Source: Phycisphaera sp. (GTDB taxonomy: Bacteria; Planctomycetota; Phycisphaerae; Phycisphaerales; Zrk34). From it: a DNA stretch of 64,000 nucleotides. Below the pieces are notes generated by a model. It saw only the letters and a list, made by a program, of their open reading frames with translations. It searched no databases and was not told the origin of the DNA. Within the stretch, counting starts at the first letter, position 1. Every line of letters starts with the position of its first letter. Shown piece after piece: positions 1 to 64,000 of this stretch. The position numbers were made by a program, and so were the translations under genes. Location of the stretch: contig WGMA01000023.1 of assembly GCA_016125285.1 (NCBI GenBank), positions 1-64,000 on the forward strand, in the 5' to 3' direction.

Positions 1-1
1 C

Positions 2-197
2 TTCTGGCAGGCCGGCGGCGGATTCGACAACAACCTGTGGAACGACAAGCCGATCCTCGACGCGATCCAATACATCCACAACAACCCCGTGCGTCGCGGA
101 ATGGTCGACCGGGCGATCGACTGGCCGTGGAGCAGCGCCCAACTGGTGGGAAACGCGCGAGGAGGGCCACCTGCGGATCGACGAGTTGGAACTGTAG
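2..197 (+). pseudogene. REP-associated tyrosine transposase (Y1_Tnp), C-terminal remnant with frameshift
   Basis: The reading frame entering from the left edge contains the block IQYIHNNPVRRGMVDRAIDW followed by PWSSA, characteristic of the C-terminal half of REP-associated tyrosine transposases (single-strand HUH-type transposases that act on palindromic REP elements). After PWSSA the frame runs off into a poor tail, while the next frame gives NWWETREEGHLRIDELEL and a stop at 195-197, the usual ending of this family. One extra C in the CCC run at 138-140 accounts for the switch. The gene is cut by the window edge, so whether it was intact upstream is unknown. A sequencing error in the C run is an alternative to a real mutation. 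Confidence 0.75.
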
Positions 198-404
198 AGA
201 CGAACGTGTGATACTGATCAGGAAAGCACGACGCGTCCGATGGTGCACGGTCTACGGACCGTGGCACACCCGTTTGCGATCATCCCGTAGGGCCGACCCG
301 GGCACCCGGCCTACCTCCGCGGCGTCTTGGCCCGCATGCCGTCCATGCACGTGAGCCAGTTGGAGAAGTTGCTGCCGGAGCGATGGGAACATCACACGAC
401 ATCC

Positions 405-854
405 TCATAGGCCGATTTCATCCGGGCTCAATTTGCCATTGAAAAGCGGGCCGTTGCCAAGGATAAAGAACAACACCCGGTTTTTCGTGTGACCTCTTTT
501 CTGCTCAAGCCACTGGTTGGCGACAACCTGCTCAAACACGTCGACTGCCAATATGAACGACGGAGGGTCCGCCCTTTTCAATAAATGTGCGTCGTGCCAA
601 ATTATGGCGATCAGCGGCTTATCAAAATCTATCAGCCCACCGGAAAGTGAATCCGCAAACCCATCCCAGTTGGGATGTGGTCCCATTGGCGGGTCGGATG
701 GCAAAGCACGCGCTTCCTGAAGGAAGGATTCGCGAGACTCGGTGCTGGGCAGGGCGATGACATACCACCCAGCTTCATGGAGCCGTTGTTCCAACCTTAC
801 TTGGTGTTGGTTGGACATCAGGATGAGGCTATTGGGATTCATTTGCTCAATCAT
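405..854 (-). CDS. Barstar-like ribonuclease inhibitor (immunity protein)
   Basis: A 149-residue product if translation starts at the ATG at 854. The C-terminal two thirds resemble barstar: an NWDGFADSLSGG block (barstar has NWDALWDCLTG at the equivalent place), a hydrophobic strand LIAIIWHDAH, then a helix and a final strand NRVLFFILGNG. Barstar-family proteins bind and block the active site of secreted or delivered RNases of the barnase/RNase Sa type. The start is chosen because ATG overlaps the stop of the ribonuclease frame as ATGA (851-854), which implies translational coupling. An in-frame start at 917 would place 21 residues inside the toxin gene. The product is longer than classical barstar (about 90 aa) through an N-terminal extension. 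The role is inferred from the fold signature and context. Confidence 0.75.
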   Translation of the reverse strand: MIEQMNPNSLILMSNQHQVRLEQRLHEAGWYVIALPSTESRESFLQEARALPSDPPMGPHPNWDGFADSLSGGLIDFDKPLIAIIWHDAHLLKRADPPSFILAVDVFEQVVANQWLEQKRGHTKNRVLFFILGNGPLFNGKLSPDEIGL

Positions 855-1135
855 GGTACTTTGGGTCCCCGAATGGTAACGAACGGTGGATTGCCGGCCG
901 TCCCGTAGTGCGTCCACGTATAGTAAACCTCGCCAGTTTGGTTATCGACAACAATTCGCCGCACTCCACCCCCTGCTGTTCCCGCCGGAGGTGCCACACG
1001 ATATTCGGTGTAGGGAGAGGAGGCATACGACCCACCTGGCAGGTCGCCAGCCCAGTTCTCAAACGGGATACGCCACCTTCTCGCGGTTGGGCCAGACGGA
1101 ACCGTGCCAGCATCAATGTGCTGAAGAGTCCGCAA
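851..1135 (-). CDS. Guanyl-specific ribonuclease domain (RNase Sa/barnase type), probable toxin
   Basis: The 94-residue frame resembles the Streptomyces RNase Sa core. Glu44 in YTEYRV, Arg60 in GGGVRRIV and His76 in YYTWTHY correspond to the catalytic Glu, Arg and His of that family, so an active RNase is plausible. The TTG at 1135 is the first recognised start codon, with GAGGAAG about 11 nt upstream, but homology to the RNase Sa N-terminus (an LPAEEEAALL stretch) continues in frame upstream to about 1165. The frame stays open to 1519 with no ATG, GTG or TTG. The gene may therefore use an unusual start, or be the C-terminal tip of a larger delivered toxin that has lost its N-terminal part. 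It overlaps the barstar-like gene by ATGA. Confidence 0.68.
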   Translation of the reverse strand: MRTLQHIDAGTVPSGPTARRWRIPFENWAGDLPGGSYASSPYTEYRVAPPAGTAGGGVRRIVVDNQTGEVYYTWTHYGTAGNPPFVTIRGPKVP

Positions 1136-1191
1136 TAACGCCGCTTCTTCCTCGGCGGGCAGGCTGCCCGGAACAATCTTCGCGGGACCAA

Positions 1192-1269
1192 CTCGCGGCG
1201 GCAGTACGGTGGGGTTCGCGGAACTGACACCTCGCGGCGGCAGTACGGTGGGGTTCGCGGAACTGACAC
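1192..1269 (-). repeat. Perfect 39-bp tandem duplication in frame with the ribonuclease
   Basis: Two identical 39-bp units, 1192-1230 and 1231-1269, sit directly upstream of the ribonuclease domain. Read in the toxin frame, each unit encodes the 13 residues GVSSANPTVLPPR, so the duplication keeps the frame. The product would be a proline-rich linker if this region is translated. Confidence 0.9.
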
Positions 1270-1622
1270 CAATGGCCCGTGGCGCCAGCCCCGGGATGTG
1301 AGTGTGCGCGTGGCGAGCCTTGTAAGGGCGAAAGAGGACTGGGATCCTGCCGCCCCTTCGGGGCTCGACTGAAGCTAAGGCGTGTATTGGTGCCGGGCGC
1401 GTGACTCCAGGGCTTGCGCCCTTCGCTATTGTCTGCCGCCGCTCCGCGGCTTGCGGCGGGGTGCCTCGGCGTCGCGGTCGTCGCGCCTCGATCGTTGTCG
1501 GGGCGGGCCCCGACTCCGGCTATCCGCGTGTGCAGTAATCCGCCGGGTTGTCCGTTAGGTATCTGGCGTGGCGGTCCGTGTGGTCACGGCGGGCTATCGT
1601 CACGCTGCCGAAAGGAATAATC
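1270..1622. other. Intergenic stretch with no recognised gene
   Basis: No coding pattern is convincing here. The stretch contains a GCCCCTTCGGGGC hairpin near 1352-1364 and text typical of planctomycetal spacers. The frame of the ribonuclease remains open on the minus strand as far as a stop at 1520-1522. The plus-strand side carries the ribosome binding site GAAAGGAA (about 1610-1617) of the phosphatase gene. Confidence 0.6.
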
Positions 1623-3125
1623 ATGCCATCGAAAGAGTCTTCGCAATCGGGCGGGTTGTCGCGTCGGACGTTTATCGCGGGGGCGCCTTGCGTGGCGGCG
1701 GGGGCGCTGCTGGCGGGGGGCGGTCGGGCGCAGGCGGCGTCGGCATCCACTACCGGCGCGGCGGGCGGGAGCGCGTCGCGGCAGGCGATGGGGACGCGGG
1801 CAGGCGAGGCGAGCGACACGACGGCGAAGGTGTGGGTGCGGCTGACGCGCGGCGATCAGCGGAACGGCGACGGCGAGGAGCCGATCGGCCGGGCGAACTG
1901 GCACAAGGCGAAGGCGTACGCCGACGCGGAGGTCGACGCGTTCAAGGGCGCGTGCCCCGGCGCGGCGGGGAAGGTCCGTCTGCGGTACGGGCTGAAGGAT
2001 GACCTCAGCGACGCGGTGGCGACCGAGTGGGTCGGCGTCGACGAGGCGGGCGACTTTACGCATCAGTTCGACCTGACGGGGCTGAAGCCCGGGTCACGCT
2101 ACTACTACGAGAGTCAGACGGCCGACGCGGACGGCACGGCGCACGCGCCGCGGCGCGGGCGGTTCGACACCGCCCCGGCGGCGGACACGCCGAGCGATCT
2201 GACGTTCTGCGTGATGACGTGCCAGATGTATCACGACCGGGATCACGCGGACGGTCATCCGATCTACCCGTCGATGGGCCGACTCGATCCGCGGTTCACG
2301 TGCCTGACCGGCGACCTGGTGTACTACGACAACGAGGCGCCGAGCGCGGTGACGCCGCGGCTGGCGCGGTACCACTGGGAGCGGATGTTCAGCCTGCCGC
2401 GGCTCGTCGATTTCGTCAGCGGGTTCGGCACGTACTGGCTGAAGGACGACCACGACACGCTGAGCAACGACAGCTGGCCCGGCACGGAGATGGGCAAGCT
2501 CACCTTCGCGGAGGGTCAGCAGATCTTCCGTCAGCAGGCGCCGATGACGCACGGTGAGTCGTACCGCACGTTCCGCTGGGGGCGCGATCTGCAGGTGTGG
2601 CTGGCGGAGGGACGCGACGATCGCGCGCCGAACAAGCTGCCCGACGGGCCGGAGAAAACGATCTGGGGCGCGAAGCAGAAGGAATGGTTTTATCACACGG
2701 TGTCGCAGAGCAACGCGACGTGGAAGGTGCTGGTCAGCCCGACGCCGATGGTCGGCCCGGACCGCAAGAACAAGAACGACAACCTCGCCAACGAGCGTTA
2801 CCAGTACGAGGGCGACGAGCTGCGCCACTGGATCGCGCAGCACGCGCCGGACAACCTGTTCGTGATCTGCGGCGACCGGCACTGGCAGTACCACTCGGTG
2901 CATCCGGAGACGGGGCTCAACGAGTTTTCGGTGGGGCCCGCGTCGAACTCGCACGCGGGGGGCACGCCGGGCTACGACCCGAAGATCCACCGCTTCCACC
3001 GCGTCGAGGGCGGGTTCCTGTCGGTCGTGCTGAAGCCGAGCGGCCCGCGCGCGTCGATCGAGTTCCGCATGCACGATGTGGACGGCAAGGTGGTCTACGC
3101 GTTCGATCCGACGCGGAAGGCGTGA
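1623..3125 (+). CDS. PhoD-like alkaline phosphatase/phosphodiesterase, Tat-exported
   Basis: The 500-residue product starts at the ATG preceded by GAAAGGAA. It opens with a twin-arginine signal (LSRRTFIAGAPCVAAGALLA) and then a PhoD N-terminal fibronectin-like domain (about 45-190). The metallophosphoesterase core carries GDLVYYD (about 230), KDDHDTLSNDSW (about 275) and CGDRHWQYHS (about 415), matching the metal-binding blocks of PhoD enzymes that hydrolyse phosphodiesters and phosphomonoesters outside the cytoplasm. Longer in-frame starts upstream (from 1548) lack a ribosome binding site and would bury the signal peptide. It converges on the following gene with a 39-bp gap. The substrate cannot be told from sequence. 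Confidence 0.88.
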   Translation: MPSKESSQSGGLSRRTFIAGAPCVAAGALLAGGGRAQAASASTTGAAGGSASRQAMGTRAGEASDTTAKVWVRLTRGDQRNGDGEEPIGRANWHKAKAYADAEVDAFKGACPGAAGKVRLRYGLKDDLSDAVATEWVGVDEAGDFTHQFDLTGLKPGSRYYYESQTADADGTAHAPRRGRFDTAPAADTPSDLTFCVMTCQMYHDRDHADGHPIYPSMGRLDPRFTCLTGDLVYYDNEAPSAVTPRLARYHWERMFSLPRLVDFVSGFGTYWLKDDHDTLSNDSWPGTEMGKLTFAEGQQIFRQQAPMTHGESYRTFRWGRDLQVWLAEGRDDRAPNKLPDGPEKTIWGAKQKEWFYHTVSQSNATWKVLVSPTPMVGPDRKNKNDNLANERYQYEGDELRHWIAQHAPDNLFVICGDRHWQYHSVHPETGLNEFSVGPASNSHAGGTPGYDPKIHRFHRVEGGFLSVVLKPSGPRASIEFRMHDVDGKVVYAFDPTRKA

Positions 3126-3164
3126 CGCGCGGGCGTGACGCAGGACGCGTGCGGGCGCGGCGTG

Positions 3165-5084
3165 TCAGTCGTCGGCGATGCGGCGGGTGAGGAGTTGGCG
3201 GACCTTGGGCGTCTGGATGTCGCGCAGCAGCCGGATGGCTCGGGGGCGATCGCTCGGGACCAGCGGTTCGAGGGCGTACCACGTCATCAGGGCGAGGTTG
3301 GGGTCGTCGCGGTCGTCGTGCGTAAGCAGGGCGGCGACGATGTCCCACCGCCGGGCGGGCGGGATGCGTTGCAGTGACGAGGCGATGTGCATGCGCACGA
3401 ACGGGTTGTCGTCGAGCGCCATGCGTTCGACGCGTTGCATCATCTTCGACGACGCGTCGCCGTCCTCGAACGCGAGGCGGATGGCCCATGCGCGGAGGTG
3501 CTCGTCGGGTTCGGTCGTGAGTTCGGCGAGGATCTGTTCGTCGACGCCGCCGGTGACGTGCAGCGCCCACAGGGCGCGGAGTCGTCGGGTCGTGTCGGGG
3601 TTGTGGCGGAGCATGTCGGTCAGCGCGTCGCGGGCGTCGGGGGTGAGGGCGCCGGCGTGGGCGCGTTCCTGCAGCGTCAGGCGCGCCTCGCGCACCCACC
3701 AGTCGTTGGCGCGGAGCTGCAGCGCGACGAGTTCGCGGTCGGTCATGGTCGATAGGTCGAAGGGTTCAGGGTGCGCGACGGGTGGGTGGACGATCTTGTA
3801 GATGCGGCCGGTGTCGTGCGCGCTGCCGGCGTGGCACGGCCCGGCCTCGGACCAGTCGATGATGAAGACGCCGCCGTCGGGCCCGTACTTCATGTCGACG
3901 CCGCGGTACCAGGGGTCGGGCTGTCTGGCGAAGGTGTCGCCGTGCGAGGCGACGTAGCCGGACTTCGATCGCGTGATCACGTCGCGGTTGATCAGGCGTC
4001 CGTGCAGGTTGAGCAGGTAGACGTGGTTTCGGAAGGCGTCGGGCCAGTTGTCGCCGAGGTAGATCATCGCGCCGGTGTGCGCGTGCCCGCCGTCGGCGGC
4101 GGTGTGTTTGTCGGTGGTGTAGTGCCTGTGATCGGCGCAGGACGTCATGTACTCGTAGACGTAGGGGTTGGCGTCGTCGCCGTACCAGCGTTGGAGGCAG
4201 AAGCCGGGCAGGACGTACCAGAGGTAATCGGTCACGGAGTTGGTGACGAACATCTGTCCGTGATCGTCGAAGTCGAATCCCCAGGGGTTGGTCATGCCGC
4301 GTGCGATGACTTCGAATCGGCGTGTGACGGGGTGATAGCGCCAGACGCCGACGTTGCAGAAGGTGCGTGTTGCGTCGGGGTCGCCGGGCCGACCGACGAG
4401 CGATTCGCAGAAGATGCCCTGCTCGCCGTAGAGCCAGCCGTCGGGTCCCCAGGTCAGGCCGTGGAAGAGGTGGTGGTCTTTCGGGGTCCACCCGTCGAGG
4501 AGCGTGACGGGCGGGCCGTCGGGCTGGTCGTCGGCGTCGGCGTCGGGGACGAACAGCAGTTTGGGCGCCGCGCAAAGCCACACGCCGCCGAAGCCGACGG
4601 CGATGCCGGTCAGGTTGGAGACGTTATCGAGGAACACCTTGCGTGTATCGAACACGCCGTCGCCGTCGGTGTCCTCGAAGATCAGCACGCGGTCGGTGTG
4701 GGCGTCGCGTTCCCAGATGCCGTACGAGTGGCACTCGGCGACCCACAGCCTGCCGCGGTGATCGAACGCGAGGGCGATGGGCTGGGTCACGTCGGGCTCG
4801 GAGGCGAAGGCCGTGGCGACGAAGCCCTCGGGCAGGCTCATCTCCGACGCCGCACGCGACGCGGACATCAGCGGCGGCGGGGGTGGCGGCGGTGGTGTGG
4901 GGTGGGGTATCGGGTCGGGCGGACGAAACGCGATCGACGACGCGGCGTTTCGCAGGTCCGACCACCGCCCGGCGTTGCCGCTCAGCCAGACCCACGTCGA
5001 ACACACGATCACCGCGCCCAGCGTCAACCCGAGCACGGTCACGCGTGTCCGCTTCGTGCGATCGGGCGGGCCTGACCGGTTCAT
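3165..5084 (-). CDS. PVC-type membrane-bound dehydrogenase (glucose/sorbosone dehydrogenase-like) with HEAT-like tail
   Basis: A 639-residue protein starting with a positively charged N-terminus and one transmembrane segment (about 13-35), then a proline-rich linker (PHPTPPPPPPPP). The main domain is a beta-propeller of the planctomycetal dehydrogenase type with LPEGFVATAFASEP, LAFDHRGRLWVAECHSYG, VLIFEDTDGDGVFD, NPWGFDFDDHGQMFVTNS and YGPDGGVFIIDWSEAGPCH. The C-terminal 200 residues resemble alpha-helical HEAT-like repeats. Many relatives end in a cytochrome c domain; no CxxCH is seen here. Such proteins are expected to be periplasmic and to oxidise sugars or related compounds, but the substrate is unknown. 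A paralogue lies at 27057-28928. Confidence 0.85.
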   Translation of the reverse strand: MNRSGPPDRTKRTRVTVLGLTLGAVIVCSTWVWLSGNAGRWSDLRNAASSIAFRPPDPIPHPTPPPPPPPPLMSASRAASEMSLPEGFVATAFASEPDVTQPIALAFDHRGRLWVAECHSYGIWERDAHTDRVLIFEDTDGDGVFDTRKVFLDNVSNLTGIAVGFGGVWLCAAPKLLFVPDADADDQPDGPPVTLLDGWTPKDHHLFHGLTWGPDGWLYGEQGIFCESLVGRPGDPDATRTFCNVGVWRYHPVTRRFEVIARGMTNPWGFDFDDHGQMFVTNSVTDYLWYVLPGFCLQRWYGDDANPYVYEYMTSCADHRHYTTDKHTAADGGHAHTGAMIYLGDNWPDAFRNHVYLLNLHGRLINRDVITRSKSGYVASHGDTFARQPDPWYRGVDMKYGPDGGVFIIDWSEAGPCHAGSAHDTGRIYKIVHPPVAHPEPFDLSTMTDRELVALQLRANDWWVREARLTLQERAHAGALTPDARDALTDMLRHNPDTTRRLRALWALHVTGGVDEQILAELTTEPDEHLRAWAIRLAFEDGDASSKMMQRVERMALDDNPFVRMHIASSLQRIPPARRWDIVAALLTHDDRDDPNLALMTWYALEPLVPSDRPRAIRLLRDIQTPKVRQLLTRRIADD

Positions 5085-5240
5085 GCCGACAGCTTAGCAC
5101 AACGCCCCGACGCGACCGCGCGTCGTCGGTCGTTTCTCGGACATGCCAGTTCAGCGGTGGATTCTGTCGTCATTGACACAGCGGATTCGGTTAGGGTGGG
5201 GGTGGGCGTGGTCAAGTGAACTCAGCGAGGATGATGATCG

Positions 5241-5810
5241 ATGGACCATATTGAATACATCGTCGGCGGCGTGATCGCCGTCGTGGTGATCGCGATCGTG
5301 GCTTACTACGCGGCGCGGATGCTGAAGGGAGCGGTGCGGCTCGACCTCGGCGATCGCACGGCGTTCCGGTCGAACGAGCCGATCGAGGGCCGGGTCAGCC
5401 TTGAGCTCAAGAAGGCGTCGCGCGGCCTGCTGAAGGTGGCGGTCGTCGGCGAACGCGAGGTCCGCCAGAGGCGGTCGAACAGCAACGACACGACGAGCTG
5501 GCAGGAGTTCTACCGCAGCGACCAGGTGCTCGAAGATCGGCGGGACTTCCCGGCGGGCTTTACGCGGCACTACGACATCGATCTGGTCGCGCCGACGGCG
5601 TCGACGGTCGGCGGCGGCGTGGGAGAGGCGGTGAGCGACATGATCGACTCGTCGTCGATCCCCGATGGATTCAAGAAGATCGCCCGCGCCGCGGTGTCGA
5701 CGGCGAGCCGATCGTACGGCAGGACGCGCTGGAAGGTGGAGGTCCGCTTCGACGCGACGGGCGTGGATCTCTACACGTCGCGGAAGATCGGGCTGACGCT
5801 GACGGACTAG
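5241..5810 (+). CDS. Membrane-anchored protein with possible arrestin/Spo0M-like fold
   Basis: A 189-residue product with one N-terminal transmembrane helix (about 7-27, IVGGVIAVVVIAIVAYYAA). The soluble part opens with GAVRLDLGDRTAFRSNEPIEG then RVSLELKKASRGLLKVAVVG, a strand pattern reminiscent of arrestin or Spo0M-like beta-sandwich proteins, and ends VRFDATGVDLYTSRKIGLTL. The start ATG has GAGG about 10 nt upstream. It stands alone between convergent and divergent neighbours. The fold suggestion is weak; no enzymatic motif is visible. Confidence 0.6.
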   Translation: MDHIEYIVGGVIAVVVIAIVAYYAARMLKGAVRLDLGDRTAFRSNEPIEGRVSLELKKASRGLLKVAVVGEREVRQRRSNSNDTTSWQEFYRSDQVLEDRRDFPAGFTRHYDIDLVAPTASTVGGGVGEAVSDMIDSSSIPDGFKKIARAAVSTASRSYGRTRWKVEVRFDATGVDLYTSRKIGLTLTD

Positions 5811-5825
5811 GGAACGTCGCGGGTC

Positions 5826-7166
5826 TTACTCGCTGCCGCCTTGCTTCCACGCGGCGAGGTACTGGCGGTCGGCTTCGCACAGGCGGTCCTCGTCGACGCG
5901 CACCGGCCCGCCGGCGCGACGGTTCAGCAGCACCTTGCCGTCCTTGAACTCCACCACGCGGGCCTCGAACTTCAGGCCCTTGACCGACGTCCACTGCCGG
6001 TACTCGCTGGCGGGCGACTCGGCCGCGCCGCCACCGCCGGGCGCGGCGGCGTCGGGTTTCGACGCCACGGCCTGCGTCTGCGCGCCGAGCAGCTCGACCA
6101 TCGCCTTGCCCATCTCCTCGCCGACGTTCATGTACGTCTCGGCGTTGCCGTTGTAGTGAGCGTTCGACGAGCCGCCGAGGCAGACCGGCTTCGTGTAGAC
6201 CGTCGCGACGTTGCCCTTGAACTGCGGGTACTTGCCGGAGCGTCCGTCGACCGCCATCTGCGCCTCGAGGATCTTGCCCTCGGTGCCGCCCGCGCCCTTG
6301 GCGGTCTGCCCGAGCGTGGCGCAGACGAACTTGGCGTTGGGCGCGTCGAAGTCCTTGCGGAGCGATTCGATGAACGCGACGAGGTTCTGCTCGTACCGCG
6401 CGGCGAGCCCGGCGTCGTAGCGGTCCTTGTCGCCCTGCCAGAAGAAGAAGCCGGCCACCTCGTAGCCCTTGGCGCCGGGGTAGTACTTGTCCAGCTCCGA
6501 CAGCACCTTCTTCGCGTTGGCGATGTCGCCGTCGTACTGCGTGCCGGCGTACCAGCCGCCGCTCTTGTCCGGCTGCGTGCCCTTCTCCCAGCGCATCGGC
6601 GATTCCTTGTAACCGGCGTAGACCCACGTCTTGCCCTTGTCCTGGAACTCGAAGCCCTTGCTGCCCGGCGGCAGCAGGTCCCAGCCCAGGCTGCGATTGC
6701 CGATGCAGCTCTTGAGGATCATCACGGGCGCGTCGACGGCTTCGCCGACGTAGGCGCCGATGCCGTACTCCGGGCCGATCGTGCCGCCCTTGATCGTCAT
6801 CCATTCGTTGTTGAACTGCTTCATCGCGCCCGTGCCGCTGCCCATCACGCGGACGTAGCGGACGTCCTTGCGCTCGGTCCAGTTCCCGGCGTCGTCGACG
6901 AGGTACGGGTACTTGCCGTTCTTCACCGCGTTCTTCAGCGAGCCCTCGTCCTTGCCCTTGTTGGCGTCGACGTGGCCCATGCCGACCATGTTCGACTGCC
7001 CCAGCAGGATGTACACCTGCACGGGCTTGGACATGTCGGCGGGCTTGCCGTCGGGGTCGGGCAGGTCGGCGGCGACGGCGACGGCGGCGAACGCGGACAC
7101 GAGGGCCGCGGCGACCAGAGCGGCGGCGTGGATCGATCGGGTACGGCGGTGCGGGTGCGTGTTCAT
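5826..7166 (-). CDS. Secreted sialate O-acetylesterase-like protein (SASA/CE6 type) with C-terminal SHD1-like domain
   Basis: A 446-residue exported protein with a signal peptide (AALVAAALVSAFAAVAVAA). The domain from about 45 begins VQVYILLGQSNMVGMG, the catalytic Ser block (GQSN) of carbohydrate esterases that deacetylate sialic acids or xylan. FFFWQGDKDRYD resembles the later WxQGExD block and HYNGNAETYMNVGEEM carries the family His. After a Gly/Ala linker the last 55 residues (RQWTSVKGLKFEARVVEFKD, then VLLNRR) look like the SLA1-homology SHD1 domain common in planctomycetal exported proteins. The start at 7166 is chosen because the signal peptide begins there; the frame is open far upstream but without coding character. 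Confidence 0.85.
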   Translation of the reverse strand: MNTHPHRRTRSIHAAALVAAALVSAFAAVAVAADLPDPDGKPADMSKPVQVYILLGQSNMVGMGHVDANKGKDEGSLKNAVKNGKYPYLVDDAGNWTERKDVRYVRVMGSGTGAMKQFNNEWMTIKGGTIGPEYGIGAYVGEAVDAPVMILKSCIGNRSLGWDLLPPGSKGFEFQDKGKTWVYAGYKESPMRWEKGTQPDKSGGWYAGTQYDGDIANAKKVLSELDKYYPGAKGYEVAGFFFWQGDKDRYDAGLAARYEQNLVAFIESLRKDFDAPNAKFVCATLGQTAKGAGGTEGKILEAQMAVDGRSGKYPQFKGNVATVYTKPVCLGGSSNAHYNGNAETYMNVGEEMGKAMVELLGAQTQAVASKPDAAAPGGGGAAESPASEYRQWTSVKGLKFEARVVEFKDGKVLLNRRAGGPVRVDEDRLCEADRQYLAAWKQGGSE

Positions 7167-7355
7167 CGTTGGCTGATCTCTCGGTGAGATTCGGGGTGGG
7201 TGTGTGCTTACGGGCACTGTAGGCATCGAAGGCGGCGAATTCGGGCAAAGTTTTGGCGGATTCGGTTTGCATCGCGCCATGGTCGGACGCCCCTTCGCGG
7301 CGCGGGTGGTATAGACTGAGCGGGTACGGATCACCGCAAACGGGCACGACTCCTG

Positions 7356-8912
7356 ATGACACACCCCACCGATCGTTTTTCGTGTACGCGCGCCGGTTCT
7401 CGGCTGCGCACCTTCATGTGGATCGCCGTCCTCGCCGCGTCGGCGTCGACGGCCCTCGGCGCGGACGCGCCCGCCGACGGCGTCGCCGCGATCAAAGCGC
7501 TGCCGATCGATCACGGGCAGATCACCTTCGCCGAGCACTCCGACGCGCCGACGACGACGCTGCCGGGCGGACATGAGATGAAGAACCTGCCGCCGCGCAC
7601 GATGGTCAGGCTCGTGCTGCATCCCGCGGAGGGATCGAACATCAACGTCGAGGTCTGGCTGCCCGACGCGGCGAAGTGGAACGGCAAGTTCATCGGCCTC
7701 GGCAACGGCGGGGCGGCGGGGCACATCAACCCCGCGTGGTTCGTCGGCTACGTCCAGGGCGGATACGCCGTGGCGACCACCGACATGGGCACCGCGCCCA
7801 ACGCGATGTCCGGCGTCGGCAACAAAGAAGTATGGAAAGACTTCGGCTACCGCGCCACGCACCTCATGACCGTCGTCGGCAAGCAGGTCACCCGCGCGTG
7901 CTTCGGCAGGGACCCCGAGCTGTCGTACTTCAACGGCGGGTCCACCGGTGGGCAGCAGGCGCTGCAGGAGGCGCAACGCTACCCCGAGGACTACGACGGC
8001 ATCATCGCCAACATCCCCGCGCACTGCCGCACGCCGCTGCACGCGTATTTCCTGTGGAACGACCAGATCCTCCGCCGCACGCCCTTCACGCGCGAGCAGC
8101 AGGACAACGTGATCCGCGCGGGCACGGAGTACATGGCCTCACGCGAGATCCCGCAGACCGCGGGCAAGCTCGTGTCCGACCCGCGCTGCACCAGCCAGGA
8201 CATCGAGGCGGTGATCGCGCTCGCCCGCGCGAAGGACCCGACGCTGACCGACGCCCACGCCGAGGCGCTGCGTAAACTCTTCGACGGCCCGCGACACGCC
8301 GTCACCGGCGAGCGCATCTTCTGCGGCATCCCGTTCGGCGCGTCGTTCGACATCGCCCACGGCCACCTCTACCTGTTCAACTGGGTGTTCGGCGCGGACA
8401 AGGACCTGATGACGATCGATTGGGGCAAGGACATCGACACGTACACCGCCGCGCTCGCCCCGTACCTCAACGCCGAGAACGCCGACCTGAGTAAGTTCAA
8501 CGCGCGCGGCGGCAAGCTGATCATGATCTCCGGCTCCGCCGACTCGTGCGTGCCGTACACCGCGTCGCTCGACTACTACGAACGCGTCACCGAGCAGTGC
8601 GGCTCGCTCGACAAGGCCCGGTCGTTCATCCGCCTCTACATCGTCCCCGGCATGAGCCACGGCCCAGGCCCCGGCATCAACCGCCTGCCCAACATGCTCG
8701 GCCTCGTCATGCACTGGCGCGAAACCGGCGAAGCCCCCGACCGCATCCAGGCCCAACGCGTCACCAACGGCAAGACCGAGATCGACATCCCGCTGTTCCC
8801 GTACCCCGCCAAGACGGGCTACACCGAGGCGAAGGGCTTCGAACGCATCGACGGGCCGAGGCGCGGCGTGGATCGCATCGCCGAAAGGTTCCGGCCGAAG
8901 GCGGCGGAGTGA
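7356..8912 (+). CDS. Tannase/feruloyl esterase family protein, secreted
   Basis: A 518-residue product with an N-terminal hydrophobic signal (FMWIAVLAASASTALGA). It shows the tannase/feruloyl esterase arrangement: oxyanion and Ser block NGGSTGGQQALQ (Ser196), an acidic residue in SGSADSCVPY (Asp396), and PGMSHGPGP (His435), forming the alpha/beta-hydrolase triad. These enzymes cleave ester bonds of gallate or hydroxycinnamates, here presumably outside the cytoplasm. It is divergent from the acetylesterase-like gene, so both genes may share the 189-bp control region. It ends 8 bp before the convergent small gene. Confidence 0.87.
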   Translation: MTHPTDRFSCTRAGSRLRTFMWIAVLAASASTALGADAPADGVAAIKALPIDHGQITFAEHSDAPTTTLPGGHEMKNLPPRTMVRLVLHPAEGSNINVEVWLPDAAKWNGKFIGLGNGGAAGHINPAWFVGYVQGGYAVATTDMGTAPNAMSGVGNKEVWKDFGYRATHLMTVVGKQVTRACFGRDPELSYFNGGSTGGQQALQEAQRYPEDYDGIIANIPAHCRTPLHAYFLWNDQILRRTPFTREQQDNVIRAGTEYMASREIPQTAGKLVSDPRCTSQDIEAVIALARAKDPTLTDAHAEALRKLFDGPRHAVTGERIFCGIPFGASFDIAHGHLYLFNWVFGADKDLMTIDWGKDIDTYTAALAPYLNAENADLSKFNARGGKLIMISGSADSCVPYTASLDYYERVTEQCGSLDKARSFIRLYIVPGMSHGPGPGINRLPNMLGLVMHWRETGEAPDRIQAQRVTNGKTEIDIPLFPYPAKTGYTEAKGFERIDGPRRGVDRIAERFRPKAAE

Positions 8913-8920
8913 GGTTGTTG

Positions 8921-9211
8921 TCAGCATTTACATGGCCACAGACGAAGCAGGAGCCGAAGTGGCCACGGCGGTCGGTCGAGCCAACGTACGTGTCCCGTGT
9001 TATTGTTGATAACAAAGTGATGTCGTCCGCCAAACGCGGGGAACGGTGGTCCGATCACGACGTACCAATCGCCCACGGCACTCGTTAGGTCCGAATCCTG
9101 GCGAGCGTGCGAATCCTCTGTGATGACGTCGGCGCTTTCAGCCGGTCCGTACGAAATGCTGTGCACGCGAAGCACGTGTTGAGCCGCGGCGATCGCTTCG
9201 TCTCGATTCAT
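8921..9211 (-). CDS. Small protein resembling YrhB/Imm35-type immunity proteins
   Basis: A 96-residue product starting MNRDEAIAAAQHVLR with a central strand DWYVVIGPP and a C-terminal HHFVINNNTGHVRW. The pattern 'helix, W-V strand, then hydrophobic strand ending in xxTGxV' recalls small immunity-type or PepSY-like proteins, but identity is not certain. A TATAAT hexamer lies 8 nt before the ATG (9220-9225 on the complementary strand), so the message may be leaderless; no Shine-Dalgarno sequence is seen. The tail RPPWPLRLLLRLWPCKC is unusually hydrophobic and basic. Confidence 0.55.
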   Translation of the reverse strand: MNRDEAIAAAQHVLRVHSISYGPAESADVITEDSHARQDSDLTSAVGDWYVVIGPPFPAFGGRHHFVINNNTGHVRWLDRPPWPLRLLLRLWPCKC

Positions 9212-9374
9212 ATCGATGCATTATATTGGCCCAGACGGCCCGGGATGCGTCGCATCCGCGGCTTTTGGGGTCACGCGCAAGGCAGCAGTAAAGCGTTCCG
9301 CAGACCATTGACTTTTCTCAGATCCCGATCGGATAATATCCCCCGCAGTTCCATTCGGGCTGCAGGAGTGAAAT

Positions 9375-10901
9375 ATGGGCGGCCGCTGCTTTTGGTCGTG
9401 CATCTGGACCATCGGACTATTCCTTGTGCTTGGCTGCGGCGAATCGCCTTCGGGTGAGTCGACGGCTGTGGCTGCGGACACGCCGGCGGCTGGCGGCGCG
9501 GCGAACGCCGCGCTGGTCAAGCTCTCGAAGTACGACAAGGCGCAGTACTGCGACGTGGCTGTGGGCGCGGACGGCGTGCTGCACGTCGTGTTCACCGAGC
9601 GGGCGGACTACGGCAAGCCGGCGTATCTGTATTACCGCACGAGCGCCGACGGCGGGGCGACGTGGTCGGAGGCGAAGAACCTCAGCGACGACGAGAGCGG
9701 CAACGACGCGGGGTACGCGCGGGTGATCTTCGACGGCGCCGGGCGGCTGTACGCCGTGTGGAAGTACATCCCGCAGGGCGCGCTGCTGGACGGGCCGGGC
9801 GGTGAGGCGAACGGTCGCATCGTCTACCGGGCGCTGGTCGGCGGCGCGTGGTCCAAGCGTGTGGAGATCGGCGACAAGAAGCTGCCCAGCTTTTCGTGGT
9901 TCGTGGCGACCGACGCCGGCGGCGCGGTGCACCTGGTGTGGAGCCAGGTCGCGCGGGACGTCACGGCGGTCAGCTACTTTCACTACACCCACGCGAACCT
10001 GATCCGCGAGGCGGTGCTGGACGGCGCGGCGCTCGGGGCGAGCAAGGACCTGATCGCGCCCAAGCCGCTGGCGACGCCGGCGGACGAGGCGGCGGCTCGG
10101 GCCGCGGGCAAGCCGATCCCGTACGAGGACACCGTGCCGAAGCGCGACGGGCTGATCAACCTCCGCGGGTATGTCGACAAGGACGGCGCGGTGAAGTTCG
10201 TCGCCGAGGAGCAGGAGATGACGTCGGCCCCGCCGGACCAACGGCACGGCAAGCTGCTGGTGTTGTGGGACGGGCAGAAGCTCAGCCGCGTGTACGAGTA
10301 CGAGATGTACAAGACGTACAACATCTTCAACAACCCGCCGCGCCTGCTGGTCGACGCGAAGGGCAAGACGCACCTGATCCGCGCCCCCGAGGAGGGCAAG
10401 GCGGAGGTGGCGTCGGTGCGCGACTACACGCTGGAGGACGGCGAGCTGGGCGACAAGGTCGACGCCGTCGCGGTCAAGACCGGCAAGGGCACGCTGCTCA
10501 ACTGGCAGGCGCACCAGCTGCCCGGCGGGAAGATGGCGATCACCGCGGCGATGTCGGAGAAGGGCGGCTACAGCCCCGACGACGTGGAGATGTACCTCAC
10601 CACCTCCGACGGCGACGGCGTGTGGACGCCGCCGGTGTCGCTGACGAACAACGCGGCCCGCAAGAACGGGTCGTACAAGGAAACCGTCGGCGGCGCCGGC
10701 GCGGGCACCGTCAACAGCTACAGCCCGCGCTTCGCCGCGGTCGCGATGGGCAAGGACGGCAAGCCCGTGGTGGTGATGGTCAACAGCGAGGACACGATCA
10801 TCGGTCTGACCAGCGTCGGCACGACGGCCTCCGGCCGGGCGGTGGTGTCCACGGGCACCGGCCGCGTCGACGCACCGGCGGTGTTCTTCGTGAAGATGTA
10901 A
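9375..10901 (+). CDS. Lipoprotein with sialidase-like (BNR repeat) beta-propeller
   Basis: A 508-residue product with a lipoprotein signal (WTIGLFLVLGCGES; lipobox LVLGC, Cys about 21). Downstream are repeated propeller strands with an Asp-box-like YYRTSADGGATWSEAKNLS and VAVGADGVLHVVFTE, typical of exo-alpha-sialidase/neuraminidase-fold proteins. The catalytic Arg triad of sialidases is not obvious, so it may be a sugar-binding or degenerate propeller. The start ATG has GCAGGAG about 6 nt upstream. The protein should be anchored to a membrane by its lipid. Confidence 0.72.
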   Translation: MGGRCFWSCIWTIGLFLVLGCGESPSGESTAVAADTPAAGGAANAALVKLSKYDKAQYCDVAVGADGVLHVVFTERADYGKPAYLYYRTSADGGATWSEAKNLSDDESGNDAGYARVIFDGAGRLYAVWKYIPQGALLDGPGGEANGRIVYRALVGGAWSKRVEIGDKKLPSFSWFVATDAGGAVHLVWSQVARDVTAVSYFHYTHANLIREAVLDGAALGASKDLIAPKPLATPADEAAARAAGKPIPYEDTVPKRDGLINLRGYVDKDGAVKFVAEEQEMTSAPPDQRHGKLLVLWDGQKLSRVYEYEMYKTYNIFNNPPRLLVDAKGKTHLIRAPEEGKAEVASVRDYTLEDGELGDKVDAVAVKTGKGTLLNWQAHQLPGGKMAITAAMSEKGGYSPDDVEMYLTTSDGDGVWTPPVSLTNNAARKNGSYKETVGGAGAGTVNSYSPRFAAVAMGKDGKPVVVMVNSEDTIIGLTSVGTTASGRAVVSTGTGRVDAPAVFFVKM

Positions 10902-10911
10902 CGGCGGGTCG

Positions 10912-10943
10912 CTGTGGCAAAGGAGCGACTCGACGTGCCACAG
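10912..10943. repeat. Inverted repeat CTGTGGCA/TGCCACAG
   Basis: An 8-bp perfect inverted repeat (10912-10919 and 10936-10943) lies 11 bp after the lipoprotein stop; the word TGCCACAG recurs at about 10988-10995. There is no T-run, so it is not a typical intrinsic terminator. It may belong to the class of short-word spacers seen elsewhere in this window. Confidence 0.6.
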
Positions 10944-11033
10944 TCGCAGTGCGCCGTGAGAGGAGAATGCTGTAGCATGCTTCGCATTGCCACAGGCACC
11001 CGCTCCCGCGTTGGTCGAACGCCGTCGCAGGGC

Positions 11034-11039
11034 TACAAT
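11034..11039 (+). promoter_or_regulatory. -10 element TACAAT of the toxin-antitoxin operon
   Basis: TACAAT lies 37 nt before the GTG start of the antitoxin gene. Between them is a GTGATTCGGGGGACGACCCGAAT stretch whose arms TTCGGG and CCCGAA could fold or act as an operator. No good -35 hexamer is seen. Confidence 0.45.
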
Positions 11040-11076
11040 AGTGTGATTCGGGGGACGACCCGAATGGAGGCCGACG

Positions 11077-11322
11077 GTGACTTATCACGGACACATCGAG
11101 AACGGCAAGGTCGTACTGGACGAGGCCGTGGACCTGCCCGATGGGGCGAAGGTCGAGGTGGTGCCCGTGGAGCGGAGATCGGCGGCGACGGACGCGTCAG
11201 AGGGCGAGACGCTGTACGACCGCCTTAAGCACGTAATCGGCAAGGCCGAGGGTCTGCCGTCCGACTACGCCCGGAATCACGATCACTACATCCACGGTGC
11301 TCCGAAGCTGGAAGACCGGTGA
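11077..11322 (+). CDS. Antitoxin of a PIN-type toxin-antitoxin pair (AF2212/DUF104-like)
   Basis: An 81-residue product beginning TYHGHIENGKVVLDEAVDLPDGAKVEV, the beta-hairpin N-terminus of AF2212/VapB-like antitoxins that bind DNA and, through their C-terminal part, the cognate toxin. The GTG start is supported by GGAGG 6 nt upstream. The last codons overlap the toxin start (TGATG at 11320-11324), implying coupling. Autoregulation of the pair is usual in such systems but is inferred here. Confidence 0.82.
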   Translation: MTYHGHIENGKVVLDEAVDLPDGAKVEVVPVERRSAATDASEGETLYDRLKHVIGKAEGLPSDYARNHDHYIHGAPKLEDR

Positions 11323-11735
11323 TGGAGGTCTTCGCCGACGCTTCGTACTTCATCGCACTCTTGAACCGCCGGGATGAGGCGCACGTCCGGGCGCTCGATT
11401 TCTCCAAGCAACCAGGTTTGCGTTTCGTCACGACGGAGTGGGTGTTCGCCGAGTGCGCCGACGGGTTCTCCGCGCGGCCCGAGTTGCGAGCGGTCGTGGC
11501 GGAAGTGATCCGTGACACCTACGAGAATCCGGCAGCCCGTGTCATTCCCGCCACGCACGAATCGTTCCGCGATGGTTTCGACCTGTTCCGCGCCCGGGCG
11601 GACAAGGCGTGGTCGCTGACCGACTGCATATCGTTCGCCGTGATGCGTGGCGAGGGGCTCACCGAGGCGTTGACGACAGATCGGCATTTCACGCAGGCGG
11701 GATTCCGGACGTTGCTGACGGACGACGCGTCTTGA
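11322..11735 (+). CDS. PIN-domain ribonuclease toxin (VapC-like)
   Basis: A 137-residue PIN domain. The first acidic residue is in MEVFADASYFIALLN (Asp6), the second in TEWVFAECADGF (Glu), and the third and fourth in WSLTDCISFAVM (Asp) and ALTTDRHFTQAGF (Asp), the four-acidic-residue Mg2+ site of VapC-type RNases. GGAAG sits 9 nt before the ATG; an overlapping GTG at 11319 is the alternative start. It is encoded immediately after the antitoxin and likely forms a neutralised complex with it. Confidence 0.88.
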   Translation: MEVFADASYFIALLNRRDEAHVRALDFSKQPGLRFVTTEWVFAECADGFSARPELRAVVAEVIRDTYENPAARVIPATHESFRDGFDLFRARADKAWSLTDCISFAVMRGEGLTEALTTDRHFTQAGFRTLLTDDAS

Positions 11736-11834
11736 CCGGTCACCCGGGCGTCGTACACTGAACAGTGGTGGGGCGTTTCGGGCGACGCTCGACGGAGTTC
11801 CGTGACCATATCCAACCCTGAGGAGGCACAGGCC

Positions 11835-13295
11835 ATGTCAACCGCAACCATTGCGCCGCCGGCGGTGTCGCAGACGAAGAACCTGATCAACGGCAAGTGG
11901 GTCGACGCCGCGAGCGGCGAGACGTTCGAGACGTACAACCCGGCGACGGGCGAGGTGATCGCCAACGTCGCGAAGGGCGGCAAGGCCGACGTCGACGCGG
12001 CGGTGAAGGCGGCGCAGAAGGCGTTCGCGTCGTGGTCGGTCACGTCGAACCGTCAGCGCGGCCGCCTGCTGCACAAGCTCGCGGACCTCGTCGAGGAGAA
12101 CGCCGCGGAACTGGCGGGCCTCGAGGTGCTCAACAACGGCAAGCCGATCGCGGAGGTGATGGCGGCGGACATCCCGCTGGTCGTCAGCACGTACCGCTAC
12201 TACGCGGAGTGGGCGGACAAGATCTACGGCGAGACGATCCCGGTCGATGTGCCGGGCTTCTTCTGCTACACGAAGAAGGAGCCGGTGGGCGTGGCGGGGC
12301 AGATCATCCCGTGGAACTTCCCGCTGCTGATGCAGGCGTGGAAGTGGGCGCCGTGCCTGGCCGCGGGCTGCGTGTCGATCCTCAAGCCGGCGGAGCAGAC
12401 GCCGCTGTCGGCGCTGCGTGTCGGCGAGCTGGCGATGGAGGCGGGCATCCCGGCCGGGGTGGTGCAGATCGTCAACGGCTTCGGTGAGACCGGCGCGGCG
12501 CTCGTCGAGCACCCCGGCGTCGACAAGATCGCGTTCACCGGTCACTACGAGACCGCGCAGCACATCATGGCCGGCGCGGCCAAGACGCTGAAGCGCGTCA
12601 CGTTCGAGCTCGGCGGCAAGAGCCCCAACGTCGTGTTCGCCGACGCGGACCTCGACCAGGCCGTCGCCGGTGCGATGACCGGCATCTTCTTCAATCAGGG
12701 CGAGGTGTGCTGCGCGGGCAGCCGGCTGCTCATCGAGGCGTCGGTGCACGACGAGTTCGTCGCGAAGTTCAAGGCCGCGGCCGAGTCGCACACGGTCGGC
12801 GATCCGTTCGACCCCAACACGCGGCAGGGCGCGCAGATCAGCCAGGAGCAGTTCGACAAGATCCTCAGCTACATCGACATCGGCAAGAAGGAAGCGACGT
12901 GCGTGACCGGCGGCGAGCGCAGCGGCGACAAGGGCTGGTTCGTGAAGCCGACGATCTTCACCGGCGTGAACAACGACATGCGGATCGCGCAGGAAGAGAT
13001 CTTCGGGCCGGTCGTTTCCGTCATCCCGTTCAAGGACTTCGACGACGCGGCGAAGCAGGCGAACCAGACGATCTACGGTCTGGCGTCGGCGGTGTGGACG
13101 CGTGACATCGGCAAGGCGCACGCGCTGGCCGACAAGATCCGCGCCGGCACGGTGTGGGTGAACTGCTACAACACGTTCGACGCCGCGGCGCCGTTCGGCG
13201 GGTACAAGTTTTCCGGCCAGGGCCGCGAGTGCGGCCGCGACGGCCTGAACAACTACACCGAGACCAAGACCGTGTGGGTGAACACGGCGTACTGA
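11835..13295 (+). CDS. NAD(P)-dependent aldehyde dehydrogenase
   Basis: A 486-residue member of the ALDH superfamily. It has the [20 protein letters not shown] cofactor-binding stretch, [13 protein letters not shown] in place of the usual FTGSTEVG, general base Glu258 in [10 protein letters not shown] and catalytic Cys292 in [11 protein letters not shown], plus the C-terminal EEIFGPV and [13 protein letters not shown] blocks. The ATG at 11835 is preceded by AGGAGG with 8-nt spacing, favouring it over in-frame starts 33 nt upstream. Similarity in layout is to retinal/betaine aldehyde dehydrogenases; the substrate is unknown. It appears to be a single-gene unit. Confidence 0.92.
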
Positions 13296-13298
13296 TCG

Positions 13299-13402
13299 GA
13301 CATAGCCACGGGCTTGCCCGGGGTGATCGAACGTCACGCGAATCGTGTTCGTTGAAGTTCAGCCCGCACGGTTTCCCCCGGCAAGCCGGGGGCTATATGA
13401 CT
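13299..13402. repeat. Inverted-repeat element, copy A (MITE/REP-like)
   Basis: The left end (13300-13330) is the reverse complement, with a few changes, of the right end (13371-13401), which reads TTTCCCCCGGCAAGC then CGGGGGCTATATGA. The same paired ends occur at 32321-32413, and a right half occurs at 56757-56788. Total length is about 100 bp, with no coding capacity. It is non-autonomous-element-like or a REP-type palindrome. Confidence 0.75.
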
Positions 13403-13403
13403 C

Positions 13404-13440
13404 ACGAACCCCCGTCGACGATTCGGCGGGGGTTTTTCGT
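13404..13440. terminator. Intrinsic terminator (bidirectional) between convergent genes
   Basis: Stem AACCCCCGTCG / CGGCGGGGGTT followed by TTTTT on the plus strand. The complementary strand also ends in a short T-run (ACGAAAAACC read the other way), so it can serve the aldehyde dehydrogenase and the convergent DUF1552 gene. Confidence 0.8.
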
Positions 13441-13469
13441 GCGCCGTGCGGCGCGACGCGGCGCCGCGT

Positions 13470-14762
13470 TCAGGCCATCTCGAGCCCGCGGAACGTGCCG
13501 GTGGCGGTGGCGAACGTGTCTTCCTCAACGCCGTGGCGCTGCAGCAGGCTGACGTAGAGATTGGGCAGCGGGTAGTTGTTCTTCGTGTCGAAGGCGAGGT
13601 GCTGGCCGTGCTTGAACCCGCCGCCGGCGAACAGGACGGGCATGTTGGTGTTGCGGTGGCTGGAGGCGTTGCCGAGGTTGCTGGTGAGCATGACGGCGGA
13701 GCGATCGAGCAGCGACACGCCGCGTTCCTCGGTGGTCATGAGGCTGCGCAGGAAGTCGCCCCACGCCCTGACGATCTCGATCTCGACGAGCGCGAGCTGG
13801 CGGAGCTTCTCTTCGTCGAGGCCGTGGTGGCTGAGGTTGTGGTAGCCCTGCTCGACGCCGGGCAGGGGCACGACGCCGCCGCTGCCGCCGAGGTGGTACG
13901 TGACGTAGCGCGTCGAGTCGGTCTGCAGCGCCAGGCGGATCATGTCCTGCATGAGCTTCTGCCGGCCGATGAAGTCGTTGGGGTTGCCGATGTCGACGGG
14001 CCTGGTTGCGTCGACGTGCGGCTTGGGTCGGTTGGCCCACGCCTCGGACTCGGCGAGACGCTGCTCGAGGTCGCGCACGGAGGTGAAGTAGCCGTCGAGC
14101 CGGTCGCGGTCGCCGGCGCCCAGCTCACCCATCAGACGCTTGGCGTCGGCGCTGACGAGGTCGAGCACGCTGCGGCCCTGTCGGGCGCGGTACGCCTGGC
14201 GCTTGCGCTCGGCGGGCGCGTCGTCGACGAACAGGTGCTGGAACAGGCGTGACGGCGAGTCCTCCGCGGGGATCATCGCGCCGTTTTCGGTGTACGACGG
14301 GCTGTTGCCGCCGCTGCTGGCCAGCACGAGCGACGGGAACCGCGTGTCGCCGCCGCACCGCCGGGCGAGGTACTGATCGATCGAGACGGTGTTCTTGCCG
14401 CGTCCGCTGCCGGCCTCGGGGTTGGCGCTGAGGATGCTCGCCTCGGCGCGGTGTCCGCCGGTCACGCCGGGGTGCGACGAGCCGGAGATCACGGTGAAGC
14501 GATCGCGGATGTCCATGAGCGCTTCGAGGTACGGGCTGGGCTTGTAGTCGCGACCGGGCTCGGCGGGATTGAGATTCTCCGACAGCAGGCCCAGGCCGAG
14601 CGACATGGCGACGAAGCGTCGCGGCGCCTCGGCGTCCTTGCCCGCCCCGCGCGCCGCCGAGGCCGCGAGCCACGGCAGCGCCAGCGTCACACCCGCGCCG
14701 CGGAGGATCGTGCGACGTGTCAGGCGGTCGCGGCCGTAGATGCTCGATGTGGACTGTCCCAT
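13470..14762 (-). CDS. DUF1552 protein, Tat-exported
   Basis: A 430-residue product with a twin-arginine signal ([20 protein letters not shown]). The rest matches the planctomycetal DUF1552 layout: [58 protein letters not shown] and, near the end, [20 protein letters not shown] then [16 protein letters not shown]. Members sit next to DUF1592-type cytochrome proteins and resemble the sulfatase-like DUF1501 family; the biochemical role is not established. It follows the DUF1592 gene by 20 bp on the same strand, so the two form an operon. Confidence 0.88.
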
Positions 14763-14782
14763 GCGTAACTCCTTCGCGACGT

Positions 14783-17194
14783 CTATTTCTGCAGGAACGT
14801 TCGGCTGGTGACCACCTGTTCAACGATCGAAGCCAGGCCGAAATTGCCGCCCCGTGTCGCCTGCACGATCTGATGGATGACCGGCCGATCCGCGAAGCCG
14901 ATCGGCGCGCCGGTGCCGTAGGTCATCAGCTGCTCGGCGACGTTGCGGGCGAGCGTCTGCGGCTCGGCGACAACCAGGGCGCGGTACGCCTCGAGGTCCT
15001 TGAACTTCCGGCCGTCGGCCAGCGTGTACGACGGGTCGACCTTCGCGCCCTTCTTGCCGTAGCGGTCGCGCCACAGGCCGGCCGGGTCGAAGTTCTCCAG
15101 CGCGAAGCCGGGCGGGTCGATGTTCTTGTGACACGCGGCGCAGGTCTCGATCGACCGGTGCTTGGCGAGCTGGTCGCGGATCGACTTGGCGCCGCGGATG
15201 TCGGGCTCGATGGCCGGGACGTTCGGCGGCGGGGGCGGCACCTCGTTGCCGAGCAGCCGCTCGTTGATCCACTTGCCGCGGAGCACCGGCGAGGTCGTCG
15301 TGCCGTTGGCGGTGACCTTCAGCACGGCGCCCTGCCCGAGCAGCCCGCCGCGGTGCGAGCTGGCCGGGAGCTTGACGCGTCGCAGCTCGTCGCCATCGAC
15401 GCCGTCGATGTGGTAGTAGCGGGCGAGCCGACTGTTGAGGAACGTGAAGTCGGAGTCGACGAGGTTGGTGACGCCGAGGTTCTGGTCGAGCATGGCCTGC
15501 AGGTACGCGTGGGTCTCGTCGAGCATGCCGTGCTTGACCACGTCGTCGAACGTGGGGTAGAGCCGGCGGTCGGGCGTGGTGAAATCGATCTGGTTGAGGT
15601 CGAGCCACTCGGCGGCGAAGTCTTCGAGGAACGCCTTGCCGCGCGGGTCGCGGAGCATGCGACGCGTCTCGGCGAGCAGCGTGTCGGGGTTGGTCAGCTT
15701 GCCGCTGGCCGCCAGGTCCGTCAGCTTCTTGTCGGGCGGCGCGTTCCACAGGAAGTAGCTCAGGCGTGTGGCGACCGCGTACGCGTCGAGCTTGCCGGGC
15801 GTCTCGTAAAAGTAAAGGAACCGCGGCGAGCAGAGGACCGCACGGTAGCCCACGCGCAACGCCTCGATCAGCGGCTCGCCGGCGCTCAGCGCCTCCTCGG
15901 CGATCGCGACGTAAGGATCGACCGCCGCCTTGTCGACCGGTCGACGGAACGCACGCTCGGCGAACCGCTCGATCAAGCGGCGCAGGTCCTTCTTCGGCGC
16001 CGACGAGGCGAGTTCGGCGCGTCGCCAGTTCTTCTGGGTTTTGACCTGCAGGTCGTCGAAGAGCATCGCGCGGATCTGCTCGTTGGTCGGGCCGTGGTGG
16101 ATCCGCTGGAGCTTGATGCTCTGCATCGCCACGCCGGGCACGTTCTGCGGGCCGCCCTCGCCGACGCCGACCTGCCCGCCGTCGAACCTCGCCTTGCGCA
16201 GCGTCGTGTCGCCGGGGCGCACCTCGAACATGTCGCCGCGTTCCAGCCACGCCTCGAAGGTAAATGCGCGGACGTCGTCGGTGGCCTCGAAGCTCCCGGC
16301 CCAGTTCATCAGCGGGGCGCTGGACACCGCCGGGCCGGTCTGCACCGTGCACCACACGCCACCGTTCTTGGGGCTCTTCAACGCCTTGGCGCGGACGGTA
16401 ATCTGATACCAGCCGCGCTCGCGTGCCGTCGTCGCCGGGACGCGTCCGTAGAAGATCAGACCGGACGACCAGATCACGCCGAACCCGTCGATGACCTCCG
16501 GCTCGCGACACCGCCGGTTGGGGTTCGACCGCGACAGGCCCGCGGCGTCGAACTCCTTCGTGAACTCGTCGGGCTCGCTCACGGCCCGGCGGATCGCCTC
16601 GTCCAGCGCCAGGTCCACCACGTCCATGTGACGCTCGAGCTGGTAGCGCGACATCGGCTGCCCGTCGGCCACGGTCGAGAAACGCTCGGCGGGCTGCTCG
16701 TCGGGGAACTCCTTGGCCAGCGGGATGTCGATGCCCAGCAGGTCGTGCAGCGAACGCTCGAGCTGGAGGTTCGTGAGGCGTCGGGCTTCCACGCGGCCGG
16801 TCTTGTTGTAGCGGTCGAGCTCGACGCCGCGGATCCAGTCGCCGGCCGACTTGATGAACGCGACCTTCTCGTCCTTGTCGAGGTCGGCGTCCTTCGGCGG
16901 GGGCATCTCGCCGGCCGCCACGCGGTCGAACACGCGGACCCAGTGCTTCTTGGTGTCGTCCGACGCCAGGTTGCGCGGCAGCTTCGACAGGTCGAGCCCC
17001 GCCTCGGATTTCGACCCGCGGTGGCAGTCGTAGCAGTTACGCTTGAAGAACGTGCCGATCTCCGCGGTCGGCGACGTTGGCGGCGCGGCGTGCGCCATCG
17101 CCGCGGCGAGCATGACCGTCGCGACGGCCAGCCGGCGCAGCCCGTATCGCCCCGATGAGAACTCAACACGCGTGTTGGACGGACTGAAACTCAA
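14783..17194 (-). CDS. Planctomycetal cytochrome protein with DUF1587/1595/1592/1588/1585 domains
   Basis: An 803-residue exported protein with a signal peptide ([13 protein letters not shown]), then a heme-binding CYDCH (about 54-58). The usual chain follows: DUF1587 ([20 protein letters not shown]), DUF1595 ([20 protein letters not shown]), DUF1592 ([20 protein letters not shown] through [12 protein letters not shown]), DUF1588 ([20 protein letters not shown]) with a second heme motif CAACH before [14 protein letters not shown], and C-terminal DUF1585. TTG at 17194 is the only suitable start; an ATG 8 nt upstream is out of frame. It is encoded upstream of the DUF1552 partner. The proposed role of the family is in extracytoplasmic redox or polymer degradation, not proven. 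Confidence 0.9.
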
Positions 17195-17347
17195 AGCCGC
17201 ATCCTGCCTGTCTTAGCGGCAACCTGCGCTCGCAGGTTCTGACGAATCCGCACCATCACATCGAGCGCCGGATGTTGCCAGTGTAGGCGGGGCGACGCGG
17301 CAAGGCGCGTCAACGACTCATCGAAATTGCGAGCTGATGTGGGCGCC

Positions 17348-17635
17348 TCAGTCGCTCATGTCGTCGAGGAACGACGCCGCGTCGTCGCCGCCGGGCCCCG
17401 GAGATTGCGCCGGAGCGCCGCTGCCGCCGGAGCGCCGTGCGGGTGGGCGTGCGGCGCCGCGCCGGGCGGGGGCGCGCCTGTTCTTGTTGCCGCCGGAAGA
17501 CATCTGCACGAAGCCGACGATGACGAGCACGATGCCCACGACGACGATCCCCAGCGAACTGTTCGTGCCGCGTAGCGCGAGCTTGCCGGCGAGTCCGCCG
17601 ATGATGAACACCACGCCGATGATCAGATTCCACAT
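17348..17635 (-). CDS. Small two-helix membrane protein
   Basis: A 95-residue product with two transmembrane segments (LIIGVVFIIGGLAGKLAL and IVVVGIVLVIVGFVQM) and an Ala/Arg/Pro/Gly-rich cytoplasmic or periplasmic tail ending in the acidic DDAASFLDDMSD. I do not recognise a family. The ATG lies 12 bp after a change in base composition, and codon third positions are G/C-rich as in neighbours. It is divergent from clpC. Confidence 0.65.
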   Translation of the reverse strand: MWNLIIGVVFIIGGLAGKLALRGTNSSLGIVVVGIVLVIVGFVQMSSGGNKNRRAPARRGAARPPARRSGGSGAPAQSPGPGGDDAASFLDDMSD

Positions 17636-18025
17636 GCCCGCAACCCCTGAATTGAAACCCTCGGAAGCCTTCGGATCGACGAGCGCCGATCAACACCGAA
17701 CACCCCCGCATTCCTCCCGATTCCCCACGCGTCTATTATATCCGATGGCGCCGCCGCGCGACGCGTCCGCCACATTGGCGTGTCGTTCGGCCGTCGCGCA
17801 CGGATCGGCATAGCGGACGCTAAGGTTTTCCGTTCAGCTGAACACGGCGAATCGCCGACGCGTATTGAAGTTAACCGGGTTTGGGCGCGGGTGGGAAAGA
17901 TTCCGACACCGGCATCGGGTTTGCCCGACATGTCGTGTGAAACCAACTCTGTCCGCGAAGAATCCGATATGATGTAGGGTAGAAACTTGGGGACGGACCC
18001 CCGCTGAACCAACCGGAGTGAAGAA
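17636..18025. other. Divergent control region upstream of clpC
   Basis: There are 390 bp with no convincing gene. A TATGAT hexamer at 17968-17973 is a candidate -10 for clpC, about 58 nt before its ATG; a matching -35 is not evident. GGAGTG at 18015-18020 is the clpC ribosome binding site. A CTATTATATCC stretch near 17732-17742 is AT-rich for this genome and could be the promoter of the small membrane protein on the other strand. I saw no CtsR-like direct heptad repeat. Confidence 0.45.
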
Positions 18026-20563
<2,538 letters not shown>

Positions 20564-20595
20564 CCGGGTGGTCGGACAACCCGTGTGACACACTC

Positions 20596-20627
20596 CACCC
20601 GTCGGGCAGCCGCCCGGCGGGTTTTTC
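20596..20627 (+). terminator. Intrinsic terminator after clpC
   Basis: GC-rich stem with arms ACCCGTCGGGC and GCCCGGCGGGT, followed by TTTTT, 33 bp beyond the clpC stop. Confidence 0.85.
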
Positions 20628-20670
20628 ATGAGCGTCGCGACGCCTGTGGTGGCGATGTGCGGGTTTGGGG

Positions 20671-20676
20671 TACAAT
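20671..20676 (+). promoter_or_regulatory. -10 element TACAAT of the small membrane protein/TPR operon
   Basis: TACAAT lies 72 nt before the ATG at 20749, after the clpC terminator. No convincing -35 hexamer is present at 16-18 nt. Confidence 0.45.
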
Positions 20677-20748
20677 GGTCGCATCGTTTCGGGAGATCCG
20701 GTAGAGGACGCGTCATCATTTCGCATCAATTGTCTCGAAAGGAACGTC

Positions 20749-21192
20749 ATGGGGATCACCATCTACAGCCCGTTCAGCGGTCGCGAGGTCAAGATCCGCG
20801 ACAACGACCTGGGCAAAGCGGTTAAGGACGAAGAGGGTCGCCTGTTCTACGTGCTGGAGCGGCCGGACGGCAGCGGCTACTACGCGGCGCCGACCCGTGC
20901 CGGCGGCGAGAAGGACATCGCCAGCTACGACCGCATGCTCGAGAAGCAGAACCGCGCCAAGACGGGCTCCGGCTCCGCCCAGGCCGCTGCTTACGTCAGC
21001 AACGTCGGCAAGAAGAAGAAGGGCGGTCTGGTCAAGCTCATCATCATTCTGGCGATCATCGGCGGGCTGGTCTGGGCGTACATGAACGGCATGATCCCGG
21101 GCCTCGGCGGCGGCGATAAGGGCGGCGACAAGGGCGGCGAGACGCCCGCGCCCAGCGGCATGATTCTTCACACGCCGGCTGAACTCGCCTGA
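20749..21192 (+). CDS. Small C-terminally anchored membrane protein, unknown family
   Basis: A 147-residue product. The soluble N-terminal half (ITIYSPFSGREVKIRDNDLG, then GRLFYVLERPDGSGYYAAPT) is followed by a Lys/Ser linker, one transmembrane helix (LVKLIIILAIIGGLVWAYMNG) and a Gly/Lys-rich tail. The ATG at 20749 has GAAAGGAAC upstream; an in-frame ATG at 20665 overlaps the promoter box and is rejected. It probably forms an operon with the TPR protein 61 bp downstream. I do not recognise a function. Confidence 0.7.
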   Translation: MGITIYSPFSGREVKIRDNDLGKAVKDEEGRLFYVLERPDGSGYYAAPTRAGGEKDIASYDRMLEKQNRAKTGSGSAQAAAYVSNVGKKKKGGLVKLIIILAIIGGLVWAYMNGMIPGLGGGDKGGDKGGETPAPSGMILHTPAELA

Positions 21193-21253
21193 TTATCGGG
21201 ACGTAGAATATAAAGAGGCTGGAGAAAACACTTACGATTCGAGGTGACAGGTT

Positions 21254-21634
21254 ATGACGCTTGGCAGACTCATCATTGTGATGATCGTTCTCGGCGCGGG
21301 GTACTGGGTCTGGATGAACTCGTCCGAGGAAGAGAAGGCCGTGGTCACTCGGGCGGTCGACACGCCGGACATGGACCCGCTGACCAAAGCCAACACGCAC
21401 TTCGGTCTGGGTCAGTACGCCCAGGCCCTGCCGCTGTACGAGAAGGTGCTCCAGGACAGCCCCCAGCACACGGACAAGGAGCACATCATGTACAACCTGG
21501 CGATGTGCTACGAGAAGGTCCGCGAGTTCGGCAAGGCGGCCGACCACTACATGGCGTACATCAAGGCGTACCCGAAGGGCAAGTTCATCGACGAAGCCAA
21601 GGAGAAGTACGATCGAAATAACGGGCTGCGGTAA
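21254..21634 (+). CDS. Membrane-anchored TPR protein
   Basis: A 126-residue product with an N-terminal membrane helix (LIIVMIVLGAGYWVWM) and two to three tetratricopeptide-like helical pairs: KANTHFGLGQYAQALPLYEK, HIMYNLAMCYEKVREFGKAA and DHYMAYIKAYPKGKFIDEAK. TPRs mediate protein-protein contacts. GAGGTGA is positioned before the ATG. It ends 34 bp before a strong terminator and is probably co-transcribed with the preceding small membrane protein. Confidence 0.78.
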   Translation: MTLGRLIIVMIVLGAGYWVWMNSSEEEKAVVTRAVDTPDMDPLTKANTHFGLGQYAQALPLYEKVLQDSPQHTDKEHIMYNLAMCYEKVREFGKAADHYMAYIKAYPKGKFIDEAKEKYDRNNGLR

Positions 21635-21668
21635 ATCCGCCGCCCTTTCGGTCCGATCGCTGACTCGT

Positions 21669-21706
21669 GCCGGTTGTCCATGTCCTGGGCGACCGGCTTT
21701 TTTTTT
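21669..21706 (+). terminator. Intrinsic terminator with nine-T tail
   Basis: Arms GCCGGT (21669-21674) and ACCGGC (21692-21697), extended by imperfect pairing in between, followed by a run of T at 21698-21706. Confidence 0.88.
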
Positions 21707-21822
21707 GGGCGGGCATTTATCGCAGGGGGGCTAAAGGTCTGCCGGGAGGTGTCGATAGAGTCAGTGAACCCGAATGGGGCCGGACCATATCCCGGCCAGC
21801 GACAAGCTCAAGGGGATTGACC

Positions 21823-22257
21823 GTGAACGACTACCTGACATTACCGCCCGACCGTGCCCGCAAGCTCCGCCGCGTGATCCGCGTCCTGGACGACCCGACG
21901 CCGACGCGCGACCGGCGGGACGAGCGACGCGAGCACGAGCGTATACCGTTCGAGTTTCCGCTGCTGGTGACGTGGACCGACGCCGAGGGCCAGCCGCACG
22001 CCGCCAAGGCGCGGGGCCTGAACGTCTGCTACGGCGGCATCAGCATGACGATCAAGGACACGCTGGAGCGTCGGCAGCTTGTGACCGTCTTCATCCCGGA
22101 GCCGGAAGGCCCGGCGCGGCGGATGACCGCACGCGTGGTGTTCTGTCGCCCGGTGGCGAACATCCACGAGGCGGGCCTGCAGTTCGTCCGCCAGACCGTC
22201 AAGGAACACCGCAACAGCGGCACGGGTGAGTTTCGCGCCGTAACGATCGGCGCGTGA
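21823..22257 (+). CDS. PilZ-domain protein
   Basis: A 144-residue product. RREHERIPFEFPLLV supplies the RxxxR c-di-GMP binding arm of PilZ domains, and the second motif is GLNVCYGGISM, where the usual (D/N)xSxxG Ser is Cys. The closing strands AGLQFVRQ are typical. The GTG at 21823 is selected because AGGGG sits 7 nt upstream and because longer frames run through the preceding terminator. PilZ proteins act as c-di-GMP receptors; binding is plausible but the Ser-to-Cys change leaves it open. It is a monocistronic unit with its own terminator. Confidence 0.82.
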   Translation: MNDYLTLPPDRARKLRRVIRVLDDPTPTRDRRDERREHERIPFEFPLLVTWTDAEGQPHAAKARGLNVCYGGISMTIKDTLERRQLVTVFIPEPEGPARRMTARVVFCRPVANIHEAGLQFVRQTVKEHRNSGTGEFRAVTIGA

Positions 22258-22306
22258 GTGGTGCGAGACGCGGACCGGGCACGGCCGCGGATCGCTTTCG
22301 CATCGG

Positions 22307-22342
22307 AACCGTCCATGTCTGCGTAGGACATGGGCGGTTTTC
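22307..22342 (+). terminator. Intrinsic terminator after the PilZ gene
   Basis: Stem ACCGTCCATGTC / GGACATGGGCGGT with loop TGCGTA, followed by TTTTCTTTTT. Confidence 0.88.
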
Positions 22343-22385
22343 TTTTTGGGCGGGTGGGTGAGCGGGACGGCGTTCGCGACGGCGG

Positions 22386-23138
22386 CTACTTGGCGGTGAT
22401 CAGCTCGTGACGCATGCCGAACGCGGCGTCGAGATCGGCGGGGGGCATGTCGGCGGACATCTGCGGGTTCTTCTTGTACCGCACCGCGGCGACGATCGCG
22501 CCGCTCTCGACCGCGGCCTGGACGGCGGGATTGCTCTGGAGGTCGAACACCGCCAGCGCCGGATGGCCCGCGGCCTGGAAGAACCGCATCTTCGCCACGT
22601 CATCGGGCACGCCGACGAGGCTGACGATCAGGTCGCCCTCGCCCGACTGCTCGTCGAGCAGCTGGTCCATGTAGTCGGCGTTGTACCACGACGAGATCGG
22701 CGGCACGTCCTCGGCCACCGCGTCGCCGGGATTGGCGTTCAGGTAGTCCTGCGGAACGACGGGATTGACGGTGGCGACGATCTCGATCTTGTCGCCGAAG
22801 CCGCGCTTCAGACCGTCAAGCAGGGCGGCCTGTTCGTCGGGTTGCGGCACGAACTGGAAGGGCATGATGACCACGGCGCGGGTGCCGGCGGACTTCTCGG
22901 CGAGGTAACTGGCGAGCTTCTGCGCGCTGACGCGCACGTGCACCATCTCGCGGTCGGTGATCTCCTGGCGGACGTCGTCGGCGCTCTCGCCGCTGAACAG
23001 GCCGAGGCCGAGGCACGCGACGATGATGGCGCCGGTGCAGGCCATGATCACGGGCCGGGCCCACGGCACGTTCTCGCGGTGCTTGACGTAGCCGAACACC
23101 AGGCCGCCGATCAGCAGGAGAATGACGAGGTAAAACAT
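22386..23138 (-). CDS. Membrane protein, last gene of the pseudopilin operon
   Basis: A 250-residue product with two N-terminal transmembrane helices (YLVILLLIGGLVFGYV and PVIMACTGAIIVACLGLGLF) and a soluble domain of about 190 residues with alternating hydrophobic strands (GTRAVVIMPFQF, DKIEIVATVNPVVP, GDLIVSLVGVP, LAVFDLQSNPAVQAAVESGA), suggesting a Rossmann-like fold. I do not recognise the family. It is 23 bp downstream of the third pseudopilin gene on the same strand, so a role linked to these pseudopilins is suggested by position only. The ATG at 23138 is the natural start; the longer frame crosses the neighbour. Confidence 0.7.
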   Translation of the reverse strand: MFYLVILLLIGGLVFGYVKHRENVPWARPVIMACTGAIIVACLGLGLFSGESADDVRQEITDREMVHVRVSAQKLASYLAEKSAGTRAVVIMPFQFVPQPDEQAALLDGLKRGFGDKIEIVATVNPVVPQDYLNANPGDAVAEDVPPISSWYNADYMDQLLDEQSGEGDLIVSLVGVPDDVAKMRFFQAAGHPALAVFDLQSNPAVQAAVESGAIVAAVRYKKNPQMSADMPPADLDAAFGMRHELITAK

Positions 23139-23161
23139 AGGCGTGTTCCCGGCCGACAGGC

Positions 23162-24031
23162 TCAGCTGCCGTACTTGTCCTTGAGCTTGTCGGTCTGGTC
23201 CTTGAAGTCTTCGGTCTTCTTCTTGTAGTTCGGGTCGTCGCCGCCCTCGTTGTTCCACCAGCGGTCGTTGCGCTGCTCGATCCACCACTCGGTGTGGTTG
23301 GGCGTGCGGCCGTCGAACCACTCGCACGAGCCGTCGAGCCGGGCGGCGTTGTAGCCCCAGTTGTGGCGGATGTACGCGCCCTCGTCGAACGTCGACCGCA
23401 GCGGCCACTCGAGCTTGCCGTTGGCGCGCGTCGTGCCGCCCAGCGTCTCGGGGCGGGCGGCGCTCTTGTAGTTGGACTCGGCGTAGTAGATCACGCGGGG
23501 CGTGCGGATGTCGGTGACCTGCCGGGCGCTCATGCTCGGGTAGTACTTGGCCTGCGACGCCTTGCTGTCGTCGAGCCGGCCGTAGTTGTTGATCCCGAAG
23601 TCGAGGATCTGGCCGTTGTACGCCTGGGCGTTCTTGATGTCGGCCTTGACCGACGGGCAGCGGAAGTGGTTGATGTTCTCGTACCACTTGCCGTCGACGA
23701 GGCCGTCGCCGTCGGTGTCGCCCGCGCCCGGCACGAGGTACGGGATGATCGCGTCGGAGTACGACTGATCGGTGCTGCTGCCGCCCACGGAGGTGAAGGT
23801 GATGCGCGGCAGCAGGTGGCGGTTTTCGTTGGCGTACTGCTTGGAGGCGATGTGGATCTGGCGGAGCCGGGCGAGGCAGACGGTCATGCGGCCCTGCTCC
23901 TCGGCCTGCGAGAGCACGGGCAGCAGGATGGTCACGAGCACCACGATGATCGCCACCACGACCAGCATCTCGATGAGGCTGAAGCCGCGCGGGCGTGAGT
24001 CACGGTGACGATTCATGGTGTGCCGTTGCAT
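23162..24031 (-). CDS. Type II secretion-like pseudopilin, paralogue 3 of operon
   Basis: A 289-residue product with a prepilin signal RPRGFSLIEMLVVVAIIVVL (cleavage expected after Gly, Glu at +5 present). It shares with the two upstream genes a Q(S/I)YSD block, ILDFGINNYGR, a ...GG...W-PLR segment and HNWGYNAARLDGSCEWFDG, which resembles the H-x9-DG end of planctomycetal prepilins. The C-terminus is Lys/Asp-rich (FKDQTDKLKDKYGS). GAGGAA lies 7 nt before the ATG at 24031. It is probably processed by prepilin peptidase and assembled at the inner membrane or secreted. Confidence 0.85.
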   Translation of the reverse strand: MQRHTMNRHRDSRPRGFSLIEMLVVVAIIVVLVTILLPVLSQAEEQGRMTVCLARLRQIHIASKQYANENRHLLPRITFTSVGGSSTDQSYSDAIIPYLVPGAGDTDGDGLVDGKWYENINHFRCPSVKADIKNAQAYNGQILDFGINNYGRLDDSKASQAKYYPSMSARQVTDIRTPRVIYYAESNYKSAARPETLGGTTRANGKLEWPLRSTFDEGAYIRHNWGYNAARLDGSCEWFDGRTPNHTEWWIEQRNDRWWNNEGGDDPNYKKKTEDFKDQTDKLKDKYGS

Positions 24032-24050
24032 GTCGTGTTCCTCGTGTCGG

Positions 24051-24818
24051 TCAGTAGTTTTTCTCGACAAAGAACTTGCGGATCCACCACTTCTCAAAGG
24101 CGGGCGCCTCGCCGGGCAACCAGGCGACGGAGCTGTCGAGGTGCGCGACGTTGTAGCCCAGGCGGTGCCGCACGGCCGCACCTTCGTTGATCGAGTTGTT
24201 GAGCGGCCAGACGAAGTTGCCCGCGCTGCGCGTGCCGCCGCCGATGTCTTCCGGGCCGTTGGTCGAGTCCGCGTCGGAAAAGACGATGGCGTCGCTGTTG
24301 GCGACCTCGTTGGTCTGCCTGGCGTTGATCGTCGGCCAGTACCGGTCCGTGACGCTCTGTTGCGAGTCGTTCTTCCTGCCGTAGTTGTTCATCCCGTAGT
24401 GCAGCACCTGGTTGTTCCGCGCTGTGGTGGCGAACACCTGCTCGGCGGGGCAGATGAAGAAGTCCTTCTCCTGGTAGTACTTGGCATTGATCTTGCCGTT
24501 GTGGTTGTCGTCGCCGACGTTGCTGTCGAGATACGGGAAGATCAAGTCGGAGTAGGACTGGTTCCAGCTGGAGCCGCCGTTGGTGTCCCAGTACATGCGC
24601 GGCAGGGTGCGCTCGTTGGCGGCGGCGTACATGAGCGAGGCCTTCATGATCTCGCGGATCTTGGCCATGCAGACGACCTTGATGCCGTCGGCGCGCGCGG
24701 CGCCGAGCGAGGGCAGGAGGATGCCGATCAACGCCGCGATGATCGCGACCACGACCAGCAGCTCGATCAGCGTGAAGCCGTGGAATCGTCGCGGATGGGG
24801 CGTGTGGCGCGTGGACAT
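24051..24818 (-). CDS. Type II secretion-like pseudopilin, paralogue 2 of operon
   Basis: A 255-residue product with prepilin signal [20 protein letters not shown]. The body aligns with its neighbours: NERTLPRMYWDTNGGSSWNQ, SYSDLIFPYLDSN, VLHYGMNNYGR, PEDIGGGTRSAGNFVWPL and HRLGYNVAHLDSSVAWLPG, where the Asp-Gly of the H-x9-DG motif has become Asp-Ser. GGGAG precedes the ATG at 24818. It is 20 bp after paralogue 1. Confidence 0.85.
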   Translation of the reverse strand: MSTRHTPHPRRFHGFTLIELLVVVAIIAALIGILLPSLGAARADGIKVVCMAKIREIMKASLMYAAANERTLPRMYWDTNGGSSWNQSYSDLIFPYLDSNVGDDNHNGKINAKYYQEKDFFICPAEQVFATTARNNQVLHYGMNNYGRKNDSQQSVTDRYWPTINARQTNEVANSDAIVFSDADSTNGPEDIGGGTRSAGNFVWPLNNSINEGAAVRHRLGYNVAHLDSSVAWLPGEAPAFEKWWIRKFFVEKNY

Positions 24819-24838
24819 GTTCGGTCGCTCCCGGGAAA

Positions 24839-25549
24839 TCAGCGGAAGATCAGCCAGGCCTCGTTCATGGCGACGGTGCCGCCGGGGTGCCACCCGGCCG
24901 CGCCGCCGAGCTGCACCATGTTGTACCCGTCGAGGTGCCGCCGCCAGGCGTACCGCTCGAAGCTGTAGCGGATCGGCCACTCCCACGTGCCGCGCGAGAT
25001 GCCGCCGATGTCTTCGGGGCTCGACCCGGCGTCGGCGTCCGCGAAGTACACGACGGTGGAGTTCTTCACCGACGTGATGCGGATCGCGCTCATCGTGTCG
25101 AAGAACTTGTCGGTGTCGCTGTTGCCGCGGCCGTAGTGGTTCATCCCGAAGTCGAGGATCTGGCCGTTCGTCGACCCGATCGTCGGCAGCAGCTCGACGG
25201 TGGGGCAGCGGTAGAAATTGGTCGTCTTGTAGAACGACGAGTCCATGATCCCGTCGTTGGCGGTGTCGATGCCCGTGTTGGCCTTGTCGGTGACGTTGGC
25301 GTAGAGGTACGGGAACAGCTCGTCGCTGTAGGAGATCTTGCCGTGCTTGAGGCGCACGCCGATCATCTTGTTGTCGGTGGCGTAGGTCATGGCCGCGATG
25401 TGGATCTGATGCAGTCGCGACTGACAGACGACGCGTTCGCCGGCCATCTGCGCCTGGTCGTACATCGGCATGACCAATGAAACGATCAGCACGATGATCG
25501 ACACCACGACGATCAACTCCACAAGCGTAAACCCTCGGTGCGTCCGCAT
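24839..25549 (-). CDS. Type II secretion-like pseudopilin, paralogue 1 of operon
   Basis: A 236-residue product, first in the operon. The prepilin signal is [20 protein letters not shown] with very few residues before the cleavage site. Shared blocks are ISYSDELFPYLYANV, ILDFGMNHYGRGN, SSPEDIGGISRGTWEWPIR and LDGYNMVQLGGAAGWHPGG. In this copy the terminal Asp-Gly has drifted to Gly-Gly. GGAGG-type sequence (CCGGAGGCGATCC) precedes the ATG. Confidence 0.86.
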   Translation of the reverse strand: MRTHRGFTLVELIVVVSIIVLIVSLVMPMYDQAQMAGERVVCQSRLHQIHIAAMTYATDNKMIGVRLKHGKISYSDELFPYLYANVTDKANTGIDTANDGIMDSSFYKTTNFYRCPTVELLPTIGSTNGQILDFGMNHYGRGNSDTDKFFDTMSAIRITSVKNSTVVYFADADAGSSPEDIGGISRGTWEWPIRYSFERYAWRRHLDGYNMVQLGGAAGWHPGGTVAMNEAWLIFR

Positions 25550-25660
25550 GGATCGCCTCCGGTTAGCTCCGTGGTCCTCGGATTTCAGTTCTGCACAGTC
25601 AACGCATCATCGTGCCTTATGATGCGCCAGTTCAAAGAATGTGCCGTGCCCAACATTTGT

Positions 25661-25689
25661 AATCTAACCGTAGCAGCCGGCTTTGGCAA
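25661..25689 (-). promoter_or_regulatory. Promoter of the pseudopilin operon
   Basis: On the minus strand, -35 TTGCCA (25684-25689), a 17-bp spacer and -10 TAGATT (25661-25666). Spacing is ideal for a sigma-70-type factor; matches are 5/6 and 4/6. This predicts a 5' untranslated leader of about 105 nt before the ATG at 25549. Confidence 0.6.
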
Positions 25690-25751
25690 CCGATTTCGCG
25701 GCGAATCGCGCGGTTTGTGGGCAACGCCGTACCACGATTGACGCCAAGCAT

Positions 25752-26981
25752 TTATGTCGCGTCGCCCGGCGTCAGCCGCACCACCGACCGCGGCTTCAGC
25801 GGGTACGCCGCGAGCAGCGCACGCAGGTCGTCCACTGTAATCGCCCGCACACGCTGCAGTTCCGTCTCCAGCGGCTGGTACTCGCCCATGTACAGCCACT
25901 GCCCGCCCAGCGCCATCATCCGCCCGGCCGGCTTCTCGCTCCGCAGCATCATGTCCATCGCGATCTTCGACACCGCCCGCTCGACCTCTCCCGCCTCCAA
26001 CTCGTCCGCGGCGTTGTCCAGCACCTCGTGCATGATCGATTCGACCTGCTCACCCTTCGCCGCGTCGCAGCTGGCGTAAAACATGAACGTGCCGGTCTTG
26101 TCGAAGCCGTAGTGCGACAGCTCCGCCTCGTCGGCCAGGCCCGGGTCGATCAGCTTCCAGTACAGCCGGCTGCCCTCCGAGTCGCCCAGCACGTGCGCCA
26201 GCACCGCCGCGGCGTAGCGCGAGTCGTCCTGCGTGCTCGGCCCGGGGCACAGCCCGACCATGTAGTGCATCTTCACGTTGTCGCGCGTGATCGTCGCGTC
26301 GCCCGCCTCCGCCTTCGGGGCCGTGTAGTCCCGCGTCACCCGGCTCGGCTTCCACGCCTTCGTCGCCTCGGCGATCTGCGCCACGCACTTGTCGAAGTCG
26401 ATGTTGCCGCTGAGCGACGCGACCATGTTGTCCGGGCTGTACCGCTGCTCGAAGTACGCCATCATCTGATCGCGCTTCAACGCCGCGATCGACTCATTCG
26501 TGCCCAGCACGCGGTAGTTCAGCGGGTGCGACCCGAAGTAACGCTCCATCGCGTCCTCGTAGGCGACCCAGAACGGCCGATCGGCGTACATGCCGATCTC
26601 CTCGAGGATGACGTTCTTCTCCATGTTGAAGTCGTCGTCACGCAGCGTCGGCCGCAGCAGGTCGGTCCACAGGTCGATCGCCCGCTCCATGTACTCCGGC
26701 AGCACGTGCGCGTAGTAGTTCGTCACCTCCTGTGAGGTCGACGCGTTGTAGTTGGCGCCGATCTCGTCGAACTCGCGGTTGACGTCCGCCGCGGTCCGCC
26801 GCTCGGTGCCCTTGAACATCATGTGCTCGAGGAAGTGGCTGACGCCCATCACGTCGCCGGTCTCGTCGCGCGAGCCGGCCTTGACGAAGAAGCCCACCGC
26901 CGACGTGTGCGCGTCGGGGTTGACCTCCGCGATGATGTCGAGGCCGTGGTCGAGGGTGACGTGTTTGAATTCAACTGCCAT
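25752..26981 (-). CDS. M16 family zinc metallopeptidase, active subunit
   Basis: A 409-residue insulinase/MPP-like peptidase. The inverted zinc motif is HFLEH at His49-Glu52-His53, with a third ligand in VILEEIG (about 127-128). The C-terminal M16 half is present (residues about 165-340). Bacterial M16B peptidases cleave small peptides or misfolded proteins, often as heterodimers with an inactive partner. The gene at 29034-30269 has the same fold with the zinc motif lost, so the two may pair. The ATG at 26981 has AAGGATG upstream. Confidence 0.9.
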   Translation of the reverse strand: MAVEFKHVTLDHGLDIIAEVNPDAHTSAVGFFVKAGSRDETGDVMGVSHFLEHMMFKGTERRTAADVNREFDEIGANYNASTSQEVTNYYAHVLPEYMERAIDLWTDLLRPTLRDDDFNMEKNVILEEIGMYADRPFWVAYEDAMERYFGSHPLNYRVLGTNESIAALKRDQMMAYFEQRYSPDNMVASLSGNIDFDKCVAQIAEATKAWKPSRVTRDYTAPKAEAGDATITRDNVKMHYMVGLCPGPSTQDDSRYAAAVLAHVLGDSEGSRLYWKLIDPGLADEAELSHYGFDKTGTFMFYASCDAAKGEQVESIMHEVLDNAADELEAGEVERAVSKIAMDMMLRSEKPAGRMMALGGQWLYMGEYQPLETELQRVRAITVDDLRALLAAYPLKPRSVVRLTPGDAT

Positions 26982-27056
26982 GGTTCATCCTTACGTCGGA
27001 CCGCGTCGAAGCGATCCCTGTGACGTTTAGCGACGCCCCGCAGGGGCGTGTTCCAC

Positions 27057-28928
27057 TCACCCCGCCAGCCGCCGCGCGATGTACGTGCGGATCAGCGGGA
27101 TCTTCGTCTTGCCCAGCAGCATCGCCGCCTTCGTCTTGTCGCCGCCGACGATCGGCTCAATGCCGTACCAGTACATCAGCGGCAGGTTGTGATCGTCCGC
27201 GTCCTCCGCGTGCCCGACCAGGCCGACCGCGATATCCATGCGCTTGTCGACCGGGATGCGCTGCATCGCCGAGGCGATCCCCAGCCGCACGAGCTGCGAT
27301 TTGTCGTTCTTCGCCATGTCGCCGAACGCCGCGATCGCCGCGTCGGACGCCTCGCCGTCGTCGACGATCAGACGCACGGCCCAGTGCCGCACGTGTTCCG
27401 ACGCGTCGCCGAGCAGCTTGACGAGCGCCGCGTCGTCGAGCCCGCCGGTCGCGTACAGCGTCCACATCGCCCGCAGCCGGTGCGTCGCGTCACTGTCGCC
27501 GAGCATGCCGCGCAGCGGCGCGTGGGCCGCGCTCATGTCCGCGCCCGCCACCGCACGCTCCTGCAGCACGCGTCGCGCCGTCCGCGCGTACCACTCGTTC
27601 TTGTGCGTGTGCAGCTTGACCAGCTCCGCGTCGGACATCTTCGCCAGGTCCATCCCCGCCGGCACGTCGCTGGGCTTGCCGTAGGTGATCTTGAAAATGC
27701 GGCCGCTGAACCGGTGCACCGAGTCGGTGTCGTGGCACTCGCCGATGTCAGACCAGTCGGCGATGTACACGCCGCCGTCCGGACCGTAGATCAGCGAGAT
27801 GCCCTTGAACCACACGTCGTCGGTGATCATGAAGTCGGCGCCGTGGTGACCGACGTAACCGCTGCCGACGTGCTCGAGCACGTCCATGTTCACGCGGTGG
27901 CCGTGGATGTTGTTCATGAAGATCTTGCCGCGGTACGCCTCGGGCCAGTTGTCGCCGAGGTAGATCATCGCCCCGGCGTGCGAGTGTCCGCCGCCGAGCT
28001 TCTCCTGCCCGGTCCGCGAGTCGCTCCACTTCGCCGCCTGCCAGTGCAGGTGATCGGCGCACTGGTCGATCAGGCCGTAGGTATTCGGCGTGTAGTCGCT
28101 GCCGTACATCCGCTTGTAGTGCGCGCCGGGGATGAGGTGCCACAGGTGGCCGATCACGCAGTTGGTGAAGAACGCCTGGCCGTACGCGTCGAAGTCCAGT
28201 CCCCACGGATTCGTCGTGCCGGTGCAGACGATCTCGAACACCTTGCGCGTCGGGTGATACCGCCAGATGCCGCCGTTGAACTTCGTGCGCTGGTTCTCCG
28301 GCGTGCCCGGCGCGCCGACGAGCGAGTCGCCCTGGATGCCCTGGCGTCCCCACAGCCAGCCGTCCGGCCCCCACGTCAGCCCGTTGACCACGCAGTGGCC
28401 GATCTTGCCGTTGTTCCACCCGTCGAGCACGACGACCGGCTCGCCGTCGGGCTTGTCGTCGCCGTCCTTGTCGGGGATGAACAGCAGCTTCGGCGTCGCG
28501 GTGACCCACACGCCGCCCATCCCCGGCAGCACGCTCGTGACGTACTGCACGTCGTCGGTGAACACCGTGCGCTTGTCGAACTTCCCGTCGTGGTCGGTGT
28601 CCTCGAAGATGAGGATGCGGTCTTTGATCGGCTGATTCCACGGCCCGTGCGACGACTCGTAGCTGTAGCACTCGGCGACCCACAACCGGCCGCGCGCGTC
28701 GAAGCTGATCGAGATCGGCTGCGCGACGAACGGCTCGGCGGCGAACAGCGTCGCGTGGAACCCGTCGGGCACGTGCATCAGCTTTAACGCCTCGTCCGGC
28801 GCCAGCGGCTGATCGGGCGATTTCTCGGTGTTCTTGGCGTTGGCCGGGTACGACGGCGTGTCGTCGGCGCGGGCGCTCGGCAGAGGCGCGAGCACCACAA
28901 AGGAAACGGCAAATTGCAAAATGATCAT
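27057..28928 (-). CDS. PVC-type membrane-bound dehydrogenase with HEAT-like tail, second paralogue
   Basis: A 623-residue exported protein whose signal peptide starts at the ATG at 28928 (ILQFAVSFVVLAPLPSARA). Blocks match the paralogue at 3165-5084: FDARGRLWVAECYSYESS, RILIFEDTDHDGKFD, TWGPDGWLWGRQGIQGDS, NPWGLDFDAYGQAFFTNCV, GDNWPEAYRGKIFMNNIHGH and YGPDGGVYIADWSDIGECHD. It ends with HEAT-like helices and has no C-terminal CxxCH. The start codon and first residues lie inside an AT-rich word-repeat (28901-29031), and no Shine-Dalgarno sequence is seen. It lies between the two M16 peptidase genes on the same strand. Confidence 0.85.
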   Translation of the reverse strand: MIILQFAVSFVVLAPLPSARADDTPSYPANAKNTEKSPDQPLAPDEALKLMHVPDGFHATLFAAEPFVAQPISISFDARGRLWVAECYSYESSHGPWNQPIKDRILIFEDTDHDGKFDKRTVFTDDVQYVTSVLPGMGGVWVTATPKLLFIPDKDGDDKPDGEPVVVLDGWNNGKIGHCVVNGLTWGPDGWLWGRQGIQGDSLVGAPGTPENQRTKFNGGIWRYHPTRKVFEIVCTGTTNPWGLDFDAYGQAFFTNCVIGHLWHLIPGAHYKRMYGSDYTPNTYGLIDQCADHLHWQAAKWSDSRTGQEKLGGGHSHAGAMIYLGDNWPEAYRGKIFMNNIHGHRVNMDVLEHVGSGYVGHHGADFMITDDVWFKGISLIYGPDGGVYIADWSDIGECHDTDSVHRFSGRIFKITYGKPSDVPAGMDLAKMSDAELVKLHTHKNEWYARTARRVLQERAVAGADMSAAHAPLRGMLGDSDATHRLRAMWTLYATGGLDDAALVKLLGDASEHVRHWAVRLIVDDGEASDAAIAAFGDMAKNDKSQLVRLGIASAMQRIPVDKRMDIAVGLVGHAEDADDHNLPLMYWYGIEPIVGGDKTKAAMLLGKTKIPLIRTYIARRLAG

Positions 28929-29031
28929 TGCAGATCGCAAATTGTGCCGGCGACTTATGTGGTGGAGTTGTTCGGTGCGTTTAATGTCCAATTTGAAATT
29001 TGCAATGCCCAATTTGCAATTTCCTTTCGGT
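28901..29031. repeat. AT-rich island of inverted GCAAATTG-type words
   Basis: The left part (28901-28946) begins AAAGGAAACGGCAAATTG and the right part (28983-29031) ends CAATTTGCAATTTCCTTT, so the ends are inverted copies; inside, GCAAATTTCAAATTG-like words recur. GC content is far below the flanks. The left part overlaps the signal-peptide codons of the dehydrogenase gene. Confidence 0.7.
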
Positions 29032-29033
29032 GT

Positions 29034-30269
29034 TCATGACGCGGGAGACGTTAACGCGGTCGGCCCGATCGTCAGCGTGGTCGGATCGGTCAGACGGTGC
29101 GCGGCGACGAAGTCGTTGAGCTTGTCGAGCGTGACGGCCTCGACGTCGGCGGCGCGCTGCTCGAGCGTGCGCGGGGCGTCGACGGCGAACTGGTCGCCGG
29201 CGATGGCCGACGCGCGGGCGGCGGTGGATTCGCCCTGCATCACCAGCCGCGCCTTGAGGCCGACGACGGCGCGCTCGAACTCGTCGGCCTCAACACCGTC
29301 GCCGAGCTTCGTCAGCACGTCGGACATCACCTCGAGCGTCTCGGCGGCGCGCTGCGCGGTCGTCCCGGCGTAGGCGTAGACGGTGCCGTGGTCGCGCGCC
29401 GCGGCGTACGTCGCGTACACCGAGTAGCACAGCCCGCGTTCCTCGCGCACCTGCGTGAACAGCCGCCCGGACATGCCGCCGCTGAGCACCGCGATGCCGA
29501 GCCGCTGCGTCATGCTGTCGGCGTGCGGCTCGGGCAGCGCGTCGTACGCCAGCCCGATGTGCACCTGCTGCGTGTCCTGATCGCGATGCTCGTAGCCGCG
29601 CGGCCCGGGCTGCTCGACGATCGCCGTCGGCGCGTCGCCCGACCAGTCGCCCAGCAGCTCGCCGATGCGCTCGATCGCGTGATCGACATCGACCTTGCCC
29701 GCGATGCCGAGGATCGCGCCGCGCGGGACGAACCGCTTGGCGTAGTAGTCGCGGACGTCGTCGGCGGTCATCGCTTCGAGGTGTTCGATCTCGCCCATCA
29801 CCGATCGGCCGCGCGGCTCGCCGAGGTGGCGACGCTTCAGCTCGATCATCACGCGGCGCTGCGGCTCGTCATCCAGCGACTCGATGGCCTGCACGGCCAG
29901 CGTCCGCGACGGGCCGAACGTGTCGTCGGCGAGCATCGGCCGACGGATCATGTCCAGCAGCAGCGGCATCGCCTCGTCGAGCTGGTCGCCGAGCATGGTC
30001 GCGCCGAGGCGCAGGTGGGTCGACGTGATCTCGCTGGAGCGGTGGAGGCCGAGGCGGTCGAGCGCGTCGCAGTGAGCCTTGGCGTCGAGCTCGCCGGCGC
30101 CGCGGAAGATCATCTCGCCGAGCACCTCGCCGACGCCCAGGCGATCGGCCGGCTCGTACATCGCCCCGGCGGGCAGCAGCAGCGACATCGCGAGGCTGCC
30201 GACGCCGGCCATCGGCTCGATGAGCAGGGTCAGTCCGTTGTCGTACGTATGGGTGTGGATATCTGTCAT
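29034..30269 (-). CDS. M16 peptidase-like protein, catalytically inactive subunit
   Basis: A 411-residue protein with the M16 fold (NGLTLLIEPMAGVGSLAMSL at the start, AVLSGGMSGRLFTQVREERG and LCYSVYATYAA in the C-terminal half). Where active enzymes have HxxEH, it reads EVLGE (48-52), so all three zinc and catalytic residues are lost, while the C-terminal R/Y substrate-binding block is retained. Such subunits help bind substrate in M16B heterodimers. Start 30269 is chosen over longer frames; a TACAAT box lies only 10 nt upstream, suggesting a leaderless message. Confidence 0.85.
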   Translation of the reverse strand: MTDIHTHTYDNGLTLLIEPMAGVGSLAMSLLLPAGAMYEPADRLGVGEVLGEMIFRGAGELDAKAHCDALDRLGLHRSSEITSTHLRLGATMLGDQLDEAMPLLLDMIRRPMLADDTFGPSRTLAVQAIESLDDEPQRRVMIELKRRHLGEPRGRSVMGEIEHLEAMTADDVRDYYAKRFVPRGAILGIAGKVDVDHAIERIGELLGDWSGDAPTAIVEQPGPRGYEHRDQDTQQVHIGLAYDALPEPHADSMTQRLGIAVLSGGMSGRLFTQVREERGLCYSVYATYAAARDHGTVYAYAGTTAQRAAETLEVMSDVLTKLGDGVEADEFERAVVGLKARLVMQGESTAARASAIAGDQFAVDAPRTLEQRAADVEAVTLDKLNDFVAAHRLTDPTTLTIGPTALTSPAS

Positions 30270-30279
30270 GCGGGGCGTG

Positions 30280-30285
30280 ATTGTA
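30280..30285 (-). promoter_or_regulatory. -10 element TACAAT adjacent to the inactive M16 gene
   Basis: On the minus strand TACAAT ends 10 nt before the ATG at 30269. Transcription would start within a few nucleotides of the codon. Confidence 0.5.
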
Positions 30286-30432
30286 GCAGCGCCGCGGCGG
30301 TTCGGGGGCTGCGGCGTAGCGGGCCTGCGGCAAAGCGAATCGCCGCGCCGGCCGGCTTGTGCGGCGTGCATCAGCCGCCTATCGTGTGCATCGGGCGCGT
30401 CTCGATTCCGGTATTCACTAAGGAGACCCTTT

Positions 30433-31401
30433 ATGCCCGACACCCCTCGTCAGGATCGTCACGACGGCTTGTCTCGTCGCCGCATGCTCGGCAATACCGG
30501 GCTCACCGTCGCCTCCGCCGCCGCCGCGCTCGGCGCGGGGATCGACGTCGCCTCCGCCGCCGCCCGCAAGGGCGTGGTCAACGACCGCATCCGCCAGTCC
30601 ATCGTCTACTGGTGCTTCAACATGTTCGGCGGCAAGTGGTCCGCCACGAAGCAGGCCCAGATCGCCATCACACTCGGCTGTCGCTCCATCGAGCTCATCG
30701 CGCCCGAGGACTGGCCGATCCTCCAGAAGTACGGCCTGGTCTGCGCGATCGCGCCCAACGGCATGCCCGGCGCCCCGTTCGTCAAGGGACTCAACAACAA
30801 GAAGTATCACGACGAGGTGATCACGCGCACCAAGGACGTGATCGACAAGTGCGAGCAGGCCGCGTTCCCCAGCGTCATCGCGTTCAACGGCTACAAGTGG
30901 AACGACGCCGAGGACCCCAACAGCGGCGAGATCCCGCGTGACGTGGGCGCGAAGAACGTCGTCGAGGGCCTCAAGGAACTCGCCCGCTACGCCGAGCCGA
31001 AGGGCGTGTCGGTGCACATCGAGATGCTCAATACGCGCGACCACACGCACCCGATGAAGGGTCACCCCGGCTACCAGGGCGACGACATCGACTACGTCGC
31101 CGACATCGTCCGCGCGGTCGGCTCGCCGAACGTCAAGATCCTGTTCGACATCTACCACGTGCAGATCATGAACGGCGACGTCATCCGCCGCATCGGCCAG
31201 TACGCGGACCTCATCGGCCACGTGCACACCGCCGGCAACCCCGGCCGCGGCGAGCTGCACCTCGACCAGGAGATCAACTACGCCGCGTGCATGAAGGCGC
31301 TGGTCGCGGCGAAGTACAAGGGATTCGTCGGCCAGGAGTTCATCCCGACCGAGGACCCGATGGACGGACTGACCAAGGCCGTGAACATCTGCGACGTATA
31401 A
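30433..31401 (+). CDS. Tat-exported hydroxypyruvate isomerase/xylose isomerase-like TIM barrel protein
   Basis: A 322-residue product with a twin-arginine signal (GLSRRRMLGNTGLTVASAAA). The barrel shows IELIAPEDWPILQKYGL, VSVHIEMLNTRDHTHPMKGH (metal-binding Glu), VKILFDIYHVQIMNGD (Asp-His) and IGHVHTAGNPGRGELH, then GFVGQEFIPTEDP with the final Glu, as in hydroxypyruvate isomerase (Hyi) and related epimerases. AAGGAGA precedes the ATG at 30433. It is followed 8 bp later by a paralogue. Export of such an enzyme is typical in planctomycetes; the substrate is unknown. Confidence 0.85.
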   Translation: MPDTPRQDRHDGLSRRRMLGNTGLTVASAAAALGAGIDVASAAARKGVVNDRIRQSIVYWCFNMFGGKWSATKQAQIAITLGCRSIELIAPEDWPILQKYGLVCAIAPNGMPGAPFVKGLNNKKYHDEVITRTKDVIDKCEQAAFPSVIAFNGYKWNDAEDPNSGEIPRDVGAKNVVEGLKELARYAEPKGVSVHIEMLNTRDHTHPMKGHPGYQGDDIDYVADIVRAVGSPNVKILFDIYHVQIMNGDVIRRIGQYADLIGHVHTAGNPGRGELHLDQEINYAACMKALVAAKYKGFVGQEFIPTEDPMDGLTKAVNICDV

Positions 31402-31409
31402 GGAACCCC

Positions 31410-32321
31410 ATGGACAAGACCACGCCATCGAACGTCACCCGTCGCGGCATCATGGGCGCGGCCGCCGCGCTCGGCGTCGCCGCGTTCACACGCAGCGCCA
31501 CCGTCGCCGAGGCCGCGGCCCTCAAGGGCAACATCAACCACTCGATCTGCCGCTGGTGCTTCACCAGCTTCGGCTCGAAGTGGTCGCTCGACGAGCTGTG
31601 CGTCATCGCCAAACAGCTCGGCTGCCGCTCCGTCGAGCTGCTCGGCGCGAAGGACTACCCGACGCTCGCCGAGCACGGCCTGACCTGCGCCATGTCCAGC
31701 GGGCACAGTTTCAAGGTCGGCCCCAACCACAAGGCCCACTGGGACGAGTGCCGCCAGAAGCTCATCGACGGCATCGACGCCGCCGCGGAGTTCGGCAGCC
31801 CCAACGTCATCACGTTCACCGGCTACACGAAGGGCAAGGACGGCTCCGACGTCTCGCCCGAAGACGGCGCGGCCAACTGCGTCGAGTTCTACAAGTCCGT
31901 CATCGGACACGCCGAGGAAAAAGGCGTGAACCTCTGCATCGAGCACCTCAACAGCCGCGACACCACGCACCCGATGAAGGGCCACCCCGGCTACCAGGGC
32001 GACCACGTCGACTACTGCGTCGACATCATCAAGCGCGTCGGCTCGCCGCGGATGAAGCTGCTGTTCGACATCTACCACGTGCAGATCATGGACGGTGACC
32101 TCATCCGCCGCATCCATCAGATCGGCGAGTACATCGGACACATCCACACCGCCGGTAACCCCGGTCGCGGCGAGCTCGATATGGATCAGGAGATCGAGTA
32201 CGCCCCGGTGATGAAGGCGCTGGTCGACATCGGCTACACCGGCTTCGTCGGCCACGAGTTCATCCCCACACGCGACGCGCTCGGCGGATTGAAAGAGGCG
32301 ATCGCGGTGTGCGATGTGTGA
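31410..32321 (+). CDS. Tat-exported hydroxypyruvate isomerase-like protein, tandem paralogue
   Basis: A 303-residue product. The Tat signal is VTRRGIMGAAAALGVAAF. It shares IKHSICRWCF-type opening (INHSICRWCFTSFGSKWSLD), NLCIEHLNSRDTTHPMKGHP, MKLLFDIYHVQIMDGD, YIGHIHTAGNPGRGELDMDQ and FVGHEFIPTRDALGG with the preceding gene. The pair reflects a tandem duplication and divergence and is translated from one message (8-bp gap, AAGGAA before the ATG). A ligand-binding Glu, Asp-His and Glu are all preserved. Confidence 0.85.
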   Translation: MDKTTPSNVTRRGIMGAAAALGVAAFTRSATVAEAAALKGNINHSICRWCFTSFGSKWSLDELCVIAKQLGCRSVELLGAKDYPTLAEHGLTCAMSSGHSFKVGPNHKAHWDECRQKLIDGIDAAAEFGSPNVITFTGYTKGKDGSDVSPEDGAANCVEFYKSVIGHAEEKGVNLCIEHLNSRDTTHPMKGHPGYQGDHVDYCVDIIKRVGSPRMKLLFDIYHVQIMDGDLIRRIHQIGEYIGHIHTAGNPGRGELDMDQEIEYAPVMKALVDIGYTGFVGHEFIPTRDALGGLKEAIAVCDV

Positions 32322-32413
32322 TATTGCCGCGGGTTTACCCGGGGGAAACCGTTCGAACAAACAAATCGTTGCGGCGTCGAAGGATTACCCCGGGCAAACC
32401 CGGGGCTATATCA
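32321..32413. repeat. Inverted-repeat element, copy B
   Basis: Left end 32321-32350 is the imperfect reverse complement of right end 32382-32413, which reads ATTACCCCGGGCAAACCCGG then GGCTATATCA. The ends match those of copy A (13299-13402). The last bases of the element supply the TGA stop of the convergent cyclotransferase-like gene (32411-32413). Confidence 0.75.
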
Positions 32414-32866
32414 CTTCCGCAACGCCTCGATCATCGCCGCCCACGCGGCGCTGAGTCCGTGGTCGCGGCAGCCTTCGAGAATCACGTCGATGTACCGATC
32501 GGACGGCTGAAACGGCGCGCCGTCCTCGTAGTTGGCGATGTACGTCATCACCTCGATCACGCGCCCGTCGCGCAGTTCGACGCGGACCCGGCCGCGCGTG
32601 TAGTGGCCCTCGTCGATGCCTTCGTATTCGTCGAGCGTCGCGAGGCACGCGTCGGTCAGTTCGTACACCGCGCCCTCGACGTGGTGGGCGTCGCTCGGTT
32701 CGAGTCCCGCGACGCCGCCTTGCCACGAGGTGTATCGTCGTGGGAACACGAGGCGATGGCCGCGCAGGATCGCGCCGCCGACGGCGCGTGACGCGGGACA
32801 TCGCCGCGCCATCTGAGCGAGCGACAGGTTGGAGCCGTAGGCGAAATACAGCGTGCGTTCGGTCAT
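32411..32866 (-). CDS. Gamma-glutamylcyclotransferase-like (AIG2/GGCT) protein
   Basis: A 151-residue product with the GGCT opening YFAYGSNLSLAQMARRCPAS, then GHRLVFPRRY, VEGAVYELTDACLATLDEYE with a catalytic-type Glu, and GHYTRGRVRVELRDG. Such enzymes act on gamma-glutamyl or amino-linked peptides in the cytoplasm. The ATG at 32866 overlaps the stop of the upstream DUF389 gene as ATGA, so the two are translationally coupled. Its stop lies in an inverted-repeat element. Confidence 0.85.
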   Translation of the reverse strand: MTERTLYFAYGSNLSLAQMARRCPASRAVGGAILRGHRLVFPRRYTSWQGGVAGLEPSDAHHVEGAVYELTDACLATLDEYEGIDEGHYTRGRVRVELRDGRVIEVMTYIANYEDGAPFQPSDRYIDVILEGCRDHGLSAAWAAMIEALRK

Positions 32867-33897
32867 GGCGCGGCGCTCGTCGGGGGTGACCACAGCGCCA
32901 GATCGTAGATGAAGAAGACGATGGTCGACAGCAGGATCAGCAGGCCGACCCACAGCACCACGGCGGTGCGTGTGGCCTTGCGGGCGACGTCGGCCTCGTA
33001 CCACGTGCGCGGGCGCATGCCCTGCGCGAGGAACGTGCCGACGCCGGCCAGGTTGATGCAGATCACGTTGACGGTCACCAGCAGCCCCGCGCCGATCGCC
33101 GCGTCCCAGTGGCCCGTGCCGATCATCATGCCGCACACGACGGTCGGCGGCATCAGCGCCACGGCGACCATCACGCCGACCACCACGTCGCCCGTGCCCA
33201 TCGTGAACGCCAGCGTGCCCGCCGCGCCCGCCGCGAGACCGACCACCACGTCCGCCAGCGACACGTTCGTGCGTTCGGCGATCGCCGGGATCAGCGGGCT
33301 GGGCTTGAGCGCGAGGCCCGCGAGCGTCGACATGATCAGCGTCATCGTCACGCCGCAGAAGTTCGCCATCAGCGCCCGCCGCCCGAGCTTCAGGTCGCCC
33401 AGCGTCGTGGCCAGCGCGAGCGCGACGTTCGGCCCGAGCAGCGGCGCGATCACCATCGCCCCGATGATCACCGCCGTGTTGTCACGCAGCAGACCCACCG
33501 CCGCGACGATCGCCGACAACGCCACCATCGCCAGCCACACACGCGACACCTTCGCCGCGCCCGTCACGTCGTTGAACAACTCCTCGCGGCTGATCCGCTC
33601 GCTGGTTTCCTTCGGCTTGTCCGTGCTCGCCGGCTCGTCGTCCTCGTCGTCCGGACGCGGCAGCGTCGCCTCCACCGACAGCACCACCACGCGGAACGTC
33701 GTGGCGTGCCCGAACCGCTCGGTCAGGTCGTCCATCAGCGACTCGCTGTGCTCCGCCGACGTCAGCACGTTCGCCTGGAAGCGGTTCTCCGCCAGCGCCT
33801 CGTCCCACCGACCGAACGTCGTGTGTTTGTCCAGCAGTTCGGCCAGCGAGCCGCGCCGGTCGTCGTCGATCACGATCTGTAGCAGTCGCAGGTTCAT
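32863..33897 (-). CDS. DUF389 family membrane protein
   Basis: A 344-residue protein with a cytoplasmic N-terminal domain of about 110 residues, then about seven transmembrane helices. The diagnostic DUF389 block is NTAVIIGAMVIAPLLGPNVA followed by LALATTLGDLKLGRRAL, with GTGDVVVGVMVAVALMPPTV later. The function of the family is unknown. It is followed by a cyclotransferase-like gene with ATGA overlap. Start ATG at 33897; a weak TATCGT lies 12 nt upstream and no Shine-Dalgarno sequence is visible. Confidence 0.88.
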   Translation of the reverse strand: MNLRLLQIVIDDDRRGSLAELLDKHTTFGRWDEALAENRFQANVLTSAEHSESLMDDLTERFGHATTFRVVVLSVEATLPRPDDEDDEPASTDKPKETSERISREELFNDVTGAAKVSRVWLAMVALSAIVAAVGLLRDNTAVIIGAMVIAPLLGPNVALALATTLGDLKLGRRALMANFCGVTMTLIMSTLAGLALKPSPLIPAIAERTNVSLADVVVGLAAGAAGTLAFTMGTGDVVVGVMVAVALMPPTVVCGMMIGTGHWDAAIGAGLLVTVNVICINLAGVGTFLAQGMRPRTWYEADVARKATRTAVVLWVGLLILLSTIVFFIYDLALWSPPTSAAP

Positions 33898-33939
33898 CGC
33901 GTGCCCTACACGATAGCGAATTGAAGCCCGGTCGCGACG

Positions 33940-35223
33940 TCAGGGCACGATCGTATAGACCGGCGCCCGCAGCGTCATTTCCTTGCCGTCGCGAAGCACC
34001 ACCACCGTCACGCTGTCACGCGTGCGCATCAGCTCGTGGAACTTCTCGTACGACAGCTGCTCCGTGGCGATCCCCTCGATCGAACGCACGTCGTCCGTCT
34101 GACGCAGCGGCGGGTCGGTGATGCCCAATGCCTCCATGATCGTCCGCATGCCCGTGTTGCCGAGCTGATGGATGGTCTCGGCGTCGTCGATGCCGGGGAA
34201 GATCGTGCGCACCGGCGGGATCCGGATCGGCTCGTCGCCCGGCGTGTGCCGCTCGAAGCGCACGGCCCCGGCGGACTGATCGATCGTGACCACGAAGTGC
34301 GACAGGATCTCGCCGCCGAGGATCGGCAGCTGCTCGGGGAACATCGGCGTGAGCGTGCCGGGCGCCGAGACGATGTGGATCGGCCGGCTGTCGACCGACG
34401 CGATGGGCCGCTCGATCTTCGTGCCCGCGACGTCGACGGTGACGTCGAGTCGTCCGAGCAGCTCGGGCACGGGCCCGTTGGGCGTCTGCACCGCGCCGTT
34501 GACGAACGGGCCGTACTTGAACGGCAACTGCTTGCCGAACTCCGACGTGAGATGGATGCCGCGCGTGGTGCCGGTGTCGAGCATAACCTCGACGGTGCGT
34601 CCGCCGGCGTCGATCGGCACGGCGATGTGCTGGCCGACGATCGACCGCGACGGCAGCGTGTCGACGCCGCCGGGCGTGAGCTGATTCGGCGGCAGCACGC
34701 GGACCCGCTTCGCCGGGTAGTCGAGCACGAGCGTGGTGTCGCGGAACACGCGCAGGCCGACGAGGCCGTCGACGTGCCGGTACGGCCCGCCGAGCACGCC
34801 GTGCACCGCCATCGCCTTGGCGTCCATCCCGCGGAACTCGACGTCGCCGATCTTCAGCGAGTCGATGCGCACGAAGCGCGACTCGGAGATGCCGCCGCCG
34901 GACTTCGAGTACGTCTTCTCCGAGAACCGCCCGGCCCCGAGCCGCAGCTTCTGCGCGATCGACGTGTCGATCGCCACCGTCGCGATGCCCGTGTCGAGGA
35001 TCATGCGGTACGGGCCCGTGCCGTTGATCATCACCTCGATCACCGGCGTCATCGCCTGCACGTCCATCGGCACGCTCGTCGCCCGCGCCATCTTCACGTC
35101 GCTCGGCCGACCCTGCGGCACGGACGAACCGCAGCCGACGAGCAGCGCGACGGCGACGCAGCACGCGCACCGCACAGCGCGTGTCATCGCGCTGTCACGC
35201 GGTGTGGTGTTCGTAAGACTCAT
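33940..35223 (-). CDS. Retropepsin-like aspartyl protease lipoprotein with C-terminal PDZ-like domain
   Basis: A 427-residue product with a lipoprotein signal (CACCVAVALLVGCGSSVP, lipobox LVGC). The first retropepsin motif is YRMILDTGIATVAID and the second is VEVMLDTGTTRGIHL, so two DTG loops occur in one chain. The last 90 residues (SIEGIATEQLSYEKFHELMR, then VTVVVLRDGKEMTLRAPV) look like a PDZ-type domain. It is probably tethered in the periplasm or outer membrane. The start at 35223 is preferred; a second ATG at 35187 lacks a binding site too. Confidence 0.83.
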   Translation of the reverse strand: MSLTNTTPRDSAMTRAVRCACCVAVALLVGCGSSVPQGRPSDVKMARATSVPMDVQAMTPVIEVMINGTGPYRMILDTGIATVAIDTSIAQKLRLGAGRFSEKTYSKSGGGISESRFVRIDSLKIGDVEFRGMDAKAMAVHGVLGGPYRHVDGLVGLRVFRDTTLVLDYPAKRVRVLPPNQLTPGGVDTLPSRSIVGQHIAVPIDAGGRTVEVMLDTGTTRGIHLTSEFGKQLPFKYGPFVNGAVQTPNGPVPELLGRLDVTVDVAGTKIERPIASVDSRPIHIVSAPGTLTPMFPEQLPILGGEILSHFVVTIDQSAGAVRFERHTPGDEPIRIPPVRTIFPGIDDAETIHQLGNTGMRTIMEALGITDPPLRQTDDVRSIEGIATEQLSYEKFHELMRTRDSVTVVVLRDGKEMTLRAPVYTIVP

Positions 35224-35261
35224 CTGTGTTCCCCAGATTGGCGTTGCGCGTCAGGGCCGCG

Positions 35262-36065
35262 TTACGTCAGCCCCAGCACGTCCTTCATCGTGTACCGCCC
35301 GGCGGGCTTGCCGCTGAGCCACTTCGCGGCGCGCAGCGCGCCGCGGGCGAAGGTGTCGCGTGTCGTGGCGATGTGCGTCAGCTCGAGGCGCTCGCCCAGG
35401 CCGCTGAAATACGCGGTGTGCTCGCCGACGGTGTCGCCCATGCGCAGCGTCTGCATGGTGATCTTGCCGCGGTCGCGGACGACGTCGTCGCCGTGTCGCG
35501 TGTAGACGATCTCGGTGCCGGGGTTCTTGCCGGTCGCCTTGCAGATCGAGTCCGCGATGGCCAGCGCCGTGCCGGACGGCGCGTCCTTCTTGTAGCGGTG
35601 GTGCGCCTCGAGGATCTCGATGTCGTAGTCGTCGCCGAGCTGCTTCGCGGTCTGCGCCACGAGGTTGAGCAGCAGGTTGACGCCGAGCGACATGTTGGGC
35701 GCCTGCACGATCGCGATGGACTTCGCGGCCTCGTCGATGGCCTTGTGGTCCGCGTCGGTCAGGCCCGTGGTGCCGATGACGTAGGCCGTCTTGTGCCGCA
35801 CGCACGCCGGCAGCAGCGCCCGCGTTGCGGCGGGCGTGGTGAAATCGATCAGCACGTCGGCGTCGCCCTTGAACACGTCGCCGATGGTCACGCCGCTGTT
35901 GTCCGCCGCGGTCTTGCCGATCGCCGCGTGCTCCGGCCGCTCGAACGCCGCGCTGAGCGTCAGCCCGTCCATCTCACCGGCCAGTGCGCACAGACGCTGG
36001 CCCATCCGCCCGGCTGCGCCGGCGATGGCGACTCGCGTCACGTTTGTCGTGGTTTGCTCGGTCAT
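35262..36065 (-). CDS. dapB: 4-hydroxy-tetrahydrodipicolinate reductase (DapB)
   Basis: A 267-residue enzyme of lysine and diaminopimelate synthesis that reduces the DapA product with NAD(P)H. It shows the nucleotide-binding VAIAGAAGRMGQRL, VLIDFTTPAATRA, GTTGLTDADHKAI, APNMSLGVNLLL and the active-site stretch EILEAHHRYKKDAPSGTALA (His, Lys). A second ATG exists 9 nt upstream (36074), but it lies inside a TACAAT box at 36073-36078, which ends 7 nt before the ATG at 36065; a leaderless message starting there is likely. The neighbours are unrelated, so it is a single gene. Confidence 0.95.
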   Translation of the reverse strand: MTEQTTTNVTRVAIAGAAGRMGQRLCALAGEMDGLTLSAAFERPEHAAIGKTAADNSGVTIGDVFKGDADVLIDFTTPAATRALLPACVRHKTAYVIGTTGLTDADHKAIDEAAKSIAIVQAPNMSLGVNLLLNLVAQTAKQLGDDYDIEILEAHHRYKKDAPSGTALAIADSICKATGKNPGTEIVYTRHGDDVVRDRGKITMQTLRMGDTVGEHTAYFSGLGERLELTHIATTRDTFARGALRAAKWLSGKPAGRYTMKDVLGLT

Positions 36066-36072
36066 GCGGGGC

Positions 36073-36078
36073 ATTGTA
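36073..36078 (-). promoter_or_regulatory. -10 element TACAAT immediately upstream of dapB
   Basis: TACAAT on the minus strand, with 7 nt to the ATG at 36065. There is no room for a Shine-Dalgarno sequence. Confidence 0.55.
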
Positions 36079-36117
36079 ACGGCGTCGCGCAGCGATGCAC
36101 GGTCGGCGTCGCCGCGG

Positions 36118-36258
36118 TCAGATCATCCATGAGATGCAATCCATGATGAATCCGATCGCTTCCACCCAGCCCGAGCCGCGGTCTTTGCTGCGCGGATTGC
36201 ACACGCAGGCGATCGCCCAGAGCGTTAACAGGATCGCGATGACGCCGATCAGGAACAT
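36118..36258 (-). CDS. 46-residue small membrane protein
   Basis: A short gene with a good ribosome binding site (GAGGTGA, 5 nt before the ATG at 36258). The product starts MFLIGVIAILLTLWAIACVC, one membrane helix, followed by a charged loop NPRSKDRGSGW and a second hydrophobic stretch VEAIGFIMDCISWMI. No family is recognised. Codon use is consistent with neighbours. It lies between the 134-residue membrane protein and dapB on the same strand. Confidence 0.55.
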   Translation of the reverse strand: MFLIGVIAILLTLWAIACVCNPRSKDRGSGWVEAIGFIMDCISWMI

Positions 36259-36359
36259 TCTTGTCACCTCGGCCGCATCGTACCGACGGCGCGATGTGCA
36301 GCGGTGGCAATCGCGGCGCGCGGTGTGGCGTATCCGACATCGGCCCGGCGCTACCAGCG

Positions 36360-36764
36360 CTACCGGCGCCACGCCGCGACCACGATCGACGCCAGCAGCA
36401 GGATCAGTCCGAGCTGCCCGAGATAGCGCGCACGCAGGAAGCCGCGGCGGCTCGCGTCCGGCATGTCCACGCTCGCCAGGCGTCGCCGCACCATCACGTC
36501 CTTGGCCACGAAGTACGCCGCGAGCAGCGCCAGGCCGCCCGCCGCCGACCACCGCCCGTAGTCCGGCGCGGCCTGCGGCAGCGCGATCACGACCGCGACG
36601 ATCGCGATCACCGGCGCCATCGCGTACTTCCGCATGCCCGAAAACGCTTCGATCAGCGCCAGCTTCTGCGCATCGTCCAGCGTGCGGAACGCGCGTTCGT
36701 TCAGCACGCGGCTCCACAACGCGCAGCACAAGAACAACACGAAGCCGATCTCGAGTTCCAGCAT
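36360..36764 (-). CDS. Small polytopic membrane protein
   Basis: A 134-residue product with four predicted hydrophobic segments: IGFVLFLCCALWSRVL, YAMAPVIAIVAVVIALP, SAAGGLALLAAYFVA and LGQLGLILLLASIVVAAW. Charged connecting loops include ERAFRTLDDAQKLALIEAFS. Family not recognised. It follows the DUF1501 gene by 14 bp on the same strand, so co-transcription is likely. Confidence 0.7.
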   Translation of the reverse strand: MLELEIGFVLFLCCALWSRVLNERAFRTLDDAQKLALIEAFSGMRKYAMAPVIAIVAVVIALPQAAPDYGRWSAAGGLALLAAYFVAKDVMVRRRLASVDMPDASRRGFLRARYLGQLGLILLLASIVVAAWRR

Positions 36765-36778
36765 GGGTCGGAGTTCCG

Positions 36779-38182
36779 TCAGAACAGCTCGGGGATCGGC
36801 TGGCCGTACGGCAGCAGCGGCATCGGTCGGCCGGTCAGGTCGTCGAACGTGCGGTCGTAGTTGATGCCGAGGTGTTGATAGACGCTGGCCCACAGGTCGT
36901 TGGGCGTCATCGGCCGATCCTTGGGATGCTCGCCGAGCGCGTCGGTCGAGCCGATGACCTGCCCGGTGCGCATGCCGCCGCCGGACACCAGCACGCTCAT
37001 CGAACTCGGCCAGTGGTCGCGGCCCGGCTGCGTGACGCCGGTCTGTGTGCCCGTGCTGTACGAGATCCGCGGCGTGCGCCCGAACTCGCCGGTGACCACC
37101 AGCATCACCTTCTTGTCGAGCCCGCGCTGGTAGAGGTCTTCGATGAGGGCCGTGATCGCCTGGTCGTAGTACGGCAGGCGGAACAGCGCGTCCTCGAACA
37201 GGTGACAGTTCACCGCGTGCGAGTCCCAGTTGTAGCACGCGTACTTCGGCAGGCCGGTGGTCGGCGCGGGGTTCTCGAGCACGACGGTGACGAAGGTGCA
37301 CCCGGCCTCGATGAGTCGGCGACCCATCAGCGCCCGCTGCCCGTAGGCGTGATGCCCGTAGCGGCTGCGGATGTTCTCCGGCTCCTGCGACAGGTCGAAC
37401 GCGTCGCGCGCCCGCTTGCTGGTCAGCAGGTCGAACGCCCGCTGGTTGAACTCGTCCATCGCGTCCATCGTCTGCGCCTGCTGGCCGAGGTGACGCATCT
37501 GGTCCATGCCGCGCAGCAGCGCGAGGCGGTCCTCCATGCGGCCGGCCATGCCCTCGTTGAGGTCGAGGTTGCGGACGGAGAACTTGTCGCTCGACGGATC
37601 GCCGCCGACCATGAACGGCGTGAACATCGGCCCGAGGTACGCGGCGCCGAGACTGAACACGTCGACGCCGTCGCGGCCGCGGTCCGTCAGAGCGACCACG
37701 TTGGGCAGGCCGATGTTCCGGTTCGCCTGGCACTTGGACACGATGCACGGCACGGCGGGCGCGTCGTTGACGAAGCCGGTCGGCTGCGCCGGATCGCGCC
37801 CGGTGAGGAACCGCTTGTGCCCGCCGCCGTGGTCGGCAAAGTCGTGGTGGAACGAGCGGATGAGCGTGTACTTGTCGGCCATCTTCGCGTGCAGCGGCAG
37901 GTGCTCGCACACCTCGATGCCGCGCACGTTGGTCTTGATCGGCTGGAAGTGCCCGCGGTACTCGGCCGGGGCGTCCGGCTTCATGTCATACGTTTCCATG
38001 TGCGGCGGCCCGCCCGGCAGCCACACCAGCAGCACCGCCGTGTCGTCCTTGCCGGGATTCGACACGCCCGCCGCCTGGGCCGACGCCCGCAGCCGCAGCA
38101 GGTCGCTCAAACACAACCCGCCCGCGCCTAGCGCGCCGACCTTCAACATGCTCCGTCGCGAGATGTCACGTGGTGTGCCCAT
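36779..38182 (-). CDS. DUF1501 family protein (sulfatase-like), Tat-exported
   Basis: A 467-residue product with Tat signal DISRRSMLKVGALGAGGLCL. DUF1501 blocks are present: VLLVWLPGGPPHMETYDMKP, YTLIRSFHHDFADHGGGHKR, NIGLPNVVAL, CYNWDSHAVNCHLFEDALFR, VMLVVTGEFGRTPRISYSTG and GRDHWPSSMSVLVSGGGMRT. The family has an alkaline phosphatase/sulfatase-like fold and is abundant in planctomycetes, usually next to DUF1549/DUF1553 cytochrome proteins; here that partner is missing and the gene is followed by a small membrane protein. Confidence 0.92.
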   Translation of the reverse strand: MGTPRDISRRSMLKVGALGAGGLCLSDLLRLRASAQAAGVSNPGKDDTAVLLVWLPGGPPHMETYDMKPDAPAEYRGHFQPIKTNVRGIEVCEHLPLHAKMADKYTLIRSFHHDFADHGGGHKRFLTGRDPAQPTGFVNDAPAVPCIVSKCQANRNIGLPNVVALTDRGRDGVDVFSLGAAYLGPMFTPFMVGGDPSSDKFSVRNLDLNEGMAGRMEDRLALLRGMDQMRHLGQQAQTMDAMDEFNQRAFDLLTSKRARDAFDLSQEPENIRSRYGHHAYGQRALMGRRLIEAGCTFVTVVLENPAPTTGLPKYACYNWDSHAVNCHLFEDALFRLPYYDQAITALIEDLYQRGLDKKVMLVVTGEFGRTPRISYSTGTQTGVTQPGRDHWPSSMSVLVSGGGMRTGQVIGSTDALGEHPKDRPMTPNDLWASVYQHLGINYDRTFDDLTGRPMPLLPYGQPIPELF

Positions 38183-38246
38183 GCGTAATCATCCACTTCC
38201 GGTAAGACTCTGCGATTATACCCTTCATATCGGCCGACGTCCCGAT

Positions 38247-38690
38247 TTATCTGTCATCGTATTCCAGCCGCTTACCCATACTCGTCACGTCGTCGACCGC
38301 GAAGCCGATGGCGTTGTAAAACGCGATGGCGTCGGTGTTACCGGTGCGGACCTGGAGGTTGATCTTCGGACACCCCGCGGCCCGCAGCAGGCGTTCGGCC
38401 TCGGTCATCAGCGCCCGGCCGTATCCGTTGCCGCGGTGGTCGGGGTCGACGCCGAGGTAGTTGATCCAGCCGCGGTGCCCGTCGTAGCCCGCCATCACCG
38501 AGCCGACGAGCGTGCCGGGGTCAGTTCCGGAGTTGCCGTCGATCTCGCCGACGAGGAACCACGCCGCCTGCACCGCCTGCTTGCGAGCGATGTCCTTCCG
38601 TGGATCGTTCCACGGCCGGGTCAGCCCGCAGCGCTCCCACAGCGCCACGACCGCGTCTTCGTCGCGGGATTGGTACGGGCGGATGTTCAT
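38247..38690 (-). CDS. GNAT family acetyltransferase (YpeA-like)
   Basis: A 147-residue GNAT protein. Opening NIRPYQSRDEDAVVALWERC; the acetyl-CoA binding motif A is LGVDPDHRGNGYGRALMTEA; the C-terminal LQVRTGNTDAIAFYNAIGFA is the usual 'N-x-x-A-x-x-F-Y' block. The order resembles E. coli YpeA. The acceptor is unknown. The ATG at 38690 is chosen since upstream in-frame sequence is low-complexity spacer. Confidence 0.87.
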   Translation of the reverse strand: MNIRPYQSRDEDAVVALWERCGLTRPWNDPRKDIARKQAVQAAWFLVGEIDGNSGTDPGTLVGSVMAGYDGHRGWINYLGVDPDHRGNGYGRALMTEAERLLRAAGCPKINLQVRTGNTDAIAFYNAIGFAVDDVTSMGKRLEYDDR

Positions 38691-39009
<319 letters not shown>

Positions 39010-39630
39010 TTAATTCAGGCCCAGTCGCGCGAGCTGGCGGTCATGCGCGCGGCTGAGCAGGGTCAGCGAGGTCAGGGCGCCGACGAGGCAGAGGAACATG
39101 TCCCACTGGGTGTCCCACACGTCGCCCTGGGTGGCGAGGTAGGCGGTGGCGTCGGAGCCGTAGATCAGGGCGGCCCACCACTCGATCATCTCGAAGAAGG
39201 CGCTGAACGCGAGGCAGAACGCGGCGGAGGTGCTGAACAGCCAGCCGCCCGATCGCAGTGGCGAGGTCCGCAGGAGCAGTTCGCGGGCGAAGATGGCGGG
39301 GACGAAGCCCTGGGCGAGGTGGCCGAGGCGGTCGTAGTGGTTGCGGGACAGGTCGAGCCAGTCCGCGAACCAGCGGCCCAACGGGACCTGCGCGTAGGTG
39401 TAATGCCCGCCGATGATGAGGATCACGGCGTGGGCGAACATGAGGCGGTAGACCAGCGGGGTCATTGGAAAAGCCCGCCGCGTGAGGACCAGCAGCGGCA
39501 GGGCGACGACGACCCATGACACCTCGAGGCACCACGTCAGCCAGTCCGCGGGCCCGATCGCCGCGGAGGCGACGAGCAGGACGACGGTCAGGGCAAATAA
39601 CGCACGCAGTTCGGTGCGGTGGGGGAGCAT
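39010..39630 (-). CDS. DUF2238 family integral membrane protein (YjdF-like)
   Basis: A 206-residue polytopic membrane protein. Typical DUF2238 sequence includes HYTYAQVPLGRWFADWLDLS, RNHYDRLGHLAQGFVPAIFA, AFSAFFEMIEWWAALIYGSD and GDVWDTQWDMFLCLVGA. The function of the family is unknown. The ATG at 39630 is used; the longer frame upstream is AT-rich spacer with a word repeat. Confidence 0.9.
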   Translation of the reverse strand: MLPHRTELRALFALTVVLLVASAAIGPADWLTWCLEVSWVVVALPLLVLTRRAFPMTPLVYRLMFAHAVILIIGGHYTYAQVPLGRWFADWLDLSRNHYDRLGHLAQGFVPAIFARELLLRTSPLRSGGWLFSTSAAFCLAFSAFFEMIEWWAALIYGSDATAYLATQGDVWDTQWDMFLCLVGALTSLTLLSRAHDRQLARLGLN

Positions 39631-39639
39631 GGAAACACA

Positions 39640-39686
39640 ATAGCTGCAAATGGCCAATGACCAAATCCCAATGGCCACATTCGTGC
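39640..39686. repeat. AT-rich word repeat GGCCAATGACCAAAT
   Basis: A short island in which (A)ATGGCC, ATGACC and AATCCC words alternate (TGCAAATGGCCAATGACC then AAATCCCAATGGCC). It lies between the DUF2238 start and the Imm1-like gene. Confidence 0.6.
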
Positions 39687-39733
39687 CGAGCGCTATAGTT
39701 TGACTATTCGATTCAAGTTGTGGCAACCGGTAA

Positions 39734-40078
39734 CTAGCCCACACTTGCAATCACAGTGCCGTCATCTGAGTCATTGTGCCAGGTGACAAATGGTGGCGGC
39801 GTATGGTGAGTTCGAAAGTATTCCAGCGCCTGTTCGATGGTCGAAATCGGCAGTGCCCACGCACGGGGATACTCATCATGCTGCCCGTTGGAGAGATGGT
39901 ATTCAATCATGGCTTCGGGGTTGCCGTCGTAGTTTGGGTTCCGCGAACTGAAGCCAGCGTCGCCATTCTCTCGCAGATACATCAGCCAGCCAACATCACC
40001 GTTGATCAAGGCGCACATAGACTGACCATCGGGCGACTCAACCCAGATTTCACGAAACCGATGGTTCGGATCGTTCAT
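39734..40078 (-). CDS. Imm1-like immunity protein
   Basis: A 114-residue product. RFREIWVESPDGQSMCALIN, FSSRNPNYDGNPEAMIEYHL and ALPISTIEQALEYFRTHHTP then PPFVTWHN reproduce the Imm1 layout (DIxG/strand, then a late helix and 'xxPxxVxW' end). Imm1 proteins protect against toxins of polymorphic systems; no toxin is seen next to it here, so it would be an orphan. The ATG at 40078 follows AGGGT at 10 nt; an ATG at 40099 is the alternative. Confidence 0.65.
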   Translation of the reverse strand: MNDPNHRFREIWVESPDGQSMCALINGDVGWLMYLRENGDAGFSSRNPNYDGNPEAMIEYHLSNGQHDEYPRAWALPISTIEQALEYFRTHHTPPPFVTWHNDSDDGTVIASVG

Positions 40079-40138
40079 GTGGTCGTACCCTGATTCCATT
40101 GCCCCACACGCCGGGCGACGCATCCGGGCTGTTGCGGC

Positions 40139-40399
40139 TCAGAACGGCACCGCATCGTTGGGGCGGATGCGGTAGGTTTCAGCGTCGATTGCTGTGTCGA
40201 TGATGACCGACGTGCGGAACTCCTCGCCGTCGATTGAAATCGCTACAATCGCGGGGCCTGCGGGCACAGGTTGCGGGGTTTGCGTCATGATGAATGTCGG
40301 CCCGACGTTGCACAGCATGATCCGCTGATCACCGATTTCGAGCCATTGCTTGACCACCGCCGAGAACGCGCGTCCGCCGAATGCAGTGGCTTGAGACAT
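40139..40399 (-). CDS. Small protein of unknown family
   Basis: An 86-residue product rich in beta-strand patterns (IVAISIDGEEFRTSVIID, AETYRIRPNDAVPF). The ATG at 40399 has a good Shine-Dalgarno sequence (AGGGAGC, 8-9 nt upstream) that lies inside the opposite-strand kinase-like gene. The two start codons overlap on opposite strands. No function is recognised. Confidence 0.55.
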   Translation of the reverse strand: MSQATAFGGRAFSAVVKQWLEIGDQRIMLCNVGPTFIMTQTPQPVPAGPAIVAISIDGEEFRTSVIIDTAIDAETYRIRPNDAVPF

Positions 40400-40910
40400 G
40401 AATATGCTCCCTGATCATCCTGACGGGGCCGACCCGCAAGAGGTCGCCAAACGCTTCCTTGCCGACTCCTGCGAACTCGAATCGGTGCTTGGTTCGGGTA
40501 CTGATGGTATCGTCTACTCCACATCCCGTCCATCAGCAATAAAGGTGTTTTCGGCGCCCAGACGGTACCAGAATGAGCTAGCAGCGTACCTTCGGCTTGA
40601 GGAGTTCAAGGTCACTAAGATATGCGGGCATAACGTGCCGGTGCTGCTGGGGAATGACGATGCACTCCTGGTCATCGAGATGTCGCGTGTGGTAGTGCCT
40701 TACGTGCTGGACTTCGGGAAATCCGATGTGGATTACTGCCTGGACTTCACCGACGAGGAACTCGAATCGCGTCTGGAGGAACAGGCGGGCGAGTTTGGCG
40801 AGGATTGGTCCGGGGCGTTGGATATCTATTACAAGCTGCGTTTCTACGGCATCTACTATCACGACCTGAGTCCCCGCAACATCGCGTTTCTGCGTGACGA
40901 GGCTATGTGA
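40398..40910 (+). CDS. Minimal protein kinase-like protein
   Basis: A 170-residue product. LGSGTDGIVYSTSRPSAIKV is a glycine-rich loop followed by the invariant-type Ala-x-Lys, NELAAYLRLEE may be the alpha-C Glu, LVIEMSRVVVPYVLDFG is the hinge, and GIYYHDLSPRNIAFLRDE is an HxDxxxxN catalytic loop. The chain ends just after this loop, so the DFG metal-binding loop and the rest of the C-lobe are absent. It may be a truncated or atypical kinase. It has no Shine-Dalgarno sequence, and its ATG overlaps the opposite-strand start at 40399. It neighbours immunity-type genes. Confidence 0.65.
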   Translation: MNMLPDHPDGADPQEVAKRFLADSCELESVLGSGTDGIVYSTSRPSAIKVFSAPRRYQNELAAYLRLEEFKVTKICGHNVPVLLGNDDALLVIEMSRVVVPYVLDFGKSDVDYCLDFTDEELESRLEEQAGEFGEDWSGALDIYYKLRFYGIYYHDLSPRNIAFLRDEAM

Positions 40911-41017
40911 TCGGTGCCGCCTCGCCGACTCTGGCACACCCGGGCGATTTTGCTACGATACGGGCCCCGCCCGGTGGGATCATTTACGGGCGGGTCATCA
41001 TCGAGGTAGGTAGTCCA

Positions 41018-42652
41018 ATGCCAACGATCAAGATCGGCGACAAGCTCTGCGATTTCGAAGGCCACAAGACCATCTTGCAGGTCGCGCTCGAAAACGACAT
41101 CGAGATCCCGCACTACTGCTATCACCCGGGACTGACGATCGTGGCGTCGTGCCGCATCTGTCTCGCGGAGGTCGCCCAGCCGCACCCCAAGACCGGCGAG
41201 CTGCAGCGGATACCGAAGCTGGTGCCGACGTGTCAGCATCCCGCGGTGGACGGCTCGGAGGTCTATCTGACCAGCCCGGCGACGATCGCCAACCGCAAGG
41301 CGGTGATGGAGTACCTGCTGATCAATCACCCGCTGGACTGCCCGGTGTGCGACCAGGCGGGCGAGTGTCACCTGCAGGACTACTCGTACCTGCACGGCCG
41401 GGCGTACAGCCGGTTCGAAGAGACGAAGGTCAAGCAGCCTAAGAAGGACATCGGTCCGCACGTGCTGCTGTATTCCGACCGCTGCATCATGTGCGACCGC
41501 TGCGTGCGGTTCACGAAGGAGATCGCGGGCACGGGCGAGCTGGGTCGCATGAACCGCGGCAACCGCACGGAGATCGACACGTTCCCCGGCACGGCGCTGG
41601 ACAACGAGCTGTCGGGCAACGTGGTGGACATCTGCCCGGTGGGCGCGCTGCTGGATAAGGATTTTCTGTTCGAGCAGCGTGTGTGGTTCCTGAAGTCGAC
41701 GCCGAGCATTGATGGCATCACCGCGTCGGGCGACAACATCTGGCTCGACCACAACGAGGGCCGGATCTGGCGGATCAAGCCGCGCCAGAACGACGAAGTG
41801 AACCAGTGGTGGACGAGCGACGAGATCCGCTACGGCTGGAAGTTCGTGCACGATCCGCGGCGGCTGACCAGCGCGTCGTGGAAGCAGGTGCACAGCCAGG
41901 TCGACTGCGACTGGCACACGGCGTACGGCGAGGTCATGGAAGGCGTCAAGCAGATGGAGGAGCAGGGCAAGCGGCTGGCGGTGATGCTGTCGCCGATGCT
42001 GGCCTGCGAAGAGGCGTACCTGCTGGCCAAGACGGTGCGGATGCTGGACCCCGAGGCGGTGCTGGCGATCGGCCCGGTGCCGCGCGAGGGCGAGGACAAG
42101 ACGTTCAAGGGCGGGTACACGGTCTACGCCGAGAAGGCGCCGAACGCGCGCGGCGTGCGTCGCGTGCTCGAGCAGCTGGCCGGTCCCGACCCGGTGCTGG
42201 ACTACGAGCAGTTCATCGCGGAGCTGAAGGTCGACGACCAGAACATCGGCGCGGTGGTGGTGACGGGCAACTATCCCTCGGCGTGGGCGACGACGAAGCT
42301 GCTCAAGGCGCTGGCGGATCGCAAGACGCTGCTGATCGACACGCTGCCGAACGTGCTGAGCGGCCAGGCGGACGTGGTGCTGCCGACGACGACGTGGGTC
42401 GAGAAGAGCGGCACGTTCGAGAACATCCACGGCCGGCTGCAGGTCTTCGAGCAGGCGATCGCGCCGATCGAGTTCGCCCGCAGCGAGGGCCAGATCGCGC
42501 TGGACCTGCTGGCGGCGGCCGGGCTTGGCGACCCGCAGCGTTACGACGCGGCGAAGGTCCGCGAGGAGCTCGGCGGCGTGTTCACCACGGACGTGCACGT
42601 TGCGGCCAAACACGACGCCCGCAAGCCGCAGATGCAGTACGTCGAGCTTTAA
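41018..42652 (+). CDS. nuoG: NADH-quinone oxidoreductase subunit G-like iron-sulfur protein
   Basis: A 544-residue protein. The N-terminal [2Fe-2S] ferredoxin domain has Cys34, Cys45, Cys48 and Cys72 (HYCYHPGLTIVASCRIC then LVPTCQHP). The His/Cys cluster is HPLDCPVCDQAGECHLQD, followed by a 4Fe-4S site CIMCDRCVRF with ICPVGAL, then a molybdopterin oxidoreductase-like domain of about 300 residues. The layout is NuoG of complex I, somewhat short. There are no other nuo genes beside it, so it may serve complex I from a separate locus or another NAD(P)-linked complex. The ATG at 41018 is favoured by GAGGTAGG upstream; the longer frame is spacer. Confidence 0.88.
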   Translation: MPTIKIGDKLCDFEGHKTILQVALENDIEIPHYCYHPGLTIVASCRICLAEVAQPHPKTGELQRIPKLVPTCQHPAVDGSEVYLTSPATIANRKAVMEYLLINHPLDCPVCDQAGECHLQDYSYLHGRAYSRFEETKVKQPKKDIGPHVLLYSDRCIMCDRCVRFTKEIAGTGELGRMNRGNRTEIDTFPGTALDNELSGNVVDICPVGALLDKDFLFEQRVWFLKSTPSIDGITASGDNIWLDHNEGRIWRIKPRQNDEVNQWWTSDEIRYGWKFVHDPRRLTSASWKQVHSQVDCDWHTAYGEVMEGVKQMEEQGKRLAVMLSPMLACEEAYLLAKTVRMLDPEAVLAIGPVPREGEDKTFKGGYTVYAEKAPNARGVRRVLEQLAGPDPVLDYEQFIAELKVDDQNIGAVVVTGNYPSAWATTKLLKALADRKTLLIDTLPNVLSGQADVVLPTTTWVEKSGTFENIHGRLQVFEQAIAPIEFARSEGQIALDLLAAAGLGDPQRYDAAKVREELGGVFTTDVHVAAKHDARKPQMQYVEL

Positions 42653-42670
42653 CGCCGCGGCGCGGCGTGC

Positions 42671-42759
42671 TTCAGGTTTCAAGTTTCAGGTCTCAAGCGG
42701 TGTCGTCGCTTTTGCGCGACGGGCTTGTCGCTTGAGACCCGGGACCTGAAGCTTGAGAC
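42671..42759. repeat. Inverted word repeat TTTCAGGTCTCAAGCG
   Basis: Left arm 42671-42699 (TTCAGGTTTCAAGTTTCAGG then TCTCAAGCG) and right arm 42729-42759 (CGCTTGAGACCCGGGACCTG then AAGCTTGAGAC) are imperfect inverted copies; TTTCAAG/TTTCAGG words recur within the left arm. It lies just before the start of the zinc-ribbon gene. Confidence 0.75.
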
Positions 42760-42763
42760 AACG

Positions 42764-43030
42764 ATGGCCTACCACGACGAAGACAGTTTGCAGGACGACG
42801 ACCTCGACGACGCGATCGACGACGAGGAGGTCGAGGCGTACACGCTGCCCTGTCCGCATTGCGGCGAGGAGGTGTGGGCGGACGCGGACGTGTGCCCGCA
42901 CTGCCGGAGCTTCATCAGCGACGCGGACTTCGAGCGGGCGGAACACGACGGCGATCAGCTGCGGGGCTGGTCGGTGCTGATCATCATCGTGATGGTGATC
43001 CTGATGCTGGCGTTGATGATGCTGCGGTAG
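42764..43030 (+). CDS. Zinc-ribbon protein with C-terminal membrane helix
   Basis: An 88-residue product: acidic N-terminus (DEDSLQDDDLDDAIDDEEVE), a zinc ribbon CPHCGEEVWADADVCPHC, and a C-terminal anchor (WSVLIIIVMVILMLALMMLR). It is likely tail-anchored. Probably co-transcribed with nuoG (112-bp gap containing an inverted word repeat). Function unknown. Confidence 0.75.
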   Translation: MAYHDEDSLQDDDLDDAIDDEEVEAYTLPCPHCGEEVWADADVCPHCRSFISDADFERAEHDGDQLRGWSVLIIIVMVILMLALMMLR

Positions 43031-43048
43031 GGGGCGAGCGGTCGCTGC

Positions 43049-43190
43049 GCTCCTGATGCTTGATGCTGGATGGCTCGCTGCGCTCGCGATGCTGGATCGG
43101 TGCGGGTATACGATGGGCGCATCCAGCATCCAGCATCCAGCATCCAGCATCCAGCATCCAGCATCCAGCATCGCGAGCACAGCGAGCCTT
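43049..43190. repeat. CATCCAG heptamer array and 24-bp inverted repeat, copy 1
   Basis: Seven uninterrupted CATCCAG heptamers at 43120-43168. Flanking arms 43072-43095 and 43165-43188 are inverted repeats with 23 of 24 matches (GGCTCGCTGCGCTCGCGATG then CTGG). The left side carries GATGCTTGATGCTGGATGG words. The array ends 3 bp from the stop of the convergent gene. Confidence 0.9.
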
Positions 43191-43694
43191 CTAGAAGGTG
43201 CGGCGTTTGGTGGGTTCGCCGAAGATGGTTTCGCCGTCGACTTCGATGAATGTGGCGCGGACGTGGGTGCGGTCCTCGACGCGCAGGTGGACGACGAACG
43301 GGCGTGTGGGGCTGATGCCGAAGCCGTTGGGGATCTCGAGGAACCCGGTGATCTGCCAGGTGATGTTGCCCATCTGGGAGACCTCGTAGGCGTCGGTGGA
43401 GAACGCGGGGAACTTCGGGGGGCTGACGGAAACGATCTTTTCCCCGATGGCGTCGCAGGCGTGCTGGACGAGCTGCCGCTGCGAGGGCGGGACGACGGTC
43501 GCGGCGACCATGACGCGCTCGCGGGTCGGCGTGTCGCCCACGGCGGCGGCGGGGCGGCTGACCACGCGCGCCGGCGCGGGCGCGGCCGGGGAGTACGTCA
43601 CGTAGACGACCACCGGCAACGCGATCGCGATCAGCAACGGTATCCCGAAGCTCACCGATCGCGTCAGCGCGGATTTCTGTGGCGTCTTGGCCAT
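43191..43694 (-). CDS. Membrane-anchored hypothetical protein
   Basis: A 167-residue product with one N-terminal membrane helix (VSFGIPLLIAIALPVVVYVT) and a periplasmic-type domain (QLVQHACDAIGEKIVSVSPP, ITWQITGFLEIPNGFGISPT, PFVVHLRVEDRTHVRATFIE). No family is recognised. The ATG at 43694 is the natural start. It is flanked on both sides by CATCCAG repeats. Confidence 0.65.
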   Translation of the reverse strand: MAKTPQKSALTRSVSFGIPLLIAIALPVVVYVTYSPAAPAPARVVSRPAAAVGDTPTRERVMVAATVVPPSQRQLVQHACDAIGEKIVSVSPPKFPAFSTDAYEVSQMGNITWQITGFLEIPNGFGISPTRPFVVHLRVEDRTHVRATFIEVDGETIFGEPTKRRTF

Positions 43695-43779
43695 GATTCG
43701 ATGTCGTTCAACTTCACGTGCGTACGCAAGATGTGCCCTAAACCGCGAGTAGTTTAGCGACGAGCGGTCCGGCGCACAA

Positions 43780-43936
43780 TGGGTCGCTGCGATGCGCTCG
43801 CGATGCTGGATGGGTCGCTGCGATCCTGATGCTTGATGCTTGATGCTGGATGGCTCGCTGCGCTCGCGATGCTGGATCGGTGCGGGCTTACGATGGGCGC
43901 ATCCAGCATCCAGCATCCAGCATCCAGCGTCCGCGG
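43780..43936. repeat. CATCCAG repeat, copy 2
   Basis: The segment 43851-43920 is near-identical to 43071-43140 (two differences in 70 bp). Four CATCCAG heptamers follow (43900-43927), preceded by GATGCTTGATGCTTGATGCT words. It abuts the stop of the ArsC-like gene at 43937. Confidence 0.9.
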
Positions 43937-44293
43937 TCACAGCAGTTCGAGCACCTTCTCGGGCGGGCGGCCGAGCCGGGCGCGTTTGCCCTTCACGACG
44001 ATGGGGCGTTCGATGAGGATGGGGTGGGCGACCATGGCGTCGATCAGCGCGTCGGGGTCGTCGGCCTTGTCGGCGAGGCGGAGTTCGGCGAAGGCGGCTT
44101 CCTTGCGTCGGATGATGTCCATGGGGGCGAGGCCGAGCTTGGTCAGCAGGTCGCGCAGCGTGTCGGCGTCGGGCGGGGCGTCGAGGTATCTGACGATGTC
44201 GGGCTCGACGCCCTGTTCGCGCAGCAGGTCGAGGGTCTGGCGGCTCTTGGTGCAGCGCGGGTTGTGGTAGATGGTGACGTTGGATCGGGTCAC
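43937..44293 (-). CDS. Arsenate reductase-like protein (ArsC/Spx superfamily, glutaredoxin type)
   Basis: A 118-residue product with YHNPRCTKSRQTLDLLREQG (Cys14 as the arsenate-binding/redox Cys), MDIIRRKEAAFAEL, and HPILIERPIVVKGKRARLGR supplying the Arg residues. The layout is that of E. coli-type ArsC, which reduces arsenate with glutathione/glutaredoxin, though many relatives (YfgD, Spx-like) have other roles. No ars genes are nearby. Confidence 0.88.
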   Translation of the reverse strand: MTRSNVTIYHNPRCTKSRQTLDLLREQGVEPDIVRYLDAPPDADTLRDLLTKLGLAPMDIIRRKEAAFAELRLADKADDPDALIDAMVAHPILIERPIVVKGKRARLGRPPEKVLELL

Positions 44294-44349
44294 GGGGTTG
44301 GCTCCTGAGCGGTGAGCGGATGAGTATATCGAGCGGTTGCGGTTGTGCT

Positions 44350-44355
44350 ACAATG
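44350..44355 (+). promoter_or_regulatory. -10 element TACAAT upstream of the GT-C/TPR gene
   Basis: TACAAT lies 86 nt before the ATG at 44442, in the gap after the ArsC-like start on the opposite strand. Confidence 0.4.
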
Positions 44356-44441
44356 CCGGACCATGTCGCGATCGCCGCCGGCGCAACGGGGTCGCACATG
44401 ACGGATGCATTTCCAGTTGTTTTGGCGCCGGGTGAGAGTCG

Positions 44442-47108
44442 ATGTCAGAGCAAATCTCGGAACAGACCAAACCGTCCGACCTGATGCGTTGGGGGCCGAT
44501 CGTGTTGCTGATCGTGCTGGCGGGCGCGGTGTACCTGCACGGGCTGAACAACGAATTCGTGTTCGACGACCGGTCGACGGTGGTGGACAACGAGCACATC
44601 CGCACGCTTTGGCCGCTGAGCGTGCCGATGGACGCGCCGGAGCAGAGCCCGCTGGTGGATCGTCCGGTGTCGAGCGTGTCGCTGGCGGCGAACTACGCGC
44701 TGACGGGCGGCGCGGCGTGGGGGTTCCGTCTGGGCAACCTGATCCTGCACACGCTGACGGCGCTGCTGCTGTTCGGCGTGCTGCGTCGGACGTTCACGAT
44801 GGCGTCGATGCGCGACCGGTTCGGTGGTTCGGCGACGGGGCTGGCGACGGCGGTCGCGGCGCTGTGGGTCGTGCACCCGCTGAACACCGAGGCGGTGGTG
44901 TACGTCGCGCAGCGTACGGAGCTGATGATGGCGTTCTGCTTCATGCTGACGCTCTACAGCGCGATCCGCTGGTGGACCGAGGCGGACAAGAGCCAGGCGG
45001 GCGGCTGGCTGGGCGCGGCGGTGCTGGCGTGCGCGCTGGGCATGGGCAGCAAGGAGACGATGGCGGTGGCGCCGCTGGTGGTGCTGCTGTACGACCGCAC
45101 GTTCGTCAGCGGGTCGTTCCGCGAGACGGTCGCCCGTCACGGGGCGCTGTACGCGTGCCTGTTCGCGACGTGGATCATCCTGGCGTTCCTGCTGATGACC
45201 GGCGCGTCGCGCGACCAGTCGGTCGGGTTCAATCTGGGGATGTCGTCGTGGGACTACCTGCGGATCCAGGCGGGCGTGCTCGTGCGTTACCTGCAGCTGG
45301 TGTTCGTGCCGTACCCGCTGCTGCTGCACTACCACTGGCCGGTGCCGACGAGCGTGACGGGGTGGCTGCCGCAGGGCGTGGCGATCCTGGCCTTGGTGGG
45401 CGTGACGCTGTGGGCGATGGTGCGGCGGCCGCGGTGGGGCGTGGTCGGCGCGTGGTTCTTCCTGCTGCTGGGCCCGTCGTCGAGCATCGCGCCAATCGTC
45501 ACGGAGGTCGCGGCGGAGCGTCGGATGTACCTGCCGCTGATGGCGGTGATCACCGCGCTGGTGGTGGGCGCGTACCTGCTGCTGGGCCGGCGCGGCGCAC
45601 CGGTCGCGGCGCCCGCGGAGGCCGACACGGACACCGACACCGACACGGACCCCGGGGCGGAGACGGACGCGGCGGTGGTCGCATCACCCGCCGCCGCGGC
45701 GCTCGGCGGCATGATGCGTCTGGGCGTCGGGCTCACGGCGGTGCTGGTCGCGGCGCTGCTGGTCACGTCGTTCGTCCGCGTCGGCACGTGGCGGACGCAG
45801 GAGTCGATCTGGCTGGACACGATCGCCAAGGAGCCGGCCGACGCGATCGCGTTGAACAACCTGGGCGCGGTCTACCTGGAAGCGAACCCGCCGCGCGTCA
45901 AGGACGCGGTGGGGGCGATGAAGCGGGCGATGGAGCTCGACCGCTCCGAGCGTGAGGCGTTGGGCGCGGACAACGTGCCGCTGTACATGAAGCGGGTGCA
46001 CACGCTGCCGCTGCTGGGCCTGGGCGTGGTGGCGCGCAACCTGGGCGACATGGCCAGCGCCGAGGCGTACTTCCGGCAGGGGCTGAAGATCAATCCGCAG
46101 GACGCCAAGCTGTACGTTCACCTCGGCCGGGTGTACCAGTTCCGCGGCCAGTCGCAGCAGGCCAAGGCGCTGTTCCGCAAATCGATTGAGCTCGACGACC
46201 GCGCGTCGACGCGGTTCAACCTCGCGGTGGTGCACGAGGCGTTGAAGGAATACGCCGACGCCGAGCGCGAGTACAAACGTGCGATCGAGCTGGGGGATCT
46301 GTCGGCGGCGCACGACCGCTTGGGGCTGCTGTACTTCCGCCAGGGTCGGCTGGCCGACGCGGAGCTGCAGTACCAGCAGGCGATCGCCACGGAGCCGGAG
46401 AGCGTGTCGGCGCACATGCACATGGGCGAGCTGCGCATCGCGCGACGGCAGTCGATGGAGGCGATGGCGGAGTACATGATCGTGCTGAAGCTGGAGCCGG
46501 AGAACGCCGAGGCGCACTTCCGCGCGGCGCTGGCGTTCGTGGAGCTCGGCGAGATGCAGCGGGCGCTGGTGCACATGCAGAACGCGGTGAAGTACGACCC
46601 GAAGGACCCGGTGAAGTGGGTCAGCGCGGGCAACCTGATGATGAAGGTCGGTCGCCCCGACGGCGCGGTCGTGGCGTACGGCGAGGCGCTGAAGCTTCAG
46701 CCCGGCGTGGCGACGACGCACGACTCGCTGGGGCAGGCGCTGGCGGCGACCGGTAAGCTCGACGCGGCGATCGAACAGTTCAACAAGGCGATCGAGCTGG
46801 ACAAGACGTCCGCGGCGTTCCACGACAACCTCGGCGTCGCGCTGGCGCGGCAGAAGAAGTTCGAGCCCGCCGCCGCGGCGTTCCGTCAGGCCATAGCGCT
46901 GGACCCGAAGTACGAGCTGGCGACCAAGCACCTCGACGCCGTGCTCAAGGACCTCGCCAAGCCCGCCGTCGATCCCAAGGCGCCCACCGTCGACCCCTCG
47001 AAGCCCGCGCCGCCGAAGCCGAGCGGCGACGCTCCGACGCCCGATCCCGCAACGCCCAAGGCCGCCACGCCGACGCCCGACGCACCCGCGCCGGCCCCAG
47101 GTAAGTAA
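44442..47108 (+). CDS. Membrane GT-C/TMTC-like protein with C-terminal TPR array
   Basis: An 888-residue protein. The N-terminal half has about ten membrane helices and an early luminal/periplasmic FVFDDRSTVVDNEH with adjacent Asp42 and Asp43, the position of the acidic motif in GT-C mannosyltransferase-like TMTC proteins. A Thr/Asp-rich linker (ADTDTDTDTDPGAETDA) follows, then a last helix and about eight TPRs (from about 450 to 830), ending in a Pro/Ala/Lys tail. These proteins are proposed to glycosylate secreted proteins. The start follows GAGAGTCG and is the only suitable ATG. Confidence 0.8.
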   Translation: MSEQISEQTKPSDLMRWGPIVLLIVLAGAVYLHGLNNEFVFDDRSTVVDNEHIRTLWPLSVPMDAPEQSPLVDRPVSSVSLAANYALTGGAAWGFRLGNLILHTLTALLLFGVLRRTFTMASMRDRFGGSATGLATAVAALWVVHPLNTEAVVYVAQRTELMMAFCFMLTLYSAIRWWTEADKSQAGGWLGAAVLACALGMGSKETMAVAPLVVLLYDRTFVSGSFRETVARHGALYACLFATWIILAFLLMTGASRDQSVGFNLGMSSWDYLRIQAGVLVRYLQLVFVPYPLLLHYHWPVPTSVTGWLPQGVAILALVGVTLWAMVRRPRWGVVGAWFFLLLGPSSSIAPIVTEVAAERRMYLPLMAVITALVVGAYLLLGRRGAPVAAPAEADTDTDTDTDPGAETDAAVVASPAAAALGGMMRLGVGLTAVLVAALLVTSFVRVGTWRTQESIWLDTIAKEPADAIALNNLGAVYLEANPPRVKDAVGAMKRAMELDRSEREALGADNVPLYMKRVHTLPLLGLGVVARNLGDMASAEAYFRQGLKINPQDAKLYVHLGRVYQFRGQSQQAKALFRKSIELDDRASTRFNLAVVHEALKEYADAEREYKRAIELGDLSAAHDRLGLLYFRQGRLADAELQYQQAIATEPESVSAHMHMGELRIARRQSMEAMAEYMIVLKLEPENAEAHFRAALAFVELGEMQRALVHMQNAVKYDPKDPVKWVSAGNLMMKVGRPDGAVVAYGEALKLQPGVATTHDSLGQALAATGKLDAAIEQFNKAIELDKTSAAFHDNLGVALARQKKFEPAAAAFRQAIALDPKYELATKHLDAVLKDLAKPAVDPKAPTVDPSKPAPPKPSGDAPTPDPATPKAATPTPDAPAPAPGK

Positions 47109-47228
47109 CGCAGCCGACGTTTTCGCCTCAGGTTGCGATCCGCATGCAACTCGCTATCCTGCATCCTTTCGACCCCAGTCGGGTCGACTGCACCCCCTTA
47201 CAGACGGTAACGAACGGAGGATTTTGAT

Positions 47229-47852
47229 ATGACGAAGTGGAGTAAGATCGGCGTGATGGCCCTGATGGTGGGCCTGATCATCTGCGGCTGCGGCCAGAGC
47301 CAGGCCCAGTCCGGCGGCACGAAGGCCGTCGTGATCGATCTGGACAAGGTCGCCAAGGAGAAGCAGTACGACAAGCTGATCGCCATGCAGATCAACGCCG
47401 CCAACCGCGAGCTGCTCAAGCGTCGCGCCTCGATCGCGCAGGAGCTTCAGCACCGCCTCAACGCCGAGAAGGCCCTGATCGGCCCGAACGCCAACTCCGA
47501 GCAGTTGGCCGAGCTTCAGCGTCGCATCCAGGCCGCCAACCGCGCCATGAGCGAGATCAACGCGAAGGTGAACCAGGTCGCCGCGCAGGTCCGCGCCAAG
47601 CTGATCGTCGACTTCCGTGACAAGGTCAAGCCGCTGGCCGAGAAGGCCGCCAAGAAGCACGGCGCCACCATCGTGCTGGTCAACGGCGCCGACGTGCTCT
47701 GGTTCGAGGACGCGCTGGACATCTCCATGGAGGTCGCCGCTGAGCTCGAGGCCGCCAAGCTCCCCGAGGAGCCCAAGGACGACGCCGCCACCGAGGGCGA
47801 CGCCAAGAAGGACGCCACTCCGGCTCCGGCCCCGGCTCCGGCCAAGAAGTAA
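47229..47852 (+). CDS. OmpH/Skp-like periplasmic protein, lipid-anchored
   Basis: A 207-residue product. Lipobox LIICGCG near residue 20, then AVVIDLDKVAKEKQYDKLI opening and a long charged coiled coil (INAANRELLKRRASIAQELQ, LAELQRRIQAANRAMSEINA, KVNQVAAQVRAKLIVDFRDK), typical of Skp/OmpH, closing with HGATIVLVNGADVLWFEDAL and an acidic/Ala-Pro tail. Skp chaperones keep outer-membrane proteins unfolded in the periplasm. GGAGG lies 8 nt before the ATG. A terminator follows, and there is no bamA nearby. Confidence 0.82.
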   Translation: MTKWSKIGVMALMVGLIICGCGQSQAQSGGTKAVVIDLDKVAKEKQYDKLIAMQINAANRELLKRRASIAQELQHRLNAEKALIGPNANSEQLAELQRRIQAANRAMSEINAKVNQVAAQVRAKLIVDFRDKVKPLAEKAAKKHGATIVLVNGADVLWFEDALDISMEVAAELEAAKLPEEPKDDAATEGDAKKDATPAPAPAPAKK

Positions 47853-47868
47853 TCGCCGCGAGGCGACT

Positions 47869-48279
47869 TCAGACCCGAGATTGATCACCCCCGGCCGATT
47901 CGGTCGGGGGTTTTTCATGCGCCGCCGCGACCGTCTCGGCCGCAACGAACGTCCGCTCCGACGGCACGTACGCGAAGGCGGCTTCGCACGTCGGGCAGAT
48001 CGCGTGGACCCAACGCACGTGGCGCAGCCGCGCCGTCAGCTCGTTGCCGTGCAACGCCCCGAGATGCTCGCGCCAGGCCTTGTCTGCCAGATCGAGCCCC
48101 GGCTTGCCCACGACGTTGCCGCACGACGTGCACTGGAACTCGGCCGCGACCCGCTTGAGCCGCCACCGCCGCTGCGCCCGAACCATCAGCACCACCGGGA
48201 TGCCGAGCGGCACCACAGCCATAAACGTCACGACGAGCGGCGCAACAACGACGGGCGAGAGTCTGCGGAGGCGTTTCAT
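47869..48279 (-). CDS. Membrane protein with CxxC pairs (zinc-ribbon-like)
   Basis: A 136-residue product: a membrane helix at the N-terminus (VVVAPLVVTFMAVVPLGIPV), then FQCTSCGNVVGKPGLDLADK and VHAICPTCEAAFAYVPSER, forming a CxxC...CxxC zinc site. The final 15 residues are encoded by the terminator of the convergent gene. The ATG at 48279 begins MKRLRRLSPVVV; an upstream ATG frame is less likely. Function unknown. Confidence 0.7.
   Translation of the reverse strand: MKRLRRLSPVVVAPLVVTFMAVVPLGIPVVLMVRAQRRWRLKRVAAEFQCTSCGNVVGKPGLDLADKAWREHLGALHGNELTARLRHVRWVHAICPTCEAAFAYVPSERTFVAAETVAAAHEKPPTESAGGDQSRV
47887..47917 (+). terminator. Intrinsic terminator after the OmpH-like gene
   Basis: Stem ACCCCCGGCCGA / TCGGTCGGGGGT followed by TTTTT. 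It lies inside the 3' coding end of the convergent zinc-ribbon gene. Confidence 0.85.
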
Positions 48280-48333
48280 AGATCGTGCCACACCGTGGTA
48301 TGTCCCCTTGCATCCACCACCGAATCTTAACAC

Positions 48334-48366
48334 AAAAAAGCCCCGACCTTCCGATCGGGGCTCTTT
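48334..48366 (-). terminator. Intrinsic terminator downstream of the transketolase gene
   Basis: Read on the minus strand: AGCCCCGATC / GATCGGAAGGTCGGGGCT-type stem followed by TTTTTT (the plus strand shows AAAAAAG at the left). Confidence 0.85.
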
Positions 48367-48391
48367 ATCTGCCGGAATGTTGCGAACGTGC

Positions 48392-50305
48392 TTACGCCAG
48401 TTCCCTGACCTTCGCGATGATGCTGTCGGGGTCGAGGCCCTGGTAGGGCATGTGCTCCCACAGGCCGCCGTTGCCGACCTTGTTCACGCCGATGTGGTCG
48501 TACTTCGGCGCCAGGCCCGCCTTGAGCAGCCACGTGCCGTAGCGGACGCCGAGGCCGGTCTTGACGTTCTGCGATTCGACGACGAGCACGAAACCGGTCT
48601 TGCCGACCTTCTTGACCATGTCGGTGTCGATGACGTTGAGCGTGGGCTTGTTAATCAGGCCGACGTCGATGCCGTCCGCCTTCAGGCGTTCCACGGCGTC
48701 GAGCGAGCGGTAGAGCATCTCGCCGTAGCTGACGATGTACCCGGCCGTGCCCTCGCGGATGACCTCATCCTTCGTCGCGTCGAACTTGTAGCCGTCGCCG
48801 TAGACGCGCTTGCCGTCGGTGTCGAGGATGAACGGCGTGGCGGACCGCTGGGTGAACACGAAGCGGACGCCCTTGTCGTTGAAGGTCGACGTGACGATGG
48901 CTCGCATCTGGTCTTCGTCGGCGGGGTAGTACAGGCGGGTGGTCGCCGCGTCGTACTCACCGATACCGCCGTCGGCGAAGAAGTGGTTGATGCCGAAGTG
49001 GCACGTGTTGTCCGCCATGTCGTCGCAGCCGGAGTGGCTGAAGTGGCAGATCAGGTTCGACTCGTTGAGGCGGGCCATCGTGATCTCGGAGATGCACATC
49101 TCGAGGAAGGCGCCGAAGGTGCCCATGATGCCGACCTTGTCGTGGTAGTAGCCGAAGCCCGCGGCGGCGGACAGGTTGCCGCGCTCCATGATGCCGCTGG
49201 AGATGTACACCTCGGGGTGCTTGGCGTGGATGTGGTGCAGGCCGCACGAGCCTTCGAGGTCGGAGTCGATCACGACCACGCGCTCCTTGCGCTCGGCCTC
49301 GGGCATCTTGTCGAGGATCTCGTTGATGACCTTGCCGAAGCTGTCGCGGTTCTTGCCGGACTCTTTCGACGAGCCGAGGTACTCGAAGCTCTTCTTCTCG
49401 GGCTTGATCGCCTGCAGCGCCTCGATGACGTCGGGGCGGCCCTTCGCCTCGAAATACTTGATGGCGGAGGAGACCTTGATCACGTCGTGGCCGTGGTTCG
49501 AGCCCTCGATGTCGGGCACCTTGGGCGCCATCTTGCGCTTGTTGATCAGGGCGACGGGGCCGTCGGCGTTGAACGCGCGTGCCATGCGGCCGTACAGGTC
49601 GTCCAGATCCTCGCCGTCGCCGCGGCAGATCGGCAGTCCGTGGCCCTCGAGCGTCCTGCCCACGTCGTAGCCCGGCAGGTACTGGCTGGGGTAACCGGCG
49701 ATCGTCACGTCGTTGTCGTCGATGATGAGCTTGACGTTGAGCTTCTGCGCCACGGCCAGTCGCGCGGCCTCGGCGTCGTCGCCCTCCATCTGCGAGCCGT
49801 CGGAGCCGAACATCACCACCGCCTTGCCGGGATTCGCCAGCGCCACGCCGTTGACGTACGGCCACATGTGACCGAGGCGGCCGGACGAGAACTTCACGCC
49901 CGGCGTGAAGTCACGCTCGGGGTGGCCCGGCAGCTTGCTGTCGTACTCGCGGTAGTGCGTGAGCCGCTCCGGCTCGAGGTCGCCGTTGAGGGCGCTCATC
50001 AGGTACTGGATCGCGACGCGGTGACCGGCCTCGTCCCAGTAGATCGGCACGACCTTGTCGGTGCCGCGCATGAACGCGTCGGCGATCAGCACCTCGGGCA
50101 CGATGTCGTACGGCCCGCCGGTGTGCCCGCCGAGCCCGCGCGCCGCGGCGCACGCCGTGAAAAAGATGATCGCGTCGCGGCACAGGTCGATGTTCGCCTG
50201 CAGGTCGGCGCGCTGCTCGTCGGTCAGCTTGTCGTTGGCGGGGTCCAGCCCGATCGGCTTGAACGCGGATAGGTCAATGGGAAAGCTTGCGGTGGCAGTG
50301 CTCAT
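48392..50305 (-). CDS. Transketolase family enzyme
   Basis: A 637-residue TPP enzyme. The N-terminal pyrophosphate domain has ARGLGGHTGGPYDIVPEVLI, VKFSSGRLGHMWPYVNGVAL, and the TPP/Mg2+ motif MFGSDGSQMEGDDAEAAR then LIIDDNDV. The pyrimidine domain is EVYISSGIMERGNLSAAAGF, YHDKVGIMGTFGAFLEM. The C-terminal domain is present (GTAGYIVSYGEMLYRSLDAV). It transfers two-carbon units in the pentose phosphate pathway, but the 'GSDGSQ' and 'CDDMADNTCHFG' blocks show it belongs to a divergent branch rather than the E. coli TktA type. AGGAA precedes the ATG. Confidence 0.88.
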   Translation of the reverse strand: MSTATASFPIDLSAFKPIGLDPANDKLTDEQRADLQANIDLCRDAIIFFTACAAARGLGGHTGGPYDIVPEVLIADAFMRGTDKVVPIYWDEAGHRVAIQYLMSALNGDLEPERLTHYREYDSKLPGHPERDFTPGVKFSSGRLGHMWPYVNGVALANPGKAVVMFGSDGSQMEGDDAEAARLAVAQKLNVKLIIDDNDVTIAGYPSQYLPGYDVGRTLEGHGLPICRGDGEDLDDLYGRMARAFNADGPVALINKRKMAPKVPDIEGSNHGHDVIKVSSAIKYFEAKGRPDVIEALQAIKPEKKSFEYLGSSKESGKNRDSFGKVINEILDKMPEAERKERVVVIDSDLEGSCGLHHIHAKHPEVYISSGIMERGNLSAAAGFGYYHDKVGIMGTFGAFLEMCISEITMARLNESNLICHFSHSGCDDMADNTCHFGINHFFADGGIGEYDAATTRLYYPADEDQMRAIVTSTFNDKGVRFVFTQRSATPFILDTDGKRVYGDGYKFDATKDEVIREGTAGYIVSYGEMLYRSLDAVERLKADGIDVGLINKPTLNVIDTDMVKKVGKTGFVLVVESQNVKTGLGVRYGTWLLKAGLAPKYDHIGVNKVGNGGLWEHMPYQGLDPDSIIAKVRELA

Positions 50306-50410
50306 CTTCTGGGTTCCTGCTCTTAAAGAGGGATTATCGGTCTGCGCCCCAAGGCGGCCATTATGCGGAAGCCGGGCGATTCAGGCAAGGTAAAGATTGT
50401 GTGGGCGTAC

Positions 50411-50475
50411 GGTCCGCTGTTGCGGACCAATCCCGTGTGCGTAGGTGTTGGAAAGACGACCCGCAATAGCGGGTC
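50411..50475. repeat. Two short perfect hairpins (GGTCCGC/GCGGACC and GACCCGC/GCGGGTC)
   Basis: 7-bp arms with 4-nt loops: 50411-50417/50422-50428 and 50458-50464/50469-50475. The second ends at the last base before the stop of the XylR-like gene, so one or both could act in termination, although no T-run is present. Confidence 0.7.
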
Positions 50476-51633
50476 CTACTGGGCCTGCGCGTCGCGGCGG
50501 TAGTCGCCCGGCGTCACGCCCGTCTCGCGCTTGAACACCACGGACATGTACTCGTCGTGCTTATACCCGGCCAGCTCGGCGATGCGGCTGAGCGGCAGGT
50601 CCGTCGTCGTCAGCAGGTCCTTCACCCGCTTGACCTGCACGTTGCGAATCTCGGCGCGCGGCGAGCGGCCGAGGTTGTCACGCATCTTCCGCTCCAGCAC
50701 GCTGCGCGACACGCACAGGTGGTCCAGCACGTCCTCGACGCTCACCCCGTCGCACGCCCGCTCGCGGATGAATCGCACCGCCCGGGCCGTCAGCCCGTCC
50801 TCGATCGCCAGCACGTCGGTCGACTGACGCGTGATCACCCCCATTGGCTCGATCGGCGGCGGGGGCTCGGCGGCCTCGCCACGCATCAGCCGATCCAGCA
50901 GCGCCGCGGCCTCGTAGCCCACGCGGTGCGCGTTGGGCACGACGCTCGACAGCGGCGGCGAGCACAGCCCGCACAGCAGGTCGTCGTTGTCACACCCGAC
51001 CACCGCCAGCGCCTCGGGCACCGCGATATCGAGCTGCCCGCACGCGTCGAGCACGTGCCGCCCCCGCATGTCGTTGCACGCCATCACCCCCGCGGGCTTC
51101 GGCAGCGAATCGACCCAGCGGACCATCGTCTGCTGCTCGGCCTCCCACGCCTTCGACGACGAGCGCGACCACGTCGTCTCCTGCACGGCGCATTCGTGAC
51201 CCGCCTCGGTCAGCGCGGCGACGAACCCGTCACGCCGCTCGCACGACCAGCGGTGATCGGCGAACCCGCAGAACCCGAAGCGTCGGAACCCGCGCTCGAT
51301 GAGGTGCTGGGCCGCGACGCGCCCGATCGCGCGGTCGTCGGACTGGACCTTCGGCACGCCCTCGAACGATTCGTGGATGTCGTTGAGATCGACGATCGGC
51401 ACGCCGGTCTCCTTGAGCGCCTCGAGCAGCTTGGGCGAGGTCGTGCGGCAGATGATGCCGTCGCCTTGCCACCGCTTGAGCCATCCCGGCGGGCTGGCGA
51501 ACAGGTCGCGCTGGTCGAGGAAGCAGGACCACGGCCGATTCGTCCGCATGTAGTCGGTGATGCCCATCAGGACGCGGCGACCGTAGATGATCGACGTCTC
51601 GACAAGCAGGGCGACCTGGGGCTGATCGGACAC
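50476..51633 (-). CDS. XylR-like transcription regulator (LacI-type sensor with AraC DNA-binding domain)
   Basis: A 385-residue protein. Residues 1-270 form a periplasmic-binding-protein-like sensor (VALLVETSIIYGRRVLMGIT, RFGFCGFADHRWSCERRDGF, AVVGCDNDDLLCGLCSPPLS, VGYEAAALLDRLMRGE). Residues 285-385 form two AraC helix-turn-helix units (VSVEDVLDHLCVSRSVLERK and LPLSRIAELAGYKHDEYMSV then VFKRETGVTPGDYRRDA). The organisation is that of XylR sugar-responsive activators, so a sugar ligand is inferred. GTG at 51633 has CGGAG upstream; a GTG at 51687 lacks a binding site. It is divergent from the pseudopilin gene. Confidence 0.9.
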   Translation of the reverse strand: MSDQPQVALLVETSIIYGRRVLMGITDYMRTNRPWSCFLDQRDLFASPPGWLKRWQGDGIICRTTSPKLLEALKETGVPIVDLNDIHESFEGVPKVQSDDRAIGRVAAQHLIERGFRRFGFCGFADHRWSCERRDGFVAALTEAGHECAVQETTWSRSSSKAWEAEQQTMVRWVDSLPKPAGVMACNDMRGRHVLDACGQLDIAVPEALAVVGCDNDDLLCGLCSPPLSSVVPNAHRVGYEAAALLDRLMRGEAAEPPPPIEPMGVITRQSTDVLAIEDGLTARAVRFIRERACDGVSVEDVLDHLCVSRSVLERKMRDNLGRSPRAEIRNVQVKRVKDLLTTTDLPLSRIAELAGYKHDEYMSVVFKRETGVTPGDYRRDAQAQ

Positions 51634-51895
51634 GCGGGGCTCCGTGGCTGGGCGGGCGGGCGGAGGTGAGGCCCGCCGCAAAAACACAACGCGGCGTCTG
51701 ATACGACCACCGCCGACGTGATGATAGGCTGGATTTTAAGCGGTATACGCGAATTTATCACGCCGAAAAACAGCTCAATCGCCAGACGTGGAAACTCATT
51801 GTTCGGCGTCCGTCCTTCGACATAATTCAACGTGGGCACACCTGGCGGACCCGCATCCCGGGATCGCCGCACTCCACGACGGCAGGGGCACGGCC

Positions 51896-52690
51896 ATGAC
51901 GCATCAGAAAAAACGGGGCTTCACGCTGGTTGAGATACTCGTCGTCCTGACGATCATCATGATCCTGATGGCGATCATGCTGCCGTCGATGGCCCGGGTG
52001 AGGGAGGTCACGCGGTACACGATCTGTCAGTCGAACCTGCGGCAGCAGGGCATGGGCCTGATCAGCTACGCGATCGAGACCAAGTACTACCCCGGCTGTC
52101 ACGGCCGAACCGAGAAGGGCACGATCGTCGGGGCGTGGGTCACGCGGACCCGCACCTGGGGCGGCCTCGAGCGCGGCGTGTACTACTGCCCGACGCAGCC
52201 CGAGGGGTTCGAGTGGCAGGAAAAGTTCGGCACGGGCAACGCCTACGCCACCGAGAAGGACGTCAAGGACTGGGGCTACGAGAAGGGCGAGTTCCTGCTC
52301 AACGTCAACACCGTCCCGTTCAGCTACGGATACAACGACTGGGGCGCGTACAACGTGCAGACCAACCCGCACCGCGGCCTCGGCGGCGACCTCAACTTCG
52401 GCTTCGCCATGGGCGAGTACCGGTTTTCGCTCGTCGTCTCTCCCGCGAACATGATCGCCATCGGCGACAACGTCTCGACCGGCAAGTGGGACTTCAACAT
52501 GGACCCCAAGCAGTGGTGGGAGTATCCCGCGAAGGCGCACTTCGGTGGACCCAACCTCGTCATGGCCGACGGGCACGTCGAGTGGCAGAAGCAGGAAGAC
52601 GTGATCCTCTCGGCGTACAGCCCCAACCTCTGGACCGAACGCGACAAAGAGATCGCGCGGATGTGGAACAACAACCACGACTGGAAATAG
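51896..52690 (+). CDS. Pseudopilin (H-x9-DG type prepilin)
   Basis: A 264-residue product with prepilin signal KKRGFTLVEILVVLTIIMIL (Glu +5). SNLRQQGMGLISYAIETKYY and VYYCPTQPEGFEWQ follow; near the end HFGGPNLVMADGHVEWQKQ carries a complete H-x9-DG motif. These proteins are expected to be processed by PilD-type peptidase. The start at 51896 is selected so that only eight residues precede the cleavage site. A small zinc-ribbon gene follows by 4 bp. Confidence 0.88.
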   Translation: MTHQKKRGFTLVEILVVLTIIMILMAIMLPSMARVREVTRYTICQSNLRQQGMGLISYAIETKYYPGCHGRTEKGTIVGAWVTRTRTWGGLERGVYYCPTQPEGFEWQEKFGTGNAYATEKDVKDWGYEKGEFLLNVNTVPFSYGYNDWGAYNVQTNPHRGLGGDLNFGFAMGEYRFSLVVSPANMIAIGDNVSTGKWDFNMDPKQWWEYPAKAHFGGPNLVMADGHVEWQKQEDVILSAYSPNLWTERDKEIARMWNNNHDWK

Positions 52691-52694
52691 ACCG

Positions 52695-53039
52695 ATGACC
52701 CGCAACACGATCATCGCCGCCGCCGCCGTCCTGTTTGGTGTCGGCGCGCTCTACGCCTACGTCGCGCCCGCGCCCGTCAACTCCGACGCGCCCGACGGCA
52801 CGTGGTGGATCTGCCCCAACGGGCACGAGGTCAACTTCTCCGTCGAGCAGATCGGCGCCTGGCACAAGGACCACTACGGCGAGCCGATGCACTGCCCGGA
52901 ATGCGACAGCGATCGCCTCATCCAGGCCGCGCGCACGCCCGACGGTCGGCTCGTGCCGCTGCGGCGCGACACGAAGGGCGATCCGGGCCACCCGCACTCC
53001 GGCCCCGACCCGCGTGTGTTCGCTACGCCCGATCCGTAA
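52695..53039 (+). CDS. Membrane-anchored zinc-ribbon protein
   Basis: A 114-residue product with an N-terminal membrane helix (IIAAAAVLFGVGALYAYVA), then WWICPNGHEVNFSVEQ and EPMHCPECDSDRLIQAA, a C-x3-H...CxxC zinc site, and a Pro/Gly/Asp-rich tail. It starts 4 bp after the pseudopilin stop and is probably co-translated with it. Function unknown, but position links it to the pseudopilin. Confidence 0.78.
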   Translation: MTRNTIIAAAAVLFGVGALYAYVAPAPVNSDAPDGTWWICPNGHEVNFSVEQIGAWHKDHYGEPMHCPECDSDRLIQAARTPDGRLVPLRRDTKGDPGHPHSGPDPRVFATPDP

Positions 53040-53063
53040 TCCGGTTGTGAGTGGATTGCCCGG

Positions 53064-53801
53064 TCACGCCTTGACCCCGCCGAACGCCGCGAAGCACGCG
53101 TGCTTGTGCAGCAGGTCCACCTGAGAAAATCCCACGTCGCGCAGCAGGTCGAGCTGTTCGAGCACCGGCCGCGGCGTGTCCTCCATCGCGATATAGCCGA
53201 ACACGCGCTCGCGGTACGCCGCGCCGCCCGACGCCTCGAGGTATTCGCCGTACAGCCGACGCGACACCCGCTCGACGCCCGGCGTGCTGTCGCAGATCAG
53301 GTCGCTGATCCACACCGACCCGCCCGGCCGCAGCCAGCGGAAAAGCTTCGCGAACACGGCCCGCCACTCGACGTCCGTGCGCAGGTGATGCAGCACCGAC
53401 CCGGCGACGATCACGTCGACGGATTCGTCGTCCAAGTTGACGTCGCGCACGTCGCCCTGCACCGCGCGCACCACGCCGACGTTCACCGCGTCGTCCGCGA
53501 GACGTTCGACGGCGCGGTCGAGCATCGGGCGGGACAGATCGACGAGCGTCACGTCGAGCCCGGGCAGGCGTTGCAGCATTCTCAAGGTGAAGTTGCCCGC
53601 GCCGCAGCCGATGTCGAGCATCGCGCGGGCGTTCGGCGTCGTTTCCGCCGCGGCTTCGACGACGAGGCGCAACAGCAGCGGCGCGTCCATCGCCGCCGCC
53701 TGCCCGGTGTCGAGATTGGAAAAGCGGTCCACCTCCGCGTCGAAGCGATCGCGGATCTCGTCGACGGTGGACTTGCGGGTTGGTTCGGTCGGCTCGGCCA
53801 T
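53064..53801 (-). CDS. SAM-dependent methyltransferase (class I)
   Basis: A 245-residue product. SAM motif I is MLDIGCGAGNFTLRMLQRL, motif II-like is VTLVDLSRPMLDRAVERL, motif III-like VRAVQGDVRDVNLDDESVD and GSVLHHLRTDVEWRAVFAKL, and motif IV LFRWLRPGGSVWISDLICD. The methyl acceptor is unknown. The ATG overlaps the stop of the upstream carbonic anhydrase-like gene (TGATG at 53799-53803), so the two are translated together. Confidence 0.85.
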   Translation of the reverse strand: MAEPTEPTRKSTVDEIRDRFDAEVDRFSNLDTGQAAAMDAPLLLRLVVEAAAETTPNARAMLDIGCGAGNFTLRMLQRLPGLDVTLVDLSRPMLDRAVERLADDAVNVGVVRAVQGDVRDVNLDDESVDVIVAGSVLHHLRTDVEWRAVFAKLFRWLRPGGSVWISDLICDSTPGVERVSRRLYGEYLEASGGAAYRERVFGYIAMEDTPRPVLEQLDLLRDVGFSQVDLLHKHACFAAFGGVKA

Positions 53802-54271
53802 CACATCGGGATCGGGTCGAAGTCGACGGCGTTGTTGTGCACGCTGGCGAGGAACGCCTCGATCTTCAGGTCCGGCGCGAGCTTGTGGAGGTGCTCGGCG
53901 GCGCGGTGCACGTCGTCCAGTTGACGCTGCTTGGCCTCCTTGGGCGGCAGGCGCAGCAGCTGGGCGTAGTGGGCGCAGCCGAGGTGCTGGATGAGCACCA
54001 TGCGGTTGATGTCGTGCACGTCGAGCAGGAAGCCGATCTGCTTGTCGGCGGCGCGGTGCTCGGTGAAGGTCTTCGAGTTGGTCGCCAGCACGGCCGGGCC
54101 GCCGGGGATCGCCAGGCGGTCGTAGCGGTCCAGCTTCAGCACGTTGTACAGAAAGTCGTCGAACTGCTCGCCGAAACGGCCGTCGCTGCAGTACACGGCC
54201 GCGGCCTTGATGCGCTGCTCGACATAGGGCACGGAGCTGTGGAACAGGTGTGTCTCTCGCGTATCGGGCAT
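53801..54271 (-). CDS. Beta-carbonic anhydrase-like protein
   Basis: A 156-residue product. AAAVYCSDGRFGEQFDDFLY contains the C-x-D-x-R zinc block of beta-carbonic anhydrases, LAIPGGPAVLATNSKTFTEH resembles their 'xRNAG' block, and VLIQHLGCAHYAQLLRLP provides the H-x2-C pair. Thus the Cys, His and Cys zinc ligands are present, but the chain is short and lacks other conserved regions, so its activity may differ. AGGAGA precedes the ATG at 54271. It lies upstream of a methyltransferase with overlapping start and stop. Confidence 0.72.
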   Translation of the reverse strand: MPDTRETHLFHSSVPYVEQRIKAAAVYCSDGRFGEQFDDFLYNVLKLDRYDRLAIPGGPAVLATNSKTFTEHRAADKQIGFLLDVHDINRMVLIQHLGCAHYAQLLRLPPKEAKQRQLDDVHRAAEHLHKLAPDLKIEAFLASVHNNAVDFDPIPM

Positions 54272-54364
54272 CACGTCTCCTGGGTTGCTGGGGTGTCGTG
54301 GGCGCGGACCGAGCGCCCGTTTCATGCACAGATGCCACAGGTCAGCGGGGGGTTACGGACTTTT

Positions 54365-55990
<1,626 letters not shown>

Positions 55991-56071
55991 CGTGTGTTCC
56001 TCGTGGGACTCGGGCCCCCCGCGGGGGCGTGCGTAACGTATCTTTCGGTGATTCGGGCCGTGTCGGGTAAC

Positions 56072-56098
56072 AAAAAAACCCTGCCAACCGGCAGGGTT
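56072..56098 (-). terminator. Rho-independent terminator of the cimA attenuator
   Basis: Read on the minus strand, AACCCTGCC / GGCAGGGTT form a 9-bp stem with a 4-nt loop, followed by seven T residues. It lies about 80 nt before the cimA start codon and 28 nt after the leader-peptide stop. An alternative 12-bp pairing exists between 56126-56137 and 56084-56095 that would prevent this hairpin from forming. Confidence 0.88.
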
Positions 56099-56126
56099 CG
56101 TCGTTCATACAGGATGACCGCGTCGC

Positions 56127-56186
56127 CTACCGGTTGGTGTCGGAGCTAATAATCATGGCGATCGCGATGTCGATGCGGTTGCTCAT
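56127..56186 (-). CDS. Isoleucine-rich leader peptide of the cimA attenuator
   Basis: A 19-codon reading frame, MSNRIDIAIAMIISSDTNR, with Ile at positions 5, 7, 9, 12 and 13. The ATG at 56186 is 9 nt after the -10 box, so the transcript starts at or within about 3 nt of it. The TAG stop lies inside the antiterminator strand. Ribosome stalling at Ile codons would leave the antiterminator free and permit cimA transcription; efficient translation would cover it and cause termination. The mechanism is inferred from structure and codons. Confidence 0.82.
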   Translation of the reverse strand: MSNRIDIAIAMIISSDTNR

Positions 56187-56195
56187 AGCCGATCT

Positions 56196-56224
56196 ACTAT
56201 AGCGACGCCGGTTTGCCCGGGCAA
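56196..56224 (-). promoter_or_regulatory. Promoter of the cimA leader-attenuator unit
   Basis: On the minus strand -35 TTGCCC (56219-56224), a 17-bp spacer and -10 TATAGT (56196-56201). It is the clearest two-part promoter in the window. Confidence 0.78.
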
Positions 56225-56242
56225 GGTTTTTCGACTCGATCC

Positions 56243-56261
56243 GCAGGGGCTCCGCCCCTGC
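56243..56261. repeat. Hairpin GCAGGGGC/GCCCCTGC
   Basis: 8-bp arms with a 3-nt loop (56243-56250 and 56254-56261), between the zinc-ribbon gene stop (56309) and the cimA promoter. It may help terminate the upstream gene; the T-rich part (CGAAAAACC on the minus strand) follows further downstream. Confidence 0.6.
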
Positions 56262-56308
56262 GCGACCCCGCAAGCCCACCCCTGCGAGCGGAGCGAGACG
56301 GGGTGGGA

Positions 56309-56731
56309 TCACGCGTCGAGGTCGATCATTTTCTCGCCGCAGACCGAGCAGTTCCCTTCTTCGGCCCCGTATCGCGGATTCTGTCTGACGAGGTCCTTAC
56401 CGAGTTTGCTGTCAGGGTCGATCCAGACGAAGGGCTCGCCGCAATGCGGGCAGCAGGGACCGATTTTCTTGCCGAACCAGAGTATCGCCCAACCCGTCAG
56501 GGCCGTCGCGATTACGAACAGCACCGCAAAGAGCGTCAGGCCGAGCCACTGTTGCGGTGTATCGCGAACGGGATCGACCACGAAGTGGATCGCCGAGAAG
56601 ATACTGCCGACCCACGCGAAAATGATGAAGATGATCATCAGCCCCATGCGGGCGCCGCGACGTTTCACCTTCGACAGCTTCAATAGCTGCGGCTCGTTAG
56701 TCGCGCCCGGTTCAGTTCCCTCGGATTGCAT
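56309..56731 (-). CDS. Two-helix membrane protein with C-terminal zinc ribbon
   Basis: A 140-residue product with membrane segments GLMIIFIIFAWVGSIFSAIH and LGLTLFAVLFVIATALTGWA, then CCPHCGEPFVWIDPDSKLGK and GNCSVCGEKMIDLD, a CxxC...CxxC zinc ribbon. A TACAAT box ends 6 nt before the ATG, so the mRNA may be leaderless. Function unknown. Confidence 0.72.
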   Translation of the reverse strand: MQSEGTEPGATNEPQLLKLSKVKRRGARMGLMIIFIIFAWVGSIFSAIHFVVDPVRDTPQQWLGLTLFAVLFVIATALTGWAILWFGKKIGPCCPHCGEPFVWIDPDSKLGKDLVRQNPRYGAEEGNCSVCGEKMIDLDA

Positions 56732-56737
56732 GACCGC

Positions 56738-56743
56738 ATTGTA
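56738..56743 (-). promoter_or_regulatory. -10 element TACAAT adjacent to the zinc-ribbon membrane protein gene
   Basis: TACAAT on the minus strand, 6 nt upstream of the ATG at 56731. Confidence 0.5.
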
Positions 56744-56756
56744 AGGGATGCCCGCA

Positions 56757-56788
56757 AGATTACCCCGGACAAGCCCGGGGCTATATGA
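56757..56788. repeat. Inverted-repeat element, right half only (copy C)
   Basis: The sequence AGATTACCCCGGACAAGCCC then GGGGCTATATGA matches the right end of copies A and B. The matching left end is absent. It overlaps the region just before the MBL-fold gene. Confidence 0.65.
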
Positions 56789-56796
56789 TCTCGGCC

Positions 56797-57435
56797 ATGA
56801 GTGATTCGCTCGAAATCCACACCTTCCCGCTCGGCGACTGGCAGACGAACTGCTACGTCGTACACCCCGCGGGCTCGACCGACTGCTGGATCGTCGACGC
56901 CGGGTACGAGCCCGAGGTGATGATCGACGCGATCCAGCGCGCGGGGCTGAATCCCGTGAAGCTGATGCTGACGCACGCGCATCTGGATCACATCGGCGGC
57001 ATCCCGCAGGTGAAGGCGGCGTGGCCCGACCTGCCGATTGTCATCCACGAGGCGGAGCGCGAGTTCCTCAACGATCCGATGCTGAACCTGTCGATCGCGC
57101 TGGGCATCGAGCTGCGTGTCGGCGAGGCGGACGAGTTGCTCAAGGGCGGCGAGACGGTGGAGCTGGCGGGCGTGCCGTTCGAGGTGCGCCACACGCCAGG
57201 CCATTCACCGGGCGGCTTGACGTTCTATCAGCCCGACGCGGGCGTCGCGCTCGTCGGCGACACGCTGTTCAACGGCTCGATCGGTCGATACGACTTCCCC
57301 ACCTCGCACGGCCCGACGCTGTTCGCCTCGATCCGCGAGCAGCTGTTCACCCTCCCCGACGACACACGCGTGTTCCCCGGCCACGGCCCCGACACGACCA
57401 TCGGGCACGAACGACGCACGAATCCGTTTTTCTAA
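56797..57435 (+). CDS. MBL-fold metallohydrolase (glyoxalase II-like)
   Basis: A 212-residue product with the metal motif THAHLDHIGG (HxHxDH), HTPGHSPGGLTFY (third His), LVGDTLFNGSIGRYDFPTSH (Asp) and VFPGHGPDTTIGHERRTNPF (last His). This is the short glyoxalase II/YcbL-like class of hydrolases, acting on thioesters or similar. The ATG at 56797 is chosen; an in-frame start at 56785 lies in the repeat element. Confidence 0.9.
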   Translation: MSDSLEIHTFPLGDWQTNCYVVHPAGSTDCWIVDAGYEPEVMIDAIQRAGLNPVKLMLTHAHLDHIGGIPQVKAAWPDLPIVIHEAEREFLNDPMLNLSIALGIELRVGEADELLKGGETVELAGVPFEVRHTPGHSPGGLTFYQPDAGVALVGDTLFNGSIGRYDFPTSHGPTLFASIREQLFTLPDDTRVFPGHGPDTTIGHERRTNPFF

Positions 57436-57436
57436 G

Positions 57437-57513
57437 TGGGATTTCGGAACGCGGATCTCGGAACGAATCCAACGCGCTACTTCCGCGTTCCGCGTTCCCT
57501 GATCCAAGTTCCC
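57437..57513. repeat. GGAACGCG/CGCGTTCC word repeat between convergent genes
   Basis: TTCGGAACGCGGATCTCGGA then ACG on the left and CGCGTTCCGCGTTCCCTGAT then CC on the right are inverted word sets. The island fills the 80-bp gap between the MBL-fold and clpS stops. Confidence 0.75.
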
Positions 57514-57515
57514 AG

Positions 57516-57842
57516 CTACGTTTCTTCCGGCTCGATTGTCACCGTCAGCCCCTTGCTGGCGAACTGGTCGCGGTACAGCTCGGCCCGCTCCTGGTGAGTC
57601 GACAGCAGGTACGCCACGCCCTTCTGGTGCGCCTCGAACATACGCTGCACGGCCAGGTCGCGCTGCAGCGGCGTCAGCTCGATGATCGTGCGGACCACGA
57701 ACATCATGTCGTTGACGTCGTCGTTGTGCAGCAGCACCTTCCACGGCGGCATCTGCTTCGGCTCCGGCGGGGCCTCGGCGGTGTCGGTCGACGTACCGCT
57801 GTCACGTTCCTCGTCGGGGGTTTTCGGGTCGTCCTCGGCCAT
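57516..57842 (-). CDS. clpS: ATP-dependent Clp protease adaptor ClpS
   Basis: A 108-residue product: acidic, disordered N-terminus, then PPWKVLLHNDDVNDMMFVVR, where the HNDD acidic pocket binds N-terminal residues of N-degron substrates, and EAHQKGVAYLLSTHQERAEL, YRDQFASKGLTVTIEPE. It delivers N-degron proteins to ClpC/ClpA. GGAGGAG precedes the ATG at 57842. clpC is at 18026-20563. Confidence 0.95.
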   Translation of the reverse strand: MAEDDPKTPDEERDSGTSTDTAEAPPEPKQMPPWKVLLHNDDVNDMMFVVRTIIELTPLQRDLAVQRMFEAHQKGVAYLLSTHQERAELYRDQFASKGLTVTIEPEET

Positions 57843-58110
57843 CGGGCTCCTCCGCAGTCGATCGCGGTACCCCACATCATAGCCCATCGCCGCGTGTGTC
57901 AAGCCCGGCGCCCGACAGCGTATCGGGGCACGCGGCGCCTCGCGATTCCTATTGAATCGTGCATTTGCAGCGGTTATAAGTAGGAATCGAGGATATTCCA
58001 ACGCGACGCCGAGCATTTCCGGAAGGCGTCGCCGCGGGGAGAGGCAGTTGGCAACAAGGGACTAGTCGGTTGAGCGGTTGTCTTGCGCTCAGCCGGGGTG
58101 GAGGCATGTC

Positions 58111-58917
58111 ATGGCACGTCATCGTGGATTTACGCTCGTCGAATTGCTGGTGGTCGTCGCGATCATCGCGTTGCTGATTTCGATCCTGCTGCCGTCGATG
58201 GTGCACGCACGCGAGTCGGCCAAGCGGACGGTGTGCGCGTCGAACCTGCACCAGATCTCCGTGGCGGCGACGATGTACACCAACGAGAACCAGGGCGTGT
58301 ACTTCATCTGCCGCGGCCGACAGGTGCAGAACGCTTTCAACCCCGGCAACATGAAGGTGCACCGCAACCGGCCCAACGACGCGAAGGTCGACTGGATCCG
58401 TGCGATGTCCACTGTCAGCCTCGTCATCGACCAGGGCGAGGGCTACAAGGGCGGCTGGCTGCCGTCGCCGATCTGGGACTGCCCGTCGCGCGACTTCAAG
58501 AGCCAGTGGGAGCCGGCGTTCCCGCAGATGATCATTGGTTACCAGTACTTCGGCGGCATCGAGAAGTGGGACAACCCTTTCGCCGGGACGATCACGGCGC
58601 GGAGCCCCGTCGAGCTGCACAACTCTAAGCCGGGCTGGGTGCTCGCGGCGGACGCGACGGGCAAGATGGCCGGATCATGGGGCGGCGACCGCGAGTCGGC
58701 GTACGGCGGCATGCCTTCGCACAAGGACCTGGCCGGGGGCTACTTCCCCGCGGGCGGCAACCAGGTGACGGTCGACGGCGCCGCGGAGTGGGTCGACTTC
58801 AAGGACCAGATCTTCATCCACTCGTGGGGCGGCTGGAACCGCATCTACCTGTTCCAGCAGAAGGACCTGGGCGGCTGGACCCCGCCGGAGGGCGCGTACG
58901 GCCCGGCGTTCAAGTGA
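58111..58917 (+). CDS. Pseudopilin (prepilin-type, planctomycetal)
   Basis: A 268-residue product. The prepilin signal [20 protein letters not shown] has cleavage after Gly and Glu at +5. [40 protein letters not shown] and a late [20 protein letters not shown], where the VDG replaces the H-x9-DG ending, follow. GGAGG-type sequence (GGTGGAGGC) precedes the ATG at 58111. It stands alone. Confidence 0.87.
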
Positions 58918-58939
58918 TCCTCGGCGTGGCCCGCGCATG

Positions 58940-58968
58940 AAAAACGCCGCGTGTCGCCACGCGGCGCT
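58940..58968 (-). terminator. Intrinsic terminator downstream of csrA
   Basis: On the minus strand CGCCGCGTG / CACGCGGCG with loop GCGA, followed by TTTTT. It lies between the pseudopilin and csrA stops. Confidence 0.8.
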
Positions 58969-59006
58969 TCGCAACCCTCAAGCGATCTCCCGAGCGACGG
59001 CTCGCG

Positions 59007-59243
59007 TCAGTCGGGCTTGTGCTTCATCTGATCCTTGGCCTTGATCATGTCTTCGACCGAGACGCGTGTGGCGTTTTCGTTTTCGCGTTTGATCGCGTCG
59101 TAGACTTCCTTGCGGTGGACGGGCACGGTGTTCGGCGCGTTGATGCCGAGCCGGACCTTGTCGCCGCGGATGTCGACGACGGTGATCTCGATGTCGTCGC
59201 CGATCATGATGGTTTCGTCGCGTTGACGAGAGAGGACTAACAT
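59007..59243 (-). CDS. csrA: Carbon storage regulator CsrA (RNA-binding)
   Basis: A 78-residue product: [56 protein letters not shown] cover the CsrA core, including the RNA-binding R at the start of the loop and the VHR motif, followed by a C-terminal extension. CsrA dimers bind GGA motifs in mRNA leaders and block translation. AAGGAG precedes the ATG. fliW lies just upstream on the same strand, 40 bp away, as expected of a CsrA-FliW pair. Confidence 0.97.
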
Positions 59244-59283
59244 AGCGGGCTCCTTCGGTGGTCGGTGGCCTGACGCAGCAGTA

Positions 59284-59742
59284 TCAGACCAGCGCGGCCT
59301 CCTTGCGTGTGGGCGCCTTGGCGTCGAGGTGGATCAGGACGTGTTTGGCGCTGTAGCGGGCCTCGGCGAGCACGAGCTGCCGGCCCACGCGTCGCTGCGG
59401 ATCGATCACGATCGGGCCTTTGAGATTGCCCGTCAGCGTGTTGTGGTGTTTGTTGACGATCACGAGGGTCTGGGCCTCGGCGGCGGAGGTCAGGCCCAGG
59501 TCGTTGAGCTGCTCGCGGCGGAGCGGCGGACGGTACGCCGGCAGGAACAACGCCGGGTCGGTCACGACGAACGCCAGCCGCGCATCTTCGGTCGATTGAA
59601 GCCAGAAAAAGAATCCATCGCTATCGGACTCTATCAGGGCGTAACGCTCGTGATTGGCGTAGCCCAGCAACCCGCCGCTGAGCGTGATCAGACGCTGCGG
59701 GTCGACCTCGATGGGTCCGAATCTCGACGAATCGATCTTCAT
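59284..59742 (-). CDS. fliW: Flagellar assembly factor FliW (CsrA antagonist)
   Basis: A 152-residue product with [78 protein letters not shown] and [16 protein letters not shown], matching FliW throughout. FliW binds CsrA and relieves its repression of flagellin. The ATG at 59742 is used, with GAAAGG 9 nt upstream; an ATG at 59793 gives a 17-residue extension. It forms an operon with csrA. No flagellin gene is seen in the window. Confidence 0.95.
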
Positions 59743-60099
59743 ATCCACGCCTTTCAAGGCGGCCAATCCATCCTGGATGACCCCGTCGCTCATGGGCGGG
59801 GTGTGACATCCGTGTCACCGGCTCGGCCGCGCAGCCGGCGTCGTCACAGAATCACTCGGCTAATTCGTGGTGAACTCTGCAAAGTCCGGCCTCCGAGCCG
59901 CGATACGCCGAATCACCCGACGCGCAGGAATTGCCGACGCCGCGCAATCGTTGCGCCACGCCGTCCGTCGGCCGTGAGCGGTTCGCTCGTCAAACCTGTC
60001 TGTCAGACGCCCGCATCGGTCCCACCGCGGGCGTGTCGTGCGAAGTTGAGTCCGTGCGGCATGATAGCGCCGCCGGACGACAGGGCGCGGGCATGTGCG
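59743..60099. other. Region without recognised gene upstream of fliW
   Basis: There are 357 bp, including a small inverted repeat GTGAC/GTCAC near 59806-59820 and scattered short words. No codon pattern or ribosome site supports a gene. It presumably holds the csrA-fliW promoter and the terminator of the 144-residue exported protein. No clear -35/-10 pair was identified. Confidence 0.45.
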
Positions 60100-60534
60100 T
60101 CAGAGCTTGCCCGTTTGCTCGCCCTTGTTGGCGTACGTCGAGCCGTTGTGATCGCGGAACTGGGCCTGGAGGCGGAACTCGGCGTTGGCCCCGCCGTACT
60201 CGAGCACGTACTTGCCGCCGCGTGTGCGGATCGCCTTGCTGAATCCGGCGAAGCCCTTGGCGTACGGCCCGAGCGTCACCAGCCCGCGCTTCTGCTCGCC
60301 CGAGCCCTTGTCCTCGATCACCCACAGCGTGGCGCGGAACTGCGACGACGCGCCCGTCGCCGACACCTTCAGCGCCACGCGCACCCAGCCGTCCTCCACG
60401 GCGAACTCGATCTTCCCGGCGACCGGGATGCCGTCGTCGCCTTCCTCGTCGGCCCGAGCGAAACGCGAAAGGGTGAAACCCGCGAGGCTCGCGGCGCATC
60501 CAGACAACAGATCACGGCGTGTGATGTTTTGCAT
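60100..60534 (-). CDS. Tat-exported hypothetical protein
   Basis: A 144-residue product with a twin-arginine signal (NITRRDLLSGCAASLAGFTL). The mature part (GKIEFAVEDGWVRVALKVSA, QFRATLWVIEDKGSGEQKRG, GKYVLEYGGANAEFRLQAQF) is a small predicted beta-sandwich. I do not recognise a family. The ATG at 60534 begins MQNITRRD; an in-frame upstream start has no signal. It is divergent from the ribBA gene. Confidence 0.7.
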   Translation of the reverse strand: MQNITRRDLLSGCAASLAGFTLSRFARADEEGDDGIPVAGKIEFAVEDGWVRVALKVSATGASSQFRATLWVIEDKGSGEQKRGLVTLGPYAKGFAGFSKAIRTRGGKYVLEYGGANAEFRLQAQFRDHNGSTYANKGEQTGKL

Positions 60535-60631
60535 TGTGTGTGCCCGTCGCGGCGAGAAACTGATCAACCCGCAACAAACCGAGCGCCGCGACCGTACATG
60601 ATACCGCCTGTCGACCGCGGCGCGTATCCCC

Positions 60632-60637
60632 TACAAT
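60632..60637 (+). promoter_or_regulatory. -10 element TACAAT overlapping the first ATG of ribBA
   Basis: TACAAT lies 10 nt before the ATG at 60648 and overlaps an in-frame ATG at 60636. A leaderless message beginning near 60644 would use the second ATG. Confidence 0.5.
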
Positions 60638-60647
60638 GCCCCGCCCG

Positions 60648-61817
60648 ATGACCGCCGACCCGGAGCCCGATGTGTCCTTCGCCCCCGTCAATGAGATCCT
60701 CGACGAGCTGAAAGCCGGCCGGATGGTCGTGCTGGTGGACGACGAGACGCGCGAGAACGAGGGCGACCTGATCGTCGCCGCCGAGCACATCACGCCCGAG
60801 ATCGTCAACTTCATGGTCACCCACGCCCGCGGCGTGCTGTGCGTCGCGATGGACCCCGCCGACTGCGACCGCCTCGCGCTGCCGCCGCAGGCCAACGTCA
60901 ACACCGCCAGCCTCGGCACCGCCTTCACCGTCACCGTCGACGCCCACCAGCGCTACGGCGTGACCACCGGCGTGTCGGCCTCCGACCGTTCGACCACCAT
61001 CAAACTGCTCGCCGATCCCAAAACGCAGCCCGCCGACCTGCTCCGCCCCGGGCACATCAATCCGCTGCGCTGCCGCACCGGCGGCGTGCTGGTCCGCACG
61101 GGGCAGACCGAGGGCTCGGTCGACCTGTGCAAGCTCGCGGGCCTGCGACCCGCGGCGGTGATCATCGAGATCATGAACGACGACGGCTCGATGGCGCGCC
61201 GCCCCGAACTCGAAGCGCTCTGCGCCGAGCACAACCTCAAGATGTGCACGATCGCCGACGTCGTCGCCCACCGCCTCGAGCGCGAGAAGCTGGTCGAGCG
61301 CGTGGCCGAGGCGCCGTTCGAGACGCCGGAGGGCGAGTGGACGCTGGTGGCGTTTCGCAGCCTCGTCGATCCGCTGCCGCACGTGGCGCTGTGCCTCGGG
61401 CGTGTCGGGCGCGAGGTGATCAACGATCCGGTGCTCGTCCGCGTGCACGCCCAGAACCTGCTCGGCGACGTGTTCACCGACCTGCGTCAGCCTACGGCGT
61501 CGACGCTCCGCAAGTCGATGCAGATGGTGCAGGCCGCCGGGGAAGGCGCGGTGGTCTACATCCGCCAGGACGCGATGGGCGCGGGCCTGCTGCAGCGACT
61601 CGAAACCCTGCACGGGGCGAACGTCGACGACGCCGTCGCGGACGGCTTTCTCGAACAGCTCCGCTCCGACTCCCGCACGAACATCGGCGTCGGCTCGCAG
61701 ATCCTCCACGACCTGGGCCTGCGTCAGCTCCGCCTGCTCACCAACCACCCGCAGGACTACCACGCCCTGGCGGGTTTCGGTCTGAGCATCGTGGAGAATG
61801 TGGCGATCCCGGAGTGA
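60648..61817 (+). CDS. ribBA: RibBA-type protein with active-type RibB and degenerate RibA domains (RibBX-like)
   Basis: A 389-residue product. The first half is 3,4-dihydroxy-2-butanone 4-phosphate synthase: VLVDDETRENEGDLIVAAEH, NFMVTHARGVLCVAM, RPGHINPLRCRTGGVLVRTG and AAVIIEIMNDDGSMARRPEL; the loop reads RTGQTEG where many enzymes have GHTE. The second half aligns with GTP cyclohydrolase II, but the zinc Cys motif is replaced (VHAQNLLGDVFTDLRQPTA lacks all three Cys) and RQEGRGIGL has become RQDAMGAGL. So it probably supplies only the RibB step of riboflavin synthesis, as in RibBX variants. GTP cyclohydrolase II must be encoded elsewhere. Confidence 0.9.
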   Translation: MTADPEPDVSFAPVNEILDELKAGRMVVLVDDETRENEGDLIVAAEHITPEIVNFMVTHARGVLCVAMDPADCDRLALPPQANVNTASLGTAFTVTVDAHQRYGVTTGVSASDRSTTIKLLADPKTQPADLLRPGHINPLRCRTGGVLVRTGQTEGSVDLCKLAGLRPAAVIIEIMNDDGSMARRPELEALCAEHNLKMCTIADVVAHRLEREKLVERVAEAPFETPEGEWTLVAFRSLVDPLPHVALCLGRVGREVINDPVLVRVHAQNLLGDVFTDLRQPTASTLRKSMQMVQAAGEGAVVYIRQDAMGAGLLQRLETLHGANVDDAVADGFLEQLRSDSRTNIGVGSQILHDLGLRQLRLLTNHPQDYHALAGFGLSIVENVAIPE

Positions 61818-61868
61818 GTGAATCGTTGCACTACTGAATTAAATTGTTGAAGGGGCTCTGCCGCCGCC

Positions 61869-62240
61869 TCAGTCCTGCATGTCTTCATGCCCGCCGCGGG
61901 AGACGGCGTCGATGGGCGGCGTGCTGTGCCACTCGCGCATCTGCTTGAGCAGGGGCATCGGGGTGGGCGGTCCGTAGGCGGGCGGCCAGGGCGGGCCGTA
62001 GGGCGTGTCGTTGTTGTCGTAGCCGCTGTCGTAGCCGTAGCTGTACGGCGCGGACTTGTAGTCGTAGGCGGGGGTGGGTGCTGGGTCGGGATCGAGCCAG
62101 CCGTAGCGGGGGCGCGTGCGGTCGACCATGTTTTTGCCGACCTGTTCGCCGACTTCCAGCGCCTGGACGAGCAGGTCGCGGAAGAAGCCGCGGCGGCCGG
62201 ACGAGTCGAGCTTCTCTTTGCGTTTGCGCTTCTTGGCCAT
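61869..62240 (-). CDS. Small basic/proline-tyrosine-rich protein, unknown
   Basis: A 123-residue product with a Lys/Arg-rich N-terminus (AKKRKRKEKLDSSGRRGFFR), a short helix DLLVQALEVGEQVGKNMVD and a Pro/Tyr/Gly-rich middle (YDYKSAPYSYGYDSGYDNND). No family is recognised; low complexity hampers assignment. GGGAGG lies before the ATG and TACAAT lies 29 nt upstream (62269-62274), so the gene looks real. Confidence 0.6.
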   Translation of the reverse strand: MAKKRKRKEKLDSSGRRGFFRDLLVQALEVGEQVGKNMVDRTRPRYGWLDPDPAPTPAYDYKSAPYSYGYDSGYDNNDTPYGPPWPPAYGPPTPMPLLKQMREWHSTPPIDAVSRGGHEDMQD

Positions 62241-62268
62241 GTCTTGGCCTCCCGTGTGGCGATGCGTT

Positions 62269-62274
62269 ATTGTA
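62269..62274 (-). promoter_or_regulatory. -10 element TACAAT upstream of the basic small protein gene
   Basis: Minus-strand TACAAT 29 nt from the ATG at 62240; the intervening leader carries the Shine-Dalgarno sequence. It is divergent from the lipoprotein gene. Confidence 0.45.
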
Positions 62275-62320
62275 TGCGCAACCGGCGGGCGACCCAACAC
62301 GCCGCCGCGAAAGGCCCGAC

Positions 62321-62740
62321 ATGCACACCACACGCCGTTCGATCCTCGCCACGCTCACCGCCGCGACCGCCGTCACGCTGCTGCTCGGCGCCGCCGGCTG
62401 CTCGACGCACTTTCCTTACGGACGCAGCATCGACCGCCACAACTTCGAGTCGACGCCGCTGCTGCCGGTGACGCTGACGCTGGTGGACTCGGTGACGCAC
62501 GAGACGCTATGGTCGCTGGACGTGCCGGTGGGCAAGATGGCCGTGGTTGACCTCGAGCACAAGCACGACAACACCGCCCAGCAGACCGCCGCCGAGCCGG
62601 CGTACAAGATGCGTTGGGCGGTGCTCGACACGGGCACGACGTTCGCCGACCTGCCCAACACGCTCGAGTTGCCGGGCAACCCGGTGCTATTGAAGATGAC
62701 CCACCGCGCGCCCGAGTCGGTCGCGAAGAAGGGCGCGTGA
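62321..62740 (+). CDS. Small lipoprotein
   Basis: A 139-residue product with a lipoprotein signal (ILATLTAATAVTLLLGAAGC, lipobox GAAGC), then a beta-rich part (LPVTLTLVDSVTHETLWSLD, VPVGKMAVVDLEHKHDNTAQ, MRWAVLDTGTTFADLPNTLE). It is presumed to be anchored to a membrane; no family is recognised. AAGG precedes the ATG. It is divergent from the small basic protein gene. Confidence 0.72.
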   Translation: MHTTRRSILATLTAATAVTLLLGAAGCSTHFPYGRSIDRHNFESTPLLPVTLTLVDSVTHETLWSLDVPVGKMAVVDLEHKHDNTAQQTAAEPAYKMRWAVLDTGTTFADLPNTLELPGNPVLLKMTHRAPESVAKKGA

Positions 62741-62763
62741 GCCACAAGCCGCTCGCGGCTCAC

Positions 62764-63756
62764 TCACATCACCATCGGCCAGATCCACAGCACCAGCGGC
62801 AGCACCACCACGCAGAAGATCACCATGTTCCACAGCCACAGCGCGCTGGCGAGGCGGGCGTCGAGGTGGAACAGGTTCGAGACCATCACGGTGTTCAGCG
62901 CGGTGGGGCAGAACGCCTCGAGGATGATCACGTGTCGCGGCAGGTCGGTGGGGTGGAGGCCGACCGCCACGAGCAGCGCCATCAGCCCGACGGCGAGCAG
63001 CGGGTGCAGGACGAACTGCACGCCCGCCAGCACGGCGTTGAAGCGCAGCGTGTTGAGCGTGTCGCCGAATCGGAACCGCATGCCGACACCCGCGTTGGCG
63101 CCCGCCGCGGCGACGAAGAACAGCACGTCGATGAGGCGCCAGTCGTTGATCTGCGTGGGGACGGGCACGTCGGTGAGATTCAGCACGAGCCCGACGACGC
63201 CGAGGTAGAGCGGCATGGCGCGGACGGTGAGGAACGAGCCGATCATCAGCTTGGCGATGGAGGACGAGTCCTCGGGGCCGTAGTGTCGCGCGACGGGGTA
63301 GAAGATCAGCACCATGAAGATCTGCATGGCGGTGACGTAGGCGATGCCGTAGGCCATGGCGGTTTCGCTGGGGCTGAGCATGACGTAGCAGAGGTAGGCG
63401 CCGAGAGTGAAGCCGTGGTTGGACAGCGCGGCGGCGAGGGTGAGCACGCCGCGCTGGTCGCGCGAGGTCTTCATGAGGCGGACGATCAGCGCCATGAACG
63501 CCGCGGGGAGGATCATGAGCAGCGGCTGCGCCAGCATGAGCGTCACGAGGTCGCGTGTCTCCGTCGCGTTGCGCAGCGGCAGCGTCCAGAACGCGTAGAG
63601 CGTCACCGGCGACCAGAGCCAGATCACGGTGTGCAGGTGCACCGCGCGGCTGAACTTCTCGACGTCGGGGCGCTTGCGCCGCCACGCGTATCCCGCGGCG
63701 AACGTCGCCAGCGAGAACGCCACGAAGATCAGGAATTTGACGGTGTTGGGGTCCAT
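62764..63756 (-). CDS. AEC (auxin efflux carrier) family permease
   Basis: A 330-residue protein with about ten membrane helices, in the AEC/bile-acid transporter-like fold: FLIFVAFSLATFAAGYAWRR, TLAAALSNHGFTLGAYLCYV, GVVGLVLNLTDVPVPTQIN, VGMRFRFGDTLNTLRFNAVL, and the late HVIILEAFCPTALNTVMVSN, which carries the AEC-type N-rich crossover. Transported substrates in the family are organic acids or amino acids; here unknown. The ATG at 63756 begins MDPNTVKFLIF; a TATACT sits 11 nt upstream. Confidence 0.82.
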   Translation of the reverse strand: MDPNTVKFLIFVAFSLATFAAGYAWRRKRPDVEKFSRAVHLHTVIWLWSPVTLYAFWTLPLRNATETRDLVTLMLAQPLLMILPAAFMALIVRLMKTSRDQRGVLTLAAALSNHGFTLGAYLCYVMLSPSETAMAYGIAYVTAMQIFMVLIFYPVARHYGPEDSSSIAKLMIGSFLTVRAMPLYLGVVGLVLNLTDVPVPTQINDWRLIDVLFFVAAAGANAGVGMRFRFGDTLNTLRFNAVLAGVQFVLHPLLAVGLMALLVAVGLHPTDLPRHVIILEAFCPTALNTVMVSNLFHLDARLASALWLWNMVIFCVVVLPLVLWIWPMVM

Positions 63757-63955
63757 TCGGGTCCGCGAGTATAGAGGTTTCGTCGCTGTAAGGTGCCGCT
63801 CGATGCTCGCACGTTACGGATTGCGAACGGATCCGGGATCGAATTTTCTAATGTGACGCGGCGAGGCGGCTTGGTGCTTTCATACGCGCGGGATTCCTTA
63901 TACGCTGCTCACGTCGCGGTGATAAACACGGCGACGCCACCACGGAGATTTATCA

Positions 63956-64000
63956 TGAGCGGGCAATCCCTCTGGCAACGTTACCAAGATCACCTGTGCG
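63956..64000 (+). CDS. N-terminal fragment of a CDS cut by the window end (possibly glucose-6-phosphate isomerase)
   Basis: ATG with GGAG 8-11 nt upstream (ACGGAGATTTATC) and the first 15 residues MSGQSLWQRYQDHLC. The stretch LWQRYQxxLC recalls the N-terminus of a planctomycetal glucose-6-phosphate isomerase, but 15 residues are too few for a firm call. Confidence 0.4.

Follow-up and report, generated by a model that had tools for sequence, protein, structure and literature searches.

Upstream of the gene for citramalate synthase (cimA), the Phycisphaera sp. DNA analysed here, a stretch of 64,000 nt referred to below as the window, carries a short open reading frame rich in isoleucine codons, preceded by a promoter-like sequence and followed by an intrinsic terminator. 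The question raised by this arrangement is whether it represents a regulatory device, in which a ribosome on the leader would report the supply of charged tRNA, or a chance juxtaposition of unrelated parts. An initial annotation had favored the former, citing a promoter, a 19-codon leader with five Ile codons, a 12-bp antiterminator and a 9-bp terminator with seven T residues, all of which are present at the positions listed below. Viewed together with the comparative evidence presented here, the element is very probably a transcription attenuator of the ribosome-mediated kind, with isoleucyl-tRNA as its signal and cimA as its target.

The leader region upstream of cimA

The elements of the locus are as follows.

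56219..56224, minus strand: -35 box TTGCCC, 4 of 6 positions matching the consensus (consensus match only)
56196..56201, minus strand: -10 box TATAGT, by consensus; relatives have TATAAT, TATACT or TACAAT at a similar distance from the leader ATG
56127..56186, minus strand: leader peptide ORF, MSNRIDIAIAMIISSDTNR plus TAG; ATG at 56186, 19 codons, 5 Ile
56157..56171, minus strand: strand 1, leader codons forming the protector stem with strand 2 (pairing energies, folding)
56126..56137, minus strand: strand 2, antiterminator part, holding the leader stop codon, CCAACCGGUAGG (pairing tests, alignment)
56116..56127, minus strand: strand 2, protector part GGCGACGCGGUC, beginning with the final base of the stop codon (pairing energies, folding)
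56084..56095, minus strand: strand 3, antiterminator partner CCUGCCGGUUGG, overlapping the terminator 5' arm and loop (pairing tests, alignment)
56072..56098, minus strand: intrinsic terminator (strands 3 and 4), 9-bp stem, GGUU loop and U tract (sequence, alignment)
54365..55990, minus strand: cimA, citramalate synthase, the regulated gene (TIGR00977, 633 bits, cut-off 450)

Separated by 17 nt, the TTGCCC and TATAGT boxes (the -35 box being weak) form the sole promoter-like site between 55800 and 56500, where shuffled sequences would be expected to yield 0.1; a gene on the same strand (56309-56731) ends approximately 120 nt upstream of the leader. Isoleucine occupies leader codons 5, 7, 9, 12 and 13. 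The leader ATG lies 9 nt past the -10 box, and the corresponding gap measures 6-10 nt in 23 of the 27 aligned-group leaders with a recognisable -10 box. Read from promoter consensus alone, such gaps are compatible with a 5' UTR of 0 to ~4 nt, which makes leaderless translation likely, and the cimA leader mRNA is probably leaderless, as in most relatives. The probable near-leaderless start that had been singled out as unusual is conserved, and it is not unusual among systems of this type, such starts being known for C. glutamicum ilvBNC (PMC11857589) and S. meliloti trpL (PMC7298713). Elsewhere in the window genome, an apparent -10-like box is seen about 10 nt before the structural-gene ATG of both leuS (L224) and trpE (L226), from which leaderless mRNAs may perhaps be common in this organism. 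The assignment of the downstream gene to cimA is borne out by its TIGR00977 score; some 40 nt beyond it begins an ORF (53801-54325, minus strand) that resembles a carbonic anhydrase, judged by eye from its translation, and that may be carried on the cimA transcript.

The antiterminator joins 56137-56126 (CCAACCGGTAGG) to 56095-56084 (CCTGCCGGTTGG) through 12 pairs, one of them U-G, while the terminator reads AACCCTGCC / GGTT / GGCAGGGTT at 56098-56077 and runs into seven T residues at 56078-56072, two of which fall inside its stem. A further pairing, overlooked in the initial annotation, connects leader codons at 56171-56157 with 56127-56116. This protector stem and the antiterminator are mutually exclusive, as the protector part of strand 2 shares its first bases with the antiterminator strand, and its presence completes the full 1:2 / 2:3 / 3:4 architecture. 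The naked RNA is nearly balanced between states, the lowest-energy fold being the antiterminator for 56060-56195 and the terminator for the segment from the ATG to the T-run. Compared with shuffled sequences the region folds only weakly better (z -1.7 for the single sequence), and the case must therefore rest on comparison.

Conservation and co-variation among planctomycetes

For this comparison cimA was located in eight other genomes of the same family and on 80 named public contigs. Among 159 genomes of the class it was located in 114, and upstream DNA was taken from 100 of these. Leaders were counted as ATG-initiated ORFs of 12-25 codons with at least 4 Ile, within 300 nt upstream, and expectations were derived from dinucleotide shuffles. 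An Ile-rich leader ORF occurs in all nine same-family genomes, window included (0.08 expected), and the same strict count gave 4 of 7 (0.04 expected) and 8 of 16 (0.135 expected) in two further families. Within the family, the leaders of all nine genomes start with ATG, span 17-21 codons of which 4-6 encode Ile, and end in a UAG stop in the context GGUAGG; the terminator that follows carries CCCUGCC in the 5' arm and runs into a U tract. Leader, stop-in-antiterminator and terminator are likewise found in many genomes of the two further families. Some families of the window's own class are without the leader (1 of 25, versus 0.8 expected). Of 66 named loci, most of them from Planctomycetia, 21 have upstream of cimA an ORF of 12-32 codons holding five or more Ile (1.2 expected); Val is enriched there too (11 versus 3.2 expected), and no enrichment of Leu, Thr or Ala was found in their ORFs before cimA. 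UGA stops occur in several of these mostly Planctomycetia loci, together with terminators built as CCUCAGG...CCUGAGG. Ile-rich ORFs in Omnitrophota (L087, L090) were rejected as leaders, since by eye they resemble the 3' part of a coding gene lying upstream.

Leaders for alignment were picked by Ile content and the presence of a terminator, so that Ile counts in the aligned set are not independent evidence; pairings played no part in the picking. The starts of three of them (L009, L015, L018) were set by hand. As a separate observation, leader Ile codons comprise 65 ATT, 50 ATC and 2 ATA, against ATC only (22) in cimA of the window and 91 ATC, 9 ATT and 1 ATA in cimA of four relatives; ATT is thus favored in leaders and nearly absent from the GC-rich structural gene. 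Attenuators commonly use rarer control codons, and an unstructured control region could be another explanation of this preference.

Between the 22 nt around the leader stop and the terminator 5' arm, the mean pairing energy is -20.0 kcal/mol (n=40), falling to -17.1 kcal/mol when partners are swapped between species, with 0 of 20000 permutations as good (shared descent uncorrected); control positions upstream in the same RNA pair with this arm at only -6.5 to -8.1 kcal/mol (n=40). The swap gives z -8.8 for all 54 leaders and z -4.0 for the 14 with stops other than UAG. Within the window's family alone (n=9) it is not significant, because the sequences there are nearly the same. Similarly, leader codons pair with the ~20 nt right after their own stop at a mean of -16.7 kcal/mol, versus -13.1 when swapped (0 of 20000 as good; shared descent uncorrected) and -7.3 for a downstream control stretch (n=30), in keeping with the protector. 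In the alignment of 30 sequences (A1), 91% of antiterminator cells pair, dropping to 31-56% if the strands are slid by 1-3 columns, and 94% of terminator cells pair, versus 34-62% if slid, with compensatory changes.

The stop codon, which the initial annotation had placed in the antiterminator strand, takes part in this co-variation: its context changes together with the terminator arm, GGGUAGGGC occurring with GCCCUGCCC and, in other families, GCCUUAGGGC with GCCCUGAGGC and UGAGG with CCUCA. Where the stop is displaced outside the pairing core (L017, L117 and the ileS leader L212, described below), GGUAGGG is replaced in the core by GGCAGGG, which is the exact complement of CCCUGCC and restores a Watson-Crick pair. 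This argues that the U of GGUAGGG is the price paid for placing a stop codon in the antiterminator strand. An absence of these features from close relatives had been named as grounds for abandoning the attenuator; Ile codons, stop-in-antiterminator and terminator all proved to be conserved, with compensatory change.

Recurrence before ileS and leuA

A covariance model (R1) built from the 30 cimA-type leaders only was run on 297 genomes of the class and yielded 39 matches in 32 genomes at E <= 0.001. Of these, 31 lie directly before cimA and eight before ileS, the gene for isoleucyl-tRNA synthetase, with none elsewhere.

The ileS leaders matched by R1 belong to eight relatives (L206, L207, L208, L209, L212, L213, L214, L217).

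Five of the eight ileS genes were scanned, and TIGR00392 was the best family in all, two (partial proteins) falling below the full-length cut-off. The ileS leaders, which read for example MHKTTDSIAIIITSPKNR and MRKIALIARMIIIPRKHG, have antiterminator and protector energies that are mostly cimA-like, those of L212 being weaker. Because isoleucine is almost all that links cimA and ileS, this association gives strong and independent support to Ile-tRNA charging as the signal. In the window genome itself the cimA copy is the only one that R1 finds at a significant E-value, and a short-pattern search for further copies gave nothing useful.

A version with different sensor codons does occur in the window genome, before leuA (an HMGL-like gene, G000:C64; L001). 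Its leader, MDRNAYQNDGLLLSLVLLLSASGG followed by UAG, has 7 Leu among 24 residues and starts 8 nt after TAGACT, a -10-like box; the stop region GGCGGAUAGGG pairs with CCCUGUCUGCC of a terminator, placing the UAG stop inside the antiterminator strand. Among seven leuA relatives (L199-L205), six have a Leu-bearing leader in which the motif at the stop region matches that of the terminator, in most cases GCGGAUAGG with CCUGUCCGC; L202 is without this form. A Leu-rich leader before leuA implies that the layout is general and its sensor codons matched to the enzyme. The two attenuators found in the window genome are thus placed at the first committed step of the Ile branch and that of the Leu branch. 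On inspection, no such attenuator was seen at ileS, ilvB, ilvD or trpE of this genome, nor any such leader at leuS or valS. Upstream of ilvB (L195, G000:C13) there is an ORF, MYLIDALWRLLFGTPLFKRVPVAVRRRAPRITK, possibly leaderless and located 8 nt after TATACT; this locus, with its possible leaderless ORF MYLIDALWRLLFG... and no terminator seen, was not counted as an attenuator.

From these occurrences, it appears rather probable that one scaffold, with the stop codon in the antiterminator, underlies a widespread planctomycete family of leaderless attenuators, comprising Ile (cimA, ileS), Leu (leuA) and, in Planctomycetia, Ile plus Val versions with UGA stops, and that one homologous Ile switch couples isoleucine synthesis to isoleucyl-tRNA charging.

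Proposed mechanism, alternatives and known systems

Transcription would probably begin with the leader ATG itself or a few nucleotides ahead of it, with a ribosome translating the 19-codon leader behind RNA polymerase. When Ile-tRNA is scarce, the ribosome would wait at one of the five Ile codons and occupy strand 1, leaving strand 2, the stop-codon region, to pair with strand 3, so that the terminator would be prevented and cimA transcribed. When Ile-tRNA is plentiful, the ribosome would reach the stop and cover strand 2, and strands 3 and 4 would form the terminator. On an untranslated leader, the 1:2 protector stem would form, followed by termination.

This scheme is matched by folding under a ribosome mask, in which the RNA hidden by a ribosome with a given codon in its A site is withheld and the remainder folded at equilibrium, co-transcriptional order being ignored. 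For the window, the predicted antiterminator probability is 0.97-1.00 with codons 4-13 in the A site, a range that includes all five Ile codons, and the predicted terminator probability is 0.97-0.99 for codons 2-3, 14-19 and the stop (0.99 at the stop itself); the two-state behavior anticipated for this RNA is thus reproduced in silico. The result is robust to the assumed ribosome edge, the main exception being a stall at codon 13, which gives the antiterminator only with an edge of <=14 nt. In the absence of a ribosome, the segment between the ATG and the T-run favors the terminator (0.90), so that expression would depend on the leader being translated in some way. Across 30 sequences the mean antiterminator probability is 0.51 at Ile stalls, 0.15 in free RNA and 0.00 at the stop; by such equilibrium folding, 9 of the 30 have no single Ile stall above 0.5.

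Other explanations of the locus can be weighed against the same evidence. The proximity of the same-strand gene that ends ~120 nt upstream, along with a z of only -1.7 for single-sequence folding, would suit an ordinary terminator of that gene combined with a chance Ile-rich ORF, the switch being illusory. We assign this a vanishingly small probability, given that many genera share leader, stop context and terminator, with co-variation among them, and that the leader recurs before ileS and, as a Leu version, before leuA. It is also extremely unlikely that the leader RNA binds a ligand or tRNA directly, as a T-box or new amino-acid riboswitch would, the ORF being there by accident. A sensor of that type could make equal use of two folds that exclude each other and end in a terminator; however, neither the window nor any of 11 representative relatives matches an Rfam family at the gathering threshold, and this holds for the T-box too. 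The T-box and ilvB-type models are absent as well from the weak matches in the window region, which consist of rnk_pseudo (E 0.21), Hrs1, isrJ and RAGATH-32, were far below gathering scores and were set aside. Conserved sequence, moreover, is limited to the strands that pair and to the reading frame with its ATG, Ile codons and stop, with no further core visible, and the Leu version before leuA alters codons, not an aptamer.

The remaining alternatives retain the leader and reassign its role. An action of the peptide itself, through nascent-chain arrest of the ribosome or as a small regulator in trans, has a precedent in S. meliloti peTrpL (PMC7298713), but is very unlikely here, as the peptide is free to change in sequence and length outside its Ile codons, and these in turn vary in number and position, unlike a specific arrest motif or small regulator. 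The same attenuator might, on the other hand, respond mainly to general ribosome supply or to transcription-translation coupling, and the preference of free RNA for the terminator (0.90) would fit such an input. There is extremely little probability that this displaces isoleucine as the main signal, when Ile (with Val in some Planctomycetia) is enriched and Leu, Thr and Ala are not, and when both targets, cimA and ileS, are Ile-specific. A ribosome-mediated attenuator sensing isoleucyl-tRNA therefore remains our preferred reading.

Most known cases of ribosome-mediated attenuation come from Proteobacteria and Actinobacteria, and the cell organisation of planctomycetes once raised doubts about whether transcription and translation are coupled in them. 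On strong comparative evidence, the present findings add planctomycetes, the citramalate route and an isoleucyl-tRNA synthetase gene to the range of attenuation, and imply tight transcription-translation coupling on probably leaderless transcripts in this phylum. Their reach, to ileS, leuA and much of the phylum, was unexpected, and R1 can serve directly as a covariance model of an RNA element that Rfam lacks. The mechanism is classical; what appears to be new is the genes controlled, the phylum and the RNA family. In line with the initial remark that no such element was known for a planctomycete cimA, our full-text literature search returned no cimA, ileS or planctomycete attenuator of this kind, although a 2010 survey, represented in that search by its citation (Lopatovskaya et al., cited in PMC4833913), could hold an earlier planctomycete prediction.

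Among established systems, the enteric ilvGMEDA, ilvBN and leuABCD leaders follow the same textbook 1:2 / 2:3 / 3:4 scheme of ribosome-mediated attenuation, but differ from the cimA leader in having a ribosome binding site before the leader and in the multi-amino-acid control of ilv. These leaders do not control cimA, a gene that E. coli is not known to have. The copies before ileS resemble E. coli pheST, where the leader peptide pheM, rich in the cognate residue, precedes a synthetase gene, and the attenuators predicted for Streptomyces trpS and leuS, in which cognate-residue-rich leaders do the same (PMC1262725); several actinobacterial ileS genes have T-boxes instead (PMC1262725). The ilvB-OMG and Leptospira ilvB motifs are likewise uORF attenuators proposed for branched-chain genes in phyla other than the classical ones, but they lie upstream of ilvB and their leaders are rich in branched-chain residues plus Thr (PMC10272879). 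S. meliloti trpL shares a leaderless leader ORF whose transcript starts with the ATG, and differs in sensing Trp and in belonging to a proteobacterium (PMC7298713). A further parallel in layout is C. glutamicum ilvBNC (the ilvB-II motif), where the transcript starts one base from the leader ATG with no ribosome binding site, and where a short leader peptide rich in branched-chain residues is likewise combined with three alternative hairpins ending in a terminator (PMC11857589; PMC10272879). That system, in another phylum, controls acetohydroxyacid synthase through a leader with Val, Leu and Ile, whereas the planctomycete element described here is placed before cimA with isoleucine as its probable signal.
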